IMG/VR virus record: IMGVR_UViG_3300046463_000508
Coordinates: 1-52,815 of that record
Length of the DNA stretch: 52,815 nucleotides
Reading direction: 5' to 3' (one strand)
From: a virus
Shown here: positions 1 to 52,815 of the stretch, piece after piece
How positions within the stretch are numbered: the stretch's first letter is position 1
Layout: every line of letters starts with the position of its first letter
Program-made: the position numbers and the translations under genes
The notes under the pieces: generated by a model
Told to the model about the DNA's origin: nothing
The model's database searches: none
Seen by the model: only the letters and a program-made list of their open reading frames with translations

Positions 1-49
1 GGAAGATGTGCTGGTGGTTCTCAAGAAATAAAAAGCAGCGTTTGAATAC

Positions 50-78
50 TTCCAGTTTTCAAACGCTTGCGCTATATT
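50..78 (+). promoter_or_regulatory. possible tRNA-Pro promoter
   Basis: A good -10 hexamer, TATATT, lies at 73-78, about 43 bases before the tRNA; the -35 region (about 50-55, TTCCAG) is poor. Just upstream, an inverted repeat (37-46 with 58-67) could terminate or separate an earlier host transcript. Inference from position and the -10 match only. Confidence 0.35.
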
Positions 79-120
79 CTTGAGCGTTCTTCGAGATGAA
101 GAACGAGTTGCAAAACCAGT

Positions 121-197
121 CGGGGCGTAGCGCAGTCCGGTAGCGCACTAGCATGGGGTGCTAGGGGTCGAGTGTTCGAATCACTCCGTCCCGACCA
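121..197 (+). tRNA. tRNA-Pro (anticodon GGG)
   Basis: A 77-base cloverleaf. The 7-bp acceptor stem 121-127 pairs with 187-193 (one G-U pair). The anticodon stem is CTAGC/GCTAG around the loop ATGGGGT, which puts GGG in the anticodon position. The T arm carries GTTCGAATC and the CCA end is encoded (195-197). It reads CCC proline codons. The prophage is integrated in its 3' part and leaves the gene intact on this side, as is usual for tRNA-targeting tyrosine integrases. Confidence 0.95.
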
Positions 198-199
198 TA
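150..199. other. attL, left attachment repeat in the tRNA-Pro 3' part
   Basis: This 50-bp stretch recurs at 52230-52279 with one difference (C at 169, A at 52249). It runs from the anticodon stem to just past the CCA end, so the phage arm supplies or preserves a full tRNA 3' part. The integrase gene starts its far end 90 bases inside. The crossover must lie within the shared sequence, on one side of the mismatch. Confidence 0.93.
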
Positions 200-223
200 A
201 TTCCTGATTAAAATCAGACACTT

Positions 224-250
224 AAGCCGATCAGATGGATCGGCTTTTTT
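224..250 (+). terminator. rho-independent terminator after tRNA-Pro
   Basis: The 9-bp stem 224-232 / 238-246 with a 5-base loop is followed by a T run to 250. It lies just inside the prophage and ends transcription coming from the tRNA before it runs antisense into the integrase gene. Confidence 0.85.
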
Positions 251-286
251 GTGCCTGCGCAAAACCCGCGCAAAACTTGCGCAAAA

Positions 287-1402
287 CTACCCGGTGAATT
301 CGCTGATATTGAGGTCTGGAATTGCTTCAGACCAGACGATTTCGGCGTGATCCTTCTGGTAGTTTTTGGTCATGCTCTCACTGGCATGTCCGGCGATTTT
401 CTGCCCGTCCTTTCCGGCTTTCTGATACAGGTGCAACGACAGCGCCCGCACTTCATGGAAGCCCGGCATTTCCTCTTCTTTCCATCCCTTATAGCAACCC
501 GCCGCCTCCCGAGCCTTTTTAAAGGCTCCGGTCAAATATCGTTCTTCGACCTTTGTCCAGTGTTCCTTCGTCAGTGCCTGTTTCTGCTTTTTGCGGTCAG
601 GTCTGCGGTGGATCAGGTAAGGCGAGACGATGTCATCGCGGCACCGGCTGATGACCGCCTGGAGCTCGTCGGTCACTTTGAACCGGATCCACGCCGCATC
701 ACTGGCCTTGGCCGTCTTTTGCTGTACCACATACAAATAGCCTTCCCGAACACCATCGAACCGCATATTCAAGATGTCCGTCCGGCGCTGCGCGGTGATC
801 AGTGCCAGGTCGATTGCGTTCTGCAGCCAGAACGGTGACTTCTCCCGAATGGCCTTCAGGCCTTCGACGGTGTGTCGCTTGCGCTGCTTCTTCTCAATTC
901 GATTGATGGTGCTGGCGGCCGGGTTGTCCGGGCACAGCCCTTTTGCCGCTGCGTGGTTGAAGATGTCGATCAGCAGCGCGCGGCACTGGTTGGCAGTGCG
1001 CGGGGTGAGGGCGTCCAGCATCTCCGCGATCATGCGGATCGTGATCTGATCGATGGCTTTGCCTTCGAACTGTTTCCTGAAACGACGGAAATGCACGGCG
1101 TACAAGCCCAGCGTTCCTTTTGCGAGTTCCCTCGGCGGCAGAACGTCGCGTTCGTATGCGTCCAGGAAGCCGGCGAACGATTCCGATGTGCTGCCCATCA
1201 CGGCGCCGACCAGGTCAGCGCCGCGCATGAACTCCAGATTCAACTGCTTCGCGGCATCGATCGCCTTGATGCGGTCAGACCCGAACTGGAACCACTTACC
1301 GTCGGTGGGCCGGCGGTAGCGATAGGTTGAGCGCCGCGAATCGAAATACAGGTTCTGCGGCAGGCTCTTGTTCGCCTTGTTGCGCGGCCGTGGGACCATC
1401 AT
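287..1402 (-). CDS. int: tyrosine integrase
   Basis: A 371-residue lambda-type site-specific recombinase that would integrate and excise the prophage at tRNA-Pro. Visible parts: N-terminal arm-binding region (about 1-65), SAM-like core-binding domain (about 72-165) and C-terminal catalytic domain. The catalytic set is present: Arg206 or 207 in AQRRTD, Lys229, His316-x-x-Arg319 (FHEVR), His339 (AGHAS) and nucleophile Tyr348 (KNYQK). Length is typical. The start overlaps the upstream excisionase gene by ATGA, so the two are translationally coupled. Position next to attL is as expected. Confidence 0.95.
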   Translation of the reverse strand: MMVPRPRNKANKSLPQNLYFDSRRSTYRYRRPTDGKWFQFGSDRIKAIDAAKQLNLEFMRGADLVGAVMGSTSESFAGFLDAYERDVLPPRELAKGTLGLYAVHFRRFRKQFEGKAIDQITIRMIAEMLDALTPRTANQCRALLIDIFNHAAAKGLCPDNPAASTINRIEKKQRKRHTVEGLKAIREKSPFWLQNAIDLALITAQRRTDILNMRFDGVREGYLYVVQQKTAKASDAAWIRFKVTDELQAVISRCRDDIVSPYLIHRRPDRKKQKQALTKEHWTKVEERYLTGAFKKAREAAGCYKGWKEEEMPGFHEVRALSLHLYQKAGKDGQKIAGHASESMTKNYQKDHAEIVWSEAIPDLNISEFTG

Positions 1403-1611
1403 GCAGCTCCTTTCAATACCATCGCGACCAGGTCATTGCCGTCAGACCGGCTGAACGCTGTCCAATCAACGTACCAGAGTTTGCCGATTTGCTCGCCGGG
1501 CACCTTGCCGTTGCGGATGTAGTTGCGGATCGCCTGGGGGCAGGGTGGTGTGCCGTTTTCACCCCAGCGCCGGCGCTGGAACTCACTGATCTTGATCAGC
1601 TCTTTTCTCAT
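1399..1611 (-). CDS. xis: excisionase (Xis-like)
   Basis: A 70-residue protein with the pattern of small phage excisionases: basic N-terminus, a winged-helix motif (CPQAIRNYIRNGKVPGEQ, about 24-41), then a strand KLWYVD. It should bind the att arm and direct the integrase towards excision. It lies directly upstream of int and overlaps it by 4 bases, so excision needs transcription from the early-left operon. The call rests on size, motif and position. Confidence 0.8.
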   Translation of the reverse strand: MRKELIKISEFQRRRWGENGTPPCPQAIRNYIRNGKVPGEQIGKLWYVDWTAFSRSDGNDLVAMVLKGAA

Positions 1612-1649
1612 TGTGATGCTCCATGCCGCGCGTGGCGGCAGAAGGGTGG

Positions 1650-2144
1650 CTATTGGGTGGCTGCCTTGGCGTGGCCAATGCAGACTTTCGTGGGTTCGCC
1701 CAGCTCATCGAGATGCGCGTGACACATGAAACCCTTGCGGTCATGAGCCATAAATTCGGCATCACAGGTGGTGATGGGCGACTGGTTGGCGATTGATCCC
1801 AGCCTATAAGCGCAGCCGTAGCACGCACCTTTCGGATCACACTTGCTGGCGATCAATACGCCTTGGCATGCGCCGATAATGCTTGGCAGATTCACGCTTT
1901 CAAACTTGTCGGGGTGCACGCCACATTCTTCGATCAGCACCTGGTCGCTCATCTCTTTGCAGTTCTCAGCCACCGAGTTGGCCATGCCGATAAACTGTGC
2001 CAAGAGTTCGACGACTCGCTGTGAGCCGTTTCGTTGGAGATAGGCAGTAAGGGCCTCTCGGCGCATCGCCAGATCGAGCTGGGCGATGCCCGCTAAATCC
2101 GTGGCATCGTCACGGCTCATGCTGTAATCGCAATTCGCAGCCAT
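1650..2144 (-). CDS. hypothetical cysteine-rich early protein
   Basis: A 164-residue soluble protein with no recognised family. The N-terminal half is helical; the C-terminal half holds paired cysteines and histidines (CDPKGACYGC about 111-120, then a later Cys and a CHAH) that could bind a metal. A GAGGA ribosome site stands 7 bases before the ATG. It lies in the early-left operon between dam and xis. No function can be assigned. Confidence 0.7.
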   Translation of the reverse strand: MAANCDYSMSRDDATDLAGIAQLDLAMRREALTAYLQRNGSQRVVELLAQFIGMANSVAENCKEMSDQVLIEECGVHPDKFESVNLPSIIGACQGVLIASKCDPKGACYGCAYRLGSIANQSPITTCDAEFMAHDRKGFMCHAHLDELGEPTKVCIGHAKAATQ

Positions 2145-2211
2145 AAGAATTCCTCACCCGCCGTACACCGGCAGGCTGTTGAGTTGGGGGAGGGGTTACA
2201 TCGAAGGCAGA

Positions 2212-2718
2212 TCAGGCGGCGATTCGGGGAACCAGAACGCCGAGATCCGCCAGGCTCTGCAGCGCGATCGCGCATTCATCGCCAAAGGCAAACATGGCAC
2301 TGCCAGCGCCTGAGCGGCCCTTCTTGTGGCTGTTCTCATGGCTGGGCACGAAGGCAATTCGTCCCTTGATTAGAAGGGTCGCTGATGCGCTGGCCATCGC
2401 TTCCTGAAACCACTCGGCATCCGTACGGCTGAACACCAGCGCGAGGCCGTCGCCATGAGCGATCAGACGGCGCATCCAGAAGCCTGTGTCGGGTCCATAT
2501 GGCGGGTTCATCCAGACTCGGCCGGACCATTCTTTCGACAGACCGTCATCGAAGATTGTGTACTTCGTTTTTGCCGGCACCGCTGTCACATAGTCGTGCG
2601 GGCTGGATGGATCGAGGTCGAACTGCAAGCCGAGCCGTTCGAAGATCCAGGCAGGTGTGTACCACTCGACGCTCTTGTGCTTTGGCTGCGCTGCGCGTGC
2701 ACCGATCATTCCAGTCAT
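2212..2718 (-). CDS. dam: phage DNA N6-adenine methyltransferase (Dam family)
   Basis: A 168-residue enzyme of the phage Dam methyltransferase family that transfers a methyl group from S-adenosylmethionine to adenine N6 in DNA. The catalytic motif NPPY is at about 71-74 (WMNPPYGP). The N-terminal WYTPAWIFERLG..FDLDP is typical of this family, which lacks a long target-recognition domain. A GTG six bases upstream could also start it, but the ATG at 2718 overlaps the stop of the preceding micro-gene as ATGA and is preferred. Likely role: protection of phage DNA from host restriction, or regulation. Confidence 0.88.
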   Translation of the reverse strand: MTGMIGARAAQPKHKSVEWYTPAWIFERLGLQFDLDPSSPHDYVTAVPAKTKYTIFDDGLSKEWSGRVWMNPPYGPDTGFWMRRLIAHGDGLALVFSRTDAEWFQEAMASASATLLIKGRIAFVPSHENSHKKGRSGAGSAMFAFGDECAIALQSLADLGVLVPRIAA

Positions 2719-2771
2719 CGCCACGGCCCCTTGTAGATGAGGTAGGCCATGTAGAGCGGGGCGAAGATCAT
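2715..2771 (-). CDS. 18-residue hydrophobic micro-protein
   Basis: A very short reading frame: ATG at 2771, stop at 2715. Its product is mostly hydrophobic and aromatic (begins MIFAPLYMAYLIYKG), enough for one short membrane helix. It is joined on both sides by ATGA overlaps, with the gene ending at 2768 and with dam starting at 2718. This double coupling is the main reason to think it is translated. It may be a real membrane peptide or only a coupling device. Confidence 0.55.
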   Translation of the reverse strand: MIFAPLYMAYLIYKGPWR

Positions 2772-3142
2772 AGTAGGTGCGCTCCTGCTTCGAGTAGGCC
2801 GTCGCGGTCTTCGCGCAGGTTGTCGCGCTGAGCCTTGAGCTGGTCGCGTTCTCTGATCAAAGCCTTGAGGGCTGTTGAGATATTCCGGTGACCGAGCGTG
2901 ATCGTGATGGCTTGAGCCTCATCGAACAGCTTGACCTTCTGGTCTCGGTCGTCCGCCGCCCGCGCAGCCAGTTCTTTTTCCCGAATCTTCAGGCAGCGCT
3001 TGCAGGTGACGTGACGCCAGTTATTGGTGAGCTGATCGTCGGTCATATCGCCGTCGGTACCGCAGTAAACGTCTTCGGGCGGGTCCTGGTCGGCTTCGGT
3101 GCCGCCGTCCCAGGGGTATAAGTGAACCGCGCGCTTGCTCAT
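2768..3142 (-). CDS. hypothetical protein with Zn-ribbon-like N-part and coiled coil
   Basis: A 124-residue protein. The N-terminal half has cysteines spaced like a small zinc site (YCGT about 27, then CKRC about 49-52). The C-terminal half is a charged heptad-like helix rich in Arg, Asp and Leu (about 88-120). The start at 3142 overlaps the previous stop as ATGA; a longer upstream start would run into that gene. Function unknown. Confidence 0.7.
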   Translation of the reverse strand: MSKRAVHLYPWDGGTEADQDPPEDVYCGTDGDMTDDQLTNNWRHVTCKRCLKIREKELAARAADDRDQKVKLFDEAQAITITLGHRNISTALKALIRERDQLKAQRDNLREDRDGLLEAGAHLL

Positions 3143-3705
3143 GGCGTCACCTTCTGGCCGAGCAGCACATCGCTGACGACCTCCCATAGTCGAGCCGGCG
3201 ACCACTGGAACCGGTCAAAGTCGGTGTCGGGCTGAACGCCATAGGTGCAGGTGGAGTGCGCCCCCGCTGGGTACTCGCCGCGCTTGGCCATGATCGTTGC
3301 CACCCGGCCATCGCCGCCCGGCGTCGTTGCGTGGTATTCGTAGGCGATCGTGTTGTAATCGTTGCCGGCCTCGACCTTGAACGATCCGTCGCTCACCAGG
3401 TGGGCCCGGCCATCAGGAGTCCATGGCCGCCCACCGCCTGCCGTACGGGCACCTTCATGCAGGTACAGCATGAATCCGCCGCCCTCGTCCCGTTCCATCC
3501 TGAAGCAGTGATTGAACTGGGTTCCGACGATCACGCGCGAGGTGAAGTTGAAGCGGTGGTCATGGATGGCCGAGTGCGCGAAGCACGCCCGGCGTGGCAG
3601 CTCAGGGTGCCAGACGTGCAGCCGCTGGTTGCCTTGGAGCTGGACTTGCACGAAGCCGAGCCCGTGCAGGGTGATTTTGTCCGTCATTACGTCATCGATA
3701 ATCAT
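3139..3705 (-). CDS. hypothetical protein, possible cupin-like fold
   Basis: A 188-residue protein. Mid-protein it shows HSAIHDHRF and later YEYH, spaced between predicted beta strands. This recalls the metal-binding histidines of cupins, but I do not recognise the family. ATG 3705 is preceded by AAGGCGG and overlaps the stop of the micro-gene upstream (ATGA). A longer frame to 3840 exists but would overlap two coupled genes and is unlikely. It belongs to the chain of coupled early-left genes. Confidence 0.65.
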   Translation of the reverse strand: MIIDDVMTDKITLHGLGFVQVQLQGNQRLHVWHPELPRRACFAHSAIHDHRFNFTSRVIVGTQFNHCFRMERDEGGGFMLYLHEGARTAGGGRPWTPDGRAHLVSDGSFKVEAGNDYNTIAYEYHATTPGGDGRVATIMAKRGEYPAGAHSTCTYGVQPDTDFDRFQWSPARLWEVVSDVLLGQKVTP

Positions 3706-3782
3706 CCGATCACCGCCTTTATGGTCAGTACCAATGGAAGCCAGAAGAAGAGGGTGCAGCCGATTATGCAGTTCGTGATCAT
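3702..3782 (-). CDS. 26-residue single-helix membrane micro-protein
   Basis: ATG at 3782, stop at 3702. The peptide is one hydrophobic helix (contains IIGCTLFFWLPLVLTI) with almost no charge. The start overlaps the previous gene's stop as ATGA, and its own stop overlaps the next start the same way. This arrangement matches the other micro-gene at 2715-2771 and argues for a translated gene. Function unknown; small phage membrane peptides often act on host envelope or signalling proteins. Confidence 0.6.
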   Translation of the reverse strand: MITNCIIGCTLFFWLPLVLTIKAVIG

Positions 3783-4366
3783 GGCGCAGCTCTCGCGGCG
3801 GTGACCTCGTCGATGAGCGATTGCGGAAGGCGTGCTGCAAATTCGCCTTCCGACCACGACAGCGGCTGAGACTTTCGGATCATCTCGTTCAGCAGATCGA
3901 ACGCCGCAAGCAGCTGGCCATCGTTGATCTCGCCGTCCTCCGGTAGGTCGTCGCAGAAATGGTCTACCGGGTCGATTTCGCGGGGATAGTTCGGCTCACA
4001 GATGCAGAGTTGCACTTCAGCCAGTTCGATATCGCTGTCGATCAGGTAGTCGCGCAGGTCATCCTCATCGAAGAAGTAGCGGTCGCCATCGAAGATAACC
4101 AGAGGCTCGCCGGCCCAGTCCTTGACCGGCATCGCCGCAAATTTTGCTTGGCGCCGGACGTGTCGGCACTCATCGCAGGAACTGTTCACTTCATAGATGG
4201 GGTGTTCAGGGTTCACTTCGCAGCGGCGGTGAGTTGCGCCGCAGTAGCGGGCAAGGTTTTCGTCGCCGCCGAAAAAACGACCGTCAGCGGAAACCCAACC
4301 GGTTACCGTTTTGAGGCTGGCCGCTTCCGGAGCGTCGAACATGATGATTGGCTTTTGTGCAGACAT
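3779..4366 (-). CDS. hypothetical acidic cysteine-containing early protein
   Basis: A 195-residue acidic protein with several Cys/His pairs in the first third (YCGATHRRCE, SSCDECRH), which suggests a zinc-stabilised N-terminal region, followed by an Asp/Glu-rich helical C-terminal part. AAGGA lies 8 bases before the ATG. Downstream genes follow by ATGA coupling, so this gene probably sets translation for the micro-gene and the next gene. Not assigned to a family. Confidence 0.7.
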   Translation of the reverse strand: MSAQKPIIMFDAPEAASLKTVTGWVSADGRFFGGDENLARYCGATHRRCEVNPEHPIYEVNSSCDECRHVRRQAKFAAMPVKDWAGEPLVIFDGDRYFFDEDDLRDYLIDSDIELAEVQLCICEPNYPREIDPVDHFCDDLPEDGEINDGQLLAAFDLLNEMIRKSQPLSWSEGEFAARLPQSLIDEVTAARAAP

Positions 4367-4413
4367 GACTTCGTCCTTGCCGCTATAGCGGCTGACTTTG
4401 AAGGGGGAGGGAG

Positions 4414-4593
4414 TTACTGGTATTTGGTGCTGATGCGCTCGGCGATGTCTTCGAGCTTTTCCGCCATGTACTGCATGTCATTGTTGTCACGGCGAGAAAC
4501 AACCTGGCATCGGTGGACGTTCCGGCCTTCGAGGATCTTCGCGGCCAGCAGGATCAGCCAAGCTTCGAACTTGCGACGGATAAAGCGCTTCAT
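4414..4593 (-). CDS. hypothetical 59-residue early protein
   Basis: A small basic protein with an amphipathic N-terminal helix (KRFIRRKFEAWLILLAAKIL) and a charged C-terminal helix. The start at 4593 overlaps the stop of the upstream gene (ATGA). The longer frame upstream to 4728 is Arg-rich and is judged a shadow of the neighbouring gene. Function unknown; the helix could lie on a membrane. Confidence 0.65.
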   Translation of the reverse strand: MKRFIRRKFEAWLILLAAKILEGRNVHRCQVVSRRDNNDMQYMAEKLEDIAERISTKYQ

Positions 4594-5138
4594 GCTTGCG
4601 GTACCGGGTGGCTCGCGTTCCAGCGCTCGAAGGCTTCTTGCGAGGTTGCGGCTTCGATCTTCTCGTCGCAGGTGTAGCAATGGGCGATGCCGCCGGCCGC
4701 GCCGACATCGCGGTGTCCTTGCTTGCACGGGTTCATATGCCAGTCATCATCCATACCGGATTCCGGCTCAGGATATTCGGGGCGCGCAGGCGGATAGGCC
4801 GGAGCGGTCATCGCCTGGTCAATGGCGGCGCGAAGGTTCTCGCTGTAGTTCTCGCCGATGACGCGCTCGAACGGCTTATCCATCCAATGGCCCACAACCT
4901 CGATGTTGATGCTGCTATCGCCAGCGTCGCCGTTGGGGCTGCTGTCGAAGCGGATGTCCCAGCAATTCGATTCCAGCGCATCCAGCCGGTGCTTGTCCCG
5001 CTCCAGCTCATCAATCCGCTGATCCGCTGCGGTCAGGAGATCCTGCAGGGCGTCACGCTCCTTGATCGCGATGGCATGCTTGTTACGCCAGTGCAGCACA
5101 GCGTCCAGATCGTCTTTCGACTGTTGTATGTGGCTCAT
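4590..5138 (-). CDS. coiled-coil protein with Lar-like C-terminal zinc motif
   Basis: A 182-residue protein. The N-terminal 60 residues form a coiled coil. The last 45 residues read NPCKQGH, CYTC and FERWN, which is the layout of the restriction-alleviation (Lar-like) zinc ribbon, where two Cys pairs precede an A-x-W-N ending. Lar proteins modulate type I restriction in enteric phages; the match is to the short motif only. It overlaps its neighbours by 4 bases on both sides. Confidence 0.65.
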   Translation of the reverse strand: MSHIQQSKDDLDAVLHWRNKHAIAIKERDALQDLLTAADQRIDELERDKHRLDALESNCWDIRFDSSPNGDAGDSSINIEVVGHWMDKPFERVIGENYSENLRAAIDQAMTAPAYPPARPEYPEPESGMDDDWHMNPCKQGHRDVGAAGGIAHCYTCDEKIEAATSQEAFERWNASHPVPQA

Positions 5139-5635
5139 CCTGCAATCTCCATCGATACCAGATCATGGGCATTCACAACCTTCATGCCGAGCTCGCGGGC
5201 AATGTGCACTTCGAGCCGGGCGCCTTTCGAGTTCTCCCAGCCGGGCAGCACCGCCACCTGACCGCACAGGCCGAGGCGGGTCAGGTCGTAGGCCATGTAG
5301 TCGGCCCAGTCGGCACCCTCAACGACGCCGTGCTCTGCTGGGTTCTCCACGACGTAGCCACGGGCGCGGAGATCGGCGGCCATCTTGTTGAACGCGGGGA
5401 AGTTGTAGTCTTCGAAGCCAGTCATCGGCCCGGCCAGGTACAGGCGGTTGGCGCGGGCGGGGGCCAAAGTCACGCCCGGTGCAACCGCGGCCCTGATCCT
5501 GTCAACTGCACGATCAATTGGTGCCTGAATGAAATCCGGAGGCGGCTCATTCGCAGGGGGAACCAGCCGAGTTACGGATGCAATCATCCCTATCAGCGAT
5601 TCGGTCACTATGGTGCGGAGGGTTTCTGTGGGCAT
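5135..5635 (-). CDS. DUF4406 family protein (nucleoside deoxyribosyltransferase-like)
   Basis: A 166-residue protein. From about 64 to 160 it matches the DUF4406 pattern: RLYLAGPMTG, FNFPAF-like segment, W-A-D-Y-M-x-x-D and GWENSKGARLE. This fold is related to nucleoside 2-deoxyribosyltransferases, so it may act on nucleotides or a base, but no substrate is known. The N-terminal 60 residues are an unrelated helical extension. AGGA precedes the ATG. Confidence 0.8.
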   Translation of the reverse strand: MPTETLRTIVTESLIGMIASVTRLVPPANEPPPDFIQAPIDRAVDRIRAAVAPGVTLAPARANRLYLAGPMTGFEDYNFPAFNKMAADLRARGYVVENPAEHGVVEGADWADYMAYDLTRLGLCGQVAVLPGWENSKGARLEVHIARELGMKVVNAHDLVSMEIAG

Positions 5636-5800
5636 GGGGCGTCCTATGCCGGGGCATGCCCGGGCGGTGGAGGGTGGGAGGGCTTGCCATTACTAATTAC
5701 GTAAATCGCCTTGCGTTTTAGCGATCAGAGATATGCTTAACAAAGACCGGTGCATTACCGGACTTTTTGCAGTTCAGTGACCAGAAAACGGAGCGGCACA

Positions 5801-6079
5801 ATGACTTGTCCAATCTGCGGTAATGCTGATGCGGTGCAGCACCTGACATTTGGAGGTGGATTGCGGTTTTCGTGCGCCCCTTGCGGTGGCTTTTTCCGGA
5901 TTTCTTCAACACTCGAAACATTGGCTGCAGGTAAAACGTTTGACGTAGATCGAACTCGTGAGCTGCTCGAAGCCAGGCGAGAAAAGAAAAAGCAGGAACC
6001 GATAGACCCGAACCGACCACAGGATCTTGAACCAACTCTTACATCTGATGACGATGACTTGCTGATCAGCCCAAATTGA
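5801..6079 (+). CDS. small zinc-ribbon protein in rightward cargo block
   Basis: A 92-residue protein that starts with a zinc-ribbon (CPICGN ... CAPCGG, about 3-30), followed by a charged, probably disordered tail. ATG 5801 is chosen because GGAG stands 7 bases upstream and the motif begins there; the frame opens at 5750. It faces against the early-left operon and its end overlaps the dcm remnant. First of three rightward genes that look like later additions. Confidence 0.65.
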   Translation: MTCPICGNADAVQHLTFGGGLRFSCAPCGGFFRISSTLETLAAGKTFDVDRTRELLEARREKKKQEPIDPNRPQDLEPTLTSDDDDLLISPN

Positions 6080-6188
6080 TCTGTCGCAGGATTCGCCTGC
6101 CGAACCAGATCGCCCGCATCCCGAGCGGCTTCCATGCAAGTGTTGCCGCCTCGATGCCTGAGCAGACCGAGCCGTAAGTGATATCCAT
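6066..6188 (-). pseudogene. dcm remnant: N-terminal piece of a DNA cytosine methyltransferase
   Basis: Only 40 codons remain. The start MDITYGSVCSGIEAATLAW is the motif I region (S-adenosylmethionine binding, phage form SVCSGIEAAT) of C5-cytosine methyltransferases, and PLGMRAIWF continues it. The sequence then leaves the family at Gly-30 and stops. All catalytic motifs, including the Pro-Cys loop, are missing, so it cannot methylate DNA. It lies between two oppositely oriented cargo genes, which suggests that insertion and deletion removed the rest. Confidence 0.75.
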
Positions 6189-6274
6189 GTGAGGACCCTC
6201 GCCGGCTGGCGTGATTCGTAGAAGTGGGGTATTTGTGTTCGGCCCGGCATGGAGCCGGATCGAGAGGACGTCTA

Positions 6275-6571
6275 ATGTTTCAGAGAACAATTGTTTATCA
6301 GGATTTTTTGCGTAGCTTTCCGAACGCCCAGTTTGTTTCACTCACTTACCCTAACGGGTTCGCTGGGGAGGTGGCGATCGGAGAAGTTAATAGAGTTGCC
6401 ACTGTTGTGTTCGCGGGAATCTACAAACCGAATGGAGAGGCAGTTGGTGAGAAGACGATAACTGATGCTGATGTGGCGCCGGCCACGCTCCAAGGGCATG
6501 ATATTGCCCATGCGCTCAAGGTGGCTGCGAACCTGGCTGACTCCATAGCTAATTCCGTTAGAACCCCCTAA
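6275..6571 (+). CDS. hypothetical cargo protein
   Basis: A 98-residue protein of unknown family, opposite in direction to the surrounding early-left operon. ATG 6275 is chosen for GAGAGG 7 bases upstream; an earlier frame start at 6224 has no ribosome site. The central part looks like a beta-rich small domain (VSLTYPNGFAGEV, VVFAGIYKPNG) and the last 30 residues form a helix. No signal peptide or membrane segment. Confidence 0.55.
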   Translation: MFQRTIVYQDFLRSFPNAQFVSLTYPNGFAGEVAIGEVNRVATVVFAGIYKPNGEAVGEKTITDADVAPATLQGHDIAHALKVAANLADSIANSVRTP

Positions 6572-6694
6572 ATCGTTCGTTTGTACAATGCTAAGCAGAG
6601 TTTGGGAGCGTCGTCCTCCCTGAACGATGGTGGCAATTTGGTTTGGATTGGGGTATCACGGGTGACCGGCATGAGCCGGAATAGGAAGTTGAAG

Positions 6695-7135
6695 ATGAAG
6701 AAAAGCGATTTTGAGTACAATGCCGACCTATTTCGTGGAGAAATCGCGTCGGCTGTGTTCGCTGCCAATATGGCAAAGGCGAAGCTTCTCGACATGTTTA
6801 GGCATTGGCGTGAATTGGGCGATCTTTACCTACAAGGTGCAGTGCTGACTTCGCCGGAATCGGGAGAGAGCCGGCTAGAAGGCGAGGTCATGGGCAAGAA
6901 GTTCTCAGTCCAGTGCCAAGGAGATTGGCGGACCGGTTTCGGCATGATCGAGGCTGTTGTCTGCACAACATCTTTGGTTTCCGCGGAACCCATTGAGGTC
7001 GCCCGATTCTTGGTTAGTCAGAACGGAGCAATTCTGTCTGTAGCCGGCGAAGAGCTGGTGAGTCAAGATCACCCAAATGGCAGCTATGTAACCTTCGTCT
7101 CAATTATCAGGCGTGTGCTCAATGCCCCGTCGTGA
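6695..7135 (+). CDS. hypothetical cargo protein
   Basis: A 146-residue protein of unknown function. ATG 6695 has AGGAAG 6 bases upstream; the frame is open back to a TTG at 6581 and an ATG at 6671, so the N-terminus is uncertain. It starts with a helical segment (about 1-45) and continues as a beta-rich domain. It is the last of three rightward genes set against the leftward operon and may have its own promoter near 6572-6694. Confidence 0.55.
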   Translation: MKKSDFEYNADLFRGEIASAVFAANMAKAKLLDMFRHWRELGDLYLQGAVLTSPESGESRLEGEVMGKKFSVQCQGDWRTGFGMIEAVVCTTSLVSAEPIEVARFLVSQNGAILSVAGEELVSQDHPNGSYVTFVSIIRRVLNAPS

Positions 7136-7213
7136 TTTCAAGCAACAGGGGCGGATATTTGATCTTCAGAATCGTGCTGAGTCATCAGCATGCTCTTGCG
7201 AGTAAGTGAAGGG

Positions 7214-7528
7214 TTATGCTTCTTCAGCGTCGAGTCGCAAAGCTTGGCGCTGGCCGGCGGCCTGAATCATGCGCGCCACGTTTTCGCTAACTTTGATTTT
7301 GTGGCGCGGAATTCCAATTGCCTGATAAGAAAGCGTCGCCCCAAGCGAATGAGCGTTAAGGATCAGGTTTTGGATCGCCTCGCTGATTTCCTCGATGTCG
7401 TTCCAGGTCATGAGCTCCTCAAGCTTCTGCCGCGTGCCGAGCCTGCAACGGTGCCGCAACTCCTTCTCGTCGAACTCGATTCGTTTCAGCGCGGCCTTCG
7501 CCGATCGTTCTTGTCCAGTCTTGGCCAT
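7214..7528 (-). CDS. hypothetical helical early protein
   Basis: A 104-residue, strongly helical and charged protein without recognised domain. AGAGG lies 7 bases before the ATG. It stands downstream of the gene ending at 7610 in the same operon and is the last intact early-left gene before the cargo block. Function unknown. Confidence 0.65.
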   Translation of the reverse strand: MAKTGQERSAKAALKRIEFDEKELRHRCRLGTRQKLEELMTWNDIEEISEAIQNLILNAHSLGATLSYQAIGIPRHKIKVSENVARMIQAAGQRQALRLDAEEA

Positions 7529-7609
7529 GGCCTACCTCTTCTATTCCGCTGGCCGGCAAGTCCAGCCAGGTCTGTCGGCGGCGCTGGTGCGCACGGTTGA
7601 TGATTCGTC

Positions 7610-8074
7610 TCACGCTGCGACCTTCACCTGATGCCAGGCGCCGGCGGCGTAGAACAGCTTCGCGGCTTGGGCTTCGTCCATCGACACTTCATCCGGAATG
7701 GCGATCCAGCCTGATGCGACCAGATGGGTCGGGTTCGCGCTGTTGCGCAGCTCCAGGTAGTAATGCTCGATCGCGTCGGTCAGGCGCTCGACCTTGTAGA
7801 TGCCCTCGGGCGAGATCTCGACCGACTTGATGTACTCGGCGCCGCGCTCGTCTCGACACATGGCGGCGATGTAGATCGTCCAGCGGTAGGAGAAATCGAA
7901 TATTGCGTTGGCGATCGCCAGACTGCGGATTTGCTTGCAGCTTTTCCAGTTCGCCATGATCTGGCTGCCGCTGGGATCGATGTTCACGACCGCGACGTGG
8001 TTAGTGCGCAGCAGCGCCCGGCAACTTCGTTCGGCCCGGGCGAAACCGTTGTTGGGTTTGCGTTTCGACTTCAT
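7610..8074 (-). CDS. hypothetical early protein
   Basis: A 154-residue protein with a basic N-terminus and a mixed helix/strand body. No known motif is visible. The ATG overlaps the stop of the upstream gene as ATGA, so it is translated together with the gene at 8071-8313. It is part of the early-left block near the exonuclease and ATPase genes. Confidence 0.7.
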   Translation of the reverse strand: MKSKRKPNNGFARAERSCRALLRTNHVAVVNIDPSGSQIMANWKSCKQIRSLAIANAIFDFSYRWTIYIAAMCRDERGAEYIKSVEISPEGIYKVERLTDAIEHYYLELRNSANPTHLVASGWIAIPDEVSMDEAQAAKLFYAAGAWHQVKVAA

Positions 8075-8313
8075 ATCGAGTCCGCCATTTTGCGCAGTGC
8101 CTTACGGTCGGCTGCCGATATCGGCTTCGGGCGCCGCTTGAGGATCGTTTCAGGGTCTACCCAGTTGCGCCGCGAAGGCCTTGGCTTCATCCGAACCGGC
8201 GGCAGCTCCTTGAAGGTGCCGCCGGGCCGCGCCCAGAAGTCGGCCATCGCAGCGGCGATTTCATCCGACTCAGTCTGCTTTGCACGAACTGCGTTGAGGT
8301 TGAGGCTGATCAT
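8071..8313 (-). CDS. hypothetical basic early protein
   Basis: An 80-residue basic, Pro/Arg/Lys-rich protein; probably a short helix at each end with an extended middle. It follows the exonuclease gene by 9 bases and overlaps the next gene by ATGA. It could bind nucleic acid given its charge and neighbours, but this is only inference. Confidence 0.65.
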   Translation of the reverse strand: MISLNLNAVRAKQTESDEIAAAMADFWARPGGTFKELPPVRMKPRPSRRNWVDPETILKRRPKPISAADRKALRKMADSI

Positions 8314-8322
8314 GATTCACCA

Positions 8323-8994
8323 TCAGCGCGAAAGCGCTTTTCGAACAAATGGGTCGAGGTCCGGCTGATTCAAAAGCCAGCGCCGATAGTCGCTCGGCAA
8401 GTCAGCGAAGGCGGTGCCTTTGTGTTTACCGAAGCCGATGATCGTAGGGATGCGGGCGTTCTCGGAAATCTGCCACAGCTCTTCCCAGTCATTGACCGGC
8501 CGGCCGAGCTCAGCCGCGAGCTGATCGAGGATCTTCACCAGCAGCAGGCGGCAGTTCTTCACGTCGTCGAGCGCTGCGTGGGCGTTGCGGAGCAGGCCGG
8601 TCGCCTCGGCGCGGTAGTGCAGGTAGATCATCGCCGACTGCGTGTGACTGCCTGCGTTGGGCCACAGCTTCGAGCTCAGGGCCTGGGTGCAGATGCGTTT
8701 CACATCTGGCTCGCCGATCACGCGCCAGTCGTAGTCGACGTTGTGCCCGATCAGATAAACGACGTCTTCCGGCAAAGCAAAATCGGTGTGTGGTGGGCAA
8801 TCAGCCAATTCCTCGTCGAGGATGTGGCTGGTGGCGAGCGCGCTCAACTCAATCGGCTTGCCCGGCTTGTAGCGGTGCAGGAAAGAGTCAGTCACGGCGA
8901 GACTGCTGACGCCGCTTAGTTTCAGCCAGGCCGCCTCGACCAGATGCGGATCGTTCAAGCCGGTTGTTTCGCTGTCGAAGATGTATGCGGTCAT
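8323..8994 (-). CDS. ExoX-like DEDDh 3'-5' exonuclease
   Basis: A 223-residue exonuclease. The DEDDh residues are visible: Asp7 and Glu9 (FDSET), Asp87 (GHNVDYD), His139 and Asp144 (HAALDD). The C-terminal part (about 187-223, FGKHKGTAFADLP ... RRWLL) is the small domain seen in ExoX-like proteins. It would remove nucleotides from DNA 3' ends during phage recombination or replication. Its start overlaps the stop of the ATPase gene upstream (ATGA), so the two are co-translated. Confidence 0.88.
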   Translation of the reverse strand: MTAYIFDSETTGLNDPHLVEAAWLKLSGVSSLAVTDSFLHRYKPGKPIELSALATSHILDEELADCPPHTDFALPEDVVYLIGHNVDYDWRVIGEPDVKRICTQALSSKLWPNAGSHTQSAMIYLHYRAEATGLLRNAHAALDDVKNCRLLLVKILDQLAAELGRPVNDWEELWQISENARIPTIIGFGKHKGTAFADLPSDYRRWLLNQPDLDPFVRKALSR

Positions 8995-9857
8995 GCTGAT
9001 TGCCTTTGTGGGGAGAGTTCGTTTTTGCGCTTGTCTTTGGCGGCCACGACCTGCTGAACGAGATCATCGAACCCGACGGCAATCGCCTTGGCCGCGTTGA
9101 ATGCCGATTGCAAAGAGGCCATGTCCTTGGCTGAGGCGATATCAGCCAAGGCATCCACCAGCAGCTCCTTGGCGCGCTCTTCAGGGCTGACACCAGAGTT
9201 CAGCCAGGCCAGCAACCGCCGGCCGGTCTCAGCGGTGATCAGCTCAGGTTCTTCGAAAAGCTTCGTCCGATCCTTGCTTGCCATGGCGGTATGACCGTCG
9301 TGGGTCAGGTCCAGAACCACGGTGAATTCGTAATCGGTGCCGTCGCGCTGCTCGGACTTCATGCCCAGCTTGAGGATCTTTTTCCCTTCACCCTGGACCG
9401 TTTCCGTCTTGCTCCGCATGGTGCAGATGATGTGCAGCGAACTGGTCAGTATCTTATCGGTCAGCCGCCGGTGGCGCGGCGTCGTCTCGTTCCACGCCGC
9501 CCAGGTGTTGCCTTTGAATTTCTGGTGGGCAAGCTTCTCGTTCGCCTCAAGGCATCCGCCGGAGCCGGTCCACTCATGGGAGTAGCTGTCGATGATCAGA
9601 ACGTTGTAACCGGCTTGCTCGGCGGCGATGATGGCTTCGACGTAGCGCTCGGGCGAGTAGGGCGCATGCAGTTCGACCGTGTCGAAGTCTGCGATGTCCG
9701 CGTACAGCGAGGCGCTGCCATGCTCGGTGTCGATCACCGCGATTCGCCCGCCAATCCCCTGTGCCAGCAGAAGAGCGGAGTATGTTTTGCCTGATCCAGA
9801 TGGCCCGGCAAGTGCCAGCCGTAGCTTGGCCTGCTTGCGTTCGGCTTTCTTGAACAT
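8991..9857 (-). CDS. RecA-fold P-loop ATPase, probable Sak4-like recombination protein
   Basis: A 288-residue ATPase. Walker A is GPSGSGKT at 18-25 and Walker B is VLIID ending at Asp90. The remainder has a RecA-type core and a helical C-terminus. Proteins of this type beside a phage exonuclease usually serve single-strand annealing (Sak4 group), so this pair may be the phage recombination system. The start at 9857 has GAGGACA upstream; a longer TTG start at 9899 lacks support. Family membership is a judgement from motifs and neighbours. Confidence 0.78.
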   Translation of the reverse strand: MFKKAERKQAKLRLALAGPSGSGKTYSALLLAQGIGGRIAVIDTEHGSASLYADIADFDTVELHAPYSPERYVEAIIAAEQAGYNVLIIDSYSHEWTGSGGCLEANEKLAHQKFKGNTWAAWNETTPRHRRLTDKILTSSLHIICTMRSKTETVQGEGKKILKLGMKSEQRDGTDYEFTVVLDLTHDGHTAMASKDRTKLFEEPELITAETGRRLLAWLNSGVSPEERAKELLVDALADIASAKDMASLQSAFNAAKAIAVGFDDLVQQVVAAKDKRKNELSPQRQSA

Positions 9858-9867
9858 CGGAGTGTCC

Positions 9868-10014
9868 TCAGATTGGTTGGTTGTCCCACTGCTGTTCAAT
9901 GCGGCGGGCTTCGTCTTCGTACTCTTTGCGCTGCTCGCCGCTGAACTGCTCGGGCGAGAATGCGCCGACCGTCATCCAATCGAACTTGGCGGCCAAGCGG
10001 GGTGATGTATTCAT
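9868..10014 (-). CDS. 48-residue hypothetical early protein
   Basis: A short reading frame with good codon use: ATG 10014, stop 9868, ten bases before the ATPase start. The product has a middle segment SPEQFSGEQRKEYEDEA followed by a Gln/Trp/Asp-rich end. It is soluble and acidic in its C-terminal half. It fills the only space between the ATPase and the gene ending at 10021, and keeps the operon gapless. Function unknown. Confidence 0.65.
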   Translation of the reverse strand: MNTSPRLAAKFDWMTVGAFSPEQFSGEQRKEYEDEARRIEQQWDNQPI

Positions 10015-10020
10015 GTGGGC

Positions 10021-10137
10021 CTACTGCGTGATGCGTTCGGCGAGGGCGCTGAGCAGCATCAAGAGGGTGTAAACGCCGATGGCGGAGAACGAGCCGCGCC
10101 GAATCAACAGACGGCGCGCTCGCTGAAGACTGGTCAC
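10021..10137 (-). CDS. 38-residue membrane micro-protein (GTG start)
   Basis: GTG at 10137 overlaps the stop of the preceding gene as GTGA; stop at 10021. A basic N-terminus (LQRARRLLIRRG) is followed by one hydrophobic helix (FSAIGVYTLLMLLSALAE). This fits a small inner-membrane peptide with the N-terminus in the cytoplasm. A longer frame to 10278 would overlap the two coupled genes upstream and is less likely. Confidence 0.55.
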   Translation of the reverse strand: MTSLQRARRLLIRRGSFSAIGVYTLLMLLSALAERITQ

Positions 10138-10259
10138 CGGAAAACCCGGTAGGTGGTTGAGTGCGGCACTTCGCACACACCAGACGAATCGCGTGCCGTC
10201 GTGTAAGCGGCCATCCCGGCAACGAGGACGGAGGCGAGGATCCAGTAGGCAAGCTTCAT
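10134..10259 (-). CDS. 41-residue membrane or exported micro-protein
   Basis: ATG 10259 overlaps the stop of the gene upstream (ATGA) and the stop at 10134 overlaps the next start (GTGA). The N-terminus MKLAYWILASVLVAGMAAY looks like a membrane anchor or a weak signal peptide; a single Cys lies in the C-terminal tail. With the next gene it forms a pair of consecutive tiny membrane proteins. Function unknown. Confidence 0.6.
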   Translation of the reverse strand: MKLAYWILASVLVAGMAAYTTARDSSGVCEVPHSTTYRVFR

Positions 10260-10450
10260 GGTCGAACCCTCGCGGCAATGCGACCGCCTTTCATGGTCAC
10301 CGACAGGCGCTGCGGGAGACTGGAAACAAGCTCCTCTCGCTTGCGGCCGATCACCTCGTTGAAGGGCAGGCCGAAACCGAGGATCGCGACGCGGCGCTCA
10401 ATATCGTCGAGCTGCTCATCGACCAGCGTTTTTACCGGTGGCGTTGTCAT
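10256..10450 (-). CDS. hypothetical 64-residue early protein
   Basis: A small protein with an acidic helix (VDEQLDDIERRVAILG) followed by a basic C-terminus. ATGA overlaps tie it to the genes on both sides. No known motif. Part of the run of tiny early-left genes. Confidence 0.68.
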   Translation of the reverse strand: MTTPPVKTLVDEQLDDIERRVAILGFGLPFNEVIGRKREELVSSLPQRLSVTMKGGRIAARVRP

Positions 10451-10680
10451 GCTGCAGCTCCTTGCGTGACCGAAGCGTTGTAGGTTGCATAGATCTGGTC
10501 GATGCGCGCGCGGTAATGCCGGTGTTCATCGTTATCGATGGCGCGAAGCAGGAAGGCGAGGGTGATCGCCGAAGTTGCTGCGGCGCTGGCGTTGGGTTTG
10601 CCGAGGTCGCGGATCATGTTTTCGATCTCGCCCTCGATCCAGGTGATCGCCGTCTGGTGATCTCGCTGCTGAACGTTCAT
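10447..10680 (-). CDS. hypothetical 77-residue early protein
   Basis: A helical protein with an Ala-rich central helix that is mildly hydrophobic (ASAAATSAITLAFLLRAI). It overlaps its upstream and downstream genes by ATGA. No family recognised. Confidence 0.68.
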   Translation of the reverse strand: MNVQQRDHQTAITWIEGEIENMIRDLGKPNASAAATSAITLAFLLRAIDNDEHRHYRARIDQIYATYNASVTQGAAA

Positions 10681-10913
10681 TTCAACCCCCAGAATTCACC
10701 GTAAGCGACCACTGCTGCCGCGACTCGCTTGGCCTGCGCCTTGCGGTCTACGAGCTCCTGAGCGGCCATCAGTGCTTGGCGCTGGGTGCGTTGCTGCTCA
10801 GCGGCCTCGTAGTCGTGGAAGTCTTCAATCTGCGGCGCTTTCGGGCGCCCCCAGTCGTCGTAGCGCCGGTCCCACTCTCGGGCCTGCGCACTGTCTGCAT
10901 AGCTGGTTGCCAT
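10677..10913 (-). CDS. hypothetical 78-residue early protein
   Basis: A charged helical protein (REWDRRYDDWGRPKAP in the N-terminal half, long Ala/Arg/Gln helix after it). ATG 10913 is chosen because GGAGG stands 6 bases upstream; the frame opens to 11072 but lacks a ribosome site there. First of a tightly coupled gene chain that follows a long structured noncoding stretch. Confidence 0.68.
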   Translation of the reverse strand: MATSYADSAQAREWDRRYDDWGRPKAPQIEDFHDYEAAEQQRTQRQALMAAQELVDRKAQAKRVAAAVVAYGEFWGLK

Positions 10914-11488
10914 GGTCGCCTCCGTGGTGGCGGGGTGTTGATCCAACAAAACTCGAATGCACTCATCCGCTCCGCTGGTTGCCGTTGGGCGCGGAGGGGA
11001 GTGCATTCGGGTTTGGTCGGGGGAGGGTGGCCCGGTCTCGCTGCTGGCGACGGACCGGGTTTGCAGCTTCAAGTTGTCTTCGTGCGCTGGGGTGGCCTAC
11101 CTCATTCGGCCGATGCGCGGTGACATCGACGGCCTACTGTCCGCTGCCTGTATGTGTGATGGGCGCCGGCCTTCAGGCTTGCCGCGCCGCGCAGGTGAAT
11201 CGGTCACTTATTACATGATGATCGTCCTCCAATGCGCGCCGTTGGCATCTTGGTGGGCGCTCGCCGGTCTCTGGTGTCGCTGCATGCAGGTGTCCAGCGT
11301 CTGCTGGGTTGGCGTCCGCATCGGGGTGTGATCTGGCAGGTGCCAATCCCTGCATCGACCCGAGTTCATTCCTCCGGGCCTCGCTGGATAGAAGCTGTGC
11401 TGCTTGGCGGCAGGATTCAGATCACACCCCGATGCGCTCTCATTGAGAGGATCGGGCAGTTAACGACATGCTGTCGTGGCGCTGGTTG
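10914..11488. other. 575-bp noncoding region with long inverted repeats
   Basis: No convincing gene. Three inverted repeats stand out: 10949-10964 with 10999-11014 (16 bp, one G-U), 11032-region CCCGGTC with GACCGGG near 11057, and a perfect 19-bp pair 11317-11335 / 11418-11436 around an 82-base loop. It lies inside the early-left transcript, so the repeats would fold in the RNA. Possible roles are attenuation, a processing site or a DNA-level site such as an origin. Confidence 0.6.
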
Positions 11489-11496
11489 TCAGAGAG
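11474..11496 (-). repeat. second copy of the boxA-like 23-base element
   Basis: On the minus strand this reads CTCTCTGACAACCAGCGCC and on; it matches the boxA element at 12342-12364 in 20 of 23 positions. It overlaps the last codons of the gene ending at 11489 and precedes the structured noncoding region. The boxA core is weaker here (CTCTCTGACA). Confidence 0.5.
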
Positions 11497-12064
11497 TCGC
11501 TGCAACCTTGAGAGAGGCGGCGCAGGACGTAATCGCATCCTTGGCAGCCTGCTCGATGTTTTTGGCGATCACCTTATTCACGTCGCTGATCGCCGACTTC
11601 GCGCTCTTCTCGAGCGTGTCCTTGATGTAGAGCTTCATCAGAACGGTGAGGCGCGGGCCTGATTCGCGCCAGTTGTAGCTGTCCTTCGATTCGTCTTTCG
11701 ACTGGCCGTGGTAGTCGACCTTCTCGCTCATGTACACCTCGGCGCGACTGGCGATGTACTCCTTGAAGGTCATCGGTTCGCCCTTTGGCTCGCCGTAATG
11801 GCTGGTTTTGCGCATGTCGGCCGATTCGATGATTTCACCAACGCGCGGCAGAACATGCTCAGCGAACATCGCGTCGATCTTCTGGTCGACCGCATCCTTC
11901 ACGCGCTTTTCAATCTGCTGCTTGAAGCGGGACGCTTGCGTGCTTTCTTCGTCGTCCTCTCCGTAACCAGTGGAGTAGAGAAGGGCGTGCACCGCCTGTT
12001 CCACGATGCGATCGGAAAGATCGGTTGCGCTCACGCCCAGCGCTTCAAGGGTTTTGATGTCCAT
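11489..12064 (-). CDS. hypothetical first early-left protein
   Basis: A 191-residue, helical, charged protein with no recognised domain; the C-terminal third is an amphipathic Lys/Ala-rich helix. ATG 12064 is chosen because AGGTGA stands 5 bases upstream; a GTG at 12157 would add 31 residues with poor codon use. First substantial gene downstream of PL and the boxA site, the place where lambda encodes N. No Arg-rich N-like motif is visible, so it is not called N. Confidence 0.68.
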   Translation of the reverse strand: MDIKTLEALGVSATDLSDRIVEQAVHALLYSTGYGEDDEESTQASRFKQQIEKRVKDAVDQKIDAMFAEHVLPRVGEIIESADMRKTSHYGEPKGEPMTFKEYIASRAEVYMSEKVDYHGQSKDESKDSYNWRESGPRLTVLMKLYIKDTLEKSAKSAISDVNKVIAKNIEQAAKDAITSCAASLKVAATL

Positions 12065-12173
12065 GCCTGTCACCTGCTGTTGTGCCCAACTGGGCGGTTG
12101 ATTTCCCGTCTGGCCCTGTCGCCAAGGCCAGCCAGTGAAATCTGTTTTTCTCCGCACCCGCTTACCAGGTCAT

Positions 12174-12278
12174 TCACTCAGTTTGGTTACCACCTCGTCC
12201 GCCGTCGCAGTGGGCTGCGCGTTGGCAGGCTTTCGGGCCTGTCGGATCGCCGGTAGAGGCAAGTGCGGTTTTGTTCAT
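12174..12278 (-). CDS. possible 34-residue leader peptide
   Basis: ATG 12278 with GGAGGT about 10 bases upstream; stop at 12174. The product is polar and Gly-rich with two Cys. Codon choice is compatible with this genome. It stands between boxA and the first early-left gene. Evidence is limited to the ribosome site and codon use. Confidence 0.35.
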   Translation of the reverse strand: MNKTALASTGDPTGPKACQRAAHCDGGRGGNQTE

Positions 12279-12354
12279 CGGTTTACTGACCTCCCACCGA
12301 TGGAGCCGGGAGTGACCTAACCGGACTGGCCGGGTAGTCGTTCATGGCGCTGGT

Positions 12355-12366
12355 TGTTAAAGAGCG
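12355..12366 (-). promoter_or_regulatory. boxA-like antitermination site (putative nutL)
   Basis: The minus strand reads CGCTCTTTAACA, which agrees with the ribosomal boxA TGCTCTTTAACA in 11 of 12 positions. It lies about 45 bases after the likely PL start, the place for a nut site. BoxA binds NusB/NusE in known systems. A related 23-base copy occurs at 11474-11496. Antitermination itself is inferred. Confidence 0.6.
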
Positions 12367-12417
12367 GCGGGTCTGTTGAGGCCCTTCGCAGTGGCTGTGT
12401 GTCGCTGCGATGGGTGA

Positions 12418-12446
12418 ACATTACCTCCGGTATTGTGTCCGGTCAA
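12418..12446 (-). promoter_or_regulatory. promoter PL
   Basis: Reading leftward: -35 TTGACC (12446-12441), 17-base spacer, -10 TAATGT (12423-12418). The -35 lies in one repressor operator and the -10 in the other, the same arrangement as at PR. It would start the early-left transcript near 12411. Confidence 0.65.
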
Positions 12447-12460
12447 TACCGCCGGTCATG
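12419..12460. promoter_or_regulatory. left operators OL (two 17-bp sites)
   Basis: Sites at 12419-12435 and 12444-12460, centres 25 bp apart. Both fit a palindromic consensus CAATACCG-n-CGGTATTG that is shared with the three sites next to the repressor gene (6/8 to 8/8 per half-site). Binding by the CI-type and Cro-type proteins is inferred from the shared sequence. Confidence 0.72.
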
Positions 12461-12478
12461 TATTTTTTAGAAAACATG

Positions 12479-12502
12479 AAAAAGCCCGCTCAGTGGCGGG
12501 CT
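12479..12502 (-). terminator. terminator of the hicA-hicB-secB-like operon
   Basis: Stem AGCCCGC/GCGGGCT (12484-12502) with a T run on the minus strand (12483-12479). It lies 50 bases after the chaperone gene and just before OL/PL, so it insulates the early-left promoter from lysogenic transcription. Confidence 0.8.
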
Positions 12503-12554
12503 GCGTATCAGATCGAGGGGGTAACCAATTCAGCTCTGAATCGGATACCTCAGA

Positions 12555-13001
12555 TCAAGATGTCGTTTTCTTCTTGCGAACGGGCGATCTGCGCGGAGCG
12601 GGTTTACGTGTAGACGGGCGGGGAGGTGAAAACGGAAAATCAGAAGCGCTAGCACCGAGATATTCAAGGTTCGGCTTGGCCACATTTCTCATATACGGAT
12701 ACAGAAGCAAGGCCACTTCATAGGGAACGTCGGGAAGTTTCAAGTTATCTACTACAGAAGGCTCAATAATCTGAAACTCTCCGATAATCTTCAAATTGAA
12801 AAATATGTCCCCGCCTGCGGCACGTGTTTCTAGCGTCATGCGCACACTAAACGCATCTCCGGCGCCAAGATCATCAATTGGATTCGCATACTCCACCCCA
12901 AGTTTTGCTTCGAATCCCTGATCGTCTTCTGAATGGCGGAATGCGGAGCCGTTAATGCTCTCGACGGATACCAGGACCAAACGAATATCATTCAGTTTCA
13001 T
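12555..13001 (-). CDS. SecB-like chaperone of a HicAB system
   Basis: A 148-residue protein that I read as SecB-like: N-terminal strand plus FEAKLGVEYAN (about 30-40), paired strands FSVRMTLETR and FNLKIIGEFQI, then LLLYPYMRNVAKPNLEYLG and FPFSPP. SecB and toxin-linked SecB-like chaperones end their fold with a similar [L/A]YPY-x-R-x-x-x helix and a Pro-rich loop. A basic tail follows (128-148). It overlaps hicB by ATGA and is the last gene of the operon. In chaperone-controlled toxin-antitoxin systems such a protein protects and folds the antitoxin. The fold call is by eye, moderate certainty. Confidence 0.68.
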   Translation of the reverse strand: MKLNDIRLVLVSVESINGSAFRHSEDDQGFEAKLGVEYANPIDDLGAGDAFSVRMTLETRAAGGDIFFNLKIIGEFQIIEPSVVDNLKLPDVPYEVALLLYPYMRNVAKPNLEYLGASASDFPFSPPRPSTRKPAPRRSPVRKKKTTS

Positions 13002-13444
13002 TGAACGGCTCTCAAAACTACGCGTTGAGTGGGTCGACGTTCGTGAACAGTGAAGGAAGTTTCATAGCCCTGATGACTTTCGTAGTGATGATGAACCTCT
13101 TGATGCCTACCGTTGAGATGGCAATCAATGGCTTCTCTAACGAAATCATTGATACTTTTTTCTTCTCGCTGAGCCTGTCGTGCCAAATCTCTATGCAGAG
13201 TGGCGCCGATTCGGACGTTGAACGTTCCGGAGAAAGGCTTATTAGGTGGCAGGCCTAGCTCTTTGCAAGTCTCCAAGTAATCGTCAACCGATTCTTTAAA
13301 AGCCTCGTTGAGATCAGTGATGTTATCGGCCTCATAGGTGACCAAATCATCGATAAGTAGAATTTTTCCATGGAGGACGCCTGCCTCCAGAGCGAACTCC
13401 ACAGATCCCTGAAATCCATTATGCTCAAGAATCTTTTTGCTCAT
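12998..13444 (-). CDS. hicB: HicB family antitoxin with C-terminal extension
   Basis: A 148-residue HicB antitoxin. Residues 5-60 are the HicB pseudo-RNase H domain (GVLHGKILLIDDLVTYEA, VDDYLETCKELG); 72-108 are a ribbon-helix-helix DNA-binding part (FSGTFNVRIG ... INDFVREAI). Typical members of this type end near residue 110. Here about 38 further residues follow, His-rich then basic and hydrophobic. Such a tail could be a chaperone-addiction segment recognised by the downstream SecB-like protein. It should neutralise HicA and repress its own promoter. It overlaps both neighbours by ATGA. Confidence 0.88.
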   Translation of the reverse strand: MSKKILEHNGFQGSVEFALEAGVLHGKILLIDDLVTYEADNITDLNEAFKESVDDYLETCKELGLPPNKPFSGTFNVRIGATLHRDLARQAQREEKSINDFVREAIDCHLNGRHQEVHHHYESHQGYETSFTVHERRPTQRVVLRAVQ

Positions 13445-13695
13445 GTTAAATGCCCTTGCGCTGTCAAGGCCTCAACAACTGCCTCGATTTGGTAAGCTAG
13501 CAATGTGCTATCAGGATGTCGTTTATGTAACAAAATCTTGTGCTTACTGATGTTTATGAATTTTTTCCGCGATCCTGCCCCCTCTATTTCGGAATATCCA
13601 AAATGTCTGAGGATTTTGACAACGTCCTCCCACGGAAAATCCTTCGGTGACGGTCTGCGGGTGAACTCATCAATGAGTTTTTGAATCCGGCTCAT
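13441..13695 (-). CDS. hicA: HicA family toxin (mRNA interferase)
   Basis: An 84-residue toxin of the HicA double-stranded-RNA-binding-like fold: FPWEDVVKILRHFGY helix, the GAGSRKKF strand turn (39-46), then HKILLHKRHP (52-61) and a C-terminal helix. It belongs to the G-S-R variant, where the active-site His is supplied by the KRHP/H region rather than GSHH. It would cleave mRNA when HicB is lost. ATG 13695 is used because the TTG at 13725 lies in the promoter palindrome. First gene of the operon, overlapping hicB by ATGA. Confidence 0.85.
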   Translation of the reverse strand: MSRIQKLIDEFTRRPSPKDFPWEDVVKILRHFGYSEIEGAGSRKKFINISKHKILLHKRHPDSTLLAYQIEAVVEALTAQGHLT

Positions 13696-13720
13696 TGACG
13701 ATGCCTCGATCCTATCGGAT

Positions 13721-13764
13721 TGCAACTATAGTTCAGTTGCACCGAGTGAGGCAATGAAGGGGGG
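13721..13764 (-). promoter_or_regulatory. hicA operon promoter with operator palindrome
   Basis: Reading leftward: a -35 TTGCCT near 13758-13753, 18-base spacer, then -10 TATAGT (13734-13729). An inverted repeat TGCAACT/AGTTGCA (13721-13727 / 13735-13741) surrounds the -10, and the centre AACTATAGTT is itself palindromic. This is a plausible HicB autoregulatory site. Confidence 0.5.
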
Positions 13765-14058
13765 GAAATAATACTAGAACGCTCAGTCTGCTCGGTCATT
13801 TGAACCGTTTCTTCCTTGGAATTCTTATTGAAATCAGTATGTTGAACAGGTAGAGCAATCTTCACGAAAGGCCGAAGCTTTTCTGACCATCCGTCGATGC
13901 ATGAGCACTACACCTCTTCGAGAGGTCGCGCCGTCTCTTAAACCTCACCCCAACGGCTGACTGAGTCAGGGCGACGTCTCAGGATTCGAGGGAGGCAACG
14001 GCTTATTTTAGGTCGTGGCGCAATTCCCTGCTGGATTTGGTGGGTTCAAAAAGATCCT
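13765..14058. other. noncoding interval between hicA promoter and repressor gene
   Basis: Together with the promoter this makes about 360 bases without a gene. I see a small hairpin (CTGAC-TGA-GTCAG near 13959) and nothing else that can be supported. The base composition is less GC-rich than the phage genes, like the hic operon. Confidence 0.45.
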
Positions 14059-14850
14059 CTATAGCATCCCGCCGCGCCACACGACGCGCCCGATGATCCG
14101 CACTTCGTTTATCTCGCCGTCTCGCAAAATCTCGTCGCCATATCGCGCCTTATCCGAGTTGTCGCTACGGATGATCCAACCCTCGATGTCTGACTTCACC
14201 AAGCGCTTCACGATCGTGCCTTTAGTGGCGCTCTGCATGGCGAATATCTGGCCGTCTTTCGGTTCGATCTTCGACTCATCCACCAACAGCACGTCGCCGT
14301 CGTTGATGGTCGGCTCCATGCTGTGACCGTTCGCATAGATGACGTCCAGGTGTCGCTGGTTCAGGTTGTTCGCCCGAAGCCAGGACGACTTGAACGCCAT
14401 GACGCCGCGAATCTCTACGTGAGGATTGTCGTCGCCATCGCCGGTTGAGCCGCGCGCAGTGAGTTGCAGCACCCCTGTATAGCCCGGCTCATTTCTGAGA
14501 TCGAAGCTCCGCGGCGGTGCGCGTTCGTCGTCAGTCTCGCGGTGAGAAGGGCGCGTATCAGGGAGAGATGCCGCCATCTTTTCAATCTGTGCGGCCAGCG
14601 TCGGACTGATATCGGATACGGGAACCTGCAGCGCTTTCGCGAAAACCACAGCAGCATTAACGCTCAAGGCCGTGCGCCCGTTCATAAAGTGGCTCACCGC
14701 GCCTTGTGTGACGCCATCGCCCAGTTCTGCGGCGAGTTTTTCTTGGGTGAGCTTCAGCTCTCCGCGCTTTGCCTGGAAGAGGGATTTCAGACGAGCGCTG
14801 TCTTGCAGCTGCCAGTCAGATAACGGTAGCCGTCGGGAGTCTTTTTTCAT
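14059..14850 (-). CDS. cI: CI-type phage repressor (HTH plus S24 peptidase domain)
   Basis: A 263-residue lysogeny repressor. The N-terminal HTH (about 20-78) contains LTQEKLAAELG and VTQGAVSHFMNGRTALS, where the second is the recognition helix. The C-terminal half is a LexA/S24 self-cleaving domain with Ser177 (NGHSMEPT) and Lys215 (IVKRL). It should bind the 17-bp operators at OR and OL, dimerise, and cleave itself when RecA is active after DNA damage. No clear Ala-Gly cleavage site is visible in the linker. It is transcribed leftward from PRM. Confidence 0.93.
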   Translation of the reverse strand: MKKDSRRLPLSDWQLQDSARLKSLFQAKRGELKLTQEKLAAELGDGVTQGAVSHFMNGRTALSVNAAVVFAKALQVPVSDISPTLAAQIEKMAASLPDTRPSHRETDDERAPPRSFDLRNEPGYTGVLQLTARGSTGDGDDNPHVEIRGVMAFKSSWLRANNLNQRHLDVIYANGHSMEPTINDGDVLLVDESKIEPKDGQIFAMQSATKGTIVKRLVKSDIEGWIIRSDNSDKARYGDEILRDGEINEVRIIGRVVWRGGML

Positions 14851-14859
14851 GGCGTGATG

Positions 14860-14887
14860 TTATTACCCACGGTATTTACTTAACCAA
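14860..14887 (-). promoter_or_regulatory. putative PRM (repressor maintenance promoter)
   Basis: Reading leftward: -35 TTGGTT (14887-14882), 16-base spacer, -10 TAATAA (14865-14860). It ends 10 bases before the repressor ATG, which would give a nearly leaderless mRNA as for lambda PRM. One operator covers the -10 end. Confidence 0.45.
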
Positions 14888-14926
14888 TATCGCCGGTATT
14901 GACTGCTGACAATACCGGCGGTCATA
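14861..14926. promoter_or_regulatory. right operators OR (three 17-bp sites)
   Basis: Sites at 14861-14877, 14885-14901 and 14910-14926, with centres 24 and 25 bp apart. The middle site (CAATATCG-C-CGGTATTG) is closest to the shared palindrome. Two more copies lie at OL. The layout repeats that of lambda OR1-3 and supports cooperative binding by the neighbouring repressor. Confidence 0.75.
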
Positions 14927-14928
14927 CT
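14899..14928 (+). promoter_or_regulatory. promoter PR
   Basis: -35 TTGACT (14899-14904), 18-base spacer, -10 CATACT (14923-14928). Both hexamers overlap operators. It would drive the Cro-type gene and the replication genes. Confidence 0.6.
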
Positions 14929-14958
14929 TGTGGTGAAATCTACGCAGAGGACGCCGCA

Positions 14959-15153
14959 ATGCGCCGAATCCCACTCACCGAATTTGCCAAAGAACACGGC
15001 CATACCAAGGCCGCGCAGCTGCTCGGCTGTACGCAGGGCGCCCTAAGCAAGGCGATCCGCGTAGGCCGTGATGTGTACGTGACCCTCGAAGACGACGGCA
15101 GCTTGTCGGCGCAAGAGCAGCGTCCGTTTCCGTCCCAGAAATCCGCCGCATAA
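14959..15153 (+). CDS. cro: Cro-type regulator
   Basis: A 64-residue homologue of lambda Cro that can be followed over its whole length: IPLTEFAKEHGHTKAAQLLG, then TQGALSKAI as recognition helix, RDVYVTLEDDGS and the ending PFPSQK (lambda: PFPSNK). It binds the same operators as CI and favours lytic growth. ATG 14959 has AGAGGA 8 bases upstream; a longer TTG frame at 14899 lies inside the operators. First gene of the PR transcript. Confidence 0.92.
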   Translation: MRRIPLTEFAKEHGHTKAAQLLGCTQGALSKAIRVGRDVYVTLEDDGSLSAQEQRPFPSQKSAA

Positions 15154-15182
15154 CCAATTTCAACAGCCAGGAGCATCGAAGC

Positions 15183-15383
15183 ATGTACATGGATCCCAAC
15201 CAAAAGCGCGCCATCCCGGTGAAGGTTCGTTTCGAACCAGTGCTTGACCGGATTCTGCGCAAAGCCGCCACGAAGACCCGCATGCAGCATGCGACCTATC
15301 TGTACGAAATCATCGAGTGGGCTGTCGCCAATGGTGTGATCGAGGAACTCATGCAGGACAAACAAGAAGATATCGCGGGCTGA
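15183..15383 (+). CDS. hypothetical small regulator-like protein
   Basis: A 66-residue protein with a strand-helix-helix pattern (IPVKVRFEPVLDRILRKAA, then YLYEIIEWAVANGVIEEL) that resembles a ribbon-helix-helix DNA-binding fold. AGGAG lies 7 bases before the ATG. It sits where lambda has cII. DNA binding is inferred from the pattern only. Confidence 0.65.
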   Translation: MYMDPNQKRAIPVKVRFEPVLDRILRKAATKTRMQHATYLYEIIEWAVANGVIEELMQDKQEDIAG

Positions 15384-15402
15384 AGCCCCTTTGGAGGGCC
15401 AA

Positions 15403-15615
15403 ATGACCGTAGAGCTGGAAAGGCTGCCTCCGCAAACGCGGAAAAGGGTGGAGGAGTTGATGCGCGCCAATGGCTGGAGTTTCAGCCATGCCATCAACGC
15501 AATGATGGAAACCGCGATCGCATGCGGTGCGCTCTCTGAAGTGGGGCGCAAGAAAGCCAAGGTGCTGAAATTGGTGCCCCCAATGAGGGCCTCTGGCAGG
15601 GACTCTTCGGGGTAA
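15403..15615 (+). CDS. hypothetical small regulator-like protein
   Basis: A 70-residue protein similar in layout to the preceding gene (VELERLPPQTRKRVEELM, then a second helix). GGAGG stands 7 bases before ATG 15403, which is preferred over a TTG at 15391. Together the two genes may be related small DNA-binding proteins of the early-right operon. Function unknown. Confidence 0.65.
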   Translation: MTVELERLPPQTRKRVEELMRANGWSFSHAINAMMETAIACGALSEVGRKKAKVLKLVPPMRASGRDSSG

Positions 15616-15644
15616 TCGAGAGGGCCTCTGCCAAATTCGGGACG

Positions 15645-15671
15645 AAAAAAAGCCGGGGTAGTGACCCGGCT
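15645..15671 (-). terminator. terminator-like hairpin facing left
   Basis: Stem AGCCGGG/CCCGGCT (15651-15657 / 15665-15671) with a run of seven T on the minus strand (15651-15645). The plus strand has no T run, so it would stop leftward transcripts only. No minus-strand gene is present to its right for several kb, so it may block antisense transcription into the switch region. Confidence 0.5.
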
Positions 15672-15697
15672 CTCTTAAAACGCTTGTGGAGCAAATC

Positions 15698-16456
15698 ATG
15701 CACCAATCAATCCAAACGATCAATACCCCGGCCAGTGTCGCGACACAATTTGGCAACGGTGAAAACGTGTCGCGATTTCGGGAAGGCAAGGTCTATGCGG
15801 TCTTGTTCTCTGACGGCTGGCTGAAGGTAGGTCGAGGCAAAGATCCAAAGACGCGTATCGCGTCCCACGCCGGCGCCTCTTCAATGCGCAACGCGCAGTT
15901 GATTCGATCTGTGGAGTCTGGGGTCATGGCTGACTCGGGCGCCGCAGAGAACGCATTGATTGCATTCTGCGAGAGCCGAGGCGAGGCCGTTCACGGGCGT
16001 GAATGGTTCGTGGGTGTCGAGTACGACGATGTTTTTCAGTTCATCAGCGAAAACTTCAAAGGTGACTGCCCCGCCTACCTGGCTGAGGCGAGAGAAAGTA
16101 AATCTCGCCGCGTCGAATCCATGCTGGATCAGGTCTTCGGGGCGCCTCAATCTCATCCGAAAGATCCTATGACTGCTGCCGAAGAACAGGCCAAGTGGTT
16201 CTCATCCGTTGCTTACGCTCGGATCTTCGATCGAATCTACCGTGATGACATGTACACCGGCTGGCTGTTCCAAGTAAGCGCCTCGGGCCTCACAAATTTC
16301 TGCAACTACGCAGCTATCGCAGTTAACACGCTCGATGAGGGCGAAATCGCAGACCTTTTCTACAGGGCGGCTACGAACCCAAGCGAGGCGCTCGACCAGA
16401 TCGTGAGCACTGCGCGCGCTCTGATCGAAGCCTACGCCGCGGAGGTGAACCAGTAA
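15698..16456 (+). CDS. GIY-YIG-like nuclease-domain protein
   Basis: A 252-residue protein. The first half has the layout of GIY-YIG/T5orf172-type domains: VYAVLFSDGWLKVGRG (32-47, the two strands), Arg53 after a helix start (KTRIASH), and Glu102 in HGREWFVG. The C-terminal half is helical with no known domain. ATG 15698 has GGAG 7 bases upstream. Its codons 12-26 contain a 41-bp two-part palindromic DNA element repeated at 22686-22726. Catalysis is plausible but unproven; many such domains serve in regulation or anti-restriction. Confidence 0.72.
   Translation: MHQSIQTINTPASVATQFGNGENVSRFREGKVYAVLFSDGWLKVGRGKDPKTRIASHAGASSMRNAQLIRSVESGVMADSGAAENALIAFCESRGEAVHGREWFVGVEYDDVFQFISENFKGDCPAYLAEARESKSRRVESMLDQVFGAPQSHPKDPMTAAEEQAKWFSSVAYARIFDRIYRDDMYTGWLFQVSASGLTNFCNYAAIAVNTLDEGEIADLFYRAATNPSEALDQIVSTARALIEAYAAEVNQ
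15735..15775 (+). repeat. 41-bp two-part palindromic element, copy A
   Basis: GTGTCGCGACACAATTTG (15735-15752), ten variable bases, then AAACGTGTCGCGA (15763-15775). The first part holds a perfect 12-bp palindrome and the second a partial copy, 32 bp (three helical turns) apart centre to centre. Copy B, in reverse orientation, is at 22686-22726. Copy A lies inside a coding region. Confidence 0.85.
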
Positions 16457-17262
16457 TGGCCCGCGCACGTAACATCAAACCGGCATTGTTCAAGAATGAA
16501 ATCCTTGGCGTCGCTGATCCGATGGCAACGCTTCTTTTCGAAGGATTGTGGCTGCTGGCTGACAAGGCTGGCCGTCTGGAAGATCGCCCTATGCGAATCA
16601 AGGGAGAGCTTTTCCCGTACCGCGACGGGCTGGATGTCGAGGGGCTTTTGAGGTTCCTCGCAAGCGAAGGCTTCATCGTTCGGTACTCAGTCGGTCCGAA
16701 GCGGTACATCCAGGTTGAGAACTTCGACAAACATCAGAACCCGCATCGTAATGAACCGGAGTCAGTTATCCCTTCTGCATCAGAGGGCTGTATCACTACC
16801 GATTTTGGCGGAAGTACTTCTGCCATTCTCGGTAGCGCTCCGGCTGATTCTCTGATTCCTGATTCCGGATCCCTGATTGCTGATCCCCCCAACGCGTCAA
16901 CGCCTTCGGCATTGCCGACTTCGCCGAGCGACGACCTTTTCCCGAAGTTCTGGAAGCTTTACCCGAACAAGAAGGGTAAGGCCGCAGCCGAAAAAGCCTG
17001 GAAGAAACTCAAGGTCACTGCTGACCTGTTCGGCCAGATTGCCGAAGGCCTGGCTGCGCAAGTCGTATGCGAGGCATGGGTCAAGGATGGCGGCCAGTTC
17101 ATTCCCCACCCAGCGACATGGCTGAACGGCAAGCGCTGGGAAGACGAAGTGAAAGTCGCCAGCAACGTGCACCCATTCCCGCAGTCCCGCCACACCGGCT
17201 TCGCCGAACGCGATTACACCTCCGGATTGAAGCAACGGGAGGATGGCAGCTATGCGCTCTGA
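16456..17262 (+). CDS. replication initiation protein (O-like)
   Basis: A 268-residue phage replication protein. The N-terminal 100 residues (ARNIKPALFKNEILG, LFEGLWLLADKAGRLEDRP, YIQVENFDKHQNPH) are the winged-helix domain common to phage initiators. A Ser/Pro linker follows, and a C-terminal domain (FWKLYPNKKGKAAAEKAW ... WLNGKRW) is typical of O-like proteins that recruit the helicase complex. It overlaps the previous stop by one base and is followed by the loader. The linker-coding DNA carries iteron-like CTGATT repeats, which suggests that the origin is inside the gene, as in lambda O. Confidence 0.85.
   Translation: MARARNIKPALFKNEILGVADPMATLLFEGLWLLADKAGRLEDRPMRIKGELFPYRDGLDVEGLLRFLASEGFIVRYSVGPKRYIQVENFDKHQNPHRNEPESVIPSASEGCITTDFGGSTSAILGSAPADSLIPDSGSLIADPPNASTPSALPTSPSDDLFPKFWKLYPNKKGKAAAEKAWKKLKVTADLFGQIAEGLAAQVVCEAWVKDGGQFIPHPATWLNGKRWEDEVKVASNVHPFPQSRHTGFAERDYTSGLKQREDGSYAL
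16844..16885 (+). repeat. iteron-like CTGATT repeats, candidate origin
   Basis: CTGATT occurs at 16844, 16852, 16859 and 16873, and CTGATC at 16880, mostly 7 or 8 bases apart. They lie in the linker-coding part of the initiator gene, the same place as lambda ori iterons in O. The encoded peptide is a Ser/Leu/Ile/Pro/Asp repeat, so selection on protein sequence is an alternative. Confidence 0.5.
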
Positions 17263-18058
17263 GCCAGTCCAAGCAACTCCGGAACTGCCGCCGGGTACTC
17301 GCATCCAGCCTGCGGAGTGCGAAACCCACGGCGCCTACGAGCAGAAGGTGTATGCCGTGCTCGGCCGAGAGCTCAGAAGCAACTGCCCCGAATGCAGCCG
17401 TATCGCCCGCGAGAAATCTGACGCGGCCGAGAAGGCCAACAAGGCGATGGAACTGCGCATGTCCCTCGCTCGCAAGCTGGGTGATGCGCTGATCCCGAAA
17501 CGCTTCACAACTCGCACTCTGGGCAACTACCAGGCCGAGAACGAAGGCCAGCGCAAAGCCCTCCGGTTCTGCCAGCACTACGTGCAGATCTTCGACGAGA
17601 TCCTGAAGACGGGACGCTGCATGGTGATGATCGGCAAGCCCGGTACCGGGAAAACGCACCTCGGCGCCGGCATGGCCAACGAGCTGCTGCACAACACGTC
17701 GCGCACGGCCGTGTACCGCACTGTCGGCGCAATCCTGCAGGCGATCCGCTCCACGTACGACAAGCACAGCGAACGCAGCGAGGCCGAGATTCTGTCGAGC
17801 CTGATCGATCCCGATCTGCTGGTGCTGGACGAGGTAGGCGTGAGCAAGGAGCAGCCGAGCGACTTCGAGCTGGCGACCCTGTTCGCAATCATCAACGGCC
17901 GGTACGAGCAGGAGCGCCCGACGGTGGTGATCTCCAACCTCGAAGCAAGCCAGTTGCCGGCCGCCATGGGCGACCGCTGCGTCGACCGCCTGCGCGAGGG
18001 AGGAATGATCGTGGTCCCGTTCGACTGGGAATCTCAGCGCGGTAAGGAGGGTTTCTGA
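17252..18058 (+). CDS. DnaC-like helicase loader
   Basis: A 268-residue AAA+ ATPase of the DnaC/IstB group that would load the host DnaB helicase at the phage origin. An N-terminal Cys site (CETHG ... CPEC, 23-48) could bind zinc. Walker A is GKPGTGKTH (128-136) and Walker B VLDE (191-194); sensor and Arg-finger regions follow (VVISNLE, DRLREGG). ATG 17252 has GGAGG 9 bases upstream and overlaps the end of the initiator gene. Initiator plus loader mirror lambda O and P, but with a DnaC homologue in place of P. Confidence 0.9.
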   Translation: MRSEPVQATPELPPGTRIQPAECETHGAYEQKVYAVLGRELRSNCPECSRIAREKSDAAEKANKAMELRMSLARKLGDALIPKRFTTRTLGNYQAENEGQRKALRFCQHYVQIFDEILKTGRCMVMIGKPGTGKTHLGAGMANELLHNTSRTAVYRTVGAILQAIRSTYDKHSERSEAEILSSLIDPDLLVLDEVGVSKEQPSDFELATLFAIINGRYEQERPTVVISNLEASQLPAAMGDRCVDRLREGGMIVVPFDWESQRGKEGF

Positions 18059-18060
18059 AA

Positions 18061-18855
18061 ATGAACAAGCAGAATTGCGTCGAGCCTGATTTTGCGGCCG
18101 AAAGTTTGAAATTCCAAAAGCACGCCGCTGAGCTCGGGCTTTGCCTGGACAGACTTCCGGGTGGGTTTTACGTGGAGCAGAAGACCCAGAGCGCGTGGGC
18201 TTCATGGATCCGGCAGGCGGCTATGGACGGCTACACCGAGATGAAGCGTGCCGCCGAGGCTTGCAAGGATTCGCTATCTCTTCGGTATATGGAGAGTGAT
18301 GGTGAACTCTACATTCGCAATGACCACGGCATCGTGTTTGATGTGCACCAGAACCGGTCCTTTCCGGAAATCATGGAAACCAACAAGGCCTACGCCGACC
18401 TGGTGCTGGCGGCCCGACCTTCCGCCGTGCTGTCCTTGATCGCCGAGATCGAGGCTCTGAAGGGACCGCATGACTGGCTGGCGGAAGACCTGATCAAAGA
18501 GTTGGTCGACAACGCCCAGTCATTTCAGGAAAACGCCTGTGAAGAAGGGGAAGACCCCTTCGTGGTTGTCCTTCTCGCTGCCGCATCCCGCATCCGTAGG
18601 CAGGAAGTGAACATCGACCAGATCAAGGCTGGCTTCAAAAACTTCCACCGCAGCCTCTGCGAGCGCTTCGGTTACTACCACGACGAGATCGACTGGCAGC
18701 GCGATCAGGTTTCGCTGGAAGAACACATCGCAACGCAGTTCAGCCATGTCAGTGCTGAGAACACGGCCCTGCGCGGTCAGGTTGAGGCGTTGCAGCGTGG
18801 CGCGGGCAAGCTCCAGGAAGAGAACGAGGCATTGCGCCTGAAGGTGCAGCCATGA
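18061..18855 (+). CDS. hypothetical protein with C-terminal coiled coil
   Basis: A 264-residue protein. The N-terminal half includes WASWIRQAAMDGYTEMKRAA; the last 60 residues form a coiled coil (SAENTALRGQVEALQRGA). It starts 2 bases after the loader stop and overlaps ninB by 4. Similar modular proteins with exchangeable N- and C-parts are common in phage early regions. Function unknown. Confidence 0.7.
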   Translation: MNKQNCVEPDFAAESLKFQKHAAELGLCLDRLPGGFYVEQKTQSAWASWIRQAAMDGYTEMKRAAEACKDSLSLRYMESDGELYIRNDHGIVFDVHQNRSFPEIMETNKAYADLVLAARPSAVLSLIAEIEALKGPHDWLAEDLIKELVDNAQSFQENACEEGEDPFVVVLLAAASRIRRQEVNIDQIKAGFKNFHRSLCERFGYYHDEIDWQRDQVSLEEHIATQFSHVSAENTALRGQVEALQRGAGKLQEENEALRLKVQP

Positions 18856-19259
18856 ACCCCGAATACACGATCCGTGACCAGCGCGACGTAAACCGCTTGG
18901 CCGGCGTCCTGCACGCCATCGACCTGAGCAAACCGAAGGTTGTGGTGATCCGCGACGAGAAGCGCCCGGACATCTGCAACCGGAAGATGTGGGCAATGCT
19001 CAAGGACGTATCCGAGCAGGTGATCTGGCACGGCAAGAAGCTGACCAGCGAAGACTGGAAGTGCCTTTTCAGTGCCTCGCTGGAGAAGCAGCGCGCGGAG
19101 CCAGGCCTCGACGGTGGCTTCGTCGTGATGGCCGTATCGACCCGCAAGCAGTCGCAGAAGTGGTTCAGCGATCTGTTCGAGCTGATGCATGCCTTCGGCG
19201 CCGAGCATGACGTGAAGTGGAGTGCAACTGACCACTGGGACGGCCGCTATGACCAATAA
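18852..19259 (+). CDS. ninB: NinB recombination protein
   Basis: A 135-residue protein of the lambda NinB (Orf) family, which binds single-stranded DNA/SSB and takes the place of host RecFOR in phage recombination. Recognised by AVDLS-like start region, KRPDICNRKMWAMLKDVSEQ, the GKKLTSEDWKCLFSASL segment and ALSTR-like VMAVSTRKQSQKWFSDL. Length agrees. It begins a nin-like region with ninG downstream. Confidence 0.92.
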   Translation: MNPEYTIRDQRDVNRLAGVLHAIDLSKPKVVVIRDEKRPDICNRKMWAMLKDVSEQVIWHGKKLTSEDWKCLFSASLEKQRAEPGLDGGFVVMAVSTRKQSQKWFSDLFELMHAFGAEHDVKWSATDHWDGRYDQ

Positions 19260-19515
19260 CTTCAAGCCGGGTGACTTGGCGTTGACGCTCATCAGCTTGC
19301 CCATACTTCCTGCAGGGAGCGTCGTTGAGCTCTACAAGGCGATTAACCCTGGCGATAACCTCAATTGCGCTCGCCATCCGATTCCCGCCATGCGCAAAGG
19401 CTGGTGGTGTGCTCACGGCGAAATTGGCGATCGCCTGCCATTTGCGGAAACGAGTCTGATGCCTCTGCGTGGCGACTTCGCCCCTGAGCAGCAGAAAGCC
19501 AAGGAGGCTGTATGA
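19249..19515 (+). CDS. hypothetical nin-region protein
   Basis: An 88-residue protein, probably beta-rich (FKPGDLALTLISLPILPAGS). ATG 19249 lies inside the end of ninB; the longer frame from 19222 would overlap more. The stop overlaps ninG by ATGA-like coupling. A gene of this kind between ninB and ninG is unassigned; no function known. Confidence 0.65.
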   Translation: MTNNFKPGDLALTLISLPILPAGSVVELYKAINPGDNLNCARHPIPAMRKGWWCAHGEIGDRLPFAETSLMPLRGDFAPEQQKAKEAV

Positions 19516-20144
19516 AGCGCACACCGCTGCAACGAAAGACTCCACTCGCGTCCGGCAGGCCACGCCGCCGGCGCTGCCCAGAGTGCCGGGTGATGTTCGT
19601 GCCATTGCGCGATTCGCAGGCTGTTTGCGGCGAGATCGAGTGCGCGATCGCACACGGCAAGTCCGAGAAGGGCCGGGCGATCGCTGGTAAAGCCCTGGCA
19701 GAACTTGGGCGCCGCGATATCAAGGTCCGCAAGGAGAAGCTGAAGAGCAGGGCGGATCACCTGCGCGAAGCCCAAGCAGCGGTCAACGAATACGTCCGCC
19801 TGCGTGACGCGCACCTGCCATGCATCAGCTGCGACTCGATGCCGAACGACAACGACCTGATGACCGGCAGCCGCTGGGACGCTGGCCACTACCGATCCGT
19901 CGGCGCCTGTCCGGAACTGCGTTTCGAGCCACTGAACATTCATCGCCAGTGCGTGAAGTGCAATCGCAATCTGTCCGGTAACGCCGTCGAGTACCGCATC
20001 CGGCTGGTGCTACGCATCGGCGCCGAAACCGTGGCTTGGCTCGAAGGGCCTCATGAGCCCCGCAAGTACACCGTCGAAGAAATCAAAACCATCAAGGCCG
20101 AATACCGAGCCAAGACCCGCGAACTGAAGAGGGCTGCAGCATGA
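19512..20144 (+). CDS. ninG: NinG (Rap-like) recombination endonuclease
   Basis: A 210-residue NinG protein. Features: basic N-terminus, a first Cys cluster (CPECRVMF ... VCGEIEC), then the core with LPCISCDS, GSRWDAGHYRSVGA and NIHRQCVKCNRNLSG, which hold the zinc and active-site residues of this HNH-related family. Lambda NinG (Rap) cuts Holliday junctions and D-loops. Follows ninB, as in lambda. Confidence 0.92.
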   Translation: MKRTPLQRKTPLASGRPRRRRCPECRVMFVPLRDSQAVCGEIECAIAHGKSEKGRAIAGKALAELGRRDIKVRKEKLKSRADHLREAQAAVNEYVRLRDAHLPCISCDSMPNDNDLMTGSRWDAGHYRSVGACPELRFEPLNIHRQCVKCNRNLSGNAVEYRIRLVLRIGAETVAWLEGPHEPRKYTVEEIKTIKAEYRAKTRELKRAAA

Positions 20145-20836
20145 TCTATCCAAGTGTTCTGAACGCAGTTGTCTCGGCCCTCGCGGCTGAGGCGATCGAC
20201 AACACCAGCAAGCAGGCGTGGCAGAAGCTGTACAACTCTGTCGACGAAGAAGAGGGCGGCGATCTGGCGACATTGGTCCGCTCCCGTGGCGCTGACACCA
20301 TCGACCGCACTCAGGTGGATTGCTGGGTATCTGCACGGCTGCATAGTGCGCTCGAGCAGAAGCACTGGGATGCGCTGGTGGCGAAGTACAGCACCCACAA
20401 GGGCCGCAAGGTGCAGGCGATCGCGGCACTGCAAACCCAGATCAACACTCCGGCGCCGAAGCTGTTCCTGTTCAAGGCCAGCACCGCATGGGCTATCCCG
20501 CAGCTGAAGGGAGCGCGGCCGAAGGTGGCGACCTCCGTGTCAGTCGAGATCCCAATCGATGCGCCAGAGTGGCGCCGTGAGGCGGTGGTGAAGGCTGCGC
20601 TGGCTGCCGGTCAGGCGAAGGTCAAGCGTAACAGCTCCCGATCCGCCGACATGATCGTGCTCAAAGACAGCTTTTACGACATGAACACCTGGGACAACGA
20701 CGGCACGCCGGAGTCGACTCGCCGACGGTGGCGTCAGGATATCGGCAAGGCTGCTGATGACCTGGTGAACGAAGCTTTGGCACATGCCGCCGACATTCTC
20801 GGAGGTGAAGGTTTGCTGATTGAACAAGCGGCGTGA
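20141..20836 (+). CDS. late regulator candidate in the Q position
   Basis: A 231-residue helical, basic protein; a DNA-binding role is plausible (SRSADMIVLKDSFYDMNTWD, TRRRWRQDIGK). I do not recognise the family. It overlaps ninG by 4 bases and is followed within 8 bases by a consensus -35 and a terminator, which together look like lambda pR'-tR'. Position therefore suggests a Q-type antiterminator or another late activator. This is inference from gene order. Confidence 0.55.
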   Translation: MIYPSVLNAVVSALAAEAIDNTSKQAWQKLYNSVDEEEGGDLATLVRSRGADTIDRTQVDCWVSARLHSALEQKHWDALVAKYSTHKGRKVQAIAALQTQINTPAPKLFLFKASTAWAIPQLKGARPKVATSVSVEIPIDAPEWRREAVVKAALAAGQAKVKRNSSRSADMIVLKDSFYDMNTWDNDGTPESTRRRWRQDIGKAADDLVNEALAHAADILGGEGLLIEQAA

Positions 20837-20843
20837 TTGCCTG

Positions 20844-20873
20844 TTGACATCAGTGAGCGAATGAGCGAAATTA
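20844..20873 (+). promoter_or_regulatory. putative late promoter pR'
   Basis: A perfect -35, TTGACA (20844-20849), then a 17-18 base spacer and a weak -10 (GAAATT or AAATTA, 20867-20873). Transcripts would start near 20880 and meet the terminator at 20916-20943 after a short leader, as at lambda pR'. Confidence 0.5.
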
Positions 20874-20915
20874 ATCCCATCCTGTCATTTCTGCGCGTAT
20901 CGAGGAGTGACAAAT

Positions 20916-20943
20916 AAGCCCGACCATTGCGTCGGGCTTTTTT
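20916..20943 (+). terminator. strong terminator downstream of the late promoter (tR'-like)
   Basis: A 9-bp stem AAGCCCGAC/GTCGGGCTT (20916-20924 / 20931-20939) is followed by a T run. It closes the early-right operon and could be the block that a Q-type factor overcomes for late transcription. Confidence 0.85.
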
Positions 20944-20996
20944 ATTTCTATCGATATGTGGCAATCTGCCTTCCTTAAAAATTGAGAGGGATGGCA

Positions 20997-21455
20997 ATGT
21001 CTAAGTATTCAGAGTTAGTTCAGAAGTTTCTGGTTGCGAAATCTTCTGACGCCGCATACTGGGAAGACCTCAAGGATACCGCTATCAAAGTTGCTAGAGG
21101 GTTCACGAGTTATTTGGAGGCCCCAACAGGTAACACTGTTGAAATCGGCGGTGTGAAGGCGCCTGTTGTAGCTCTGGGGGCCCAGGATGCCGGGAACTTT
21201 TTGATTCGCAGTACGAATCAGTGGGAGAAGACGGGGCGCAGCTTGGAGTTTGCGCTTCGTCTAACATTCGATGCAGGCCACAGCACAAATCCTGCGAATT
21301 TCGTCGTTTTTTCTATGGTCCTCTCCCGCGATAGCAAGGGTTATTCGCTGCGAGTCGATGATTGCGATGCTGTGATTTTTTCTCAGAGTTCGTACACTCC
21401 TGTTTTCGAAGTACTGATGGCACGTGCGGTTACGCACCTAGAGTCAGTGCATTAA
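20997..21455 (+). CDS. hypothetical protein between two terminators
   Basis: A 152-residue soluble protein with no recognised family. ATG 20997 has AGAGGG 6 bases upstream; ATG 20991 is possible. It is framed by terminators at 20916-20943 and 21476-21500, which is the layout of an independently expressed accessory gene. The codon use is less GC-rich than that of its neighbours. Confidence 0.6.
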   Translation: MSKYSELVQKFLVAKSSDAAYWEDLKDTAIKVARGFTSYLEAPTGNTVEIGGVKAPVVALGAQDAGNFLIRSTNQWEKTGRSLEFALRLTFDAGHSTNPANFVVFSMVLSRDSKGYSLRVDDCDAVIFSQSSYTPVFEVLMARAVTHLESVH

Positions 21456-21475
21456 AAAGTAGTTTTCGGATAAGC

Positions 21476-21500
21476 ACCCGGCCACCGTGCCGGGTTTTTT
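21476..21500 (+). terminator. rho-independent terminator
   Basis: Stem ACCCGGC/GCCGGGT (21476-21482 / 21489-21495) followed by a T run to 21500. Ends the accessory gene upstream. Confidence 0.85.
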
Positions 21501-21722
21501 GTGCCCCAATTTTACCTGTAGCCAGGACAGTCCTTCGGGAAGGCCTGGACGTCGATAGCCGGATAGTGCGACGTACGGAATCAACACCGGCAGCCCGCGC
21601 ACTCTGACCTCACACGCTTGTGGAGTGGCGCGAGACTGGATCAGCGAGATCGATGCAAAGGGGCGTCGACGTTGATAAGGCCTTTGGCCGACAGCTCGGA
21701 AAGACGAGCGCACCTATTCAGG
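21501..21722 (+). other. structured noncoding stretch before the lysis genes
   Basis: No gene is seen. It contains a strong hairpin: outer CCAGG/CCTGG (21522-21526 / 21544-21548) with an inner TCC-TTCG-GGA (21531-21540), which makes a very stable UUCG tetraloop in RNA. With the terminator that follows it could be a small RNA or a regulated leader of the late transcript. Confidence 0.45.
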
Positions 21723-21747
21723 GCCTCAGCATTCGCTGGGGCTTTTT
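21723..21747 (+). terminator. rho-independent terminator before the holin
   Basis: Stem GCCTCAGC/GCTGGGGC (21723-21730 / 21735-21742, one G-U) and five T. It separates the structured stretch from the lysis genes, so late transcription must read through it. Confidence 0.7.
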
Positions 21748-21835
21748 AGTTTTCGGCTCCCCACACCCATTGCCCCGAGCTGGGAGTGCAGTGGACGCCG
21801 GATTTATCAATCTCCCCAAGGGGGAGGCAACCCGG

Positions 21836-22159
21836 ATGCCAAACATGCCTGACAAGCCAGACACATGGGCCAAGATCTGGCTGGCGTTGAGCAATCCGCT
21901 CTGGCAGGGCGTGATCATGTCCATCACCGTATCGTTGCTTCGAGTCATGTACGACGCGAAGGAAACCAGTAAGCGCCGGATTGTGTTCGAGGCGCTGATC
22001 TGCGGATCGCTGAGCTTGGTCGCGTCCAGCATTATCGAGTGGATGGCCTGGCCTTCCAGTTTGTCCGTCGCTGCCGGTGGCACGATCGGCTTCCTCGGCG
22101 TGACAGCCATTCGCGAGCTGGTGACCCGCTTCCTCGGTCGCAAGGCGGATGCGGCATGA
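21836..22159 (+). CDS. phage holin, lambda S-like class
   Basis: A 107-residue membrane protein with three predicted helices: about 17-33 (WQGVIMSITVSLLRVMY), 44-62 (FEALICGSLSLVASSIIEW) and 66-84 (SSLSVAAGGTIGFLGVTAI), with a charged C-terminus. This matches class I lambda-family holins, which form the lytic holes in the inner membrane. ATG 21836 is used (GGAGG 8 bases before); a second Met at codon 4 is present, which recalls the dual start of lambda S. It overlaps the spanin gene by ATGA. Confidence 0.88.
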   Translation: MPNMPDKPDTWAKIWLALSNPLWQGVIMSITVSLLRVMYDAKETSKRRIVFEALICGSLSLVASSIIEWMAWPSSLSVAAGGTIGFLGVTAIRELVTRFLGRKADAA

Positions 22160-22542
22160 AGGCCTTCGCCGCTGCAATCATCATCGCCTTGGTCGGCCTG
22201 CTCCTCATTGGCATTCAGCAGTCGCGCGTCGTCGCCCTTCGCGGGGAGGTGGCATTCGAGGCCAGCGAGAAGAAGAAGGCGGTCGACGCCAACCTCGAAA
22301 GCCAGGCCACGATCACCACGCTGCGCGCCGAAGCCCAGCGCAACGCCTATTACCAGAAAGACCTGAACAAGCGGTTACAGGCCAGTCAGGCCAAAGCCAA
22401 AAAGGCGGAGAAGAACTTTGAAGAACTCAAACGCAACAGCAAGCCTGTTCGTGATTGGGCTGCTCAGCCTCTGCCTGACGGCCTGCGCGGGAAAGCCGCC
22501 ACTGGTAACAAAGACAGCGGCAGTAAGAGTCGAGCCCCCTGA
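22156..22542 (+). CDS. inner-membrane spanin (Rz-like), first pair
   Basis: A 128-residue i-spanin: one N-terminal membrane helix (FAAAIIIALVGLLLIGI) and a long periplasmic coiled coil rich in Ala, Lys, Glu and Gln. It begins at the holin stop (ATGA). The out-of-frame lipoprotein gene embedded in its 3' end completes the Rz/Rz1 pair. The pair fuses inner and outer membranes in the last step of lysis. Confidence 0.88.
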   Translation: MKAFAAAIIIALVGLLLIGIQQSRVVALRGEVAFEASEKKKAVDANLESQATITTLRAEAQRNAYYQKDLNKRLQASQAKAKKAEKNFEELKRNSKPVRDWAAQPLPDGLRGKAATGNKDSGSKSRAP

Positions 22543-22684
22543 ACTGGTGCCATGCGAGCGGGTAGCTGATGAAGACCTCGCCGACAACGGCCAGCTTTGG
22601 GAACTGAAGAACCAAGCCATCAACCTGCTCGACACCTGTGCAGACCAGGTGGACGCGCAGATCATGCGCAGTCAGAGCAAGTAG
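22418..22684 (+). CDS. outer-membrane spanin lipoprotein (Rz1-like), first pair
   Basis: An 88-residue lipoprotein read in another frame within the Rz-like gene and beyond it. It has a signal segment and a lipobox LTAC with Cys at about 23, then a short Pro-containing periplasmic part. The likely start is TTG 22418 with GGAG upstream; no ATG is available. Nested arrangement is typical of Rz1. Confidence 0.8.
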   Translation: MKNSNATASLFVIGLLSLCLTACAGKPPLVTKTAAVRVEPPELVPCERVADEDLADNGQLWELKNQAINLLDTCADQVDAQIMRSQSK

Positions 22685-22685
22685 G

Positions 22686-22726
22686 TCGCGACACGTTTCG
22701 CGAGGGTGCAAATTGTGTCGCGACAC
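22686..22726 (-). repeat. 41-bp two-part palindromic element, copy B
   Basis: Reverse-oriented copy of the element at 15735-15775. Minus strand: GTGTCGCGACACAATTTG (22726-22709), ten unrelated bases, AAACGTGTCGCGA (22698-22686). All 31 outer bases are the same as in copy A while the 10-base spacer is not. It lies in the short gap between the spanin and the next gene, just before a ribosome site. Confidence 0.85.
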
Positions 22727-22741
22727 GACAAGGAGAGAGCC

Positions 22742-23017
22742 ATGAGTAACGGACATACCAACCCAACCTGCCGAGGCGACATGAAACTCGGCACAGGCTG
22801 CGGGCGCTGTGTGCGATGCGCAGTTTTCAAGCCGGCCGAGATTCACCATCTTGCGGACCAGCGCCCGCACCTGATGGTGGTAGCCAGTGACGGGCCTCAC
22901 GTCATCCCGCGCGCGCTGATCCAGTCAGTGATCGACGGAAAAAAACCATCCGCCATCCTCACCGAGCCGGTAGTGCAGCGCATCATCGAAGAATGGCTGC
23001 AGAAGGTGAGCGCATGA
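22742..23017 (+). CDS. hypothetical small Cys-rich protein
   Basis: A 91-residue protein with an N-terminal Cys group (TCRGDMKLGTGCGRCVRC, about 8-25) that could bind zinc, and a helical C-terminus. GGAGAG stands just before ATG 22742. It overlaps the next gene by ATGA. Function unknown. Confidence 0.65.
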   Translation: MSNGHTNPTCRGDMKLGTGCGRCVRCAVFKPAEIHHLADQRPHLMVVASDGPHVIPRALIQSVIDGKKPSAILTEPVVQRIIEEWLQKVSA

Positions 23018-23268
23018 CCGCCAAGCTGATTGATTTCAAGCGCGAGGGATGGCGCGACGCCGCCAAGACTCTGCGCAAGATCGCAGATGACCTCGATGCC
23101 GGTGTTCATCCGGAATGCACTGTGGGCGCGCTGACACTCATGGGGCCGAAAGGCGAAGTGACGGTGTTCGGGCTGGGGCCCAAGTGCGACGACCTGCAAT
23201 GCCTGGGTGCTATGCGCCTGGGTGAGCAGAAGCTGATTGATGTGTTGCTGGACGGCGGGGAAGGGTAA
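23014..23268 (+). CDS. hypothetical small protein
   Basis: An 84-residue protein (FKREGWRDAAKTLRKIADDL helix, then a strand region with PKGEVTVFGLGP). It is coupled to the preceding gene by ATGA and precedes the terminase region. Function unknown. Confidence 0.65.
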   Translation: MTAKLIDFKREGWRDAAKTLRKIADDLDAGVHPECTVGALTLMGPKGEVTVFGLGPKCDDLQCLGAMRLGEQKLIDVLLDGGEG

Positions 23269-23270
23269 GT

Positions 23271-23292
23271 GTGCCGCAGGTGAGTGCGGCAC
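23271..23292. terminator. hairpin between converging genes
   Basis: Perfect 8-bp stem GTGCCGCA/TGCGGCAC (23271-23278 / 23285-23292) between genes that converge at 23268 and 23300. No T run on either strand, so termination is only likely. Confidence 0.45.
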
Positions 23293-23299
23293 GGGTGGA

Positions 23300-23497
23300 T
23301 CACTTGACCTTCAAAGCTTCTTGAATCTGATCTGCGTACTTGCTGAGATTGTCAAACTCGTCAGCAACAACTGTTCCGTATGTAGGGGCGTTTGTGACCT
23401 TTGACTGAATCACGCTAAGCGCCGCAGATACCGCCAGCGCCCTCTTATCTTCAGCAGATTGGTTGTATGCACTGTATTTGCTGAGGTCGATCGACAT
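23300..23497 (-). CDS. small leftward accessory protein
   Basis: A 65-residue soluble helical protein (LSKYSAYNQSAEDKRALAVS) transcribed against the late operon. AAGGAG stands before the ATG. It has its own likely promoter at 23528-23557, so it may be made in the lysogen. No family recognised. Confidence 0.6.
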   Translation of the reverse strand: MSIDLSKYSAYNQSAEDKRALAVSAALSVIQSKVTNAPTYGTVVADEFDNLSKYADQIQEALKVK

Positions 23498-23527
23498 GTA
23501 TTGCTCCTTGCGTTGAGTTGATCCCTA

Positions 23528-23557
23528 CCAATACCGGCAACACGCCACTATTTCAAT
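23528..23557 (-). promoter_or_regulatory. promoter of the leftward accessory gene
   Basis: Reading leftward: -35 TTGAAA, 17-base spacer, -10 TATTGG, about 35 bases before the ATG at 23497. The spacer and -10 contain CCGGTATTG, one half of the repressor operator, but the other half is absent. Confidence 0.45.
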
Positions 23558-23586
23558 ATCGACCTTAGGCCTACCTGAGACAATTT

Positions 23587-24111
23587 ATGACAACCAAGCA
23601 ACCCGACTGGGAGGCGATCGAACGAGCCTACCGGGCTGGTCTGCTTTCCCTGCGCGCCCTCGCTGATAAGTTCGACACCAACGAAGGCACGATACGCAGC
23701 AGGGCAAAGAAGCATGGCTGGTTGCGTGACCTCTCTGAGCAGGTACGCACCGCAACGAAAGGAAAGCTTTCACGCGAAGTTTCACGCACTGACGTCACGC
23801 AGCGCGATGTGCGTGAAGATGCGCAAATCGTTGAGGAGGCTGCAACAGAGGCGGCCTCCGTTGTGCTGTCTCACCGTGTGGATTTGGCACAGTGGCGCTC
23901 AATCTCGAACAAGCTGCGTGATGCGTTGCAAGGCATCAAGGTGACCGAAGACAACATCAGCGACTTCTCCCGCTCACTCAACGCAGGCGTCGACGCTCAG
24001 CTCAAGGTGATCAAGGGCGAGCGCCAAGCATTCAATCTCGACACGGAAGAGGGCGACAAGACAGTCGACACCCTGGCCGCGATGATGGACGAACTATCGA
24101 AGGACGCCTGA
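23587..24111 (+). CDS. terminase small subunit
   Basis: A 174-residue DNA-recognition subunit of the packaging motor. The N-terminal HTH (about 8-45: DWEAIERAYRAGLLSLRALA, NEGTIRSRAKKHGW) is the phage terminase-small type; a helical oligomerisation region follows. It starts packaging at a pac or cos site, possibly within this gene. Followed 1 base later by the large subunit. Confidence 0.85.
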   Translation: MTTKQPDWEAIERAYRAGLLSLRALADKFDTNEGTIRSRAKKHGWLRDLSEQVRTATKGKLSREVSRTDVTQRDVREDAQIVEEAATEAASVVLSHRVDLAQWRSISNKLRDALQGIKVTEDNISDFSRSLNAGVDAQLKVIKGERQAFNLDTEEGDKTVDTLAAMMDELSKDA

Positions 24112-24112
24112 C

Positions 24113-25600
24113 ATGAAGCCCGAGCACATGAAGCTGCTCCGGGATAAGCGTTGGCGGTTGAACAATCTCTACTTCATCACCGACAAGCAGGGCAAGAAAG
24201 TCCGCTTCCGGATGACGGACGAGCAGATTGAATACTTCGACGGGATGCACACCCGGAACATCATCCTGAAAGCTCGGCAGCTCGGCTTCACCACCGAGTG
24301 CTGCATCATCCAGCTCGACGCTGCTTTGTTCGAGTCGGCCAAGTGCGCACTGATCGCCCACACCCTGAACGACGCCAAGCGTCTGTTCCGGGAGAAAGTG
24401 AAGTACGCCTACGACAATCTGCCGAAAGAGATCCGCGCCGCCAACCCTGCGAGCAACGACGCGGCAGGCGAACTGGTGTTCAGTAAAGGCGGTTCGCTCT
24501 ACGTCAGCACCTCGTTCCGTGGCGGCACACTGCGCTACCTGCACGTCTCCGAGTTCGGGAAGATCTGCGCCAAGTTTCCGCACAAGGCGCGCGAGATCGT
24601 CACCGGTGCCTTCGAGGCGGTGGCAACTGACTGCTTCGTCACGATTGAATCGACGGCGGAGGGGCGGGCGGGCTACTTCTTCGACTACTCACAGAGCGCC
24701 GAGAAGCAACTGCTGTCAGGCACGCCACTGGGCAAGCTGGACTGGAAGTTCTTCTTTTTCAGTTGGTGGAAGAACAAGGCCTACTGGCTCGACCCCACCG
24801 ACGCGGTCATCCCGCAGCGGCTGACCGACTACTTCAACGAGTTATTTGCCAAGCACGGCATCGACACGAACCCCGGCCAGCGCGCCTGGTACGCCGCCAA
24901 GGAGAAGACCCTCGGCGACGACATGAAGCGGGAATACCCGTCGATCCCGGCCGAAGCCTTCCAGCAGTCTATCGAGGGCGCCTACTACGCCCAGCAGTTC
25001 ACCAAGCTGTATGCCGCTCAACGGATCGGCACGCTGCCAGACAACAGCCACCTGCCGGTGATGACCTTCTGGGACATCGGCGTCGGCGACTCCACGGCCA
25101 TATGGTTCGTGCGTCAGGTCGGCAACGAGTATCACGTCATCGACTTCTACCAGAACAGCGGGGAAGGCCTGCGGCACTACATGAAGGTGCTCAAGGACAA
25201 GGGTTACACCTACTCCGAGCACTGGGGTCCGCATGACATCGACAACCGCGAGTTCGGCAGCGATGCCAAAACCCGCCGGGAAATGGCGCGCGAAGGCTAC
25301 GAGATCGACGGCCAGCACTACCGCATGACGTTCCAGGTCGTGCCGAAGATCGGCGTCGACGACGGTATCGACCAGGCTCGCGAAATCCTCGCCCACTGTG
25401 CCTTTGACGAGGCGAAGTGCGAAGAGGGCATCACTGCGCTCGAGAACTATCGCAAAGAGTGGGACGACAAGAAAGGCTGCTGGAAAGACCGGCCGCTTCA
25501 TGACTGGGCGTCTCACCCCGCCGATGCGTGGCGCTACTTCGCTGTCGCCAAAACGAAGCGCGCCACCATGACCCACATACCTGTCACCTTCACTTTCTGA
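24113..25600 (+). CDS. terminase large subunit
   Basis: A 495-residue packaging ATPase and nuclease. The ATPase has a variant Walker A KARQLGFTT (53-61) and a Walker B end LHVSEFGK with Glu147. The C-terminal RNase H-like nuclease has Asp321 (FWDIGVGDST), Asp375 (PHDIDN) and a late Asp in HPADAWRY. It cuts concatemers and pumps DNA into the prohead. Length and order (small, large, portal) are standard. Confidence 0.93.
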   Translation: MKPEHMKLLRDKRWRLNNLYFITDKQGKKVRFRMTDEQIEYFDGMHTRNIILKARQLGFTTECCIIQLDAALFESAKCALIAHTLNDAKRLFREKVKYAYDNLPKEIRAANPASNDAAGELVFSKGGSLYVSTSFRGGTLRYLHVSEFGKICAKFPHKAREIVTGAFEAVATDCFVTIESTAEGRAGYFFDYSQSAEKQLLSGTPLGKLDWKFFFFSWWKNKAYWLDPTDAVIPQRLTDYFNELFAKHGIDTNPGQRAWYAAKEKTLGDDMKREYPSIPAEAFQQSIEGAYYAQQFTKLYAAQRIGTLPDNSHLPVMTFWDIGVGDSTAIWFVRQVGNEYHVIDFYQNSGEGLRHYMKVLKDKGYTYSEHWGPHDIDNREFGSDAKTRREMAREGYEIDGQHYRMTFQVVPKIGVDDGIDQAREILAHCAFDEAKCEEGITALENYRKEWDDKKGCWKDRPLHDWASHPADAWRYFAVAKTKRATMTHIPVTFTF

Positions 25601-25607
25601 GGCCCAT

Positions 25608-27027
25608 ATGCCCAACTACAGCGCCATCAGGCAGGAGTACAGCGATGCCTTGCCCGGTTGGCAGCTGGTCAAGCGTTGCGTAGCCGGGCCGCGAGAGGTT
25701 CGCAAGTACAACGAATACCTGCCAATGCCAGACCCGGAAAACAAATCACCGGAGAATCTGGCTCGGTACAAGCAGTACAAGAAGCGGGCGATGTTCCTCA
25801 ACATCACCGGTCGCACTCGCACCGGTTTGATGGGAGCGGTGTTTCGCAAGACTGCCGAACTATCCCTGCCTACCGCGGTTGATTATCTGAAGGAGAACGC
25901 CAGCGGCGACGGCACCAGCCTTGAGCAGTTGTCGAAGGAATCGGTTGGCGAGTGCCTGGACAGCGGGCGAGGCGGCTTTCTGGTCGACTTCCCGACCGTG
26001 GCCACTGAAAGCGGCGTCAGCTCGATGGCTGACCTTGCCACCAAGCGCGCCCTGATCCATCACTACGAAGCCTTGTCGATTATCGACTGGGATGAGCAAG
26101 TGATCGATGGCGTGAAGAGCCTAGTGTACGTGAACCTGCGGGAGTGCGTGTCTGAGTTCAACGCTACCGACCTGTCCCGCGAGACATACACGCAGAACCG
26201 GGTCTTGCTGCTGGTCGACGGGAAATACGTACAGCGCGTCTACAAGGAGGGCGAAGAAAGCGTCGAGGAGACGCAGCCTACTGACAAGGCTGGCAAGCCC
26301 TTCGATCACATCCCGTTCAGCTTCTACGGGGCTCAGAACAACGACGCCAGTATCGACAAGTCGCCGCTGGAAGATCTGGCCGACGTCAACATCCTTCACT
26401 ACGGCAACAGCGCCACGGTGGAGGAGAGCGGTTTTATCAGTAGTCAGCCAACGCTGTTCATCACTACCAGCATCGAAGCCGACGAGTTCGCGAAGCTGAA
26501 CCCGAACGGTCTGCACATTGGCTCGCGCCGGGGGCCACAACCTCGGGAAGTCCGGATCCGCAGTCATGCTGCAGGCCACCGAAACCCAGCTCGCCCGAAC
26601 CCTGATGAAGGACAAGGAAGAGCAGATGCTGATGATCGGCGCCCGTGTCGTCCAGAAGGGCAGCGGCGCCGAGACGGCAGAGGCTGTTCGCATCCGCTAC
26701 AGCTCGGACAACAGCGTGCTGGGCACAATCGCCGGCAACGTATCCGAGGCCCTGAAGCGAGCAATCCTCGACGCCGAGCGCTTCATGATGGATGCGCCGG
26801 ACGAGAAGGGCACCGTGTTCTGGTTAAATCAGTCGTTCTTCGACGAAACCATGACCGCGCAAGACATCCTCGCCCAGGTGCAACTGTGGCAGCAGGGCTT
26901 CATTGCGAAGTCGGATGTCCGGGTGAACCTGCGGCAGGGTGGTGTTCTTGAAGCCGATCGCACGGACGAGAAGATCGACGAAGAGCTGGCCAGCGCGCCA
27001 CCTGTAGGCGGAAACGATGAGCAATGA
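25608..27027 (+). pseudogene. portal protein (DUF4055), frameshifted
   Basis: The portal ring at the head vertex. The first frame runs to LNPNGLHIGSRRG and then turns into Arg/Pro-rich nonsense; the true continuation, GHNLGKSGSAVMLQATETQ and on to the end at 27027, is in the +1 frame. The switch maps to the five G at 26530-26534: removing one G joins the frames into a protein of about 472 residues. So it is a one-base insertion in a homopolymer: a sequencing error, or a real mutation that would stop virion formation. No typical +1 programmed-shift signal is seen. It overlaps the next gene by 11 bases. Confidence 0.85.
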
Positions 27028-28066
27028 AGGCTTTCTTGAGGACGCCGCCACGCGTCACCAGATTTACGTTCAGCGGTACGCCGGCGGAAACCTGAAGCGT
27101 GTGGCGTCGTTCATCAGCAAAGCCATCAAGACGGCCAAGCAGCGCGTATCGGACGGCCTGAGCGCTTACGGTACGCGCCGGTACAACTCTCAGATCGAAA
27201 CGCTTCAGGGCGACTTGCGGGGCATCTACGACAACCTCAAAGGGCGCGCTCAGCTGGATCTCGGCGAGTTCGCCACCTACGAGGCCCAGTTCAACGCGAC
27301 GATGCTGGGAAAGGTTGTCCGTGCGGTGGTTCAGCTCAATGTGCCATCGGCCGAGATGATCTCCGCCGCAGCCCTAGCTGATCCGCTGCAGCTCGAAGCG
27401 CGCAAGGGCATTCAGCGCATCAGTATCAGCGGTGCGCTAGACCAGTTTGGTACGAAGAAGGCGGCCGAGATCATCGGCGAGATTCAGATCGGTTCCAGCC
27501 TAGGCGAAACCAGCCAGCAGATCAGCCGGCGTCTGACCGGCATTCATCAGTTGCAGCAGGATCAGGCCGGAGCACTGGTTCGCACCATGACCAACCACAT
27601 CGCCAGCACGGCGCGAGTGGAAACGCTGAAGGCGAACGCCGACATCCTCGCAGGGATGCGCAGGGTGGCGACCTTGGACTCGAAAACCACGCTGTTCTGC
27701 ATGAGCGTCGACCAGACGGTGATCCCGCTGGATGGGCCGAAGCCTCCGTATCACTGGGGCTGCCGCACCACGCTGATTCCGGTGCTGAAGGACGAATTTG
27801 CCCGCGAAATCAAAGGCTCGACGCGGCCCTCAATCGGCCCTGACGGGGTGGCACTTGTGTCGAGCAAGACGAGCTATCAGGAATGGCTGGCTCGTCAGCC
27901 GGCGGCCTTTCAGCGCGATGTTCTCGGGCCGAACCGGTATGCGCTCTTTAGCAAAGGTGAGTTGACCCTCGACAAGTTCATCGACGAAAACGGCAAGACG
28001 TTGTCTCTGAAGGAGTTGCGACATCGCGAGCCGATAGCTTTTCAGCAATCAGCACTGCTACCTTAG
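27017..28066 (+). CDS. phage head morphogenesis protein (minor head, SPP1 gp7-like)
   Basis: A 349-residue minor head protein. The gp7-like domain spans about 150-265 with NHIASTARVETLKAN, CMSVDQTVIPLDGPKPPYHWGCRTTLIPV, the Cys/His-containing core of this family. It is thought to help portal and DNA-injection functions. It starts inside the portal gene end, as usual. Confidence 0.88.
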   Translation: MSNEGFLEDAATRHQIYVQRYAGGNLKRVASFISKAIKTAKQRVSDGLSAYGTRRYNSQIETLQGDLRGIYDNLKGRAQLDLGEFATYEAQFNATMLGKVVRAVVQLNVPSAEMISAAALADPLQLEARKGIQRISISGALDQFGTKKAAEIIGEIQIGSSLGETSQQISRRLTGIHQLQQDQAGALVRTMTNHIASTARVETLKANADILAGMRRVATLDSKTTLFCMSVDQTVIPLDGPKPPYHWGCRTTLIPVLKDEFAREIKGSTRPSIGPDGVALVSSKTSYQEWLARQPAAFQRDVLGPNRYALFSKGELTLDKFIDENGKTLSLKELRHREPIAFQQSALLP

Positions 28067-28091
28067 TAAAAAATCATTAGGGAAGTGCTGA

Positions 28092-28409
28092 ATGCTTTCG
28101 ATGCTGAACGCTCAAGAACGGAACGATATTCTGATTTGGTTCGAAACTGGCGTTCGAAATTCTCATGTGCCCAAACTGGCAAACGATGCGTGTAAGAAAG
28201 TCTGCAAAATGGTTCGCTTGGCATACAAGGGAAAGAGGCTTGCAGATATTGAATTGGTGAGGATTTTCACTTTGTTTGTCGCGCATGACTACTTGGTGAA
28301 GGCTGCTATGAAGCCCCACCTAGGTTTTCCGTTAGTAATTCAAAAGGTATATGACATTCGTCCATATGACCCACGCGATATGAGTCTTCTCGATATGCAG
28401 TTGTATTAA
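28092..28409 (+). CDS. small accessory gene in the head cluster
   Basis: A 105-residue protein with no recognised family; helical, with a Lys-rich middle. It is more AT-rich than its neighbours and is followed at once by a strong terminator before the scaffold gene, so it looks like a moron cassette. ATG 28092 follows GGAAG; ATG 28101 is an alternative. Confidence 0.6.
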   Translation: MLSMLNAQERNDILIWFETGVRNSHVPKLANDACKKVCKMVRLAYKGKRLADIELVRIFTLFVAHDYLVKAAMKPHLGFPLVIQKVYDIRPYDPRDMSLLDMQLY

Positions 28410-28425
28410 TCGCGCTCAAATCAAT

Positions 28426-28448
28426 AACCCGCTTCGGCGGGTTTTTTT
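28426..28448 (+). terminator. terminator closing the accessory cassette
   Basis: Stem AACCCGC/GCGGGTT around TTCG and a run of seven T. The 27 bases 28427-28453 are identical to 38277-38303, and 17 of them also occur at 33233-33249: each copy closes an accessory cassette and precedes a structural gene. Confidence 0.88.
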
Positions 28449-28491
28449 ATGCCCGCAGGCAGGGCCTGCACTACGTCTCTGGGAGACAGCA

Positions 28492-29202
28492 ATGACCTTG
28501 AAATTCCAACTGGACAGCCTCGAAGGCGTCGACGAATCCATCCAAGCCCTCTACGTCGAGAAGGACGGCAAGTTCGTCCTCGGCATTGAAGGACTGCCAC
28601 AGCAGGAAGATGTTTCCGGCTTGAAATCCAAAGTCCAGGAGCTCCTGGATGAGAAGAAGGCGGAAGCCGAGAAACGCAAAGCCGCAGAGGACCAGGCTCG
28701 ACTGGATCGCGAAGAGGCGCTGCGCAAGTCCGGCAACGTCGAAGAGCTCGAAAAATCCTGGTCTGAGAAGTACGCACGCCGCGAAGCTGAGCTGACCGGC
28801 CAACTCGAAAGCACGAATAGCACACTGCAAGGCCAGATCCGGGATCTGACTGTGGGCCGTACTGCTACCGAGATCGCGACCACTCTGGCCATTCCTGGCA
28901 GCTCCAAGGCATTGCTTCCCCACATCGAACGCCGGCTCAGTGTTGAGCAGCGCGACGGCAAACCAACAGTCGTCGTGCTGGACGCGGCTGGCAAGCTCTC
29001 GGCGGCAACGCTGGACGAGCTGAAAGCAGAATTTACCAACGATCCGGCCTTTGGCCCGCTGATCGCTGGCAGCAAGGCATCGGGCGGCGGGGCCGGCGGT
29101 GCTGGGAAAGGCGGCGGGGCCGCAAAAGGAAACATCGGCGGCACCAAAGAGGAACGACAGGCCGCAATCGCGAGCCGGTTCCCAGACCTCCCTCAGAAAT
29201 AA
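28492..29202 (+). CDS. capsid scaffold protein
   Basis: A 236-residue protein directly before the major capsid gene. It has a short beta N-terminus (FQLDSLEGVDE), a long charged coiled coil (about 45-115), and a Gly-rich C-terminus with a final basic helix (TKEERQAAIASRFPDL), typical of scaffolds that bind the capsid protein and leave or are cut. Call based on structure and position. Confidence 0.8.
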   Translation: MTLKFQLDSLEGVDESIQALYVEKDGKFVLGIEGLPQQEDVSGLKSKVQELLDEKKAEAEKRKAAEDQARLDREEALRKSGNVEELEKSWSEKYARREAELTGQLESTNSTLQGQIRDLTVGRTATEIATTLAIPGSSKALLPHIERRLSVEQRDGKPTVVVLDAAGKLSAATLDELKAEFTNDPAFGPLIAGSKASGGGAGGAGKGGGAAKGNIGGTKEERQAAIASRFPDLPQK

Positions 29203-29214
29203 GGAAAATCACTC

Positions 29215-30183
29215 ATGTCCCTGTCGCAAATGCAGGTCTTCAACGAATACGTAATGCCGGCGACCATCGAGACGCTGGATCAGATGCTGGTCGCGTTCAA
29301 CGCTGCCAGCCGTGGCGCCATCCTGCTGTCGCCTGACGGTTTCACTGGCGACTTCCTCCAGGAGTCGTTCTTCCAGACCCTGGCCGCCGCCCAGCGCCGC
29401 GTCGATCGCTACGCCGCCAACGGCGCCGCACCGATCACCGACCTGACCGAGTTGAAGAACTCCTCGGTAAAAGTGGCTGGCGGCTTCGGCCCGATCCGGT
29501 ACGAGCCTTCGCAGATGACCTGGCTGGAGCGCCCAACCGCTCAGGGCATCGAAGTCGCTTCGCGCGCGTTCGCTGAGATCCTGCTGAAGGATCAGCTGAA
29601 CACCGCGATTGCTGCTCTGGTGGCTGCTATCACCGCCCAGGCAGCGGCGGTGAACGACGTGTCTGCAACCGCCGGCATCAGCCAGGCCGCACTGAACAAC
29701 GCCCACGCGAAGTTCGGCGATGCGAGTCAGTCGCTGGTCACCCAGATCATGCAGGGCACCACCTACCACAAGCTGGTCGGCCAGGCGCTCACCAACAGCG
29801 AGCAACTTTTCCAAGCGGGCAACGTCCGCGTGGTGGACATCCTCGGCAAGATCTCGGTTGTTACCGACGCTCCGGCGCTCATGCAGACCGGTACGCCGAA
29901 CAAGGAAATCGTCTTGTCGCTGGTGCAAGGCGCGGCGATGGTGCACGACGGCCGCGACATCATCAGCAACGTCCAGACCACCAACGGCAAGGAACGGATC
30001 GAGACCACGCTGCAGACCGATTACACCTTCGGCCTGGGTCTGAAGGGTTACACCTGGGACACCACCGCCGGTGGCAAGTCTCCGACCGACGCCGAACTGG
30101 CGACCGGCACCAACTGGGACAAGACCGCCACCAGCATCAAGCACACCGCCGGTGTTGCTCTGATCGGTGACGCCTCCAAGTAA
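29215..30183 (+). CDS. major capsid protein
   Basis: A 322-residue protein with strong codon bias, following the scaffold gene. Parts such as FLQESFFQTLAAAQRRVDRY, WLERPTAQGIEVASRAFAE and LVQGAAMVHDGRD are consistent with an HK97-fold shell protein of the 35-kDa class. Several hundred copies form the head. The assignment rests on order, size and codon bias more than on a motif. Confidence 0.82.
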   Translation: MSLSQMQVFNEYVMPATIETLDQMLVAFNAASRGAILLSPDGFTGDFLQESFFQTLAAAQRRVDRYAANGAAPITDLTELKNSSVKVAGGFGPIRYEPSQMTWLERPTAQGIEVASRAFAEILLKDQLNTAIAALVAAITAQAAAVNDVSATAGISQAALNNAHAKFGDASQSLVTQIMQGTTYHKLVGQALTNSEQLFQAGNVRVVDILGKISVVTDAPALMQTGTPNKEIVLSLVQGAAMVHDGRDIISNVQTTNGKERIETTLQTDYTFGLGLKGYTWDTTAGGKSPTDAELATGTNWDKTATSIKHTAGVALIGDASK

Positions 30184-30233
30184 CTCCTAATTGCTGAGCC
30201 GGGCTGCGTGCCCGGTTCCGCGAGGACATGATC

Positions 30234-30818
30234 ATGAGCAACAAAATCTGGTATCTGCCCGGCCCGTTCCACCAGTATCGGGAAAACGTGAAAGAGCTGG
30301 CCAAGGAATACGGTTTGCGCATCGTCGACGCGAACGTCACCGAAGGCCGCGAGGGTGAAGCTGTCGATGTGCCTGAAGTGACAATGCGACAGGCTGCTCC
30401 GGTGCCGGTACTGGTGATCGACGGCCAAGGTGGTGTTGATGGCGCAGCGCTGCAGGAGCTGATCGACAAGTTGAATGCAGAGCGAGACGGCATCGTGCCG
30501 CTGATCGAGGCGGCCGAAGGTCTTGCTCCGCTGGAACATCCTGGCGCCGGCGAACTGCCGATCCGCCTGTTCGATGCTTTGACCTCCATTCACGAAGGCA
30601 TCGCCTCACTGAAGAGCAAGCGTGATGAACTGCTGGATGAAGTCGAATCGCTCCGAGCAGACGTCGCGCGGCTGACTCCTGCATCGCAGAGCAACGGCTC
30701 GGCTCTCGAAGAACTGACCGTCGTGCAGATCAAGGAGCAGCTCGATGCCAAGGGCGTTACCTACAAGGTCAATGACTCGAAGCCTGAGCTGCTCGCTCTC
30801 CTGAAGGCCAACCAGTAA
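30234..30818 (+). CDS. head protein with SAP/HeH-like C-terminus
   Basis: A 194-residue protein. N-terminal strand region (KIWYLPGPFHQYRENVKEL), a coiled coil around 125-150, and a C-terminal helix-extension-helix (LTVVQIKEQLDAKGVTYKV, then a Lys-Pro-Glu-Leu helix) as in SAP/HeH DNA-binding motifs. ATG 30234 fits GAGG 8 bases upstream better than ATG 30228. Perhaps a head decoration or neck protein. Confidence 0.6.
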   Translation: MSNKIWYLPGPFHQYRENVKELAKEYGLRIVDANVTEGREGEAVDVPEVTMRQAAPVPVLVIDGQGGVDGAALQELIDKLNAERDGIVPLIEAAEGLAPLEHPGAGELPIRLFDALTSIHEGIASLKSKRDELLDEVESLRADVARLTPASQSNGSALEELTVVQIKEQLDAKGVTYKVNDSKPELLALLKANQ

Positions 30819-30859
30819 CACCCCGGGGCTTCGGCCTCACTCATTCAAGCGGAGGCCTG

Positions 30860-31249
30860 ATGGCTACCTACATCACCGTGGCGGACGTTGACGCCATCCT
30901 CGGGGCTTCGTGGGCTCCAGATGACAAAAAGGCCCGGGCGGTGTTGCAGGCGAATGCCTATATGACCTCGCTCAACCTGGTCGGCATCGACATGGACGCC
31001 ATTCCCGACGAGGTGAAGCAAGCCGGCGCCGAGCTGGCGGTTGTCGCCTCTGAAGGAAAGCTGTACCAGCAGCACACCGAGGGATCACTGGAAGCCAAGA
31101 CGGTGAAGGCCGGATCGGTGACCACCAGCAAGACGTTCGCTTCGATCGACACCAGCAAATCCACTGCGCTGCCCGATGGGGTCCAGTTCGCGCTGGGGCT
31201 GCTCGCGCCATGGCGTGTCAGCGGCTTCAGCTTCAACGTGTACAGGTGA
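30860..31249 (+). CDS. head-tail connector protein
   Basis: A 129-residue helical protein in the first connector slot. It begins TYITVADVDAILG and ends LGLLAPWRVSGFSF, features of small phage adaptor proteins that bind below the portal. Family assignment by position and general pattern. Confidence 0.65.
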   Translation: MATYITVADVDAILGASWAPDDKKARAVLQANAYMTSLNLVGIDMDAIPDEVKQAGAELAVVASEGKLYQQHTEGSLEAKTVKAGSVTTSKTFASIDTSKSTALPDGVQFALGLLAPWRVSGFSFNVYR

Positions 31250-31252
31250 CCC

Positions 31253-31612
31253 ATGGGCCTACGTGAAGAGATCCAAGCGGATCTGGCCGAAGCGTTCGAC
31301 ACTGATCTGGCGGACGCCGTGAAGCCATTCAGCGGTGGAGTGACGCTGCCGGGAGCGTGGGATCCGGTCACTGAGGCGGCGGGCGACCCTGTTGTGATCG
31401 CCTACACCGGTCGTGGCGTGTTCGACGCGTTCAAGATTGCTCAAGTCGATGGCGTGAACATCCGCGCCACCGACCAGCTGCTGATCGCGCTTACCAACGA
31501 AACGATCGGCGGTGCTCCTGACATCGGCCACAAGATCAACGATTTCGACGTGGTCAACGTCCAGACCGACCCGGCCGGCGCCCATTACGAGATCCAGCTG
31601 AGGAAAGTCTGA
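31253..31612 (+). CDS. neck protein
   Basis: A 119-residue beta-rich protein in the second connector slot (GVTLPGAWDPVTEAAGDPV, LLIALTNETIGGAPDIG). It overlaps the next gene by one base. Likely head closure or stopper. No definite family. Confidence 0.62.
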   Translation: MGLREEIQADLAEAFDTDLADAVKPFSGGVTLPGAWDPVTEAAGDPVVIAYTGRGVFDAFKIAQVDGVNIRATDQLLIALTNETIGGAPDIGHKINDFDVVNVQTDPAGAHYEIQLRKV

Positions 31613-32187
31613 TGACGAACAAGGCGGGCTGGAGCCACAGCCTCACGGACTTTGCTGATCAGGCTGGCGAGGACATTACCCAGATGGCGCGCGTCATCGC
31701 GACAGCCATGCTCACGGAGGTGGTGAACCGCTCGCCGGTCGGCAACCCTGACCTTTGGCAAGCCAACGTGGCGCTGCGCACGAAGAACGTAGCGCTGGCA
31801 GATGCCTATGACGCGAACGTCGACGCCCGCAACGCGGCGCGCACCGGTGGCCGGGCCTTCAAGAAGCTGACCAAACGCGAGCGCGAAGAGAACTATTTCG
31901 TCAAAGCGCAGGCAGCGGGGAAGGGATACATCGGCGGCACGTTCCGAGGCAGTCACCTGGTATCGATCGGTGCGCCCGACATGACTGTTACCGACAACGT
32001 CGACCCGTCCGGCCGCGAAACGATCAGCAAGGGCAGCATGCTCATCAAGGCATCGGGCCAGTTTCCCGTCATCTACATCCAAACGAATAGCCCCTACGGC
32101 GAGATGCTGGAGTTGGGGCATTCCACGCAGGCGCCCGGCGGGGTTTATGACCTCGCGTTCATCGGCGTATCCGAGGCCTACAAATGA
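31612..32187 (+). CDS. neck/tail completion protein (HK97 gp10-like position)
   Basis: A 191-residue protein with the HK97-gp10-type layout: N-terminal helix, TEVVNRSPVGNP with the typical S-P-V-x, and C-terminal YIQTNSPYGEMLELGHSTQAP, where N-x-x-Y-x-x-x-L-E-x-G-x-S is characteristic. Joins the tail to the head. Overlaps the next gene by ATGA. Confidence 0.8.
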   Translation: MTNKAGWSHSLTDFADQAGEDITQMARVIATAMLTEVVNRSPVGNPDLWQANVALRTKNVALADAYDANVDARNAARTGGRAFKKLTKREREENYFVKAQAAGKGYIGGTFRGSHLVSIGAPDMTVTDNVDPSGRETISKGSMLIKASGQFPVIYIQTNSPYGEMLELGHSTQAPGGVYDLAFIGVSEAYK

Positions 32188-32579
32188 CCTTCGAGCAGAT
32201 CAGGGCGCTCATCACCGGCCGCATGGTTGCTTTCACCGGTATTGACCAGACGCGGATCGATTACCCGAACCAGCCGGAAGTGTTCACGCCGCCGGCAACC
32301 GGCCTCTGGTGCCGGCTGAATATCCAGTACGCATCGGCCTTCATGGCCGGCATGGCCGACCGGCCGCACACACGCAAGCCCGGGCAGATCAGCATTCAAT
32401 GCTTCGCCCGTGAGCGAACCGGCACCAAGGCAATCAACGAACTGGCCGACGCACTTGAATCGCACTTCGCCTACTGGATGTCCGGCGACCTGGAATGCAT
32501 GGAAGCCAGCCAAGTGGTCGCCGGCGAGTTCGAGGGCTTCTACCAAATCAACGTCAACATCCGGTTCCGCGCCGGTTAA
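32184..32579 (+). CDS. tail terminator protein
   Basis: A 131-residue protein of the phage tail-terminator type (FEQIRALITGRMVAF, SIQCFARERTGTKAINELAD, ending FEGFYQINVNIRFRA). It would cap the tail tube at its full length. Its stop overlaps the stop of the converging accessory gene by 4 bases. Confidence 0.78.
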   Translation: MTFEQIRALITGRMVAFTGIDQTRIDYPNQPEVFTPPATGLWCRLNIQYASAFMAGMADRPHTRKPGQISIQCFARERTGTKAINELADALESHFAYWMSGDLECMEASQVVAGEFEGFYQINVNIRFRAG

Positions 32580-33154
32580 AGCAATCTGCAGTAGTGGCGT
32601 AGGACGAACCATTTGTTCGATACGCCTAGTTTCTTTATCGCGTCAGCATGATTCAAATATTTGTCGAGCTCATCTTCTTTGTCTGCCGGCCAGTCTGCGA
32701 AGTTGTGAACAATGATGGCCGAGGTCTGTTGAACCTCCTTGCCAAAACCTGCCCTAGTGTAATAGTCCATCGGCCTTTCCGAGATCAGCTCGAGCTTATT
32801 CCTGAACTGATTTCTCCAATGCGCTTCGTGGCTTTTACACTCTTGCAGAATTAGCGGATCTTTCATGCGTTCCTTCGCAGATTTGTATTCCTCGATCAGC
32901 CTAGCCGCCGTCAGCCAGCCAAGTCTGTCGGAAGGAGGGGGAGAGCCAGGGCGGCTCTGCCCAGTTAGCGCAGCAAAAGAGCGCTCAAGGGTAAGTACCG
33001 CATAAGCTAGCAAACGCTCATTCTCTCTAGCGCTCGCCGTCCTTTTTATCGTCCAGACTGCTGCGATAGCTGATCCTGCGCCGGCGAATGCTGCAATTGC
33101 CTCCGCGCTTGGAAGATGACTACCGATTGCATGAAGCACAAATGTCCATTCCAT
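32576..33154 (-). CDS. membrane-anchored accessory protein
   Basis: A 192-residue protein opposite to the tail operon. An N-terminal hydrophobic stretch (about 15-37, AEAIAAFAGAGSAIAAVW) is followed by a charged helical domain. ATG 33154 is used; the frame is open further but crosses the terminator. It is less GC-rich than its neighbours. Such antisense genes in tail clusters are usually lysogenic cargo; exclusion of other phages is possible but unproven. Confidence 0.65.
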   Translation of the reverse strand: MEWTFVLHAIGSHLPSAEAIAAFAGAGSAIAAVWTIKRTASARENERLLAYAVLTLERSFAALTGQSRPGSPPPSDRLGWLTAARLIEEYKSAKERMKDPLILQECKSHEAHWRNQFRNKLELISERPMDYYTRAGFGKEVQQTSAIIVHNFADWPADKEDELDKYLNHADAIKKLGVSNKWFVLRHYCRLL

Positions 33155-33223
33155 TGCCGATGTAGCCCTTAGTGAAGTGACGTTGATTATCTCAGCGCCT
33201 CGAAGATTTACCACTTTAGATCG

Positions 33224-33244
33224 CCCGCGCCTGCGGGTTTTTTT
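33224..33244 (+). terminator. terminator before the tail tube gene
   Basis: Stem CCCGC/GCGGG around GCCT and seven T. The 3' half with the following ATGCC is the same as in the terminators at 28426 and 38277. It marks the border between the accessory gene and the tail tube gene. Confidence 0.78.
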
Positions 33245-33267
33245 ATGCCCGCGAATAGGAGGCTCCA

Positions 33268-34428
33268 ATGAGCTCTGGCGCAAAAGTTGTAAGCCACATC
33301 ATTGCGGAGGTGACGCCCGGCGTTACTCCCACCGGCACCTGGGACACGCTTCGCCTCACTGGCAACGCACTGACCCCGACGGTCAACACCCAAGTCAGTG
33401 ACGAAATCACCGACACCCGGCTGAGCCAGGGCTCGGTTGCCACCAGCATCGATATCGGCGGTGACCTGACGGCGGAATTCTCGTTCGGCTCGTTCGACAA
33501 GCTGCTGGAGGCCGCGTTCTACGGTAACTGGACGGGCAACGTGCTGAGTGTTGGCGAGACCCGCCACACCTTCAGCATCGCCAAGGGCTACGACGACGTC
33601 GGCGTCTACGGCGTGTTCAAGGGCGCGCACGTCTCGACCTTCGCACTCGACATTCCGTCGGACGGCAAGATCACCGCCACCTTCAACATGGCGTGCCTGG
33701 ACTACGCCGACAGCGAGACCTCGATCGTTGTTTCGCCGAACGCCCCGACCACCACGCCGTTCCTGTCGAACAACAACGTCGGCACGATCCTGGTGAACGG
33801 CCAGTCGCTGGAAGGTGTGGCTTGCGTCTCGGCCATGACTGTCAACCTCGACAACAGCCTGCAAACGCAGCGTTGCCTTGGCTCCGACAGTCTTGGTCCG
33901 GGTGCACACATTGCGACCGAAGCGGCGATCACCGGCAGCATCACGCTGGCCTGGTCGAAGCGGGCGTGGGAGATCTGGAAGAACACCTTCACCCGCGCGC
34001 CAATCGGCGTCGTATTCCCGATCACCGACAGCCTGGGCAACAAGTACACCTTCAACTTTCCAGCAGTGGAAGTGGATGGCGAGCTGCCGAATGGCGGCAA
34101 GCGCGACCTGATCGAGGTGACGCTGAACTACACCGTTGCCAAGGTCAGCCCGACCATCACCCGCGTTCCGTTCGTGCCGGTGACCAGCGTCTCGGTGGCG
34201 CCTACGACCGCATCCATTGTGGTAGCCGCGACTCGTCAGCTCACTGCGTCGGCGTTGCCGGCCGAAACCGCGCAAAACGTCACCTGGTCCAGTTCGGCGC
34301 CGAGCGTTGCCACTGTCAGCTCATCCGGCTTGGTCTCCGGTGTTTCCGCTGGCTCCGCGACGATTACCGCTACCAGCGTTTCGGACGTCACCAAAACCAG
34401 CGCGGCGGCGATCACCGTCACTGCATAA
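33268..34428 (+). CDS. major tail tube protein with C-terminal Ig-like domain
   Basis: A 386-residue protein. Residues 1-300 are the tail tube type (VTPGVTPTGTWDTLRLTGNA, DIGGDLTAEFSFGSFDKLL, VFKGAHVSTFALDIPS). The last 85 residues are a Big_2-type Ig-like domain (VTSVSVAPTTASIVVAATRQ, NVTWSSSAPSVATVS, GSATITATS). Such domains decorate siphophage tails and may touch the host surface. Confidence 0.9.
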   Translation: MSSGAKVVSHIIAEVTPGVTPTGTWDTLRLTGNALTPTVNTQVSDEITDTRLSQGSVATSIDIGGDLTAEFSFGSFDKLLEAAFYGNWTGNVLSVGETRHTFSIAKGYDDVGVYGVFKGAHVSTFALDIPSDGKITATFNMACLDYADSETSIVVSPNAPTTTPFLSNNNVGTILVNGQSLEGVACVSAMTVNLDNSLQTQRCLGSDSLGPGAHIATEAAITGSITLAWSKRAWEIWKNTFTRAPIGVVFPITDSLGNKYTFNFPAVEVDGELPNGGKRDLIEVTLNYTVAKVSPTITRVPFVPVTSVSVAPTTASIVVAATRQLTASALPAETAQNVTWSSSAPSVATVSSSGLVSGVSAGSATITATSVSDVTKTSAAAITVTA

Positions 34429-34507
34429 ACCAGTTCGACCTTTGGCTGCCTCGGCATTCACGCCGGCCGGGGCGGCCATTTTATTGGCGCGGCGTTGAGG
34501 AATTACC

Positions 34508-34993
34508 ATGGCTCTGCAACTGGGCAAGAAGAAACCGGCAGTCACCGGCGAGCGCTGGGCGAACTTCGACAAGGACACCAAAGTGCTGCTGGCCGGCATC
34601 GACAACCCTGAGTATCAGGTTGCGCTGGAGCGCATGCGCCGCCGCATTCAGCGCAACGATGCGCGGTTTGAAGAGGGGCAGGTTGGAGTGGTCGCCGGCG
34701 AGAAAACCGAGCACCAGAACCATTCGATGCTGCTGGCAAGCTTCGTAGTGAAGGACTGGGATGGCGTGCTGGACGCCGAGGGCAACCCGGTCAAGTACAG
34801 CCCGGCGATTGCCGCTGAGCTACTGGAAAACAATACCGAGTTCTTCATCTTCGTGCTGCGCGAAGGCGCGCTGGCCGCCAACGATGCCGCCGAAGAGCGG
34901 GCAGAGTCGGTGGGAAAGCCCTTTCCCGCTTCGAGTGGGAGCAGGAGTGGGGCGGCGAAAGCGAAAAGCGCCGGGCAGTCTACGCGCGCCTGA
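34508..34993 (+). CDS. tail assembly chaperone, short form (gpG-like)
   Basis: A 161-residue chaperone that keeps the tape measure soluble during tail assembly. It lies between tail tube and tape measure, as gpG in lambda. Near the end of the reading frame stands GGGAAAG (34912-34918), in the phase G-GGA-AAG, where a part of ribosomes should slip back one base to make the longer GT form. Confidence 0.82.
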   Translation: MALQLGKKKPAVTGERWANFDKDTKVLLAGIDNPEYQVALERMRRRIQRNDARFEEGQVGVVAGEKTEHQNHSMLLASFVVKDWDGVLDAEGNPVKYSPAIAAELLENNTEFFIFVLREGALAANDAAEERAESVGKPFPASSGSRSGAAKAKSAGQSTRA

Positions 34994-35235
34994 AGCTGGC
35001 GGTACCGGATGAACCAGAACGAGACCCGATCACCGCGTATCTGCTGAACCTGTACCGCAATATCTGCCGTGGGCGCCGGTACATCACCGGCATGGCCGGG
35101 GCATTCCCGCTTCCTCTATCGGCGCGGGAGATCTCCGACTGGCTGGAGTCGCACCCGTCGCCACTGCCGCGTGATGAGATTGACGATGTGATGTTTGCGC
35201 TGGATGCCTTGTGTTTGGCGGTCGATGAAGGATAA
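34508..35235 (+). CDS. tail assembly chaperone, -1 frameshift form (gpGT-like)
   Basis: A fusion of 34508-34918 with 34918-35235 after a -1 shift at GGGAAAG, the same slippery heptamer as lambda G-T. The zero frame stops at 34993. The -1 frame from there has no start codon of its own but full coding quality (KALSRFEWEQEWGGESEKR, ITAYLLNLYRNICRGRRYI, WLESHPSPLPRDEIDD) to TAA at 35233. The predicted product is 242 residues. Confidence 0.85.
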
Positions 35236-35251
35236 CCACAGTGCGTGACTC

Positions 35252-35272
35252 TAGCCCGATTGTCTCGGGCTA
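35252..35272. terminator. hairpin between tail chaperone and leftward genes
   Basis: An 8-bp stem TAGCCCGA/TCGGGCTA in the gap between converging genes that end at 35235 and 35276. T-rich sequence follows on the plus strand only after 9 bases, so it is a weak terminator at best. Confidence 0.4.
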
Positions 35273-35275
35273 TAT

Positions 35276-35437
35276 CTATGGCTTTTTATCCTGTTTTTCG
35301 GGCGCCGGAGGCGGTGCAGGCGGTGTGGACGATGGTAACGGGCGACGAAGTACGCCTGGCTGAGTGAAGTTTTCAGGGCTGTACGTCAATTCACCACTTC
35401 TGATCTTACGCAGTATTTCCTGTTCGGCAGGAGTCAT
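35276..35437 (-). CDS. 53-residue protein with proline-rich tail
   Basis: ATG 35437, with GGATGAG 8 bases upstream; stop 35276. An N-terminal helix (TPAEQEILRKIRSGELTY) is followed by a Pro-rich, Lys-rich end (STPPAPPPAPEKQ). It is the last gene of a leftward set after the Mnt-like repressor, the DUF6338 protein and a second Pro-rich peptide. Function unknown; the tail could bind a partner protein. Confidence 0.65.
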   Translation of the reverse strand: MTPAEQEILRKIRSGELTYSPENFTQPGVLRRPLPSSTPPAPPPAPEKQDKKP

Positions 35438-35446
35438 GCTGGCATC

Positions 35447-35614
35447 TCATCCTTGTTTGGGTTTTTCAGACGAAGGTGGGGGAGGCGGAGCTTTTGGAGT
35501 CGTAGTAGGCAACGCGGTCCTCTGTCCGGTGGGGTTGATATTTAGTCCCTCATTGCCGGTTAGAAGCCCTTTGTGCAGGAGCTCATTGGGTTTAGCGTCG
35601 TTTTGATTATTCAT
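35447..35614 (-). CDS. 55-residue proline-rich protein
   Basis: ATG 35614, preceded by GAGGTGTGGAG; stop 35447, 9 bases before the next start. It begins NNQNDAKPNELLHKGLL and ends in a run of five prolines with Lys. The ending resembles that of the next gene, so the pair may share a partner or be an old duplication. Not membrane-spanning. Confidence 0.65.
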   Translation of the reverse strand: MNNQNDAKPNELLHKGLLTGNEGLNINPTGQRTALPTTTPKAPPPPPSSEKPKQG

Positions 35615-35625
35615 AACTCCACACC

Positions 35626-36210
35626 TCAGTTTAGGAATTCAACCCATTGAATATCTGTAGCATTGATCATGATGGACTGCGTCTCGGGGCATTCTAGACG
35701 ATCGCCCCCTGTTATCCATGTGGGAGAGGATACCAAATACACGCCCGTGCTTTTGGAGCTTGGATAGGCGTCGAGATAGCCCATAAGTCGCCGGCTGTCG
35801 GAGAAATGCAATACTACACCGCAGTTGGCCATAGCTTTGTGGATGTGCACAGCGTCATCTTGGGACGCTCGAGTCGTCAGCTTAAACGTGCGCGCAATGC
35901 TGAAGGCCGTATCGTTATTGCAGAGATAAGCAAGAATTAACCCTATCGTGGTTGCAACGGCTAGTGCCCACAGGTCCGCCGACGTGTTATCCCAAGTACC
36001 AAAATCGTAATAATTGCCCAGCACGTAGCACAGTTTTTCTATCCCTGACACAATTATTTGTACTACTGCAGTGCCAATGAGTGCCTGGAGCACCCTGTCA
36101 ACGGCTGTTGGTTTTTGCGCTTCTGCGAACCAGTAGAAAACAAGCATCGCCAGAAACCCTGGCATGAGCTGCTTAAGTACTGGGACCAGATCTGGTGATA
36201 TGCCGTCCAT
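35626..36210 (-). CDS. DUF6338-like membrane protein, SieA-like position
   Basis: A 194-residue protein with three membrane helices (about 12-29, 41-60, 80-96) and a soluble C-terminal domain ending WVEFL. The N-terminal V-x-x-L-K-Q-L-M-P-G-F and the overall layout fit the DUF6338 type. It starts 9 bases after the Mnt-like repressor stop, so they are co-transcribed. In P22 the gene next to mnt is sieA, an inner-membrane exclusion protein; a similar job here is inference from position and topology. Confidence 0.75.
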   Translation of the reverse strand: MDGISPDLVPVLKQLMPGFLAMLVFYWFAEAQKPTAVDRVLQALIGTAVVQIIVSGIEKLCYVLGNYYDFGTWDNTSADLWALAVATTIGLILAYLCNNDTAFSIARTFKLTTRASQDDAVHIHKAMANCGVVLHFSDSRRLMGYLDAYPSSKSTGVYLVSSPTWITGGDRLECPETQSIMINATDIQWVEFLN

Positions 36211-36219
36211 GGTTTTGAG

Positions 36220-36615
36220 TTATTCCTTCGGAAACTTCTTGCGGGGAGTCGGCCCTTTTGGCGAAGCAGTGCCGTCCTGCCACTCATCTAGAACCTTGAT
36301 CATGGCATCCATTACGGCTGCGTTAAGGTCCCTTTTGGTCACGGGTCTGTCTTGATCAAGTGACGCCATCAGCTTTTCTTTCGAGATGCCGCGCTTAATG
36401 GGCATTGGTTCGGTAGCAGGTAGATAGAAAGGGTGTTCGGGATTCAACCGATCCCTGTCACTGATACCCATTTCATCAGTATCGCCGACGCTGCGCTCAA
36501 GCCGAGCAACGATTTCGGCGGTAAGAGAGCGCCGATTCCGCTTGGCGAGAGCTTCAAGCTCATCCTTTAGGGATGCGGGCATTCGAAAATTGACCTGAAG
36601 GTCTACACGGCTCAT
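36220..36615 (-). CDS. mnt: Mnt/Arc-like ribbon-helix-helix repressor
   Basis: A 131-residue DNA-binding protein. The Arc/Mnt-type domain is at 1-46 (VDLQVNFRMPASLKDELEAL, RRSLTAEIVARLERSV). It continues with a longer C-terminal region than P22 Mnt (82 residues), including GISKEKLMASLDQDRPVTKR. ATG 36615 is at the domain start. It is divergent from the Arc-like gene, with three operators between, and is first in the leftward set. It should repress the antirepressor promoter in the lysogen. Confidence 0.85.
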   Translation of the reverse strand: MSRVDLQVNFRMPASLKDELEALAKRNRRSLTAEIVARLERSVGDTDEMGISDRDRLNPEHPFYLPATEPMPIKRGISKEKLMASLDQDRPVTKRDLNAAVMDAMIKVLDEWQDGTASPKGPTPRKKFPKE

Positions 36616-36658
36616 TTGGTGGCGCCTTTCACTGAAAGTAAAACGAGTAAAAGGATGA

Positions 36659-36718
36659 AGCACTTTGCTATAGACGGCAATAAAGCAAAGTGCTTTAATA
36701 AAAACCAAGCAAAGTGCT
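36659..36718. promoter_or_regulatory. immI operators (three AGCAAAGTGCT sites)
   Basis: Sites at 36659-36669 (reverse orientation), 36684-36694 and 36708-36718; centres 25 and 24 bp apart. Each is an imperfect palindrome AGCA-nnn-TGCT. They fill the gap between two divergent ribbon-helix-helix genes, as the operator does between mnt and arc in P22, and should bind one or both products. Confidence 0.75.
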
Positions 36719-36735
36719 ATACAAGGAGTGAGCTG

Positions 36736-36891
36736 ATGAGCAGGAAAGATCCGCAGTTCAATTTGAGGTTGCCGGAGGAGGTGAAGGAGTGGGTAGAGCA
36801 AAGCGCGAAGGAGAATTGCCGGTCCCAGACCGCAGAGATTGTTTTCTGGCTGACGACGGCAAAGAAACGGCAAGAGCAAGCAGCAGCTTGA
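36736..36891 (+). CDS. arc: Arc-like ribbon-helix-helix repressor
   Basis: A 51-residue protein, the size of P22 Arc (53). The strand DPQFNLRLPEEVKEWVE and helix RSQTAEIVFWL follow Arc (QFNLRWPREVLDLV, RSVNSEIYQ) closely. AAGGAG stands 7 bases before ATG 36736. It lies upstream of the antirepressor on the same transcript and should limit its synthesis after infection. Confidence 0.85.
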   Translation: MSRKDPQFNLRLPEEVKEWVEQSAKENCRSQTAEIVFWLTTAKKRQEQAAA

Positions 36892-36997
36892 AAATGAAGA
36901 AGCCCCAGTGCGGGAACACTGAGGCTTCGGAAAACGAGATCAACTTCGAGGAAGAAATCGTCATGTCGAATATTAGCACAGCGGTCTCCAATGTCAT
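36890..36997 (-). ncRNA. putative Sar-like antisense RNA with its promoter
   Basis: Minus strand: -35 ATGACA (36997-36992), 16-base spacer, -10 TAATAT (36975-36970), start near 36963, exactly at the antirepressor ATG. A hairpin (36928-36917 with 36910-36899, 11 pairs and one mismatch) and TTCATTTT end it near 36890. The RNA would be about 70 bases and cover the antirepressor ribosome site. P22 Sar RNA has this length and place. Inferred from sequence and analogy. Confidence 0.6.
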
Positions 36998-37829
36998 CCC
37001 GTTTGATTTTCGCGGCAATAGCATCCGCGCAGTGTCCATTGATGGGCAGCCATGGTTTGTCGCATCGGATGTTTGCCGCGTTCTTGATGTGGCTAACACA
37101 ACCCAAGCAGTGCAGTCGCTGGATGAAGATGAGCGGTCTATGTTCAACATAGGTCGTCAGGGGCTGGCCAACGTGGTGAACGAGTCAGGCCTATACACGC
37201 TGATTCTGCGCAGCCGTGATGCCGTTAAGAAAGGCAGCAAGCCACACGCATTTCGGAAATGGGTTACCGCCGAGGTATTGCCCTCAATTCGCGAGCAAGG
37301 CCATTACCTTGACGATCATGCAGTCATGGGAGACCTCGTCGGAGCCGTCATCGGCACCAGCGGGGAGAACGTACTCGATCGCGTGATTGATCAGAAGGCC
37401 TCACCAGTACCTCATTCGCTCCAGCGCAGCTTCAAGCAGACCATGAAAAGCCGTTTGCGCTCGCGCTTCAATGTGCACCGCACCGCGCTGATCCCGGCTG
37501 AGTGCTTGGCCGACGCCTGCAACTTCGTTGCATCCTACGCCCTGGAAGGCGAGTGGATCGGTCGTCCCGATACGGAAGGCTTGTTCTTCAGCAATCAGGA
37601 AGTCGGCCACATCTATCTGCTGATGAGTCGCCACTTCTGTCTCATGGATGATCGCGAGGTGATTCTGGCTTCGGCACGCACCCTTGATTCACGCGTACTG
37701 ATGAGGGTGTTCGACCAGATCAACGAGGGGCGAAGTTCTTTCGCCGCGCTCGATGCTCGGAGGTCGGAAATTTACAGCATCTACCGCGCAAATGGCTGCT
37801 CACCCGGTGGTTATGCAATTGTTGCTTGA
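36963..37829 (+). CDS. ant: BRO/Ant-type antirepressor
   Basis: A 288-residue protein. The BRO-N domain spans about 10-112 (IDGQPWFVASDVCRVLDVAN, LDEDERSMFNIG, NVVNESGLYTLILRSR, FRKWVTAEVLPSIREQGHY). The C-terminal half (about 140-288) is separate and may bind the repressor. P22 Ant inactivates the CI-type repressor and induces resident prophages; the neighbours (Mnt- and Arc-like genes, Sar-like RNA) support the same role. ATG 36963 with GAGGAAG upstream; the frame extends back into arc but without support. Confidence 0.85.
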   Translation: MSNISTAVSNVIPFDFRGNSIRAVSIDGQPWFVASDVCRVLDVANTTQAVQSLDEDERSMFNIGRQGLANVVNESGLYTLILRSRDAVKKGSKPHAFRKWVTAEVLPSIREQGHYLDDHAVMGDLVGAVIGTSGENVLDRVIDQKASPVPHSLQRSFKQTMKSRLRSRFNVHRTALIPAECLADACNFVASYALEGEWIGRPDTEGLFFSNQEVGHIYLLMSRHFCLMDDREVILASARTLDSRVLMRVFDQINEGRSSFAALDARRSEIYSIYRANGCSPGGYAIVA

Positions 37830-37846
37830 TCTCAATTGAACCACGA

Positions 37847-37866
37847 CCCCGCACCTGCGGGGTTTT
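37847..37866 (+). terminator. terminator after the antirepressor
   Basis: Stem CCCCGC/GCGGGG around ACCT, then TTTT. Separates the antirepressor from the superinfection-immunity gene. Confidence 0.75.
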
Positions 37867-37919
37867 GGTGCTTCCTGCGGATGGTGGTAGATTGCTGCCA
37901 TTACTCAGGGAGGTTTGGC

Positions 37920-38261
37920 ATGCAAAACGATACCGGTCCACTGGGAGTGCTGGTCCTATTGTTCGTGGGGGTTTTGGTCTACTTCATGCCAAGTCTCAAC
38001 GCACGCCACCGCCGGCACCCAAATTTCAACTCGATCCTTCTATTGAACCTGTTCCTCGGTTGGACGCTAATTGGATGGGTGGTCTCCATCGTGTGGTCGG
38101 CATCTTCCATTGCGCCGATTGAGCCAATCAGGGTTCGCCCTGAGGCTGAACCTTCTGAGGACAAGTATCAAAAGATAGAGCGGCTCGGCGGCCTAAAAGA
38201 GAAAGGCCTGCTCAATGAAGCCGAGTATGAGGCTGAAAAAGCCAAAATCTTGCAGAGCTGA
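37920..38261 (+). CDS. superinfection immunity protein with SHOCT domain
   Basis: A 113-residue membrane protein. Residues 1-65 match the superinfection-immunity (T4 Imm-like) family: helix 1 (GVLVLLFVGVLVYFMPSL), ARHRRHPN, then LLNLFLGWTLIGWVVSIVW as helix 2. The last 30 residues are a SHOCT domain (LGGLKEKGLLNEAEYEAEKA). T4 Imm blocks DNA entry of later phages. GGGAGG lies 7 bases before ATG 37920. It has a terminator on each side, as a moron does. Confidence 0.85.
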   Translation: MQNDTGPLGVLVLLFVGVLVYFMPSLNARHRRHPNFNSILLLNLFLGWTLIGWVVSIVWSASSIAPIEPIRVRPEAEPSEDKYQKIERLGGLKEKGLLNEAEYEAEKAKILQS

Positions 38262-38276
38262 ATGCCTGCACAAATG

Positions 38277-38298
38277 ACCCGCTTCGGCGGGTTTTTTT
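38277..38298 (+). terminator. terminator closing the immunity island
   Basis: Stem ACCCGC/GCGGGT around TTCG with seven T; 27 bases identical to those at 28427-28453. It lies 17 bases before the tape measure gene. Confidence 0.88.
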
Positions 38299-38314
38299 AT
38301 GCCTGGAGAAAGGT

Positions 38315-41224
38315 ATGGCTCAAACATCACGCTTGGTTTTGGAGATTGATAGTCGGGACGCGGAGAAGAAAGCTGCGGACACGCGAAAGGCTCTGGAAGC
38401 GCTGGAAAACGCCGGCCTTCGCGTGAAGCCTGCAATGGATAAGGCCGGTAATGGTATGGAGGGAGCAGGGAAGAGTGCCGATAAGGCCACGAAATCCTTC
38501 GCATCCGAACGAGATGAAATCGAATCACTCCTTGGCCGAATCGATCCGCTTACAAAAAAATTGGGGGAGCTTGACCGCCAAGAGCAGGAACTGGCTCGTC
38601 ATCGCGCTTCCGGTAACCTGGACCTCGATACCTACACTGATTATCAGTCGAGAATTAGTGCAACCCGAGCCGAGCTCACCCGCTTCAACGATTCCATGAC
38701 TCGCACGGGCAACACCTCAAAGCAAACTGCCGCCGCAATGAGAATGCTGCCGGCTCAGTTCTCCGATATTTTCGTCTCGCTTCAGGGAGGGCAGGCACCG
38801 CTGACGGTTTTCCTTCAGCAGGGATCCCAGATCAAAGACTCGTTTGGCGGGATCGGAGCAGCTTCGAAAGCGTTGGGTGGCTACCTGATGAGCCTTGTGA
38901 ATCCATTCACTGTTGCGGCATCGGCAGCGGGCGCGCTGGCACTGGTGTATTACGATGCCGAAAAAGAGGTCAGCGCCTTCAATAAGGCTCTGTTTTCAGG
39001 TTCGGCGAGCTCTGGACAGACCTCAGCGAGTCTTTCGAAGATCTCAAAGGACACTGCGACAATCACCGGCAACTTGTCTCAGGCCAAAGACGCCGTGGTG
39101 GCGCTCGCCGCTAGCAGCGGGCTCAGCCAGGTCCAATTCAAAAATCTGGCTGAGGCATCAGCTTCAATTTCAGAGTTCACCGGGAAGGGTGCAGCTGAGG
39201 TTGCCAAGTCTCTGGGAGACATGGGCGACAACGCTACCAAGGCAGCCGAAAAGATCAGCGCCCAGTATGGGCTGCTCACCTCATCGCAGTATGAGGTGAT
39301 CGTTGCGTTGGACAACCAAGGCAAAAAGGAGGAGGCGCTTGATTCCCTAAGCGAGTCACTGAACCAAAATGCTCAGGAGCGACTGAAAAAATATCGCGAT
39401 TCACTTTCTGAGGTCGAGCGCGACTGGAACGATATCGGTACCGCGATTAGCAACGCCTATTCCAATGTCAAAAGCTCTCTCTTCCCTGATCTGAATCAGG
39501 AGATTGCGAATCTGGAAAAGGTTCTGGAGGGGCGAAAGTCCGGAGGCTTTCTGTCGAGCTTCTTCAGCGACGAGCTGGGCCCAGACAGTCAGTCGACAAA
39601 ATTCATTGAAGCTCAGCTCAAGTCCTTGAAGCAGCAGCGTGATGTGGCGGCTTCAAAAGCCGAAATTGACGCCGCAGCAACTCGGCAGAATCAGGACCGC
39701 ATCGCCGCTGAGAGCAAATGGAATGCTCTGTCGAAAAAGGAACTTGGCGATCAGGCAAAGCTGGCGAAGGATATCGCAGACGCGCGAAAACTTGGCGTCG
39801 AGGCCGGCAGATCACAGGCTGAAATCGACAAGGTCGTTGCTGACATCCAGGCAAAGTTCGATAAGAGCCTGCCGAAGGAAAAGGCCTACACCGAAAACGC
39901 CGGCATAAAAGCGCTCGATCAGGCCAAGCAGCAATACGCTGTATTGCTTCAGCAGAATTCTCTGATCGGGGCGCAAGGGGATGGGGTTCAAAAGCTCGGC
40001 GTTGCGCAGCAAGCGCTTATCAAGTGGGAGCAGGAACTCGCTGACATCAAAGGAAAGAAAACGCTGACCGCGGATCAGCAGTCGCTTTTAGCAAATCAGC
40101 AGTTGATCACAGCTCAACTCAAGCGCAACGCGGGTCTGGAGAAAGAGAACGAGCTCAAAAAGATCTCGGCTGACCAGACGCAGAAACTGCTGGCATTCCA
40201 GGAGAATCTGAATTCACAGCTCCAGCTTGCGCAAAGCGGGTTGAACGATAAGTTGGCCGGCGCAGGTTTGGGGGATAAGGCTCTTCAGCGGTTGCAGGAG
40301 CAGCAGCAAATCCAGCAGTCGTATCAGTCGCAGATGGATCGGCTGACCTATGACTACAACAAAGGCGATAAGTCCTCAGGCAGCACTGAGCTGTACAACC
40401 AGCAAACCGAAGCCCTCCGCTCAGCGCTGCAAACGCGTCTCGCCATGCAGCAGCAGTACTACACGGACGTGGACAAGGCCCAATCGGACTGGGCGCTCGG
40501 TGCTTCGTCGGCGTTTCAGACTTACTCCGAGCAGGCCCGCGATGTTGCCGGCCAGACCCGCAATCTGTTCACCAACGCCTTCAGCAACATGGAAGACGGC
40601 ATTATCCAGTTCGTGAAGACCGGGAAATTGTCGTTCAAGGATCTGGCGGACGGCATCATCGCCGACCTGATCCGCATTCAAGTGCGGCAGGCGGCAGTGG
40701 GTATCTTCGGCACGATCTTCAGCGGGCTGACTGCTGGCGCTTCGGCCGGCAACGGCCTCGCGGCCGGATCGGCGGGCGCAACGTCTTCCACGCTCGGCGC
40801 GTCGGCAGCCGGCTACAGCTCGAAGTTCGGCTTCTCCGGCGGCGGCTATACCGGTGACGGCGGCAAGTTCGAGCCGAAGGGCGTTGTGCACGGCGGCGAG
40901 TTTGTGGTCCGCAAGGAGGCGGTGAGCCAGCCAGGTGCCCGGGAATTCCTCGAGCGCATGAACGCGAACGCCAAAGGGTACGCAGATGGCGGCTACGTTG
41001 GCGCAACTGCTGCGGCATCAACCTCCAATGTCGTACCGATCTCGCCGGGCTCGTCCACTGCTCCGGTCATCCAGCAGAGCTTCAGCTTCCAAGGCACGCC
41101 AGATGACGCCACCGTCAACATGGTGCGCGAGGCGGCAATGCAGGGTGCCAAGGGCGGCTACGAGCTGGTCGTGCGCGACCTGAAAATGAACGGAACCATC
41201 CGCCAGCTGATCGCGCGGCGTTAA
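38315..41224 (+). CDS. tail tape measure protein
   Basis: A 969-residue protein that sets tail length and passes through the tail tube. N-terminal coiled-coil region, a tape-measure core with QFSDIFVSLQGGQAPLTVFL and QQGSQIKDSFGGIGAA (about 145-180, typical of lambda gpH-like proteins) followed by a hydrophobic stretch, long helices, and a C-terminal lambda tail domain (FSNMEDGIIQFVKTGKLSF, ADGIIADLIRIQVRQAAVG). The hydrophobic part may insert into the host membrane. Confidence 0.93.
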   Translation: MAQTSRLVLEIDSRDAEKKAADTRKALEALENAGLRVKPAMDKAGNGMEGAGKSADKATKSFASERDEIESLLGRIDPLTKKLGELDRQEQELARHRASGNLDLDTYTDYQSRISATRAELTRFNDSMTRTGNTSKQTAAAMRMLPAQFSDIFVSLQGGQAPLTVFLQQGSQIKDSFGGIGAASKALGGYLMSLVNPFTVAASAAGALALVYYDAEKEVSAFNKALFSGSASSGQTSASLSKISKDTATITGNLSQAKDAVVALAASSGLSQVQFKNLAEASASISEFTGKGAAEVAKSLGDMGDNATKAAEKISAQYGLLTSSQYEVIVALDNQGKKEEALDSLSESLNQNAQERLKKYRDSLSEVERDWNDIGTAISNAYSNVKSSLFPDLNQEIANLEKVLEGRKSGGFLSSFFSDELGPDSQSTKFIEAQLKSLKQQRDVAASKAEIDAAATRQNQDRIAAESKWNALSKKELGDQAKLAKDIADARKLGVEAGRSQAEIDKVVADIQAKFDKSLPKEKAYTENAGIKALDQAKQQYAVLLQQNSLIGAQGDGVQKLGVAQQALIKWEQELADIKGKKTLTADQQSLLANQQLITAQLKRNAGLEKENELKKISADQTQKLLAFQENLNSQLQLAQSGLNDKLAGAGLGDKALQRLQEQQQIQQSYQSQMDRLTYDYNKGDKSSGSTELYNQQTEALRSALQTRLAMQQQYYTDVDKAQSDWALGASSAFQTYSEQARDVAGQTRNLFTNAFSNMEDGIIQFVKTGKLSFKDLADGIIADLIRIQVRQAAVGIFGTIFSGLTAGASAGNGLAAGSAGATSSTLGASAAGYSSKFGFSGGGYTGDGGKFEPKGVVHGGEFVVRKEAVSQPGAREFLERMNANAKGYADGGYVGATAAASTSNVVPISPGSSTAPVIQQSFSFQGTPDDATVNMVREAAMQGAKGGYELVVRDLKMNGTIRQLIARR

Positions 41225-41243
41225 GCAATCTAAGGAGTACTGC

Positions 41244-41828
41244 ATGGCTCTCACGTGGCCGGCTTCGCTGCGCCCGTCAGAAATGACGTGGGGCATCGTC
41301 AACAACAGCAGGGCGTTCACTTCGACGCTCTCGAACGCCCAGCAGATCGTCGGCTACCCGGGCGCTTACTGGCAGTGCACCTTGACCTTCGGATTGCTGA
41401 CCCGAGAGGAGGAGCGACAGCTGTCCTCTTTCCTCGGGAGGCTTGACGGCATGATGGGCACCTTCAACCTGCCGGCCTTCACCCGCCGGCGCACCAATAG
41501 CGTCGGCGCGCTCTCAGTGGTCACCGGCAACGCGCAGGCGCGGTCGATGGTCATCGGCGGCGCGCCGGCGAATGCCGCTGTGTTCTCATCTGGCGACTAC
41601 ATCACCATCGCCGGCGAGATGTTCGAGGTCACTGATCCAGCATCGGCAAATGCGCAGGGTAGAGTGACCGTGCTGCTCAACAAGCGGATACGCAGGACGC
41701 TCACGGCCGGTACCGCCGTCGAGTACCTCAACCCGTACTCCGAAATGCGCATGACCACCGACACCTGGGCTATGTCCGTAAAGCCGGTTGTCGCAAACGG
41801 CAGCTATCAATTCAGGGAGGCGTTCTGA
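41244..41828 (+). CDS. minor tail protein
   Basis: A 194-residue beta-rich protein (LTWPASLRPSEMTWGIV, YWQCTLTFGLLTREEERQLS, GDYITIAGEMFEVTDPA). It follows the tape measure, where lambda has gpM; it is likely part of the tail tip. It overlaps the next gene by one base. Confidence 0.72.
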   Translation: MALTWPASLRPSEMTWGIVNNSRAFTSTLSNAQQIVGYPGAYWQCTLTFGLLTREEERQLSSFLGRLDGMMGTFNLPAFTRRRTNSVGALSVVTGNAQARSMVIGGAPANAAVFSSGDYITIAGEMFEVTDPASANAQGRVTVLLNKRIRRTLTAGTAVEYLNPYSEMRMTTDTWAMSVKPVVANGSYQFREAF

Positions 41829-42430
41829 TGCCATCAGCATTTCCGTTCAGCCAGAGCGTGGTGAACATCATCGCCACAGGCCGCTTCATGCCTGTCTACG
41901 CGGTGCAGCTCGACTTCGTCGACGGCATGGTCTTCGCGCACACCGGTACCGGCGATCTGGTGGTAGATGGCATTACTTACCTCGGGGTCGGCAATTTCGG
42001 CCAGGTCAGCCAGTCGCAGGAGAGCGACAACTCAGGCTCGCCGATGTCGGTCGAGCTGACCCTCAGCGGCCTGGATGCCTACATCCTTTCAGAGACGAAC
42101 GTCCAAGGCTGTCGTGGGCGGATGGCCAAAGTCATATTCGTAGTGTTCGACGAGGCCGGCAACTACGCGGCGGACATTCTGTTCTCTGGTCGCATGGACG
42201 CGGCGAAGTTCTCGTTCGCTGGAAATGGCGAGGACGGCAACAGCATCACTGTCCCGGTCATTGATCGCATGGCTGAGTGGAGCCGCACCGGTACCGAACG
42301 ATTCACCGACGAAAACCACCGCGCGCGCCATCAGGGCGACCGGTTCTTCTACGCCATCGCCCAAATGTCCGAGTGGCCCATTTACTGGGGTTCGAAGAAG
42401 GACGCACCGACATTCACCTATGGAAGCTAG
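41828..42430 (+). CDS. minor tail protein
   Basis: A 200-residue beta-rich protein (FMPVYAVQLDFVDGMVFAHT, SMVELTLSGLDAYIL-type segment, FSFAGNGEDGNSITVPVIDR). Pattern and position are those of tail tip proteins near lambda gpL. It ends 3 bases before the next gene. Confidence 0.7.
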   Translation: MPSAFPFSQSVVNIIATGRFMPVYAVQLDFVDGMVFAHTGTGDLVVDGITYLGVGNFGQVSQSQESDNSGSPMSVELTLSGLDAYILSETNVQGCRGRMAKVIFVVFDEAGNYAADILFSGRMDAAKFSFAGNGEDGNSITVPVIDRMAEWSRTGTERFTDENHRARHQGDRFFYAIAQMSEWPIYWGSKKDAPTFTYGS

Positions 42431-42432
42431 CC

Positions 42433-42831
42433 ATGCGCTACCGAGACTGGACAACCCGTCTGAACGAAACGATCAAGGCCGCCCAAGAGCGGCCTTTTTC
42501 ATGGGGCGAATTTGACTGCTGCCTGTTCGCTGCCGACTGCACGGCCTCGGTGTGTGGCGTTGATCCGGCGGAGAACTACCGGGGCAAGTACACGACGGAA
42601 ACCGGCGCCAAGCGGCAGCTGAAGAAGCAGCACGGCAGTCTTGAGGCGGCGTGGGATACCCACTTTGCCCGGGTGCCACTGCCATTCATCCAGCGCGGTG
42701 ACGTCGCGCTGTACGACGCGCCCGGCGGCCGAAGCATGGCTGTGTTCTGGGCAGGAGATTACTGGGCGGCGACCGATGACGGCGCCGCCCGGGTTGAGTG
42801 CGAGCCATTGGCCGCGTGGAGAATTGAATGA
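42433..42831 (+). CDS. DUF6950-like tail tip protein
   Basis: A 132-residue protein in the slot of lambda gpK, the NlpC/P60-type tail peptidase. It has WGEFDCCLFAADC near 24-36, where a Cys would be the nucleophile, and RGDVALYDAPGGRSMAV later, as in NlpC-like folds. The pattern fits the DUF6950 type. Hydrolase activity is possible, not certain. Overlaps the J-like gene by ATGA. Confidence 0.72.
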   Translation: MRYRDWTTRLNETIKAAQERPFSWGEFDCCLFAADCTASVCGVDPAENYRGKYTTETGAKRQLKKQHGSLEAAWDTHFARVPLPFIQRGDVALYDAPGGRSMAVFWAGDYWAATDDGAARVECEPLAAWRIE

Positions 42832-45800
42832 GCGGCGGCGTTAAAAAACTCGCTTCAGTCGTCATTGGCGCGGTGGTTGGTTTTGCCCAGGGCGGCCCAT
42901 GGGGTGCCGTGGCTGGCGCGGCGCTAGCCTTTTACGCGGCCGAGCAACAGGAAAAACTCAACACCAAGTCACCACTGCGCGACAACGAGCCGTCCGCCCA
43001 AACCGTACGCTCCTCGAAGGCACCGGTTCGTTTCATTCTCGGCCGTGTATCCACTGGCGGCGTGCTGGTCTGGGCGCAGGAGCAGGCAGGCGCGCAGGGT
43101 GAGGGCGAATGGCTGCACCTGGTGTACGTGTTGTGTGAGGGCGCGATCGATGCGCTCGAAAACATTTACCTGGGTGAAGAAGAGATCGGCGCATTCGGCG
43201 CGCTGGCCAGCTACGAGTTGGTCGTCAATCCGACTCAGGTAAACGCGTTCCTGAAGGCCAACTGCCCCGATTGGAAAGACTCACAGATCGGTCGCGGCTT
43301 GTCGTACGTGCGGGTTTCCCTGCGTTACAGCGCAGAAAAGTTTCCATCTGGCATTCCTGACACACGTTTTGTGGTCCGAGGGCGGAACGATATCTACGAT
43401 CCGCGCTCCGGGGCTTCTGTTTACAGCGCAAACACCGCTCTCCATCTGCTCTGGTTCCTGCGCAACCGCTGCAACGTGCCGGACGATGAGATCGTCTTCG
43501 AGACCTTCGCCAGCGCTGCCAACGTCTGCGATGAAGGCGTAACCAATGCAGACGGCTCGACGAGCCAGCGGTACCGCACAGGCTGCGTGATTGGCGCCGA
43601 TGAGCAGCGCACCGGCGTTCTCCAGAAGCTGGAAGCGGCGTCTGGCGGGCATCTGATTCGTGTTGGTGGCCGCTGGATGCTCCAGGCTGGCGCCTATTAC
43701 GGTCCGTACGACTTTGAGATCACCGAGGATATGGTGATCGGCACCGTCACCGGCAGCACTGAGCCAACCAATGACACTGCGATCAACACAGTGCGCGGCA
43801 CCTTCATTGATCCGGAACAGTCGTGGGCCGAGACGGATTACCCGGAAGTCAGCGTAGCTGAATGGATTATTGAGGATGATGGCGAGGCGGCAGAGACGCT
43901 GACCTATTCGTATGTCACCGATCCCTACCAAGCGCAGCGCCTGGCGAACATGGAGCTACGCCGGCGCCGTGCCGGTGGTGCAATCAGCATTCCGATGAAC
44001 TTCGCCGGCTACAACTGCCGGCCGGGCCGCGTGGTGCGGGTGAACCTCCCCTCGCTGAACATCCTTGGCGAATTCATCGTTTCCGACTGGTCGATGGGTG
44101 ATCGCGAGGGCTGCACGGTCCAGGTCAAGCAATACGAGCCTGCCATCTTCGATGACGCCGTCGGCCAGCCGTACAACCCAATCGGCTTCATCAATCTACC
44201 TTCCGGCGGACTGGGCACGCCAACGAACCTCGCGTGGACGCAGGACACCACGGCCGAGGTAACACAGGGCGTTCTGTCGTGGACGCCTCCTGCAGGCGTG
44301 GTCAAGGAGTACATCGTCATCGTTCGTCAGGGTACGACTGCGATTCAGTCGCACAACGTGCCCGCGACGTCCACTGAGTGCGCCATCAACGGATTGCCGT
44401 CTGGCAACTACACCATGAGTGTGGCCGCTGCCGGCCCGATGGCGCGATCGGGTGAGGTGACGATCACCGTCAGCATCAACGGCCCGCCAATCCCGGAAAG
44501 CTGCGTGGTGCAGTCCTCGATCGACAATATCGTGCTGATCCCCAGCAACTCGCAGAACGGGCTGAATGGCGGCACGTACGAGTACTTCTTCAGCACTTCG
44601 CCTACGGCTACCTCGGCTGATGCTGAATATCTGGGGCAAGGGCTTTCGTTCACCCACACAGGACTGGGGTTCTGGACGAACTACTACTACTTCATCCGCT
44701 CATCGAACGCCTATGGCAAAAGCTCTTTCCTGTACGTTCCAGCTCAAACCTCGAACGATGTTTCGGCATATCTCGCGGCGATGGCTGGAAAAGTGGGACG
44801 CACGGAACTGGGGCAGGACATCGTTGATGAGATCGACAAAATCCCCGGGCTTCAGGATCAGATCGACGCGCTCGATGGCCTCTCTGCTTACAAGCCTGAC
44901 CAAGTCTATGAGGCCGGGCAAATGGTGGTCGAAGATGGTCGCATCTACCAAGCTACAGAGCAGGTGCCGATCAATACTCCACCGCCCAATGCCGGGTATT
45001 GGCTGGATGTCGGTCAGTCGATTGAGGCTAACAACGGCCTTGCTCAGCAGGTAGCAACGCATACAGTCGAGATCGACGAACTCGACGGCGTCGTTACTGC
45101 TCAAGCCACGGCCTTCGAAGCTCTCCGCGCCTCCTATCGAGACGATGACGGCGCTGGCGATCTCGCGGACGCAATCAAAAGCCACACCAGCACCGCCGCG
45201 ATCGCTTCCGAGTCGAAGGTTCGAGCCTCCGAAAACGAAGCAATGGCAAGGCGCGTAACCACCTTCGACGCGAAAATCGGAGAGAACGCGGCGAACATCA
45301 CCGAGCTGGAAGAGGTGGTGGCCACGAACGAATCGGCGACCGCGACGAAGATCGATCAGTTGAATGTTTCCGTAGGGGAAAACTCGGCTGCCATTCAGCA
45401 GACTTCCGCAGCCTATGCGGACACGGCTGGGAAGCTGAGCACCATGTGGTCGGTGAAGATGCAGGTCACGGCGAATGGGCAGTACGTCGCGGCAGGTATC
45501 GGCCTGGGTATCGAAAACACCGGCGCCGGCTTGCAAAGCCAGTTCCTTGTGAGCGCCGACCGCTTCGCGATCGTAAATACCATCGCCGGCGGCGCAATCG
45601 CTGTGCCGTTCGCGGTGCAGGGCGGGCAGGTGTTCATGAACTCAGCGTTCATTCAGGACGCTTCGATCGGAAACGCCAAGATCGGCTTCTTCATCCAGTC
45701 TGATAACTACATCGCCGGCGTCCAAGGATGGCGCATCGACAAGGCTGGCAACTTCGAGTTGAACAGCCCACTAGGTGGCGGCGCTCGTCAAGTCATCAAC

Positions 45801-45869
45801 AACAACGGCGGCAAGGTTTTCGACGAGAACGGCGTGAAGCGCTACCAGTGGGGGAATCTGAACGCATGA
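42828..45869 (+). CDS. central tail fibre / host specificity protein (gpJ-like)
   Basis: A 1013-residue tail tip protein. The N-terminus has a Gly/Ala hydrophobic stretch, as gpI/J-fused forms do; about 50-450 is the tail hub region (VRFILGRVSTGGVLVW, SGASVYSANTALHLLWFLRN); about 460-560 a fibronectin-like part; then a helical stalk and a C-terminal DUF1983-type part (SVKMQVTANGQYVAAGIGLG, YIAGVQGWRIDKAGNFELN). It should contact the cell receptor. It overlaps the next gene by ATGA. Confidence 0.9.
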   Translation: MSGGVKKLASVVIGAVVGFAQGGPWGAVAGAALAFYAAEQQEKLNTKSPLRDNEPSAQTVRSSKAPVRFILGRVSTGGVLVWAQEQAGAQGEGEWLHLVYVLCEGAIDALENIYLGEEEIGAFGALASYELVVNPTQVNAFLKANCPDWKDSQIGRGLSYVRVSLRYSAEKFPSGIPDTRFVVRGRNDIYDPRSGASVYSANTALHLLWFLRNRCNVPDDEIVFETFASAANVCDEGVTNADGSTSQRYRTGCVIGADEQRTGVLQKLEAASGGHLIRVGGRWMLQAGAYYGPYDFEITEDMVIGTVTGSTEPTNDTAINTVRGTFIDPEQSWAETDYPEVSVAEWIIEDDGEAAETLTYSYVTDPYQAQRLANMELRRRRAGGAISIPMNFAGYNCRPGRVVRVNLPSLNILGEFIVSDWSMGDREGCTVQVKQYEPAIFDDAVGQPYNPIGFINLPSGGLGTPTNLAWTQDTTAEVTQGVLSWTPPAGVVKEYIVIVRQGTTAIQSHNVPATSTECAINGLPSGNYTMSVAAAGPMARSGEVTITVSINGPPIPESCVVQSSIDNIVLIPSNSQNGLNGGTYEYFFSTSPTATSADAEYLGQGLSFTHTGLGFWTNYYYFIRSSNAYGKSSFLYVPAQTSNDVSAYLAAMAGKVGRTELGQDIVDEIDKIPGLQDQIDALDGLSAYKPDQVYEAGQMVVEDGRIYQATEQVPINTPPPNAGYWLDVGQSIEANNGLAQQVATHTVEIDELDGVVTAQATAFEALRASYRDDDGAGDLADAIKSHTSTAAIASESKVRASENEAMARRVTTFDAKIGENAANITELEEVVATNESATATKIDQLNVSVGENSAAIQQTSAAYADTAGKLSTMWSVKMQVTANGQYVAAGIGLGIENTGAGLQSQFLVSADRFAIVNTIAGGAIAVPFAVQGGQVFMNSAFIQDASIGNAKIGFFIQSDNYIAGVQGWRIDKAGNFELNSPLGGGARQVINNNGGKVFDENGVKRYQWGNLNA

Positions 45870-46186
45870 GTTACGGCATAAGGATATGGGGCGCCGATGG
45901 GGCGCTCCAGTTGGACGAGAACTCTTTCACCATTCGAGTTGCCTTGTCGACGCTTGTCACTTTCCCGGTCGGCCCGAAAAGCAGTCAGGACTTTTCCGTC
46001 CCCGGGGTCGGCCCTGGAAATGGAACCGCTATCGTGATTCCCAATGGCACGTATGACAGCAATCAGATGCAGTTCGAGACTGAAATGCTCGATGGTGTGG
46101 CGCGAGTTTATAACCACACGCGAACCTACGCTGCGAGCAACGTTTCGTCCGGAACGATGCGCTTGATCGTAATGAGGTGGAGCTGA
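45866..46186 (+). CDS. small tail tip-associated protein
   Basis: A 106-residue beta-rich protein beginning MSYGIRIWGADGALQLDENS. The next gene also begins MSYG, so the two may share an N-terminal design (possible old duplication). Coupled to the J-like gene by ATGA and to the next by TGATG. Likely a minor tail protein. Confidence 0.68.
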   Translation: MSYGIRIWGADGALQLDENSFTIRVALSTLVTFPVGPKSSQDFSVPGVGPGNGTAIVIPNGTYDSNQMQFETEMLDGVARVYNHTRTYAASNVSSGTMRLIVMRWS

Positions 46187-46866
46187 TGAGTTACGGAGTT
46201 CAGTTCACCAATAACAACAACGTTGTGACTTTGGATTCGGAGTTTTCAAGGTTGATGGTGATCGCGTCAGGGCGTTATGCGCCCACGCAGGAAGCGGGCC
46301 TCGGTTCGGTGACCACGTTTGCGCGACCAGTCACTTCCCAAGAGCCCCCTCTGGTATTCGTTCGCCCCGACACTTTCAACGGCGTAGCAGGGCTTTGCCG
46401 GATGAGGCTGCTCGGCTCGGCGGGAAACTGGACTGGCTTTTATGTCAGAGCGTACGACGTTAACGCTGCCGGACTGAACGGGCGCTATTTTGTAGCTGCG
46501 TTCGGTGCTCAGCCAGTGGCGCAGTACGGAATGAGGTTGTGGGATGGCGGAGGAAATCTGCTGTTTGACTCTGGTACGCCTAACGCAACATTCACCCGAG
46601 CATTTCAGAACTGGAACTACGTCCGCTACGACACCAGCCAGCAGGGGCTGACACGCATTTTCTATAGCGTCCCGTTCAACTTTCCAGAGAACGAATTCAT
46701 GCTGTTGAACACTTTCGGCATGCCCATGACTTCGGGGAGTGGGATTCCGCGCGAGCTTTACTGCTGGTGGGATTTCCCCAACAGCACGCTCTATGCCATC
46801 ACCGTTGCCGCATCGAACCCCTTCGCTTTCTTCCTGCCGGCAGTGTTCGCCAAACAAGCCGCGTAA
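46186..46866 (+). CDS. minor tail protein
   Basis: A 226-residue beta-rich protein (MSYGVQFTNNNNVVTLDSEF; YGMRLWDGGGNLLFDSG; ELYCWWDFPNS). ATG 46186 shares TGATG with the previous stop. The internal YGMRLWDGGGNLLFDSG repeats the YGIRIWGADGALQLDEN theme of its neighbour. Probably a tip or fibre-base component. Confidence 0.68.
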   Translation: MSYGVQFTNNNNVVTLDSEFSRLMVIASGRYAPTQEAGLGSVTTFARPVTSQEPPLVFVRPDTFNGVAGLCRMRLLGSAGNWTGFYVRAYDVNAAGLNGRYFVAAFGAQPVAQYGMRLWDGGGNLLFDSGTPNATFTRAFQNWNYVRYDTSQQGLTRIFYSVPFNFPENEFMLLNTFGMPMTSGSGIPRELYCWWDFPNSTLYAITVAASNPFAFFLPAVFAKQAA

Positions 46867-46887
46867 CTCATTTATAGGATGCACACA

Positions 46888-48138
46888 ATGCCCTGGTACA
46901 AAACGGGAACGGTCTCCGTCACCCAAAATTCCAACGCGGTGATCGGCACGGGTACGGCTTTTATTGCCAACAGTCGGGTCGGTGATGGTTTTCGCGGCCC
47001 GGACGGTCGTTGGTACGAGGTGACCAACATCGCCAGCAATACCGCGCTGTCGATCTCGCCGAACTACGAAGGCCCGACAGTGGCAGGCGGCTTCTACGCC
47101 ATCATGCCAGTGCAGGGATACCAGAAAGATCTGTCCGATCAGGTCCGCACAATCCTAAATGACTACGGCGAGAAACTGGCTGCACTCGGGACTACCGGCA
47201 ACTACGAAATCCTTCCGCTGACCAAAGGCGGTACCGGAGCTACTGATCTTGCAAGCGCGCGCGAGGCGCTTCAGATTGATGACGTGCAGCCCATCAGCAA
47301 AGGCGGTACTGAATCGAATACCGTCGCCGGCGCCAGGGCTAAGCTTCAAGTTGGGCCGCGCCGCAACCTAATCATGAATCCGCTCTTTAACGTCAATCAA
47401 CGTCTTTACGGCGCCGAGGCGACCACGGCCGCCGGTCAATACACGTTCGACCGGTGGCGAATTGTCAACTCTGGGCAAAGCCTTCCATACCAGGTCAACA
47501 AGAATGGCCGTACAGTTAATCCTCCTGCTGGTGGACTTGAGCAGGTAGTGGAAGGCAGCTTTCTCAATGGAGGGACCTACACGCTTTCATGGGAAGGAAC
47601 TGCTACGGCAACGATCAATAACACAGCCATTGCTAATGGGGCGCAAATTGCGCTGGCCGCGGGCGCGAATGCCATTGTTAAATTCACAGGCGGTTATCTG
47701 TTTTATCCGAAGCTTGAACTGGGCAGCCTACCAACCGGATACGACGATAGAAGTTACGGTGAGGAGCTAACACTTTGTCAGCGATACTACGAGAAGTCGT
47801 ATCCCTTTGATGCGAAACCTGGGTCGATTTCTGGAGTTGCCAGTCCAAACGCCTCAAACGGTATGACATTTTCCTGCTCAGGATCTGGCACCAGAGCAAT
47901 GGGGCGAACCAAATTTTCGGTTGAGAAGCGAGCTGTTCCCAGCGTTCGGTATTGGGATCAAGCGGGAAATCCAAGTTCGTTCTCCGCGGGCAACTTCGAC
48001 GGCACGATCCAAACGAATGGATTCACCGGCGACTCATTTCGAACCGTTCAGGCGAGCTCCTCCTATATCTGGGGACACTGCGCCAGAAACGCGGGGGATA
48101 CATTCTTTTGTCATTGGGAGGCGTCTGCGGAGCTATGA
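46888..48138 (+). CDS. tail fibre protein
   Basis: A 416-residue fibre. The N-terminal attachment part is PWYKTGTVSVTQNSNAVIGT; a shaft part includes the TKGGTGATD motif twice in variant form (ILPLTKGGTGATDLASAREA and ISKGGTESNTVAGAR), typical of fibre collagen-like repeats; then a receptor-binding C-terminus with less GC-rich DNA. ATG 46888 has AGGA upstream; ATG 46879 is possible. Confidence 0.85.
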   Translation: MPWYKTGTVSVTQNSNAVIGTGTAFIANSRVGDGFRGPDGRWYEVTNIASNTALSISPNYEGPTVAGGFYAIMPVQGYQKDLSDQVRTILNDYGEKLAALGTTGNYEILPLTKGGTGATDLASAREALQIDDVQPISKGGTESNTVAGARAKLQVGPRRNLIMNPLFNVNQRLYGAEATTAAGQYTFDRWRIVNSGQSLPYQVNKNGRTVNPPAGGLEQVVEGSFLNGGTYTLSWEGTATATINNTAIANGAQIALAAGANAIVKFTGGYLFYPKLELGSLPTGYDDRSYGEELTLCQRYYEKSYPFDAKPGSISGVASPNASNGMTFSCSGSGTRAMGRTKFSVEKRAVPSVRYWDQAGNPSSFSAGNFDGTIQTNGFTGDSFRTVQASSSYIWGHCARNAGDTFFCHWEASAEL

Positions 48139-48533
48139 AATACAAACAATCAGAGGGTGAAAGCGTCACCACGGACACTGGCCTCTGGATTCCAGCGGAT
48201 CCCGAAAATACGGACTGGCAGGCATATCAGCAATGGATTGGCGAAGGGAATCTGCCCGATCCGAGGTTCAGCGAGGACGAGTTGAAAGCTCAGAAGCTTA
48301 TTGAGGCTTCACTTGAGGTTTCGCGGCTGCGTGCAATCGCAGATTACAACATCAAGCCTTTGCAGGATGCGGTGGATATTGATGAGGCTGGTGCCGAAGT
48401 CTTGGCTAGTCTGAGGCTCTGGAAAAAATACCGAGTCGCTCTCAGTAAGGTCGAAGCGCAAATGGGGTATCCGATGACGATTGAGTGGCCTGCCTCACCA
48501 CCGGAAGCCAAGCCAAACGCCGATCAAGATTAA
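48135..48533 (+). CDS. tail fibre assembly chaperone
   Basis: A 132-residue protein coupled to the fibre gene by ATGA. The N-terminus (WIPADPENTDWQAYQQWIGE) and the C-terminal helix pair are typical of small fibre-assembly proteins, which help trimerisation and attachment. Confidence 0.8.
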   Translation: MKYKQSEGESVTTDTGLWIPADPENTDWQAYQQWIGEGNLPDPRFSEDELKAQKLIEASLEVSRLRAIADYNIKPLQDAVDIDEAGAEVLASLRLWKKYRVALSKVEAQMGYPMTIEWPASPPEAKPNADQD

Positions 48534-48563
48534 CCGGCTCTGTAACTTCAATAACCAACCGCG

Positions 48564-48593
48564 TATTGGGCATCCGGCTTAGGCTGCCCAATA
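48564..48593 (+). terminator. hairpin ending the tail operon
   Basis: A 9-bp stem TATTGGGCA/TGCCCAATA (48564-48572 / 48585-48593), 30 bases after the fibre chaperone and just before the converging FkbM gene. A short T stretch follows. Likely, but not strong. Confidence 0.55.
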
Positions 48594-48605
48594 CAGCTTT
48601 GTTAG

Positions 48606-49346
48606 CTATTTGAGAAATAATAATTTCTTGATGGAATCAGTCAGGCTAAGGCCTTCGTATATATAAAATGTGTTTGTTGTTGGCCCATTCATCGGCAATA
48701 ACTTGTTTTCATCGTGATCATAACGTCGTGCAACATATCCCAATGACTTCATGATTGTGGATACGTTGTGCCAATCTGAGTTTTCTACCATTATTATTGG
48801 CTTCGATCGCTCAATTGTTCTTTTTAATCCGCGAAGAACCATCGACTCGGCGCCTTCGACGTCAACCTTAATTAGGTCGGGAGATAATTTTAAATCATCA
48901 CCAACCCTCAAGTCGCATTTGACCTTCTCCAGCCTTGTAAGCCCGCCGCGCTCCAAGAATTTTTGCTTGACCCAAGGTAGTTCGTAGTATGAGTCTGTTA
49001 TAGAAGCCTCTTCTATGAAGGCCTCTTCGTTTGAATATGGTATGTTTAAATAAAAGCTGCCCCCTTTATCGGCTAGGCCGTAGGGGTTTATTTCTATGTT
49101 TCCGGGTACTTCGCTCGCCAGGCTATTTAGTTCGTCTATAAGTATGGGGTTTGCTTCATACGAGTGAATGGTCGCGTCTGGAAAAAGTATTCGGAAGGAT
49201 ATAATGCTTTGGCCAAGATTTGCACCTATGTCGAGTATTGTGTTGATGCGTCTTGAGCCTATTGTGAAACCATAAAAATCAGTGTCATGAACTTCTTTGG
49301 TTTTCCATCGTTGCATCACTGCTTCTGATAAGTGCTTTAGTTCCAT
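48606..49346 (-). CDS. FkbM family methyltransferase
   Basis: A 246-residue S-adenosylmethionine-dependent methyltransferase of the FkbM type: motif I ILDIGANLGQS (37-47), IHSYEANPILIDEL, LIKVDVEGAESMVLRGL and IIMVENSD. Such enzymes often methylate sugars of surface polysaccharides. It is opposite to the late operon, clearly AT-rich and between tail fibre and endolysin genes, which marks it as horizontally acquired cargo. Changing the host surface to block phage adsorption is a reasonable but unproven role. Confidence 0.87.
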   Translation of the reverse strand: MELKHLSEAVMQRWKTKEVHDTDFYGFTIGSRRINTILDIGANLGQSIISFRILFPDATIHSYEANPILIDELNSLASEVPGNIEINPYGLADKGGSFYLNIPYSNEEAFIEEASITDSYYELPWVKQKFLERGGLTRLEKVKCDLRVGDDLKLSPDLIKVDVEGAESMVLRGLKRTIERSKPIIMVENSDWHNVSTIMKSLGYVARRYDHDENKLLPMNGPTTNTFYIYEGLSLTDSIKKLLFLK

Positions 49347-49424
49347 GAGCGACTCAATCCTATTTTATTTAACAGAATAAACCTCAGAGCGCCACTGTAC
49401 GTCTAATCCTTCCTGGAGAAAAGA

Positions 49425-49958
49425 ATGTCTATCACATCGCAGCAGCTGCTGCAGATCCTCCCGAACGCCGGCCAACGAGCCGGCGTTTTTGCACCTGTCC
49501 TAAATACGGCGATGCAGCGGTACCAAATCGTTGGCAACAAACGCACCGCCGCGTTCATTGCTCAGATTGGCCATGAGTCGGGCCAGCTTCGTTACGTCCG
49601 CGAGATTTGGGGGCCAACCGTCGCCCAGCATGGGTATGAGGGGCGCGAAGACTTGGGCAACACCGTGGCCGGCGATGGCAGGAAGTATTGTGGGCGCGGC
49701 CTAATCCAGATCACCGGCCGGGCAAACTACTCCAAATGCGGCGAGGCGCTCGGCCTCGACCTGATCAGCCATCCCGAGCTGCTCGAGCTGCCGCAGCATG
49801 CCGCGATGTCGGCGGCATGGTTCTGGAAGCAGAAGGGGCTGAACGATTTGGCTGATCGGAACGAGTTCAACACCATCACTCGACGGATCAACGGCGGGCT
49901 GAACGGATTGGCGGATCGGCTGGCGCTGTGGGAGAAGGCCCGGGCGGTGCTGGCATGA
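49425..49958 (+). CDS. endolysin, glycoside hydrolase family 19
   Basis: A 177-residue endolysin that cuts peptidoglycan. GH19 features: catalytic Glu51 (IGHESGQLRY) and Glu60 (VREIW), then KYCGRGLIQITGRANYSKCG (88-107) and a C-terminal WFWKQKGLNDLAD. No signal peptide, so it needs the holin, which is 27 kb away near 21.8 kb. GGAG stands before the ATG. Overlaps the next gene by ATGA. Confidence 0.92.
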   Translation: MSITSQQLLQILPNAGQRAGVFAPVLNTAMQRYQIVGNKRTAAFIAQIGHESGQLRYVREIWGPTVAQHGYEGREDLGNTVAGDGRKYCGRGLIQITGRANYSKCGEALGLDLISHPELLELPQHAAMSAAWFWKQKGLNDLADRNEFNTITRRINGGLNGLADRLALWEKARAVLA

Positions 49959-50461
49959 CCGTCCCATGGCGATTGCTCGGCCTGTTGGCGCTGGTTCTCG
50001 CCGGCTTCGGCGCCGCTTGGCAATTTCAGGACTGGCGCTACGGCCAGCAACTGGCAGAGCAGGCGCGGCTGCACGCCGAAACCCTCAATCAACTGACACA
50101 GGTGGCAGCCACCGCGCAGCAGGCCGAGCAGGACAAACGCCTCGCGCTCGAGCTGCGCCTGGCGGCCAGCGAGCAAACCCACTTCAGGAAAATGACTGAT
50201 GCCCAACGTGACCAAGATCGCCTGCGCGATCGCCTTGCTACTGCTGATGTGCGGCTGTCAGTCCTCCTCGACGCAACCGACGTTGCCAAAGGCTGCGGCT
50301 TGCCAGCCACCTCCGGCGCCGGCGGCGTGGATCATGCAGCCGTACGCGCCCGACTTGACCCGGCGCATGCTCAACGAATTATCGCCATCACCGACACCGG
50401 CGACCGTGGATTGATTGCGCTACAGGCGTGCCAGAATTACGTGCGGTCGGTTTCGCGCTGA
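49955..50461 (+). CDS. inner-membrane spanin (Rz-like, DUF2514 type), second pair
   Basis: A 168-residue i-spanin. N-terminal membrane helix (LLGLLALVLAGFGAAWQF), then a periplasmic coiled coil rich in Ala/Gln/Glu/Arg (about 30-100), and a C-terminal part with two Cys (GCGLPATS, ALQACQNYV). It starts at the endolysin stop (ATGA) and contains an embedded lipoprotein gene. Confidence 0.85.
   Translation: MTVPWRLLGLLALVLAGFGAAWQFQDWRYGQQLAEQARLHAETLNQLTQVAATAQQAEQDKRLALELRLAASEQTHFRKMTDAQRDQDRLRDRLATADVRLSVLLDATDVAKGCGLPATSGAGGVDHAAVRARLDPAHAQRIIAITDTGDRGLIALQACQNYVRSVSR
50199..50414 (+). CDS. outer-membrane spanin lipoprotein (Rz1-like), second pair
   Basis: A 71-residue protein in another frame, wholly inside the Rz-like gene. 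Hydrophobic signal (ACAIALLLLMCGC) with lipid-acceptor Cys at about 20, then a Pro-rich periplasmic part (PTLPKAAACQPPPAPAAW). This nested, Pro-rich lipoprotein is typical of Rz1. The lipobox (M-C-G-C) is slightly unusual. Confidence 0.82.
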   Translation: MPNVTKIACAIALLLLMCGCQSSSTQPTLPKAAACQPPPAPAAWIMQPYAPDLTRRMLNELSPSPTPATVD

Positions 50462-50829
50462 TGGGGGAATGGGTCTTTGAACGGGCTGTCTCCATTAAGG
50501 ATCCGTATCTGAGTAGCCAGCTCGCTAACGTGTCTAGTCTTAGCCATCAGCTCCCAATTGCTTTTGGTCTCTATGTCGGTAGCGCGCCTGCTGGCATCTG
50601 CCGCTTCAGACTTCGCAACGCTCAATTGAGAGCGGAGGGTTTTGCACTCGGCCGAAGCCGCAGCGTGCATCTCAACCAGCTTGAATATCCGCTCCCTGGA
50701 CTGTTGCAGCTGAAGGTTCAGTTCCTCGAACTCATTTTCGTAGAGGGCCAGCTGGTGCCGGCAAGTTTCGAGCGGCGTCGGGCTGCCGAGCCAGTCGTCG
50801 GTGTCTTCAATTCCGTAGCGGTCCATCAT
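50437..50829 (-). CDS. hypothetical coiled-coil protein
   Basis: A 130-residue protein with a long coiled coil (about 28-95: YENEFEELNLQLQQSRERIF, KTLRSQLSVAKSEA). The start ATG-ATG at 50829 has AAGG upstream; its end overlaps the spanin gene end by 25 bases on the other strand. First of several leftward small genes near attR, probably expressed independently of the late operon. Confidence 0.6.
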   Translation of the reverse strand: MMDRYGIEDTDDWLGSPTPLETCRHQLALYENEFEELNLQLQQSRERIFKLVEMHAAASAECKTLRSQLSVAKSEAADASRRATDIETKSNWELMAKTRHVSELATQIRILNGDSPFKDPFPHQRETDRT

Positions 50830-50962
50830 TGCGCCTTGCTGATACTGTTTGGATATACAGTAATCGAGGCGCGTAGATTGAGCGAGGGTCTGGCGACGGA
50901 CTGTAAGGATTAACGCCACACGGTCGACCGGTCTTCTTGATGAAGCCGGGGCGGCTAAAGAG

Positions 50963-51226
50963 TCAATGGACAGCAGAGGACCGGGGGGCCGAAGCGCCCT
51001 CAAATTTGGAAATTTCTTTCACCCAGAAGCGGCGATATTTGGTCTGATCTGGAGGCAACGGATTTTGATTTGGCCAAAAGTTTTCAGCTTTTAACCCGGC
51101 ACGGTAAGCCTCCCACTCTTTTTCCTGCGCTACGTCCTGAGCTTTTTTCTCGTCATCGAACCAGCCAAGTACATAAACCTCGCCCTGATCCATACCGTGC
51201 TCGATTAGAAGATAGATCTCTTTCAT
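50963..51226 (-). CDS. hypothetical small protein
   Basis: An 87-residue soluble protein (EIYLLIEHGMDQGEVYVLGW, then a Lys/Glu helix and FWVKEISKF). The beta-helix-beta pattern suggests a small compact domain. It stands alone between intergenic gaps at the right end. No family recognised. Confidence 0.6.
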   Translation of the reverse strand: MKEIYLLIEHGMDQGEVYVLGWFDDEKKAQDVAQEKEWEAYRAGLKAENFWPNQNPLPPDQTKYRRFWVKEISKFEGASAPRSSAVH

Positions 51227-51375
51227 ACGCTTGAACCTGCTACCACCAATTTGAAAAATCCCCAGCCGGGGGCACTATCCTGCCTATCGGCGATGTTTTT
51301 CATTTATTGAGCTTTATCGATGAGCGTCGTGAAGTCAATTTTGATGGTGAGCTGCTCGACTCGGCGAGATGCTCA

Positions 51376-51582
51376 CTACGGCGTCATCATGACGGCGAGC
51401 GTCATCTTGATGAACTCCTCGTTTCGGTCGATCGCTTCCAGGGCGCCGCGCACGTTTTCAGCAACGTCGGTCGCGCCGCGTTGTTCGACCCAATTGGACA
51501 GCTCCATGATGGCCGCTTCCAAGGCGAGCTGGTTTTCGTTGATCTTGAACAGCAGGGAAGGGAGTAGGTCTGAATTTGGCAT
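51376..51582 (-). CDS. hypothetical small helical protein
   Basis: A 68-residue, all-helical acidic protein (LLPSLLFKINENQLALEAAI, then NWVEQRGATDVAENVRGALE). GGAGG stands 7 bases before ATG 51582; a longer start at 51621 is unlikely. Its direction and position near attR suggest a lysogen-expressed gene. Function unknown. Confidence 0.65.
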   Translation of the reverse strand: MPNSDLLPSLLFKINENQLALEAAIMELSNWVEQRGATDVAENVRGALEAIDRNEEFIKMTLAVMMTP

Positions 51583-51861
51583 GTGCTTTCCTCCGTGGAT
51601 CAAGGAAGCGTAGCACCGCATTTAAAGGATATTGACGGTTGGCAGAACGCCGGGGGAGGGAGGCTACTTTAGGAATTTACAACGCTAAATTATTGATTCT
51701 TATAGGGTGATATCGCTGTTTTGTACCCCTAGAAAATCTGGAGCTTTTCCTTATGTATCAGTGGCTTGCGTAGGTTTCTGGGTCACCGTTACATGGTGGC
51801 GTCTCAAAGAAACTCCGGCTCCCGGGAACCTGGGCGCCGGAGGAACTGCGACTATTTATGG

Positions 51862-52008
51862 TTACTTGCCTTTAGGTGCAGCGTTGCCACGGCCGCCTCC
51901 AGACGGCTTTCCGGTTGTACTCGGGAGGTTCGCAACTGCTGGAGCTTTCGAGCCGCCAGATTTTCCAGCTGAACTTGGACCTGCTTTTCCGCCACCTGAT
52001 TTTGACAT
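51862..52008 (-). CDS. 48-residue Gly/Ser/Lys-rich protein
   Basis: A basic low-complexity peptide (SKSGGGKAGPSSAGKSGGSK and similar to the end), probably disordered. AAGGAG stands 6 bases before ATG 52008. The last phage gene before attR. Function unknown. Confidence 0.6.
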   Translation of the reverse strand: MSKSGGGKAGPSSAGKSGGSKAPAVANLPSTTGKPSGGGRGNAAPKGK

Positions 52009-52229
52009 GACCATCTCCTTGGTAATGCAAGTTAGAGTTGCAATTCCCACGATAGATGCTTTTTTGGAAGGTGCGAGGAGGGGGCGATGGCGTGCATCCG
52101 GTGTTGCGCAAAACCTCCTCTGGAGGCCGCGTGTTTCCGTTTGCATAAGCACAAAAAAGAGGATGTTTTGCCACGACCAGAAAGGGCTGTTATCGTTATA
52201 AAACAAGTGCTTAGGTCGCTATGCTCCCC

Positions 52230-52279
52230 AGCATGGGGTGCTAGGGGTAGAGTGTTCGAATCACTCCGTCCCGACCATA
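52230..52279. other. attR, right attachment repeat (partial tRNA-Pro copy)
   Basis: The repeat of 150-199 with one mismatch at 52249 (variable-loop side of the anticodon stem). It preserves the 3' part of the tRNA only; the 5' half upstream is phage sequence, so it is not a functional tRNA gene. Confidence 0.93.
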
Positions 52280-52293
52280 TAATTCAATGACTT

Positions 52294-52321
52294 AGCCCAG
52301 TCTGAAAAGATTGGGCTTTTT
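52294..52321 (+). terminator. host terminator originally behind tRNA-Pro
   Basis: A 10-bp stem (52294-52303 / 52308-52317, one G-U pair) with a GAAA loop and T run. By position it is the chromosomal tRNA-Pro terminator, displaced 52 kb by the prophage. Confidence 0.8.
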
Positions 52322-52363
52322 CATGCGCAGTGATTTTTGCTCTCTATAGAAGAGCATTCCCCG

Positions 52364-52723
52364 TCAGCTTCTTTCACTCGCCGTTTTCTGCGCCGAATCG
52401 ATGCAAAGCGAATAAAAAGTTTTCTGAAAGTCAGCCACCACCTTCTCCTGCTTCCTCGCGTCCGACTCCCTAGGCATGTCGTAGGCCTGCCCGATCAGCG
52501 CTTTGTACAAACTGCCCACATACTCGCTCTCCTTTCCTGCGTTGTCGGCCAGTTCCAGGACGGAGGAGAGGGGCACGCCTCCTTGCCTGGCTTTCATGAT
52601 GGCTTTGGCCGAATTTTCGACTCGCAGGCACTCTTCCAGATATTCGCTGGGCAAGGGTGAGCTGTGTGCTGCAAAGCTGAAAGTGAGCAGTATTGCCGTT
52701 GTCGCCAGAAACCGATTGAACAT
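52364..52723 (-). CDS. host hypothetical secreted protein
   Basis: A 119-residue protein with a signal peptide (FNRFLATTAILLTFSFAAHS, cleavage after about residue 21) and a helical mature part with two Cys (ECLRVEN, SLCIDSA) that may form a disulphide. It lies outside attR and so belongs to the bacterial chromosome. Probably periplasmic; function unknown. Confidence 0.7.
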   Translation of the reverse strand: MFNRFLATTAILLTFSFAAHSSPLPSEYLEECLRVENSAKAIMKARQGGVPLSSVLELADNAGKESEYVGSLYKALIGQAYDMPRESDARKQEKVVADFQKTFYSLCIDSAQKTASERS

Positions 52724-52815
52724 GGCACGCCATCCCTGAATGTTGGCCGGGAACGTTAGCATTCATGGCTCGGCGCTACCATCTGTTCATCGGCCAAAAG
52801 CAGCGGTTCACTGGC

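Follow-up and report, generated by a model that had tools for sequence, protein, structure and literature searches.

A probable HicAB-type toxin-antitoxin-chaperone operon with a third protein of predicted SecB-like fold in a temperate phage

HicAB-type toxin-antitoxin-chaperone (TAC) systems are already established, the precedent being the chaperone-dependent HicAB-SecB TAC of Methylomonas methanica MC09 (Mmet-TAC; PMC5105189), and tails on the antitoxins confer chaperone dependence in TACs (PMC5105189, PMC6377645). In the HigB1-HigA1-Rv1957 TAC of M. tuberculosis the antitoxin tail is the chaperone target, and structure 5mtw holds the chaperone Rv1957 in complex with that tail. Two E. coli systems with a SecB-like chaperone in a three-gene toxin-antitoxin operon, CmdTAC and MqsRAC, protect their host from phages (PMC9519451, PMC11618068). 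In the E. coli phages mEp234, HK106 and mEp506, the order cI-hicA-hicB-third gene is found in the same place after cI and before N, and the GenBank record of mEp506 (PV340542) annotates the third gene as 'HicC chaperone'; the mEp234-type module is present in 6 of 5,426 complete E. coli genomes. A literature search that did not extend to preprints or most subscription journals found no paper using 'HicABC' or 'HicC' in this sense, and no experiments on this HicABC lineage.

We analyzed a three-gene operon of this kind in a 52,815-nucleotide viral record (IMGVR_UViG_3300046463_000508, hereafter the window). The window is a phage genome that encodes an integrase, a terminase, a portal protein, a tape measure protein and tail fibres, and its host is probably Pseudomonas, since a flanking replication gene shares ~82% DNA identity with two Pseudomonas phages. 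hicA, hicB and a third gene are consecutive minus-strand ORFs joined by ATGA overlaps at 13441-13444 and 12998-13001, and a repressor gene lies 363 bp upstream of hicA on the same strand, bearing out the initial annotation, which had placed the operon beside the repressor. The features, in order of position, are:

12483-12502, minus strand: terminator-like hairpin of the intrinsic type, AGCCCGCCACTGAGCGGGCT TTTTC, from a scan
12555-13001, minus strand: third gene (hicC-like), 148 aa, predicted SecB-like chaperone from the AlphaFold2 (AF2) model, Foldseek and VIA
12998-13444, minus strand: hicB, 148 aa, HicB antitoxin with an RHH domain (PF05534, phrog_9151)
13001-13114, minus strand: HicB C-terminal tail, ~38 aa, NGRHQEVHHHYESHQGYETSFTVHERRPTQRVVLRAVQ, candidate chaperone-addiction (ChAD-like) segment
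13441-13695, minus strand: hicA, 84 aa, HicA-type toxin with an ATG start (PF07927, phrog_8887); an alternative TTG start 30 bases upstream of the ATG, same strand, is possible
13721-13741, no strand: operator-like palindrome TGCAACT-N7-AGTTGCA, perfect 7-bp arms, kept upstream of hicA in relatives
13725-13754, minus strand: promoter-like pair TTGCCT-18-TATAGT, with the -10 inside the palindrome, from a scan
14059-14850, minus strand: S24/CI-type repressor gene (PF00717, 1.4e-14; HTH_3, 3.2e-9; phrog_4, 1e-38)

Elsewhere in the window, a methyltransferase-like gene (48606-49346, minus strand; phrog_8156, E 6.8e-17) lies past the tail-fibre genes, oriented opposite to them, and is possibly another accessory gene.

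We put the probability that this operon is a HicAB-type TAC module of a temperate Pseudomonas phage, including a chaperone-dependent HicB, at about 85%. In such a module HicA would be the toxin, the N-terminal part of HicB would bind it, and the RHH domain of HicB would bind the palindrome over the promoter and so repress the operon. The 38-aa tail would keep HicB unstable unless the SecB-like third protein bound the tail; with the chaperone present, HicB would fold and neutralize HicA, and if the chaperone were lost, titrated or sequestered, HicA would be freed and growth would stop. Freed HicA, from an operon expected to be expressed in the lysogen, could serve prophage addiction, abortive defence against other phages, or both.

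HicB belongs to the antitoxin family with a DNA-binding RHH domain (PF05534, E 3e-19, 69.1 bits against a cut-off of 21; phrog_9151, E 8.5e-42), and HicA is likewise a member of its family (PF07927, E 3.4e-9, 37.1 bits against a cut-off of 27; phrog_8887, E 7.9e-25), so that ORFs, Pfam and PHROGs all confirm the initial reading of ATGA-joined HicA-type and HicB-type genes. Relative to its two-gene relatives, the HicB of the window has a 38-aa C-terminal extension, the tail expected of a TAC antitoxin. Many HicB tails start, straight after the RHH domain, with an HxH segment (VHHHY, FHFHF, IHYHF, HNHNH), and the rest of the tail is variable.

The 'GSH' histidine essential in canonical HicA (PMC12297915) is absent from the HicA of the window (GSRKKF), and R or G takes its place across a 93-member subfamily. 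This histidine marks the HicA ribonucleases that have been characterized, and the curated Pfam family does not require it; as its loss is common to the whole subfamily, the profile membership stands and ribonuclease activity is putative. H57, H60 and P61, which form an HxxHP motif, are 97-100% conserved among the 93 homologues, and because GSH has become GSR or GSG while H57 and H60 are nearly invariant, the active site may have moved to these other histidines. The missing GSH histidine would also be expected if HicA had ceased to act as a ribonuclease in an operon that is decayed or purely regulatory, but the near-invariance of H57 and H60, the three intact genes and the strong purifying selection on hicB (dN/dS 0.04-0.07) make this alternative unlikely.

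The third protein had no match by sequence in Pfam, PHROGs, NCBIfam, PADLOC, the PDB, phage and plasmid records or genome contigs. It did not match the curated SecB profile PF02556, and because it does not pass that cut-off we use the name 'SecB-like fold' and not 'SecB'. IMG/VR phage contigs contain homologues, one of them identical and three sharing 40-47% identity, each preceded by homologous hicA and hicB. A homologous third gene directly follows hicB in three related loci (L004, L005 and L006), and its dN/dS against L004 is 0.34, indicating that this ORF is a genuine gene.

An AF2 model of the third protein, based on an alignment of four homologues, reached a pLDDT of 82.4 and shows four long strands followed by helices. 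When this model was compared with the PDB using Foldseek, the best match was Rv1957 (5mtw, E 5e-6) and the next was SecB, which is the outcome anticipated when comparison with these two proteins was first proposed. VIA-align gave Z scores of 10.7 and 10.3, compared with 5.3 for the highest-scoring chain that does not belong to the SecB-like group, and the best two matches in a viral structure library bear the name SecB. By model, Foldseek and VIA-align, the third gene is thus predicted to encode a SecB-fold protein, as the third gene of a TAC operon does. Profile comparisons gave a weaker signal that is in register with this prediction. Using hhalign, the third-protein family of the window aligned over its whole length with L061/L078 (P 1.7e-6) and also matched E. 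coli/H. influenzae SecB (P 2.5e-4), the E. coli query being a letter-for-letter match to 5jtl. L078, a relative with the same operon type, itself scores against PF02556 (E 6.9e-4, 20 bits), below the cut-off of 26. The best two PDB matches of a 10-sequence third-protein profile (A7) were SecB at E 0.15, with YPYMR aligned over FPYAR. The SecB likeness originally called from a short motif therefore agrees with both the predicted fold and the weak sequence evidence, which together support a SecB-like fold for the modelled protein.

Set beside Mmet-TAC by description, the operon shares the HicA toxin, a C-terminal extension of HicB (residues 119-159 in Mmet-TAC) and a SecB-like third protein. It differs in its phage setting beside cI and in its chaperone, which falls well short of the Pfam SecB cut-off, whereas the Mmet chaperone is ~53% identical to that of a Vibrio MqsRA TAC (PMC5105189). 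The initial annotation had treated a HicAB version of a chaperone-controlled system as a departure from known TACs, a view that the Methylomonas precedent and the coliphage 'HicC chaperone' overturn. The M. tuberculosis TAC provides the closest solved fold, but it is built on a HigBA pair and its chaperone is only about 10-16% identical to that of the window. CmdTAC and MqsRAC share the SecB-like chaperone in a three-gene operon, but their toxins and antitoxins are others (ADP-ribosyltransferase; MqsR) and defence is demonstrated there; the operon of the window had no match among PADLOC defence profiles.

The coliphage modules (NC_019715, PV340542) resemble that of the window in gene order downstream of cI, coupling of hicB to the third gene, HxH tail and operator, but no sequence similarity could be detected between the mEp234-type third protein and that of the window (hhalign P 0.34). 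For the mEp234 protein, AF2 on a shallow alignment gave a poor model (pLDDT 55). Foldseek placed SecB and Rv1957 among the best matches of that model, but with E values of 0.003 or worse we do not take it as proof of a SecB fold. The mEp234 protein, gp36 (NC_019715 26874-27299; L017:3450-3875), is phrog_19522, a family of unknown function, and since its gene holds the third position in an operon of this type, phrog_19522 is probably a HicB chaperone.

The operon had been proposed to have its own promoter, with a palindrome at the -10, and its own terminator. The palindrome held up, and the promoter and terminator are present as listed, but the scans alone did not exceed shuffled sequence (3 vs 2.1 for promoters, 2 vs 1.2 for terminators). 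The window holds GCAACT-N7-AGTTGC a single time, where 0.20 occurrences would be expected if one mismatch is allowed, and the motif is found upstream of hicA in 45/59 loci with a tailed HicB vs 3/32 with a short HicB. This single occurrence and the same placement in tailed relatives give the palindrome support independent of the promoter scan. TGCAACT-N7-AGTTGCA also recurs in L004, L005 and L006 (6-bp arms), mEp234 and Rahnella, where the other upstream DNA differs, and a similar hairpin with a T-run lies downstream of the L004 third gene. The palindrome is most simply read as a HicB operator.

To place the operon in a wider family, HicB profile scans yielded 160 loci, which comprise 96 different HicBs once the window, two phage records and a Rahnella plasmid are included. 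The three-gene order, which the initial annotation had suggested looking for in other genomes, recurs in dozens of phages, including mEp234, HK106 and mEp506, and in the one Rahnella plasmid. Tail length past the RHH domain is strictly bimodal (<=9 aa or >=32 aa), the tail being found in HicBs with a downstream third gene and missing from short HicBs. Among 93 non-redundant loci with enough downstream DNA (63 tailed, 30 short), a coupled third gene of 118-175 aa follows 56/63 tailed HicBs vs 2/30 short ones, and the two behind short HicBs look like chance ORFs; beyond these 56, tailed L046 has a coupled third gene just outside the limit used. The association (Fisher p 5e-15) is overstated by that p value, because the loci are related by descent: a HicB-core tree shows 6-7 changes of the tail and no more than 3 well-supported independent pairs, of which 1-2 are concordant and almost none discordant, which is not enough for a statistical test.

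The long third proteins can be sorted into eight or more groups that show little detectable resemblance to one another. A confident fold was obtained only for the group of the window, so the term 'SecB-like' for the other groups, which we infer, rests on length, position, C-terminal motif and, for L078, Pfam. In four loci (L075:2446-2721, L088:2239-2592, L100:2440-2721 and L101:2485-2769), a protein of 92-118 aa replaces the SecB-like gene after a tailed HicB; these share a motif like 'GxVGP...PGxxxGVxxIGL', have no convincing Pfam match, and may act as an alternative, non-SecB partner of HicB tails. In L091, a transposase-like ORF (2625-3308) follows a tailed HicB and apparently interrupts the operon.

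Tail and third protein also diverge together. With both HicB halves and HicA held constant, the partial correlation between tail and third-protein distances was 0.55 in the mEp234-like group and 0.56 when the group of the window was added (p 0.001, from permutations that ignore phylogeny), compared with 0.34-0.40 for the RHH half, 0.19-0.24 for the N-terminal half of HicB and 0.11-0.23 for HicA. This pattern fits tail-chaperone pairing, although shared recombination could give part of it, as the 3' end of hicB adjoins the third gene. The third gene diverges much faster (40-47% protein identity) than hicB (68-85%), which, like the general chaperone activity of SecB-like proteins, could instead point to a two-gene HicAB followed by an unrelated phage gene whose SecB-fold product has another client, such as a phage protein. 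The ATGA coupling, an order kept in many phages, the tie to the tail and the co-divergence with it leave that arrangement with little probability. Least probable is a third protein that acts as a second antitoxin or co-repressor on HicA or the operator, as proposed for TAC chaperones (PMC5105189, discussion) and allowed by the small remaining HicA correlation, since its correlation is far stronger with the HicB tail and its predicted fold is that of a chaperone.

The TAC reading thus draws on the fold, the weak SecB sequence signal, the tie between tail and third gene, their co-divergence, the operator, the coliphage gene order with its 'HicC' annotation, and the Methylomonas precedent. Counted against it were a third protein under the SecB cut-off everywhere, phylogeny-linked co-occurrence, adjacency of tail and third gene, and a HicA that lacks the essential histidine. 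A bolder proposal, which we hold to be less likely than not, is that HicABC forms a large undescribed class of lysogen-expressed exclusion modules at the place after cI where lambda has rexAB, in which a fast-diverging SecB-like chaperone would sense superinfecting phage, with a near-invariant HicB operator kept while chaperone and tail change together.

The operon probably represents a phage-borne branch of self-guarding or phage-defence modules of a kind already known; the size of that branch, its conserved operator and the co-divergence of tail and chaperone appear undescribed in the literature searched. TACs are emerging as a class of phage defence whose mode of toxin release is still under study. 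Dozens of natural variants that combine a shared HicB core and operator with a changing tail-chaperone pair would allow direct tests of tail-chaperone specificity and of the trigger, and phrog_19522 gains an explanation as a likely chaperone.
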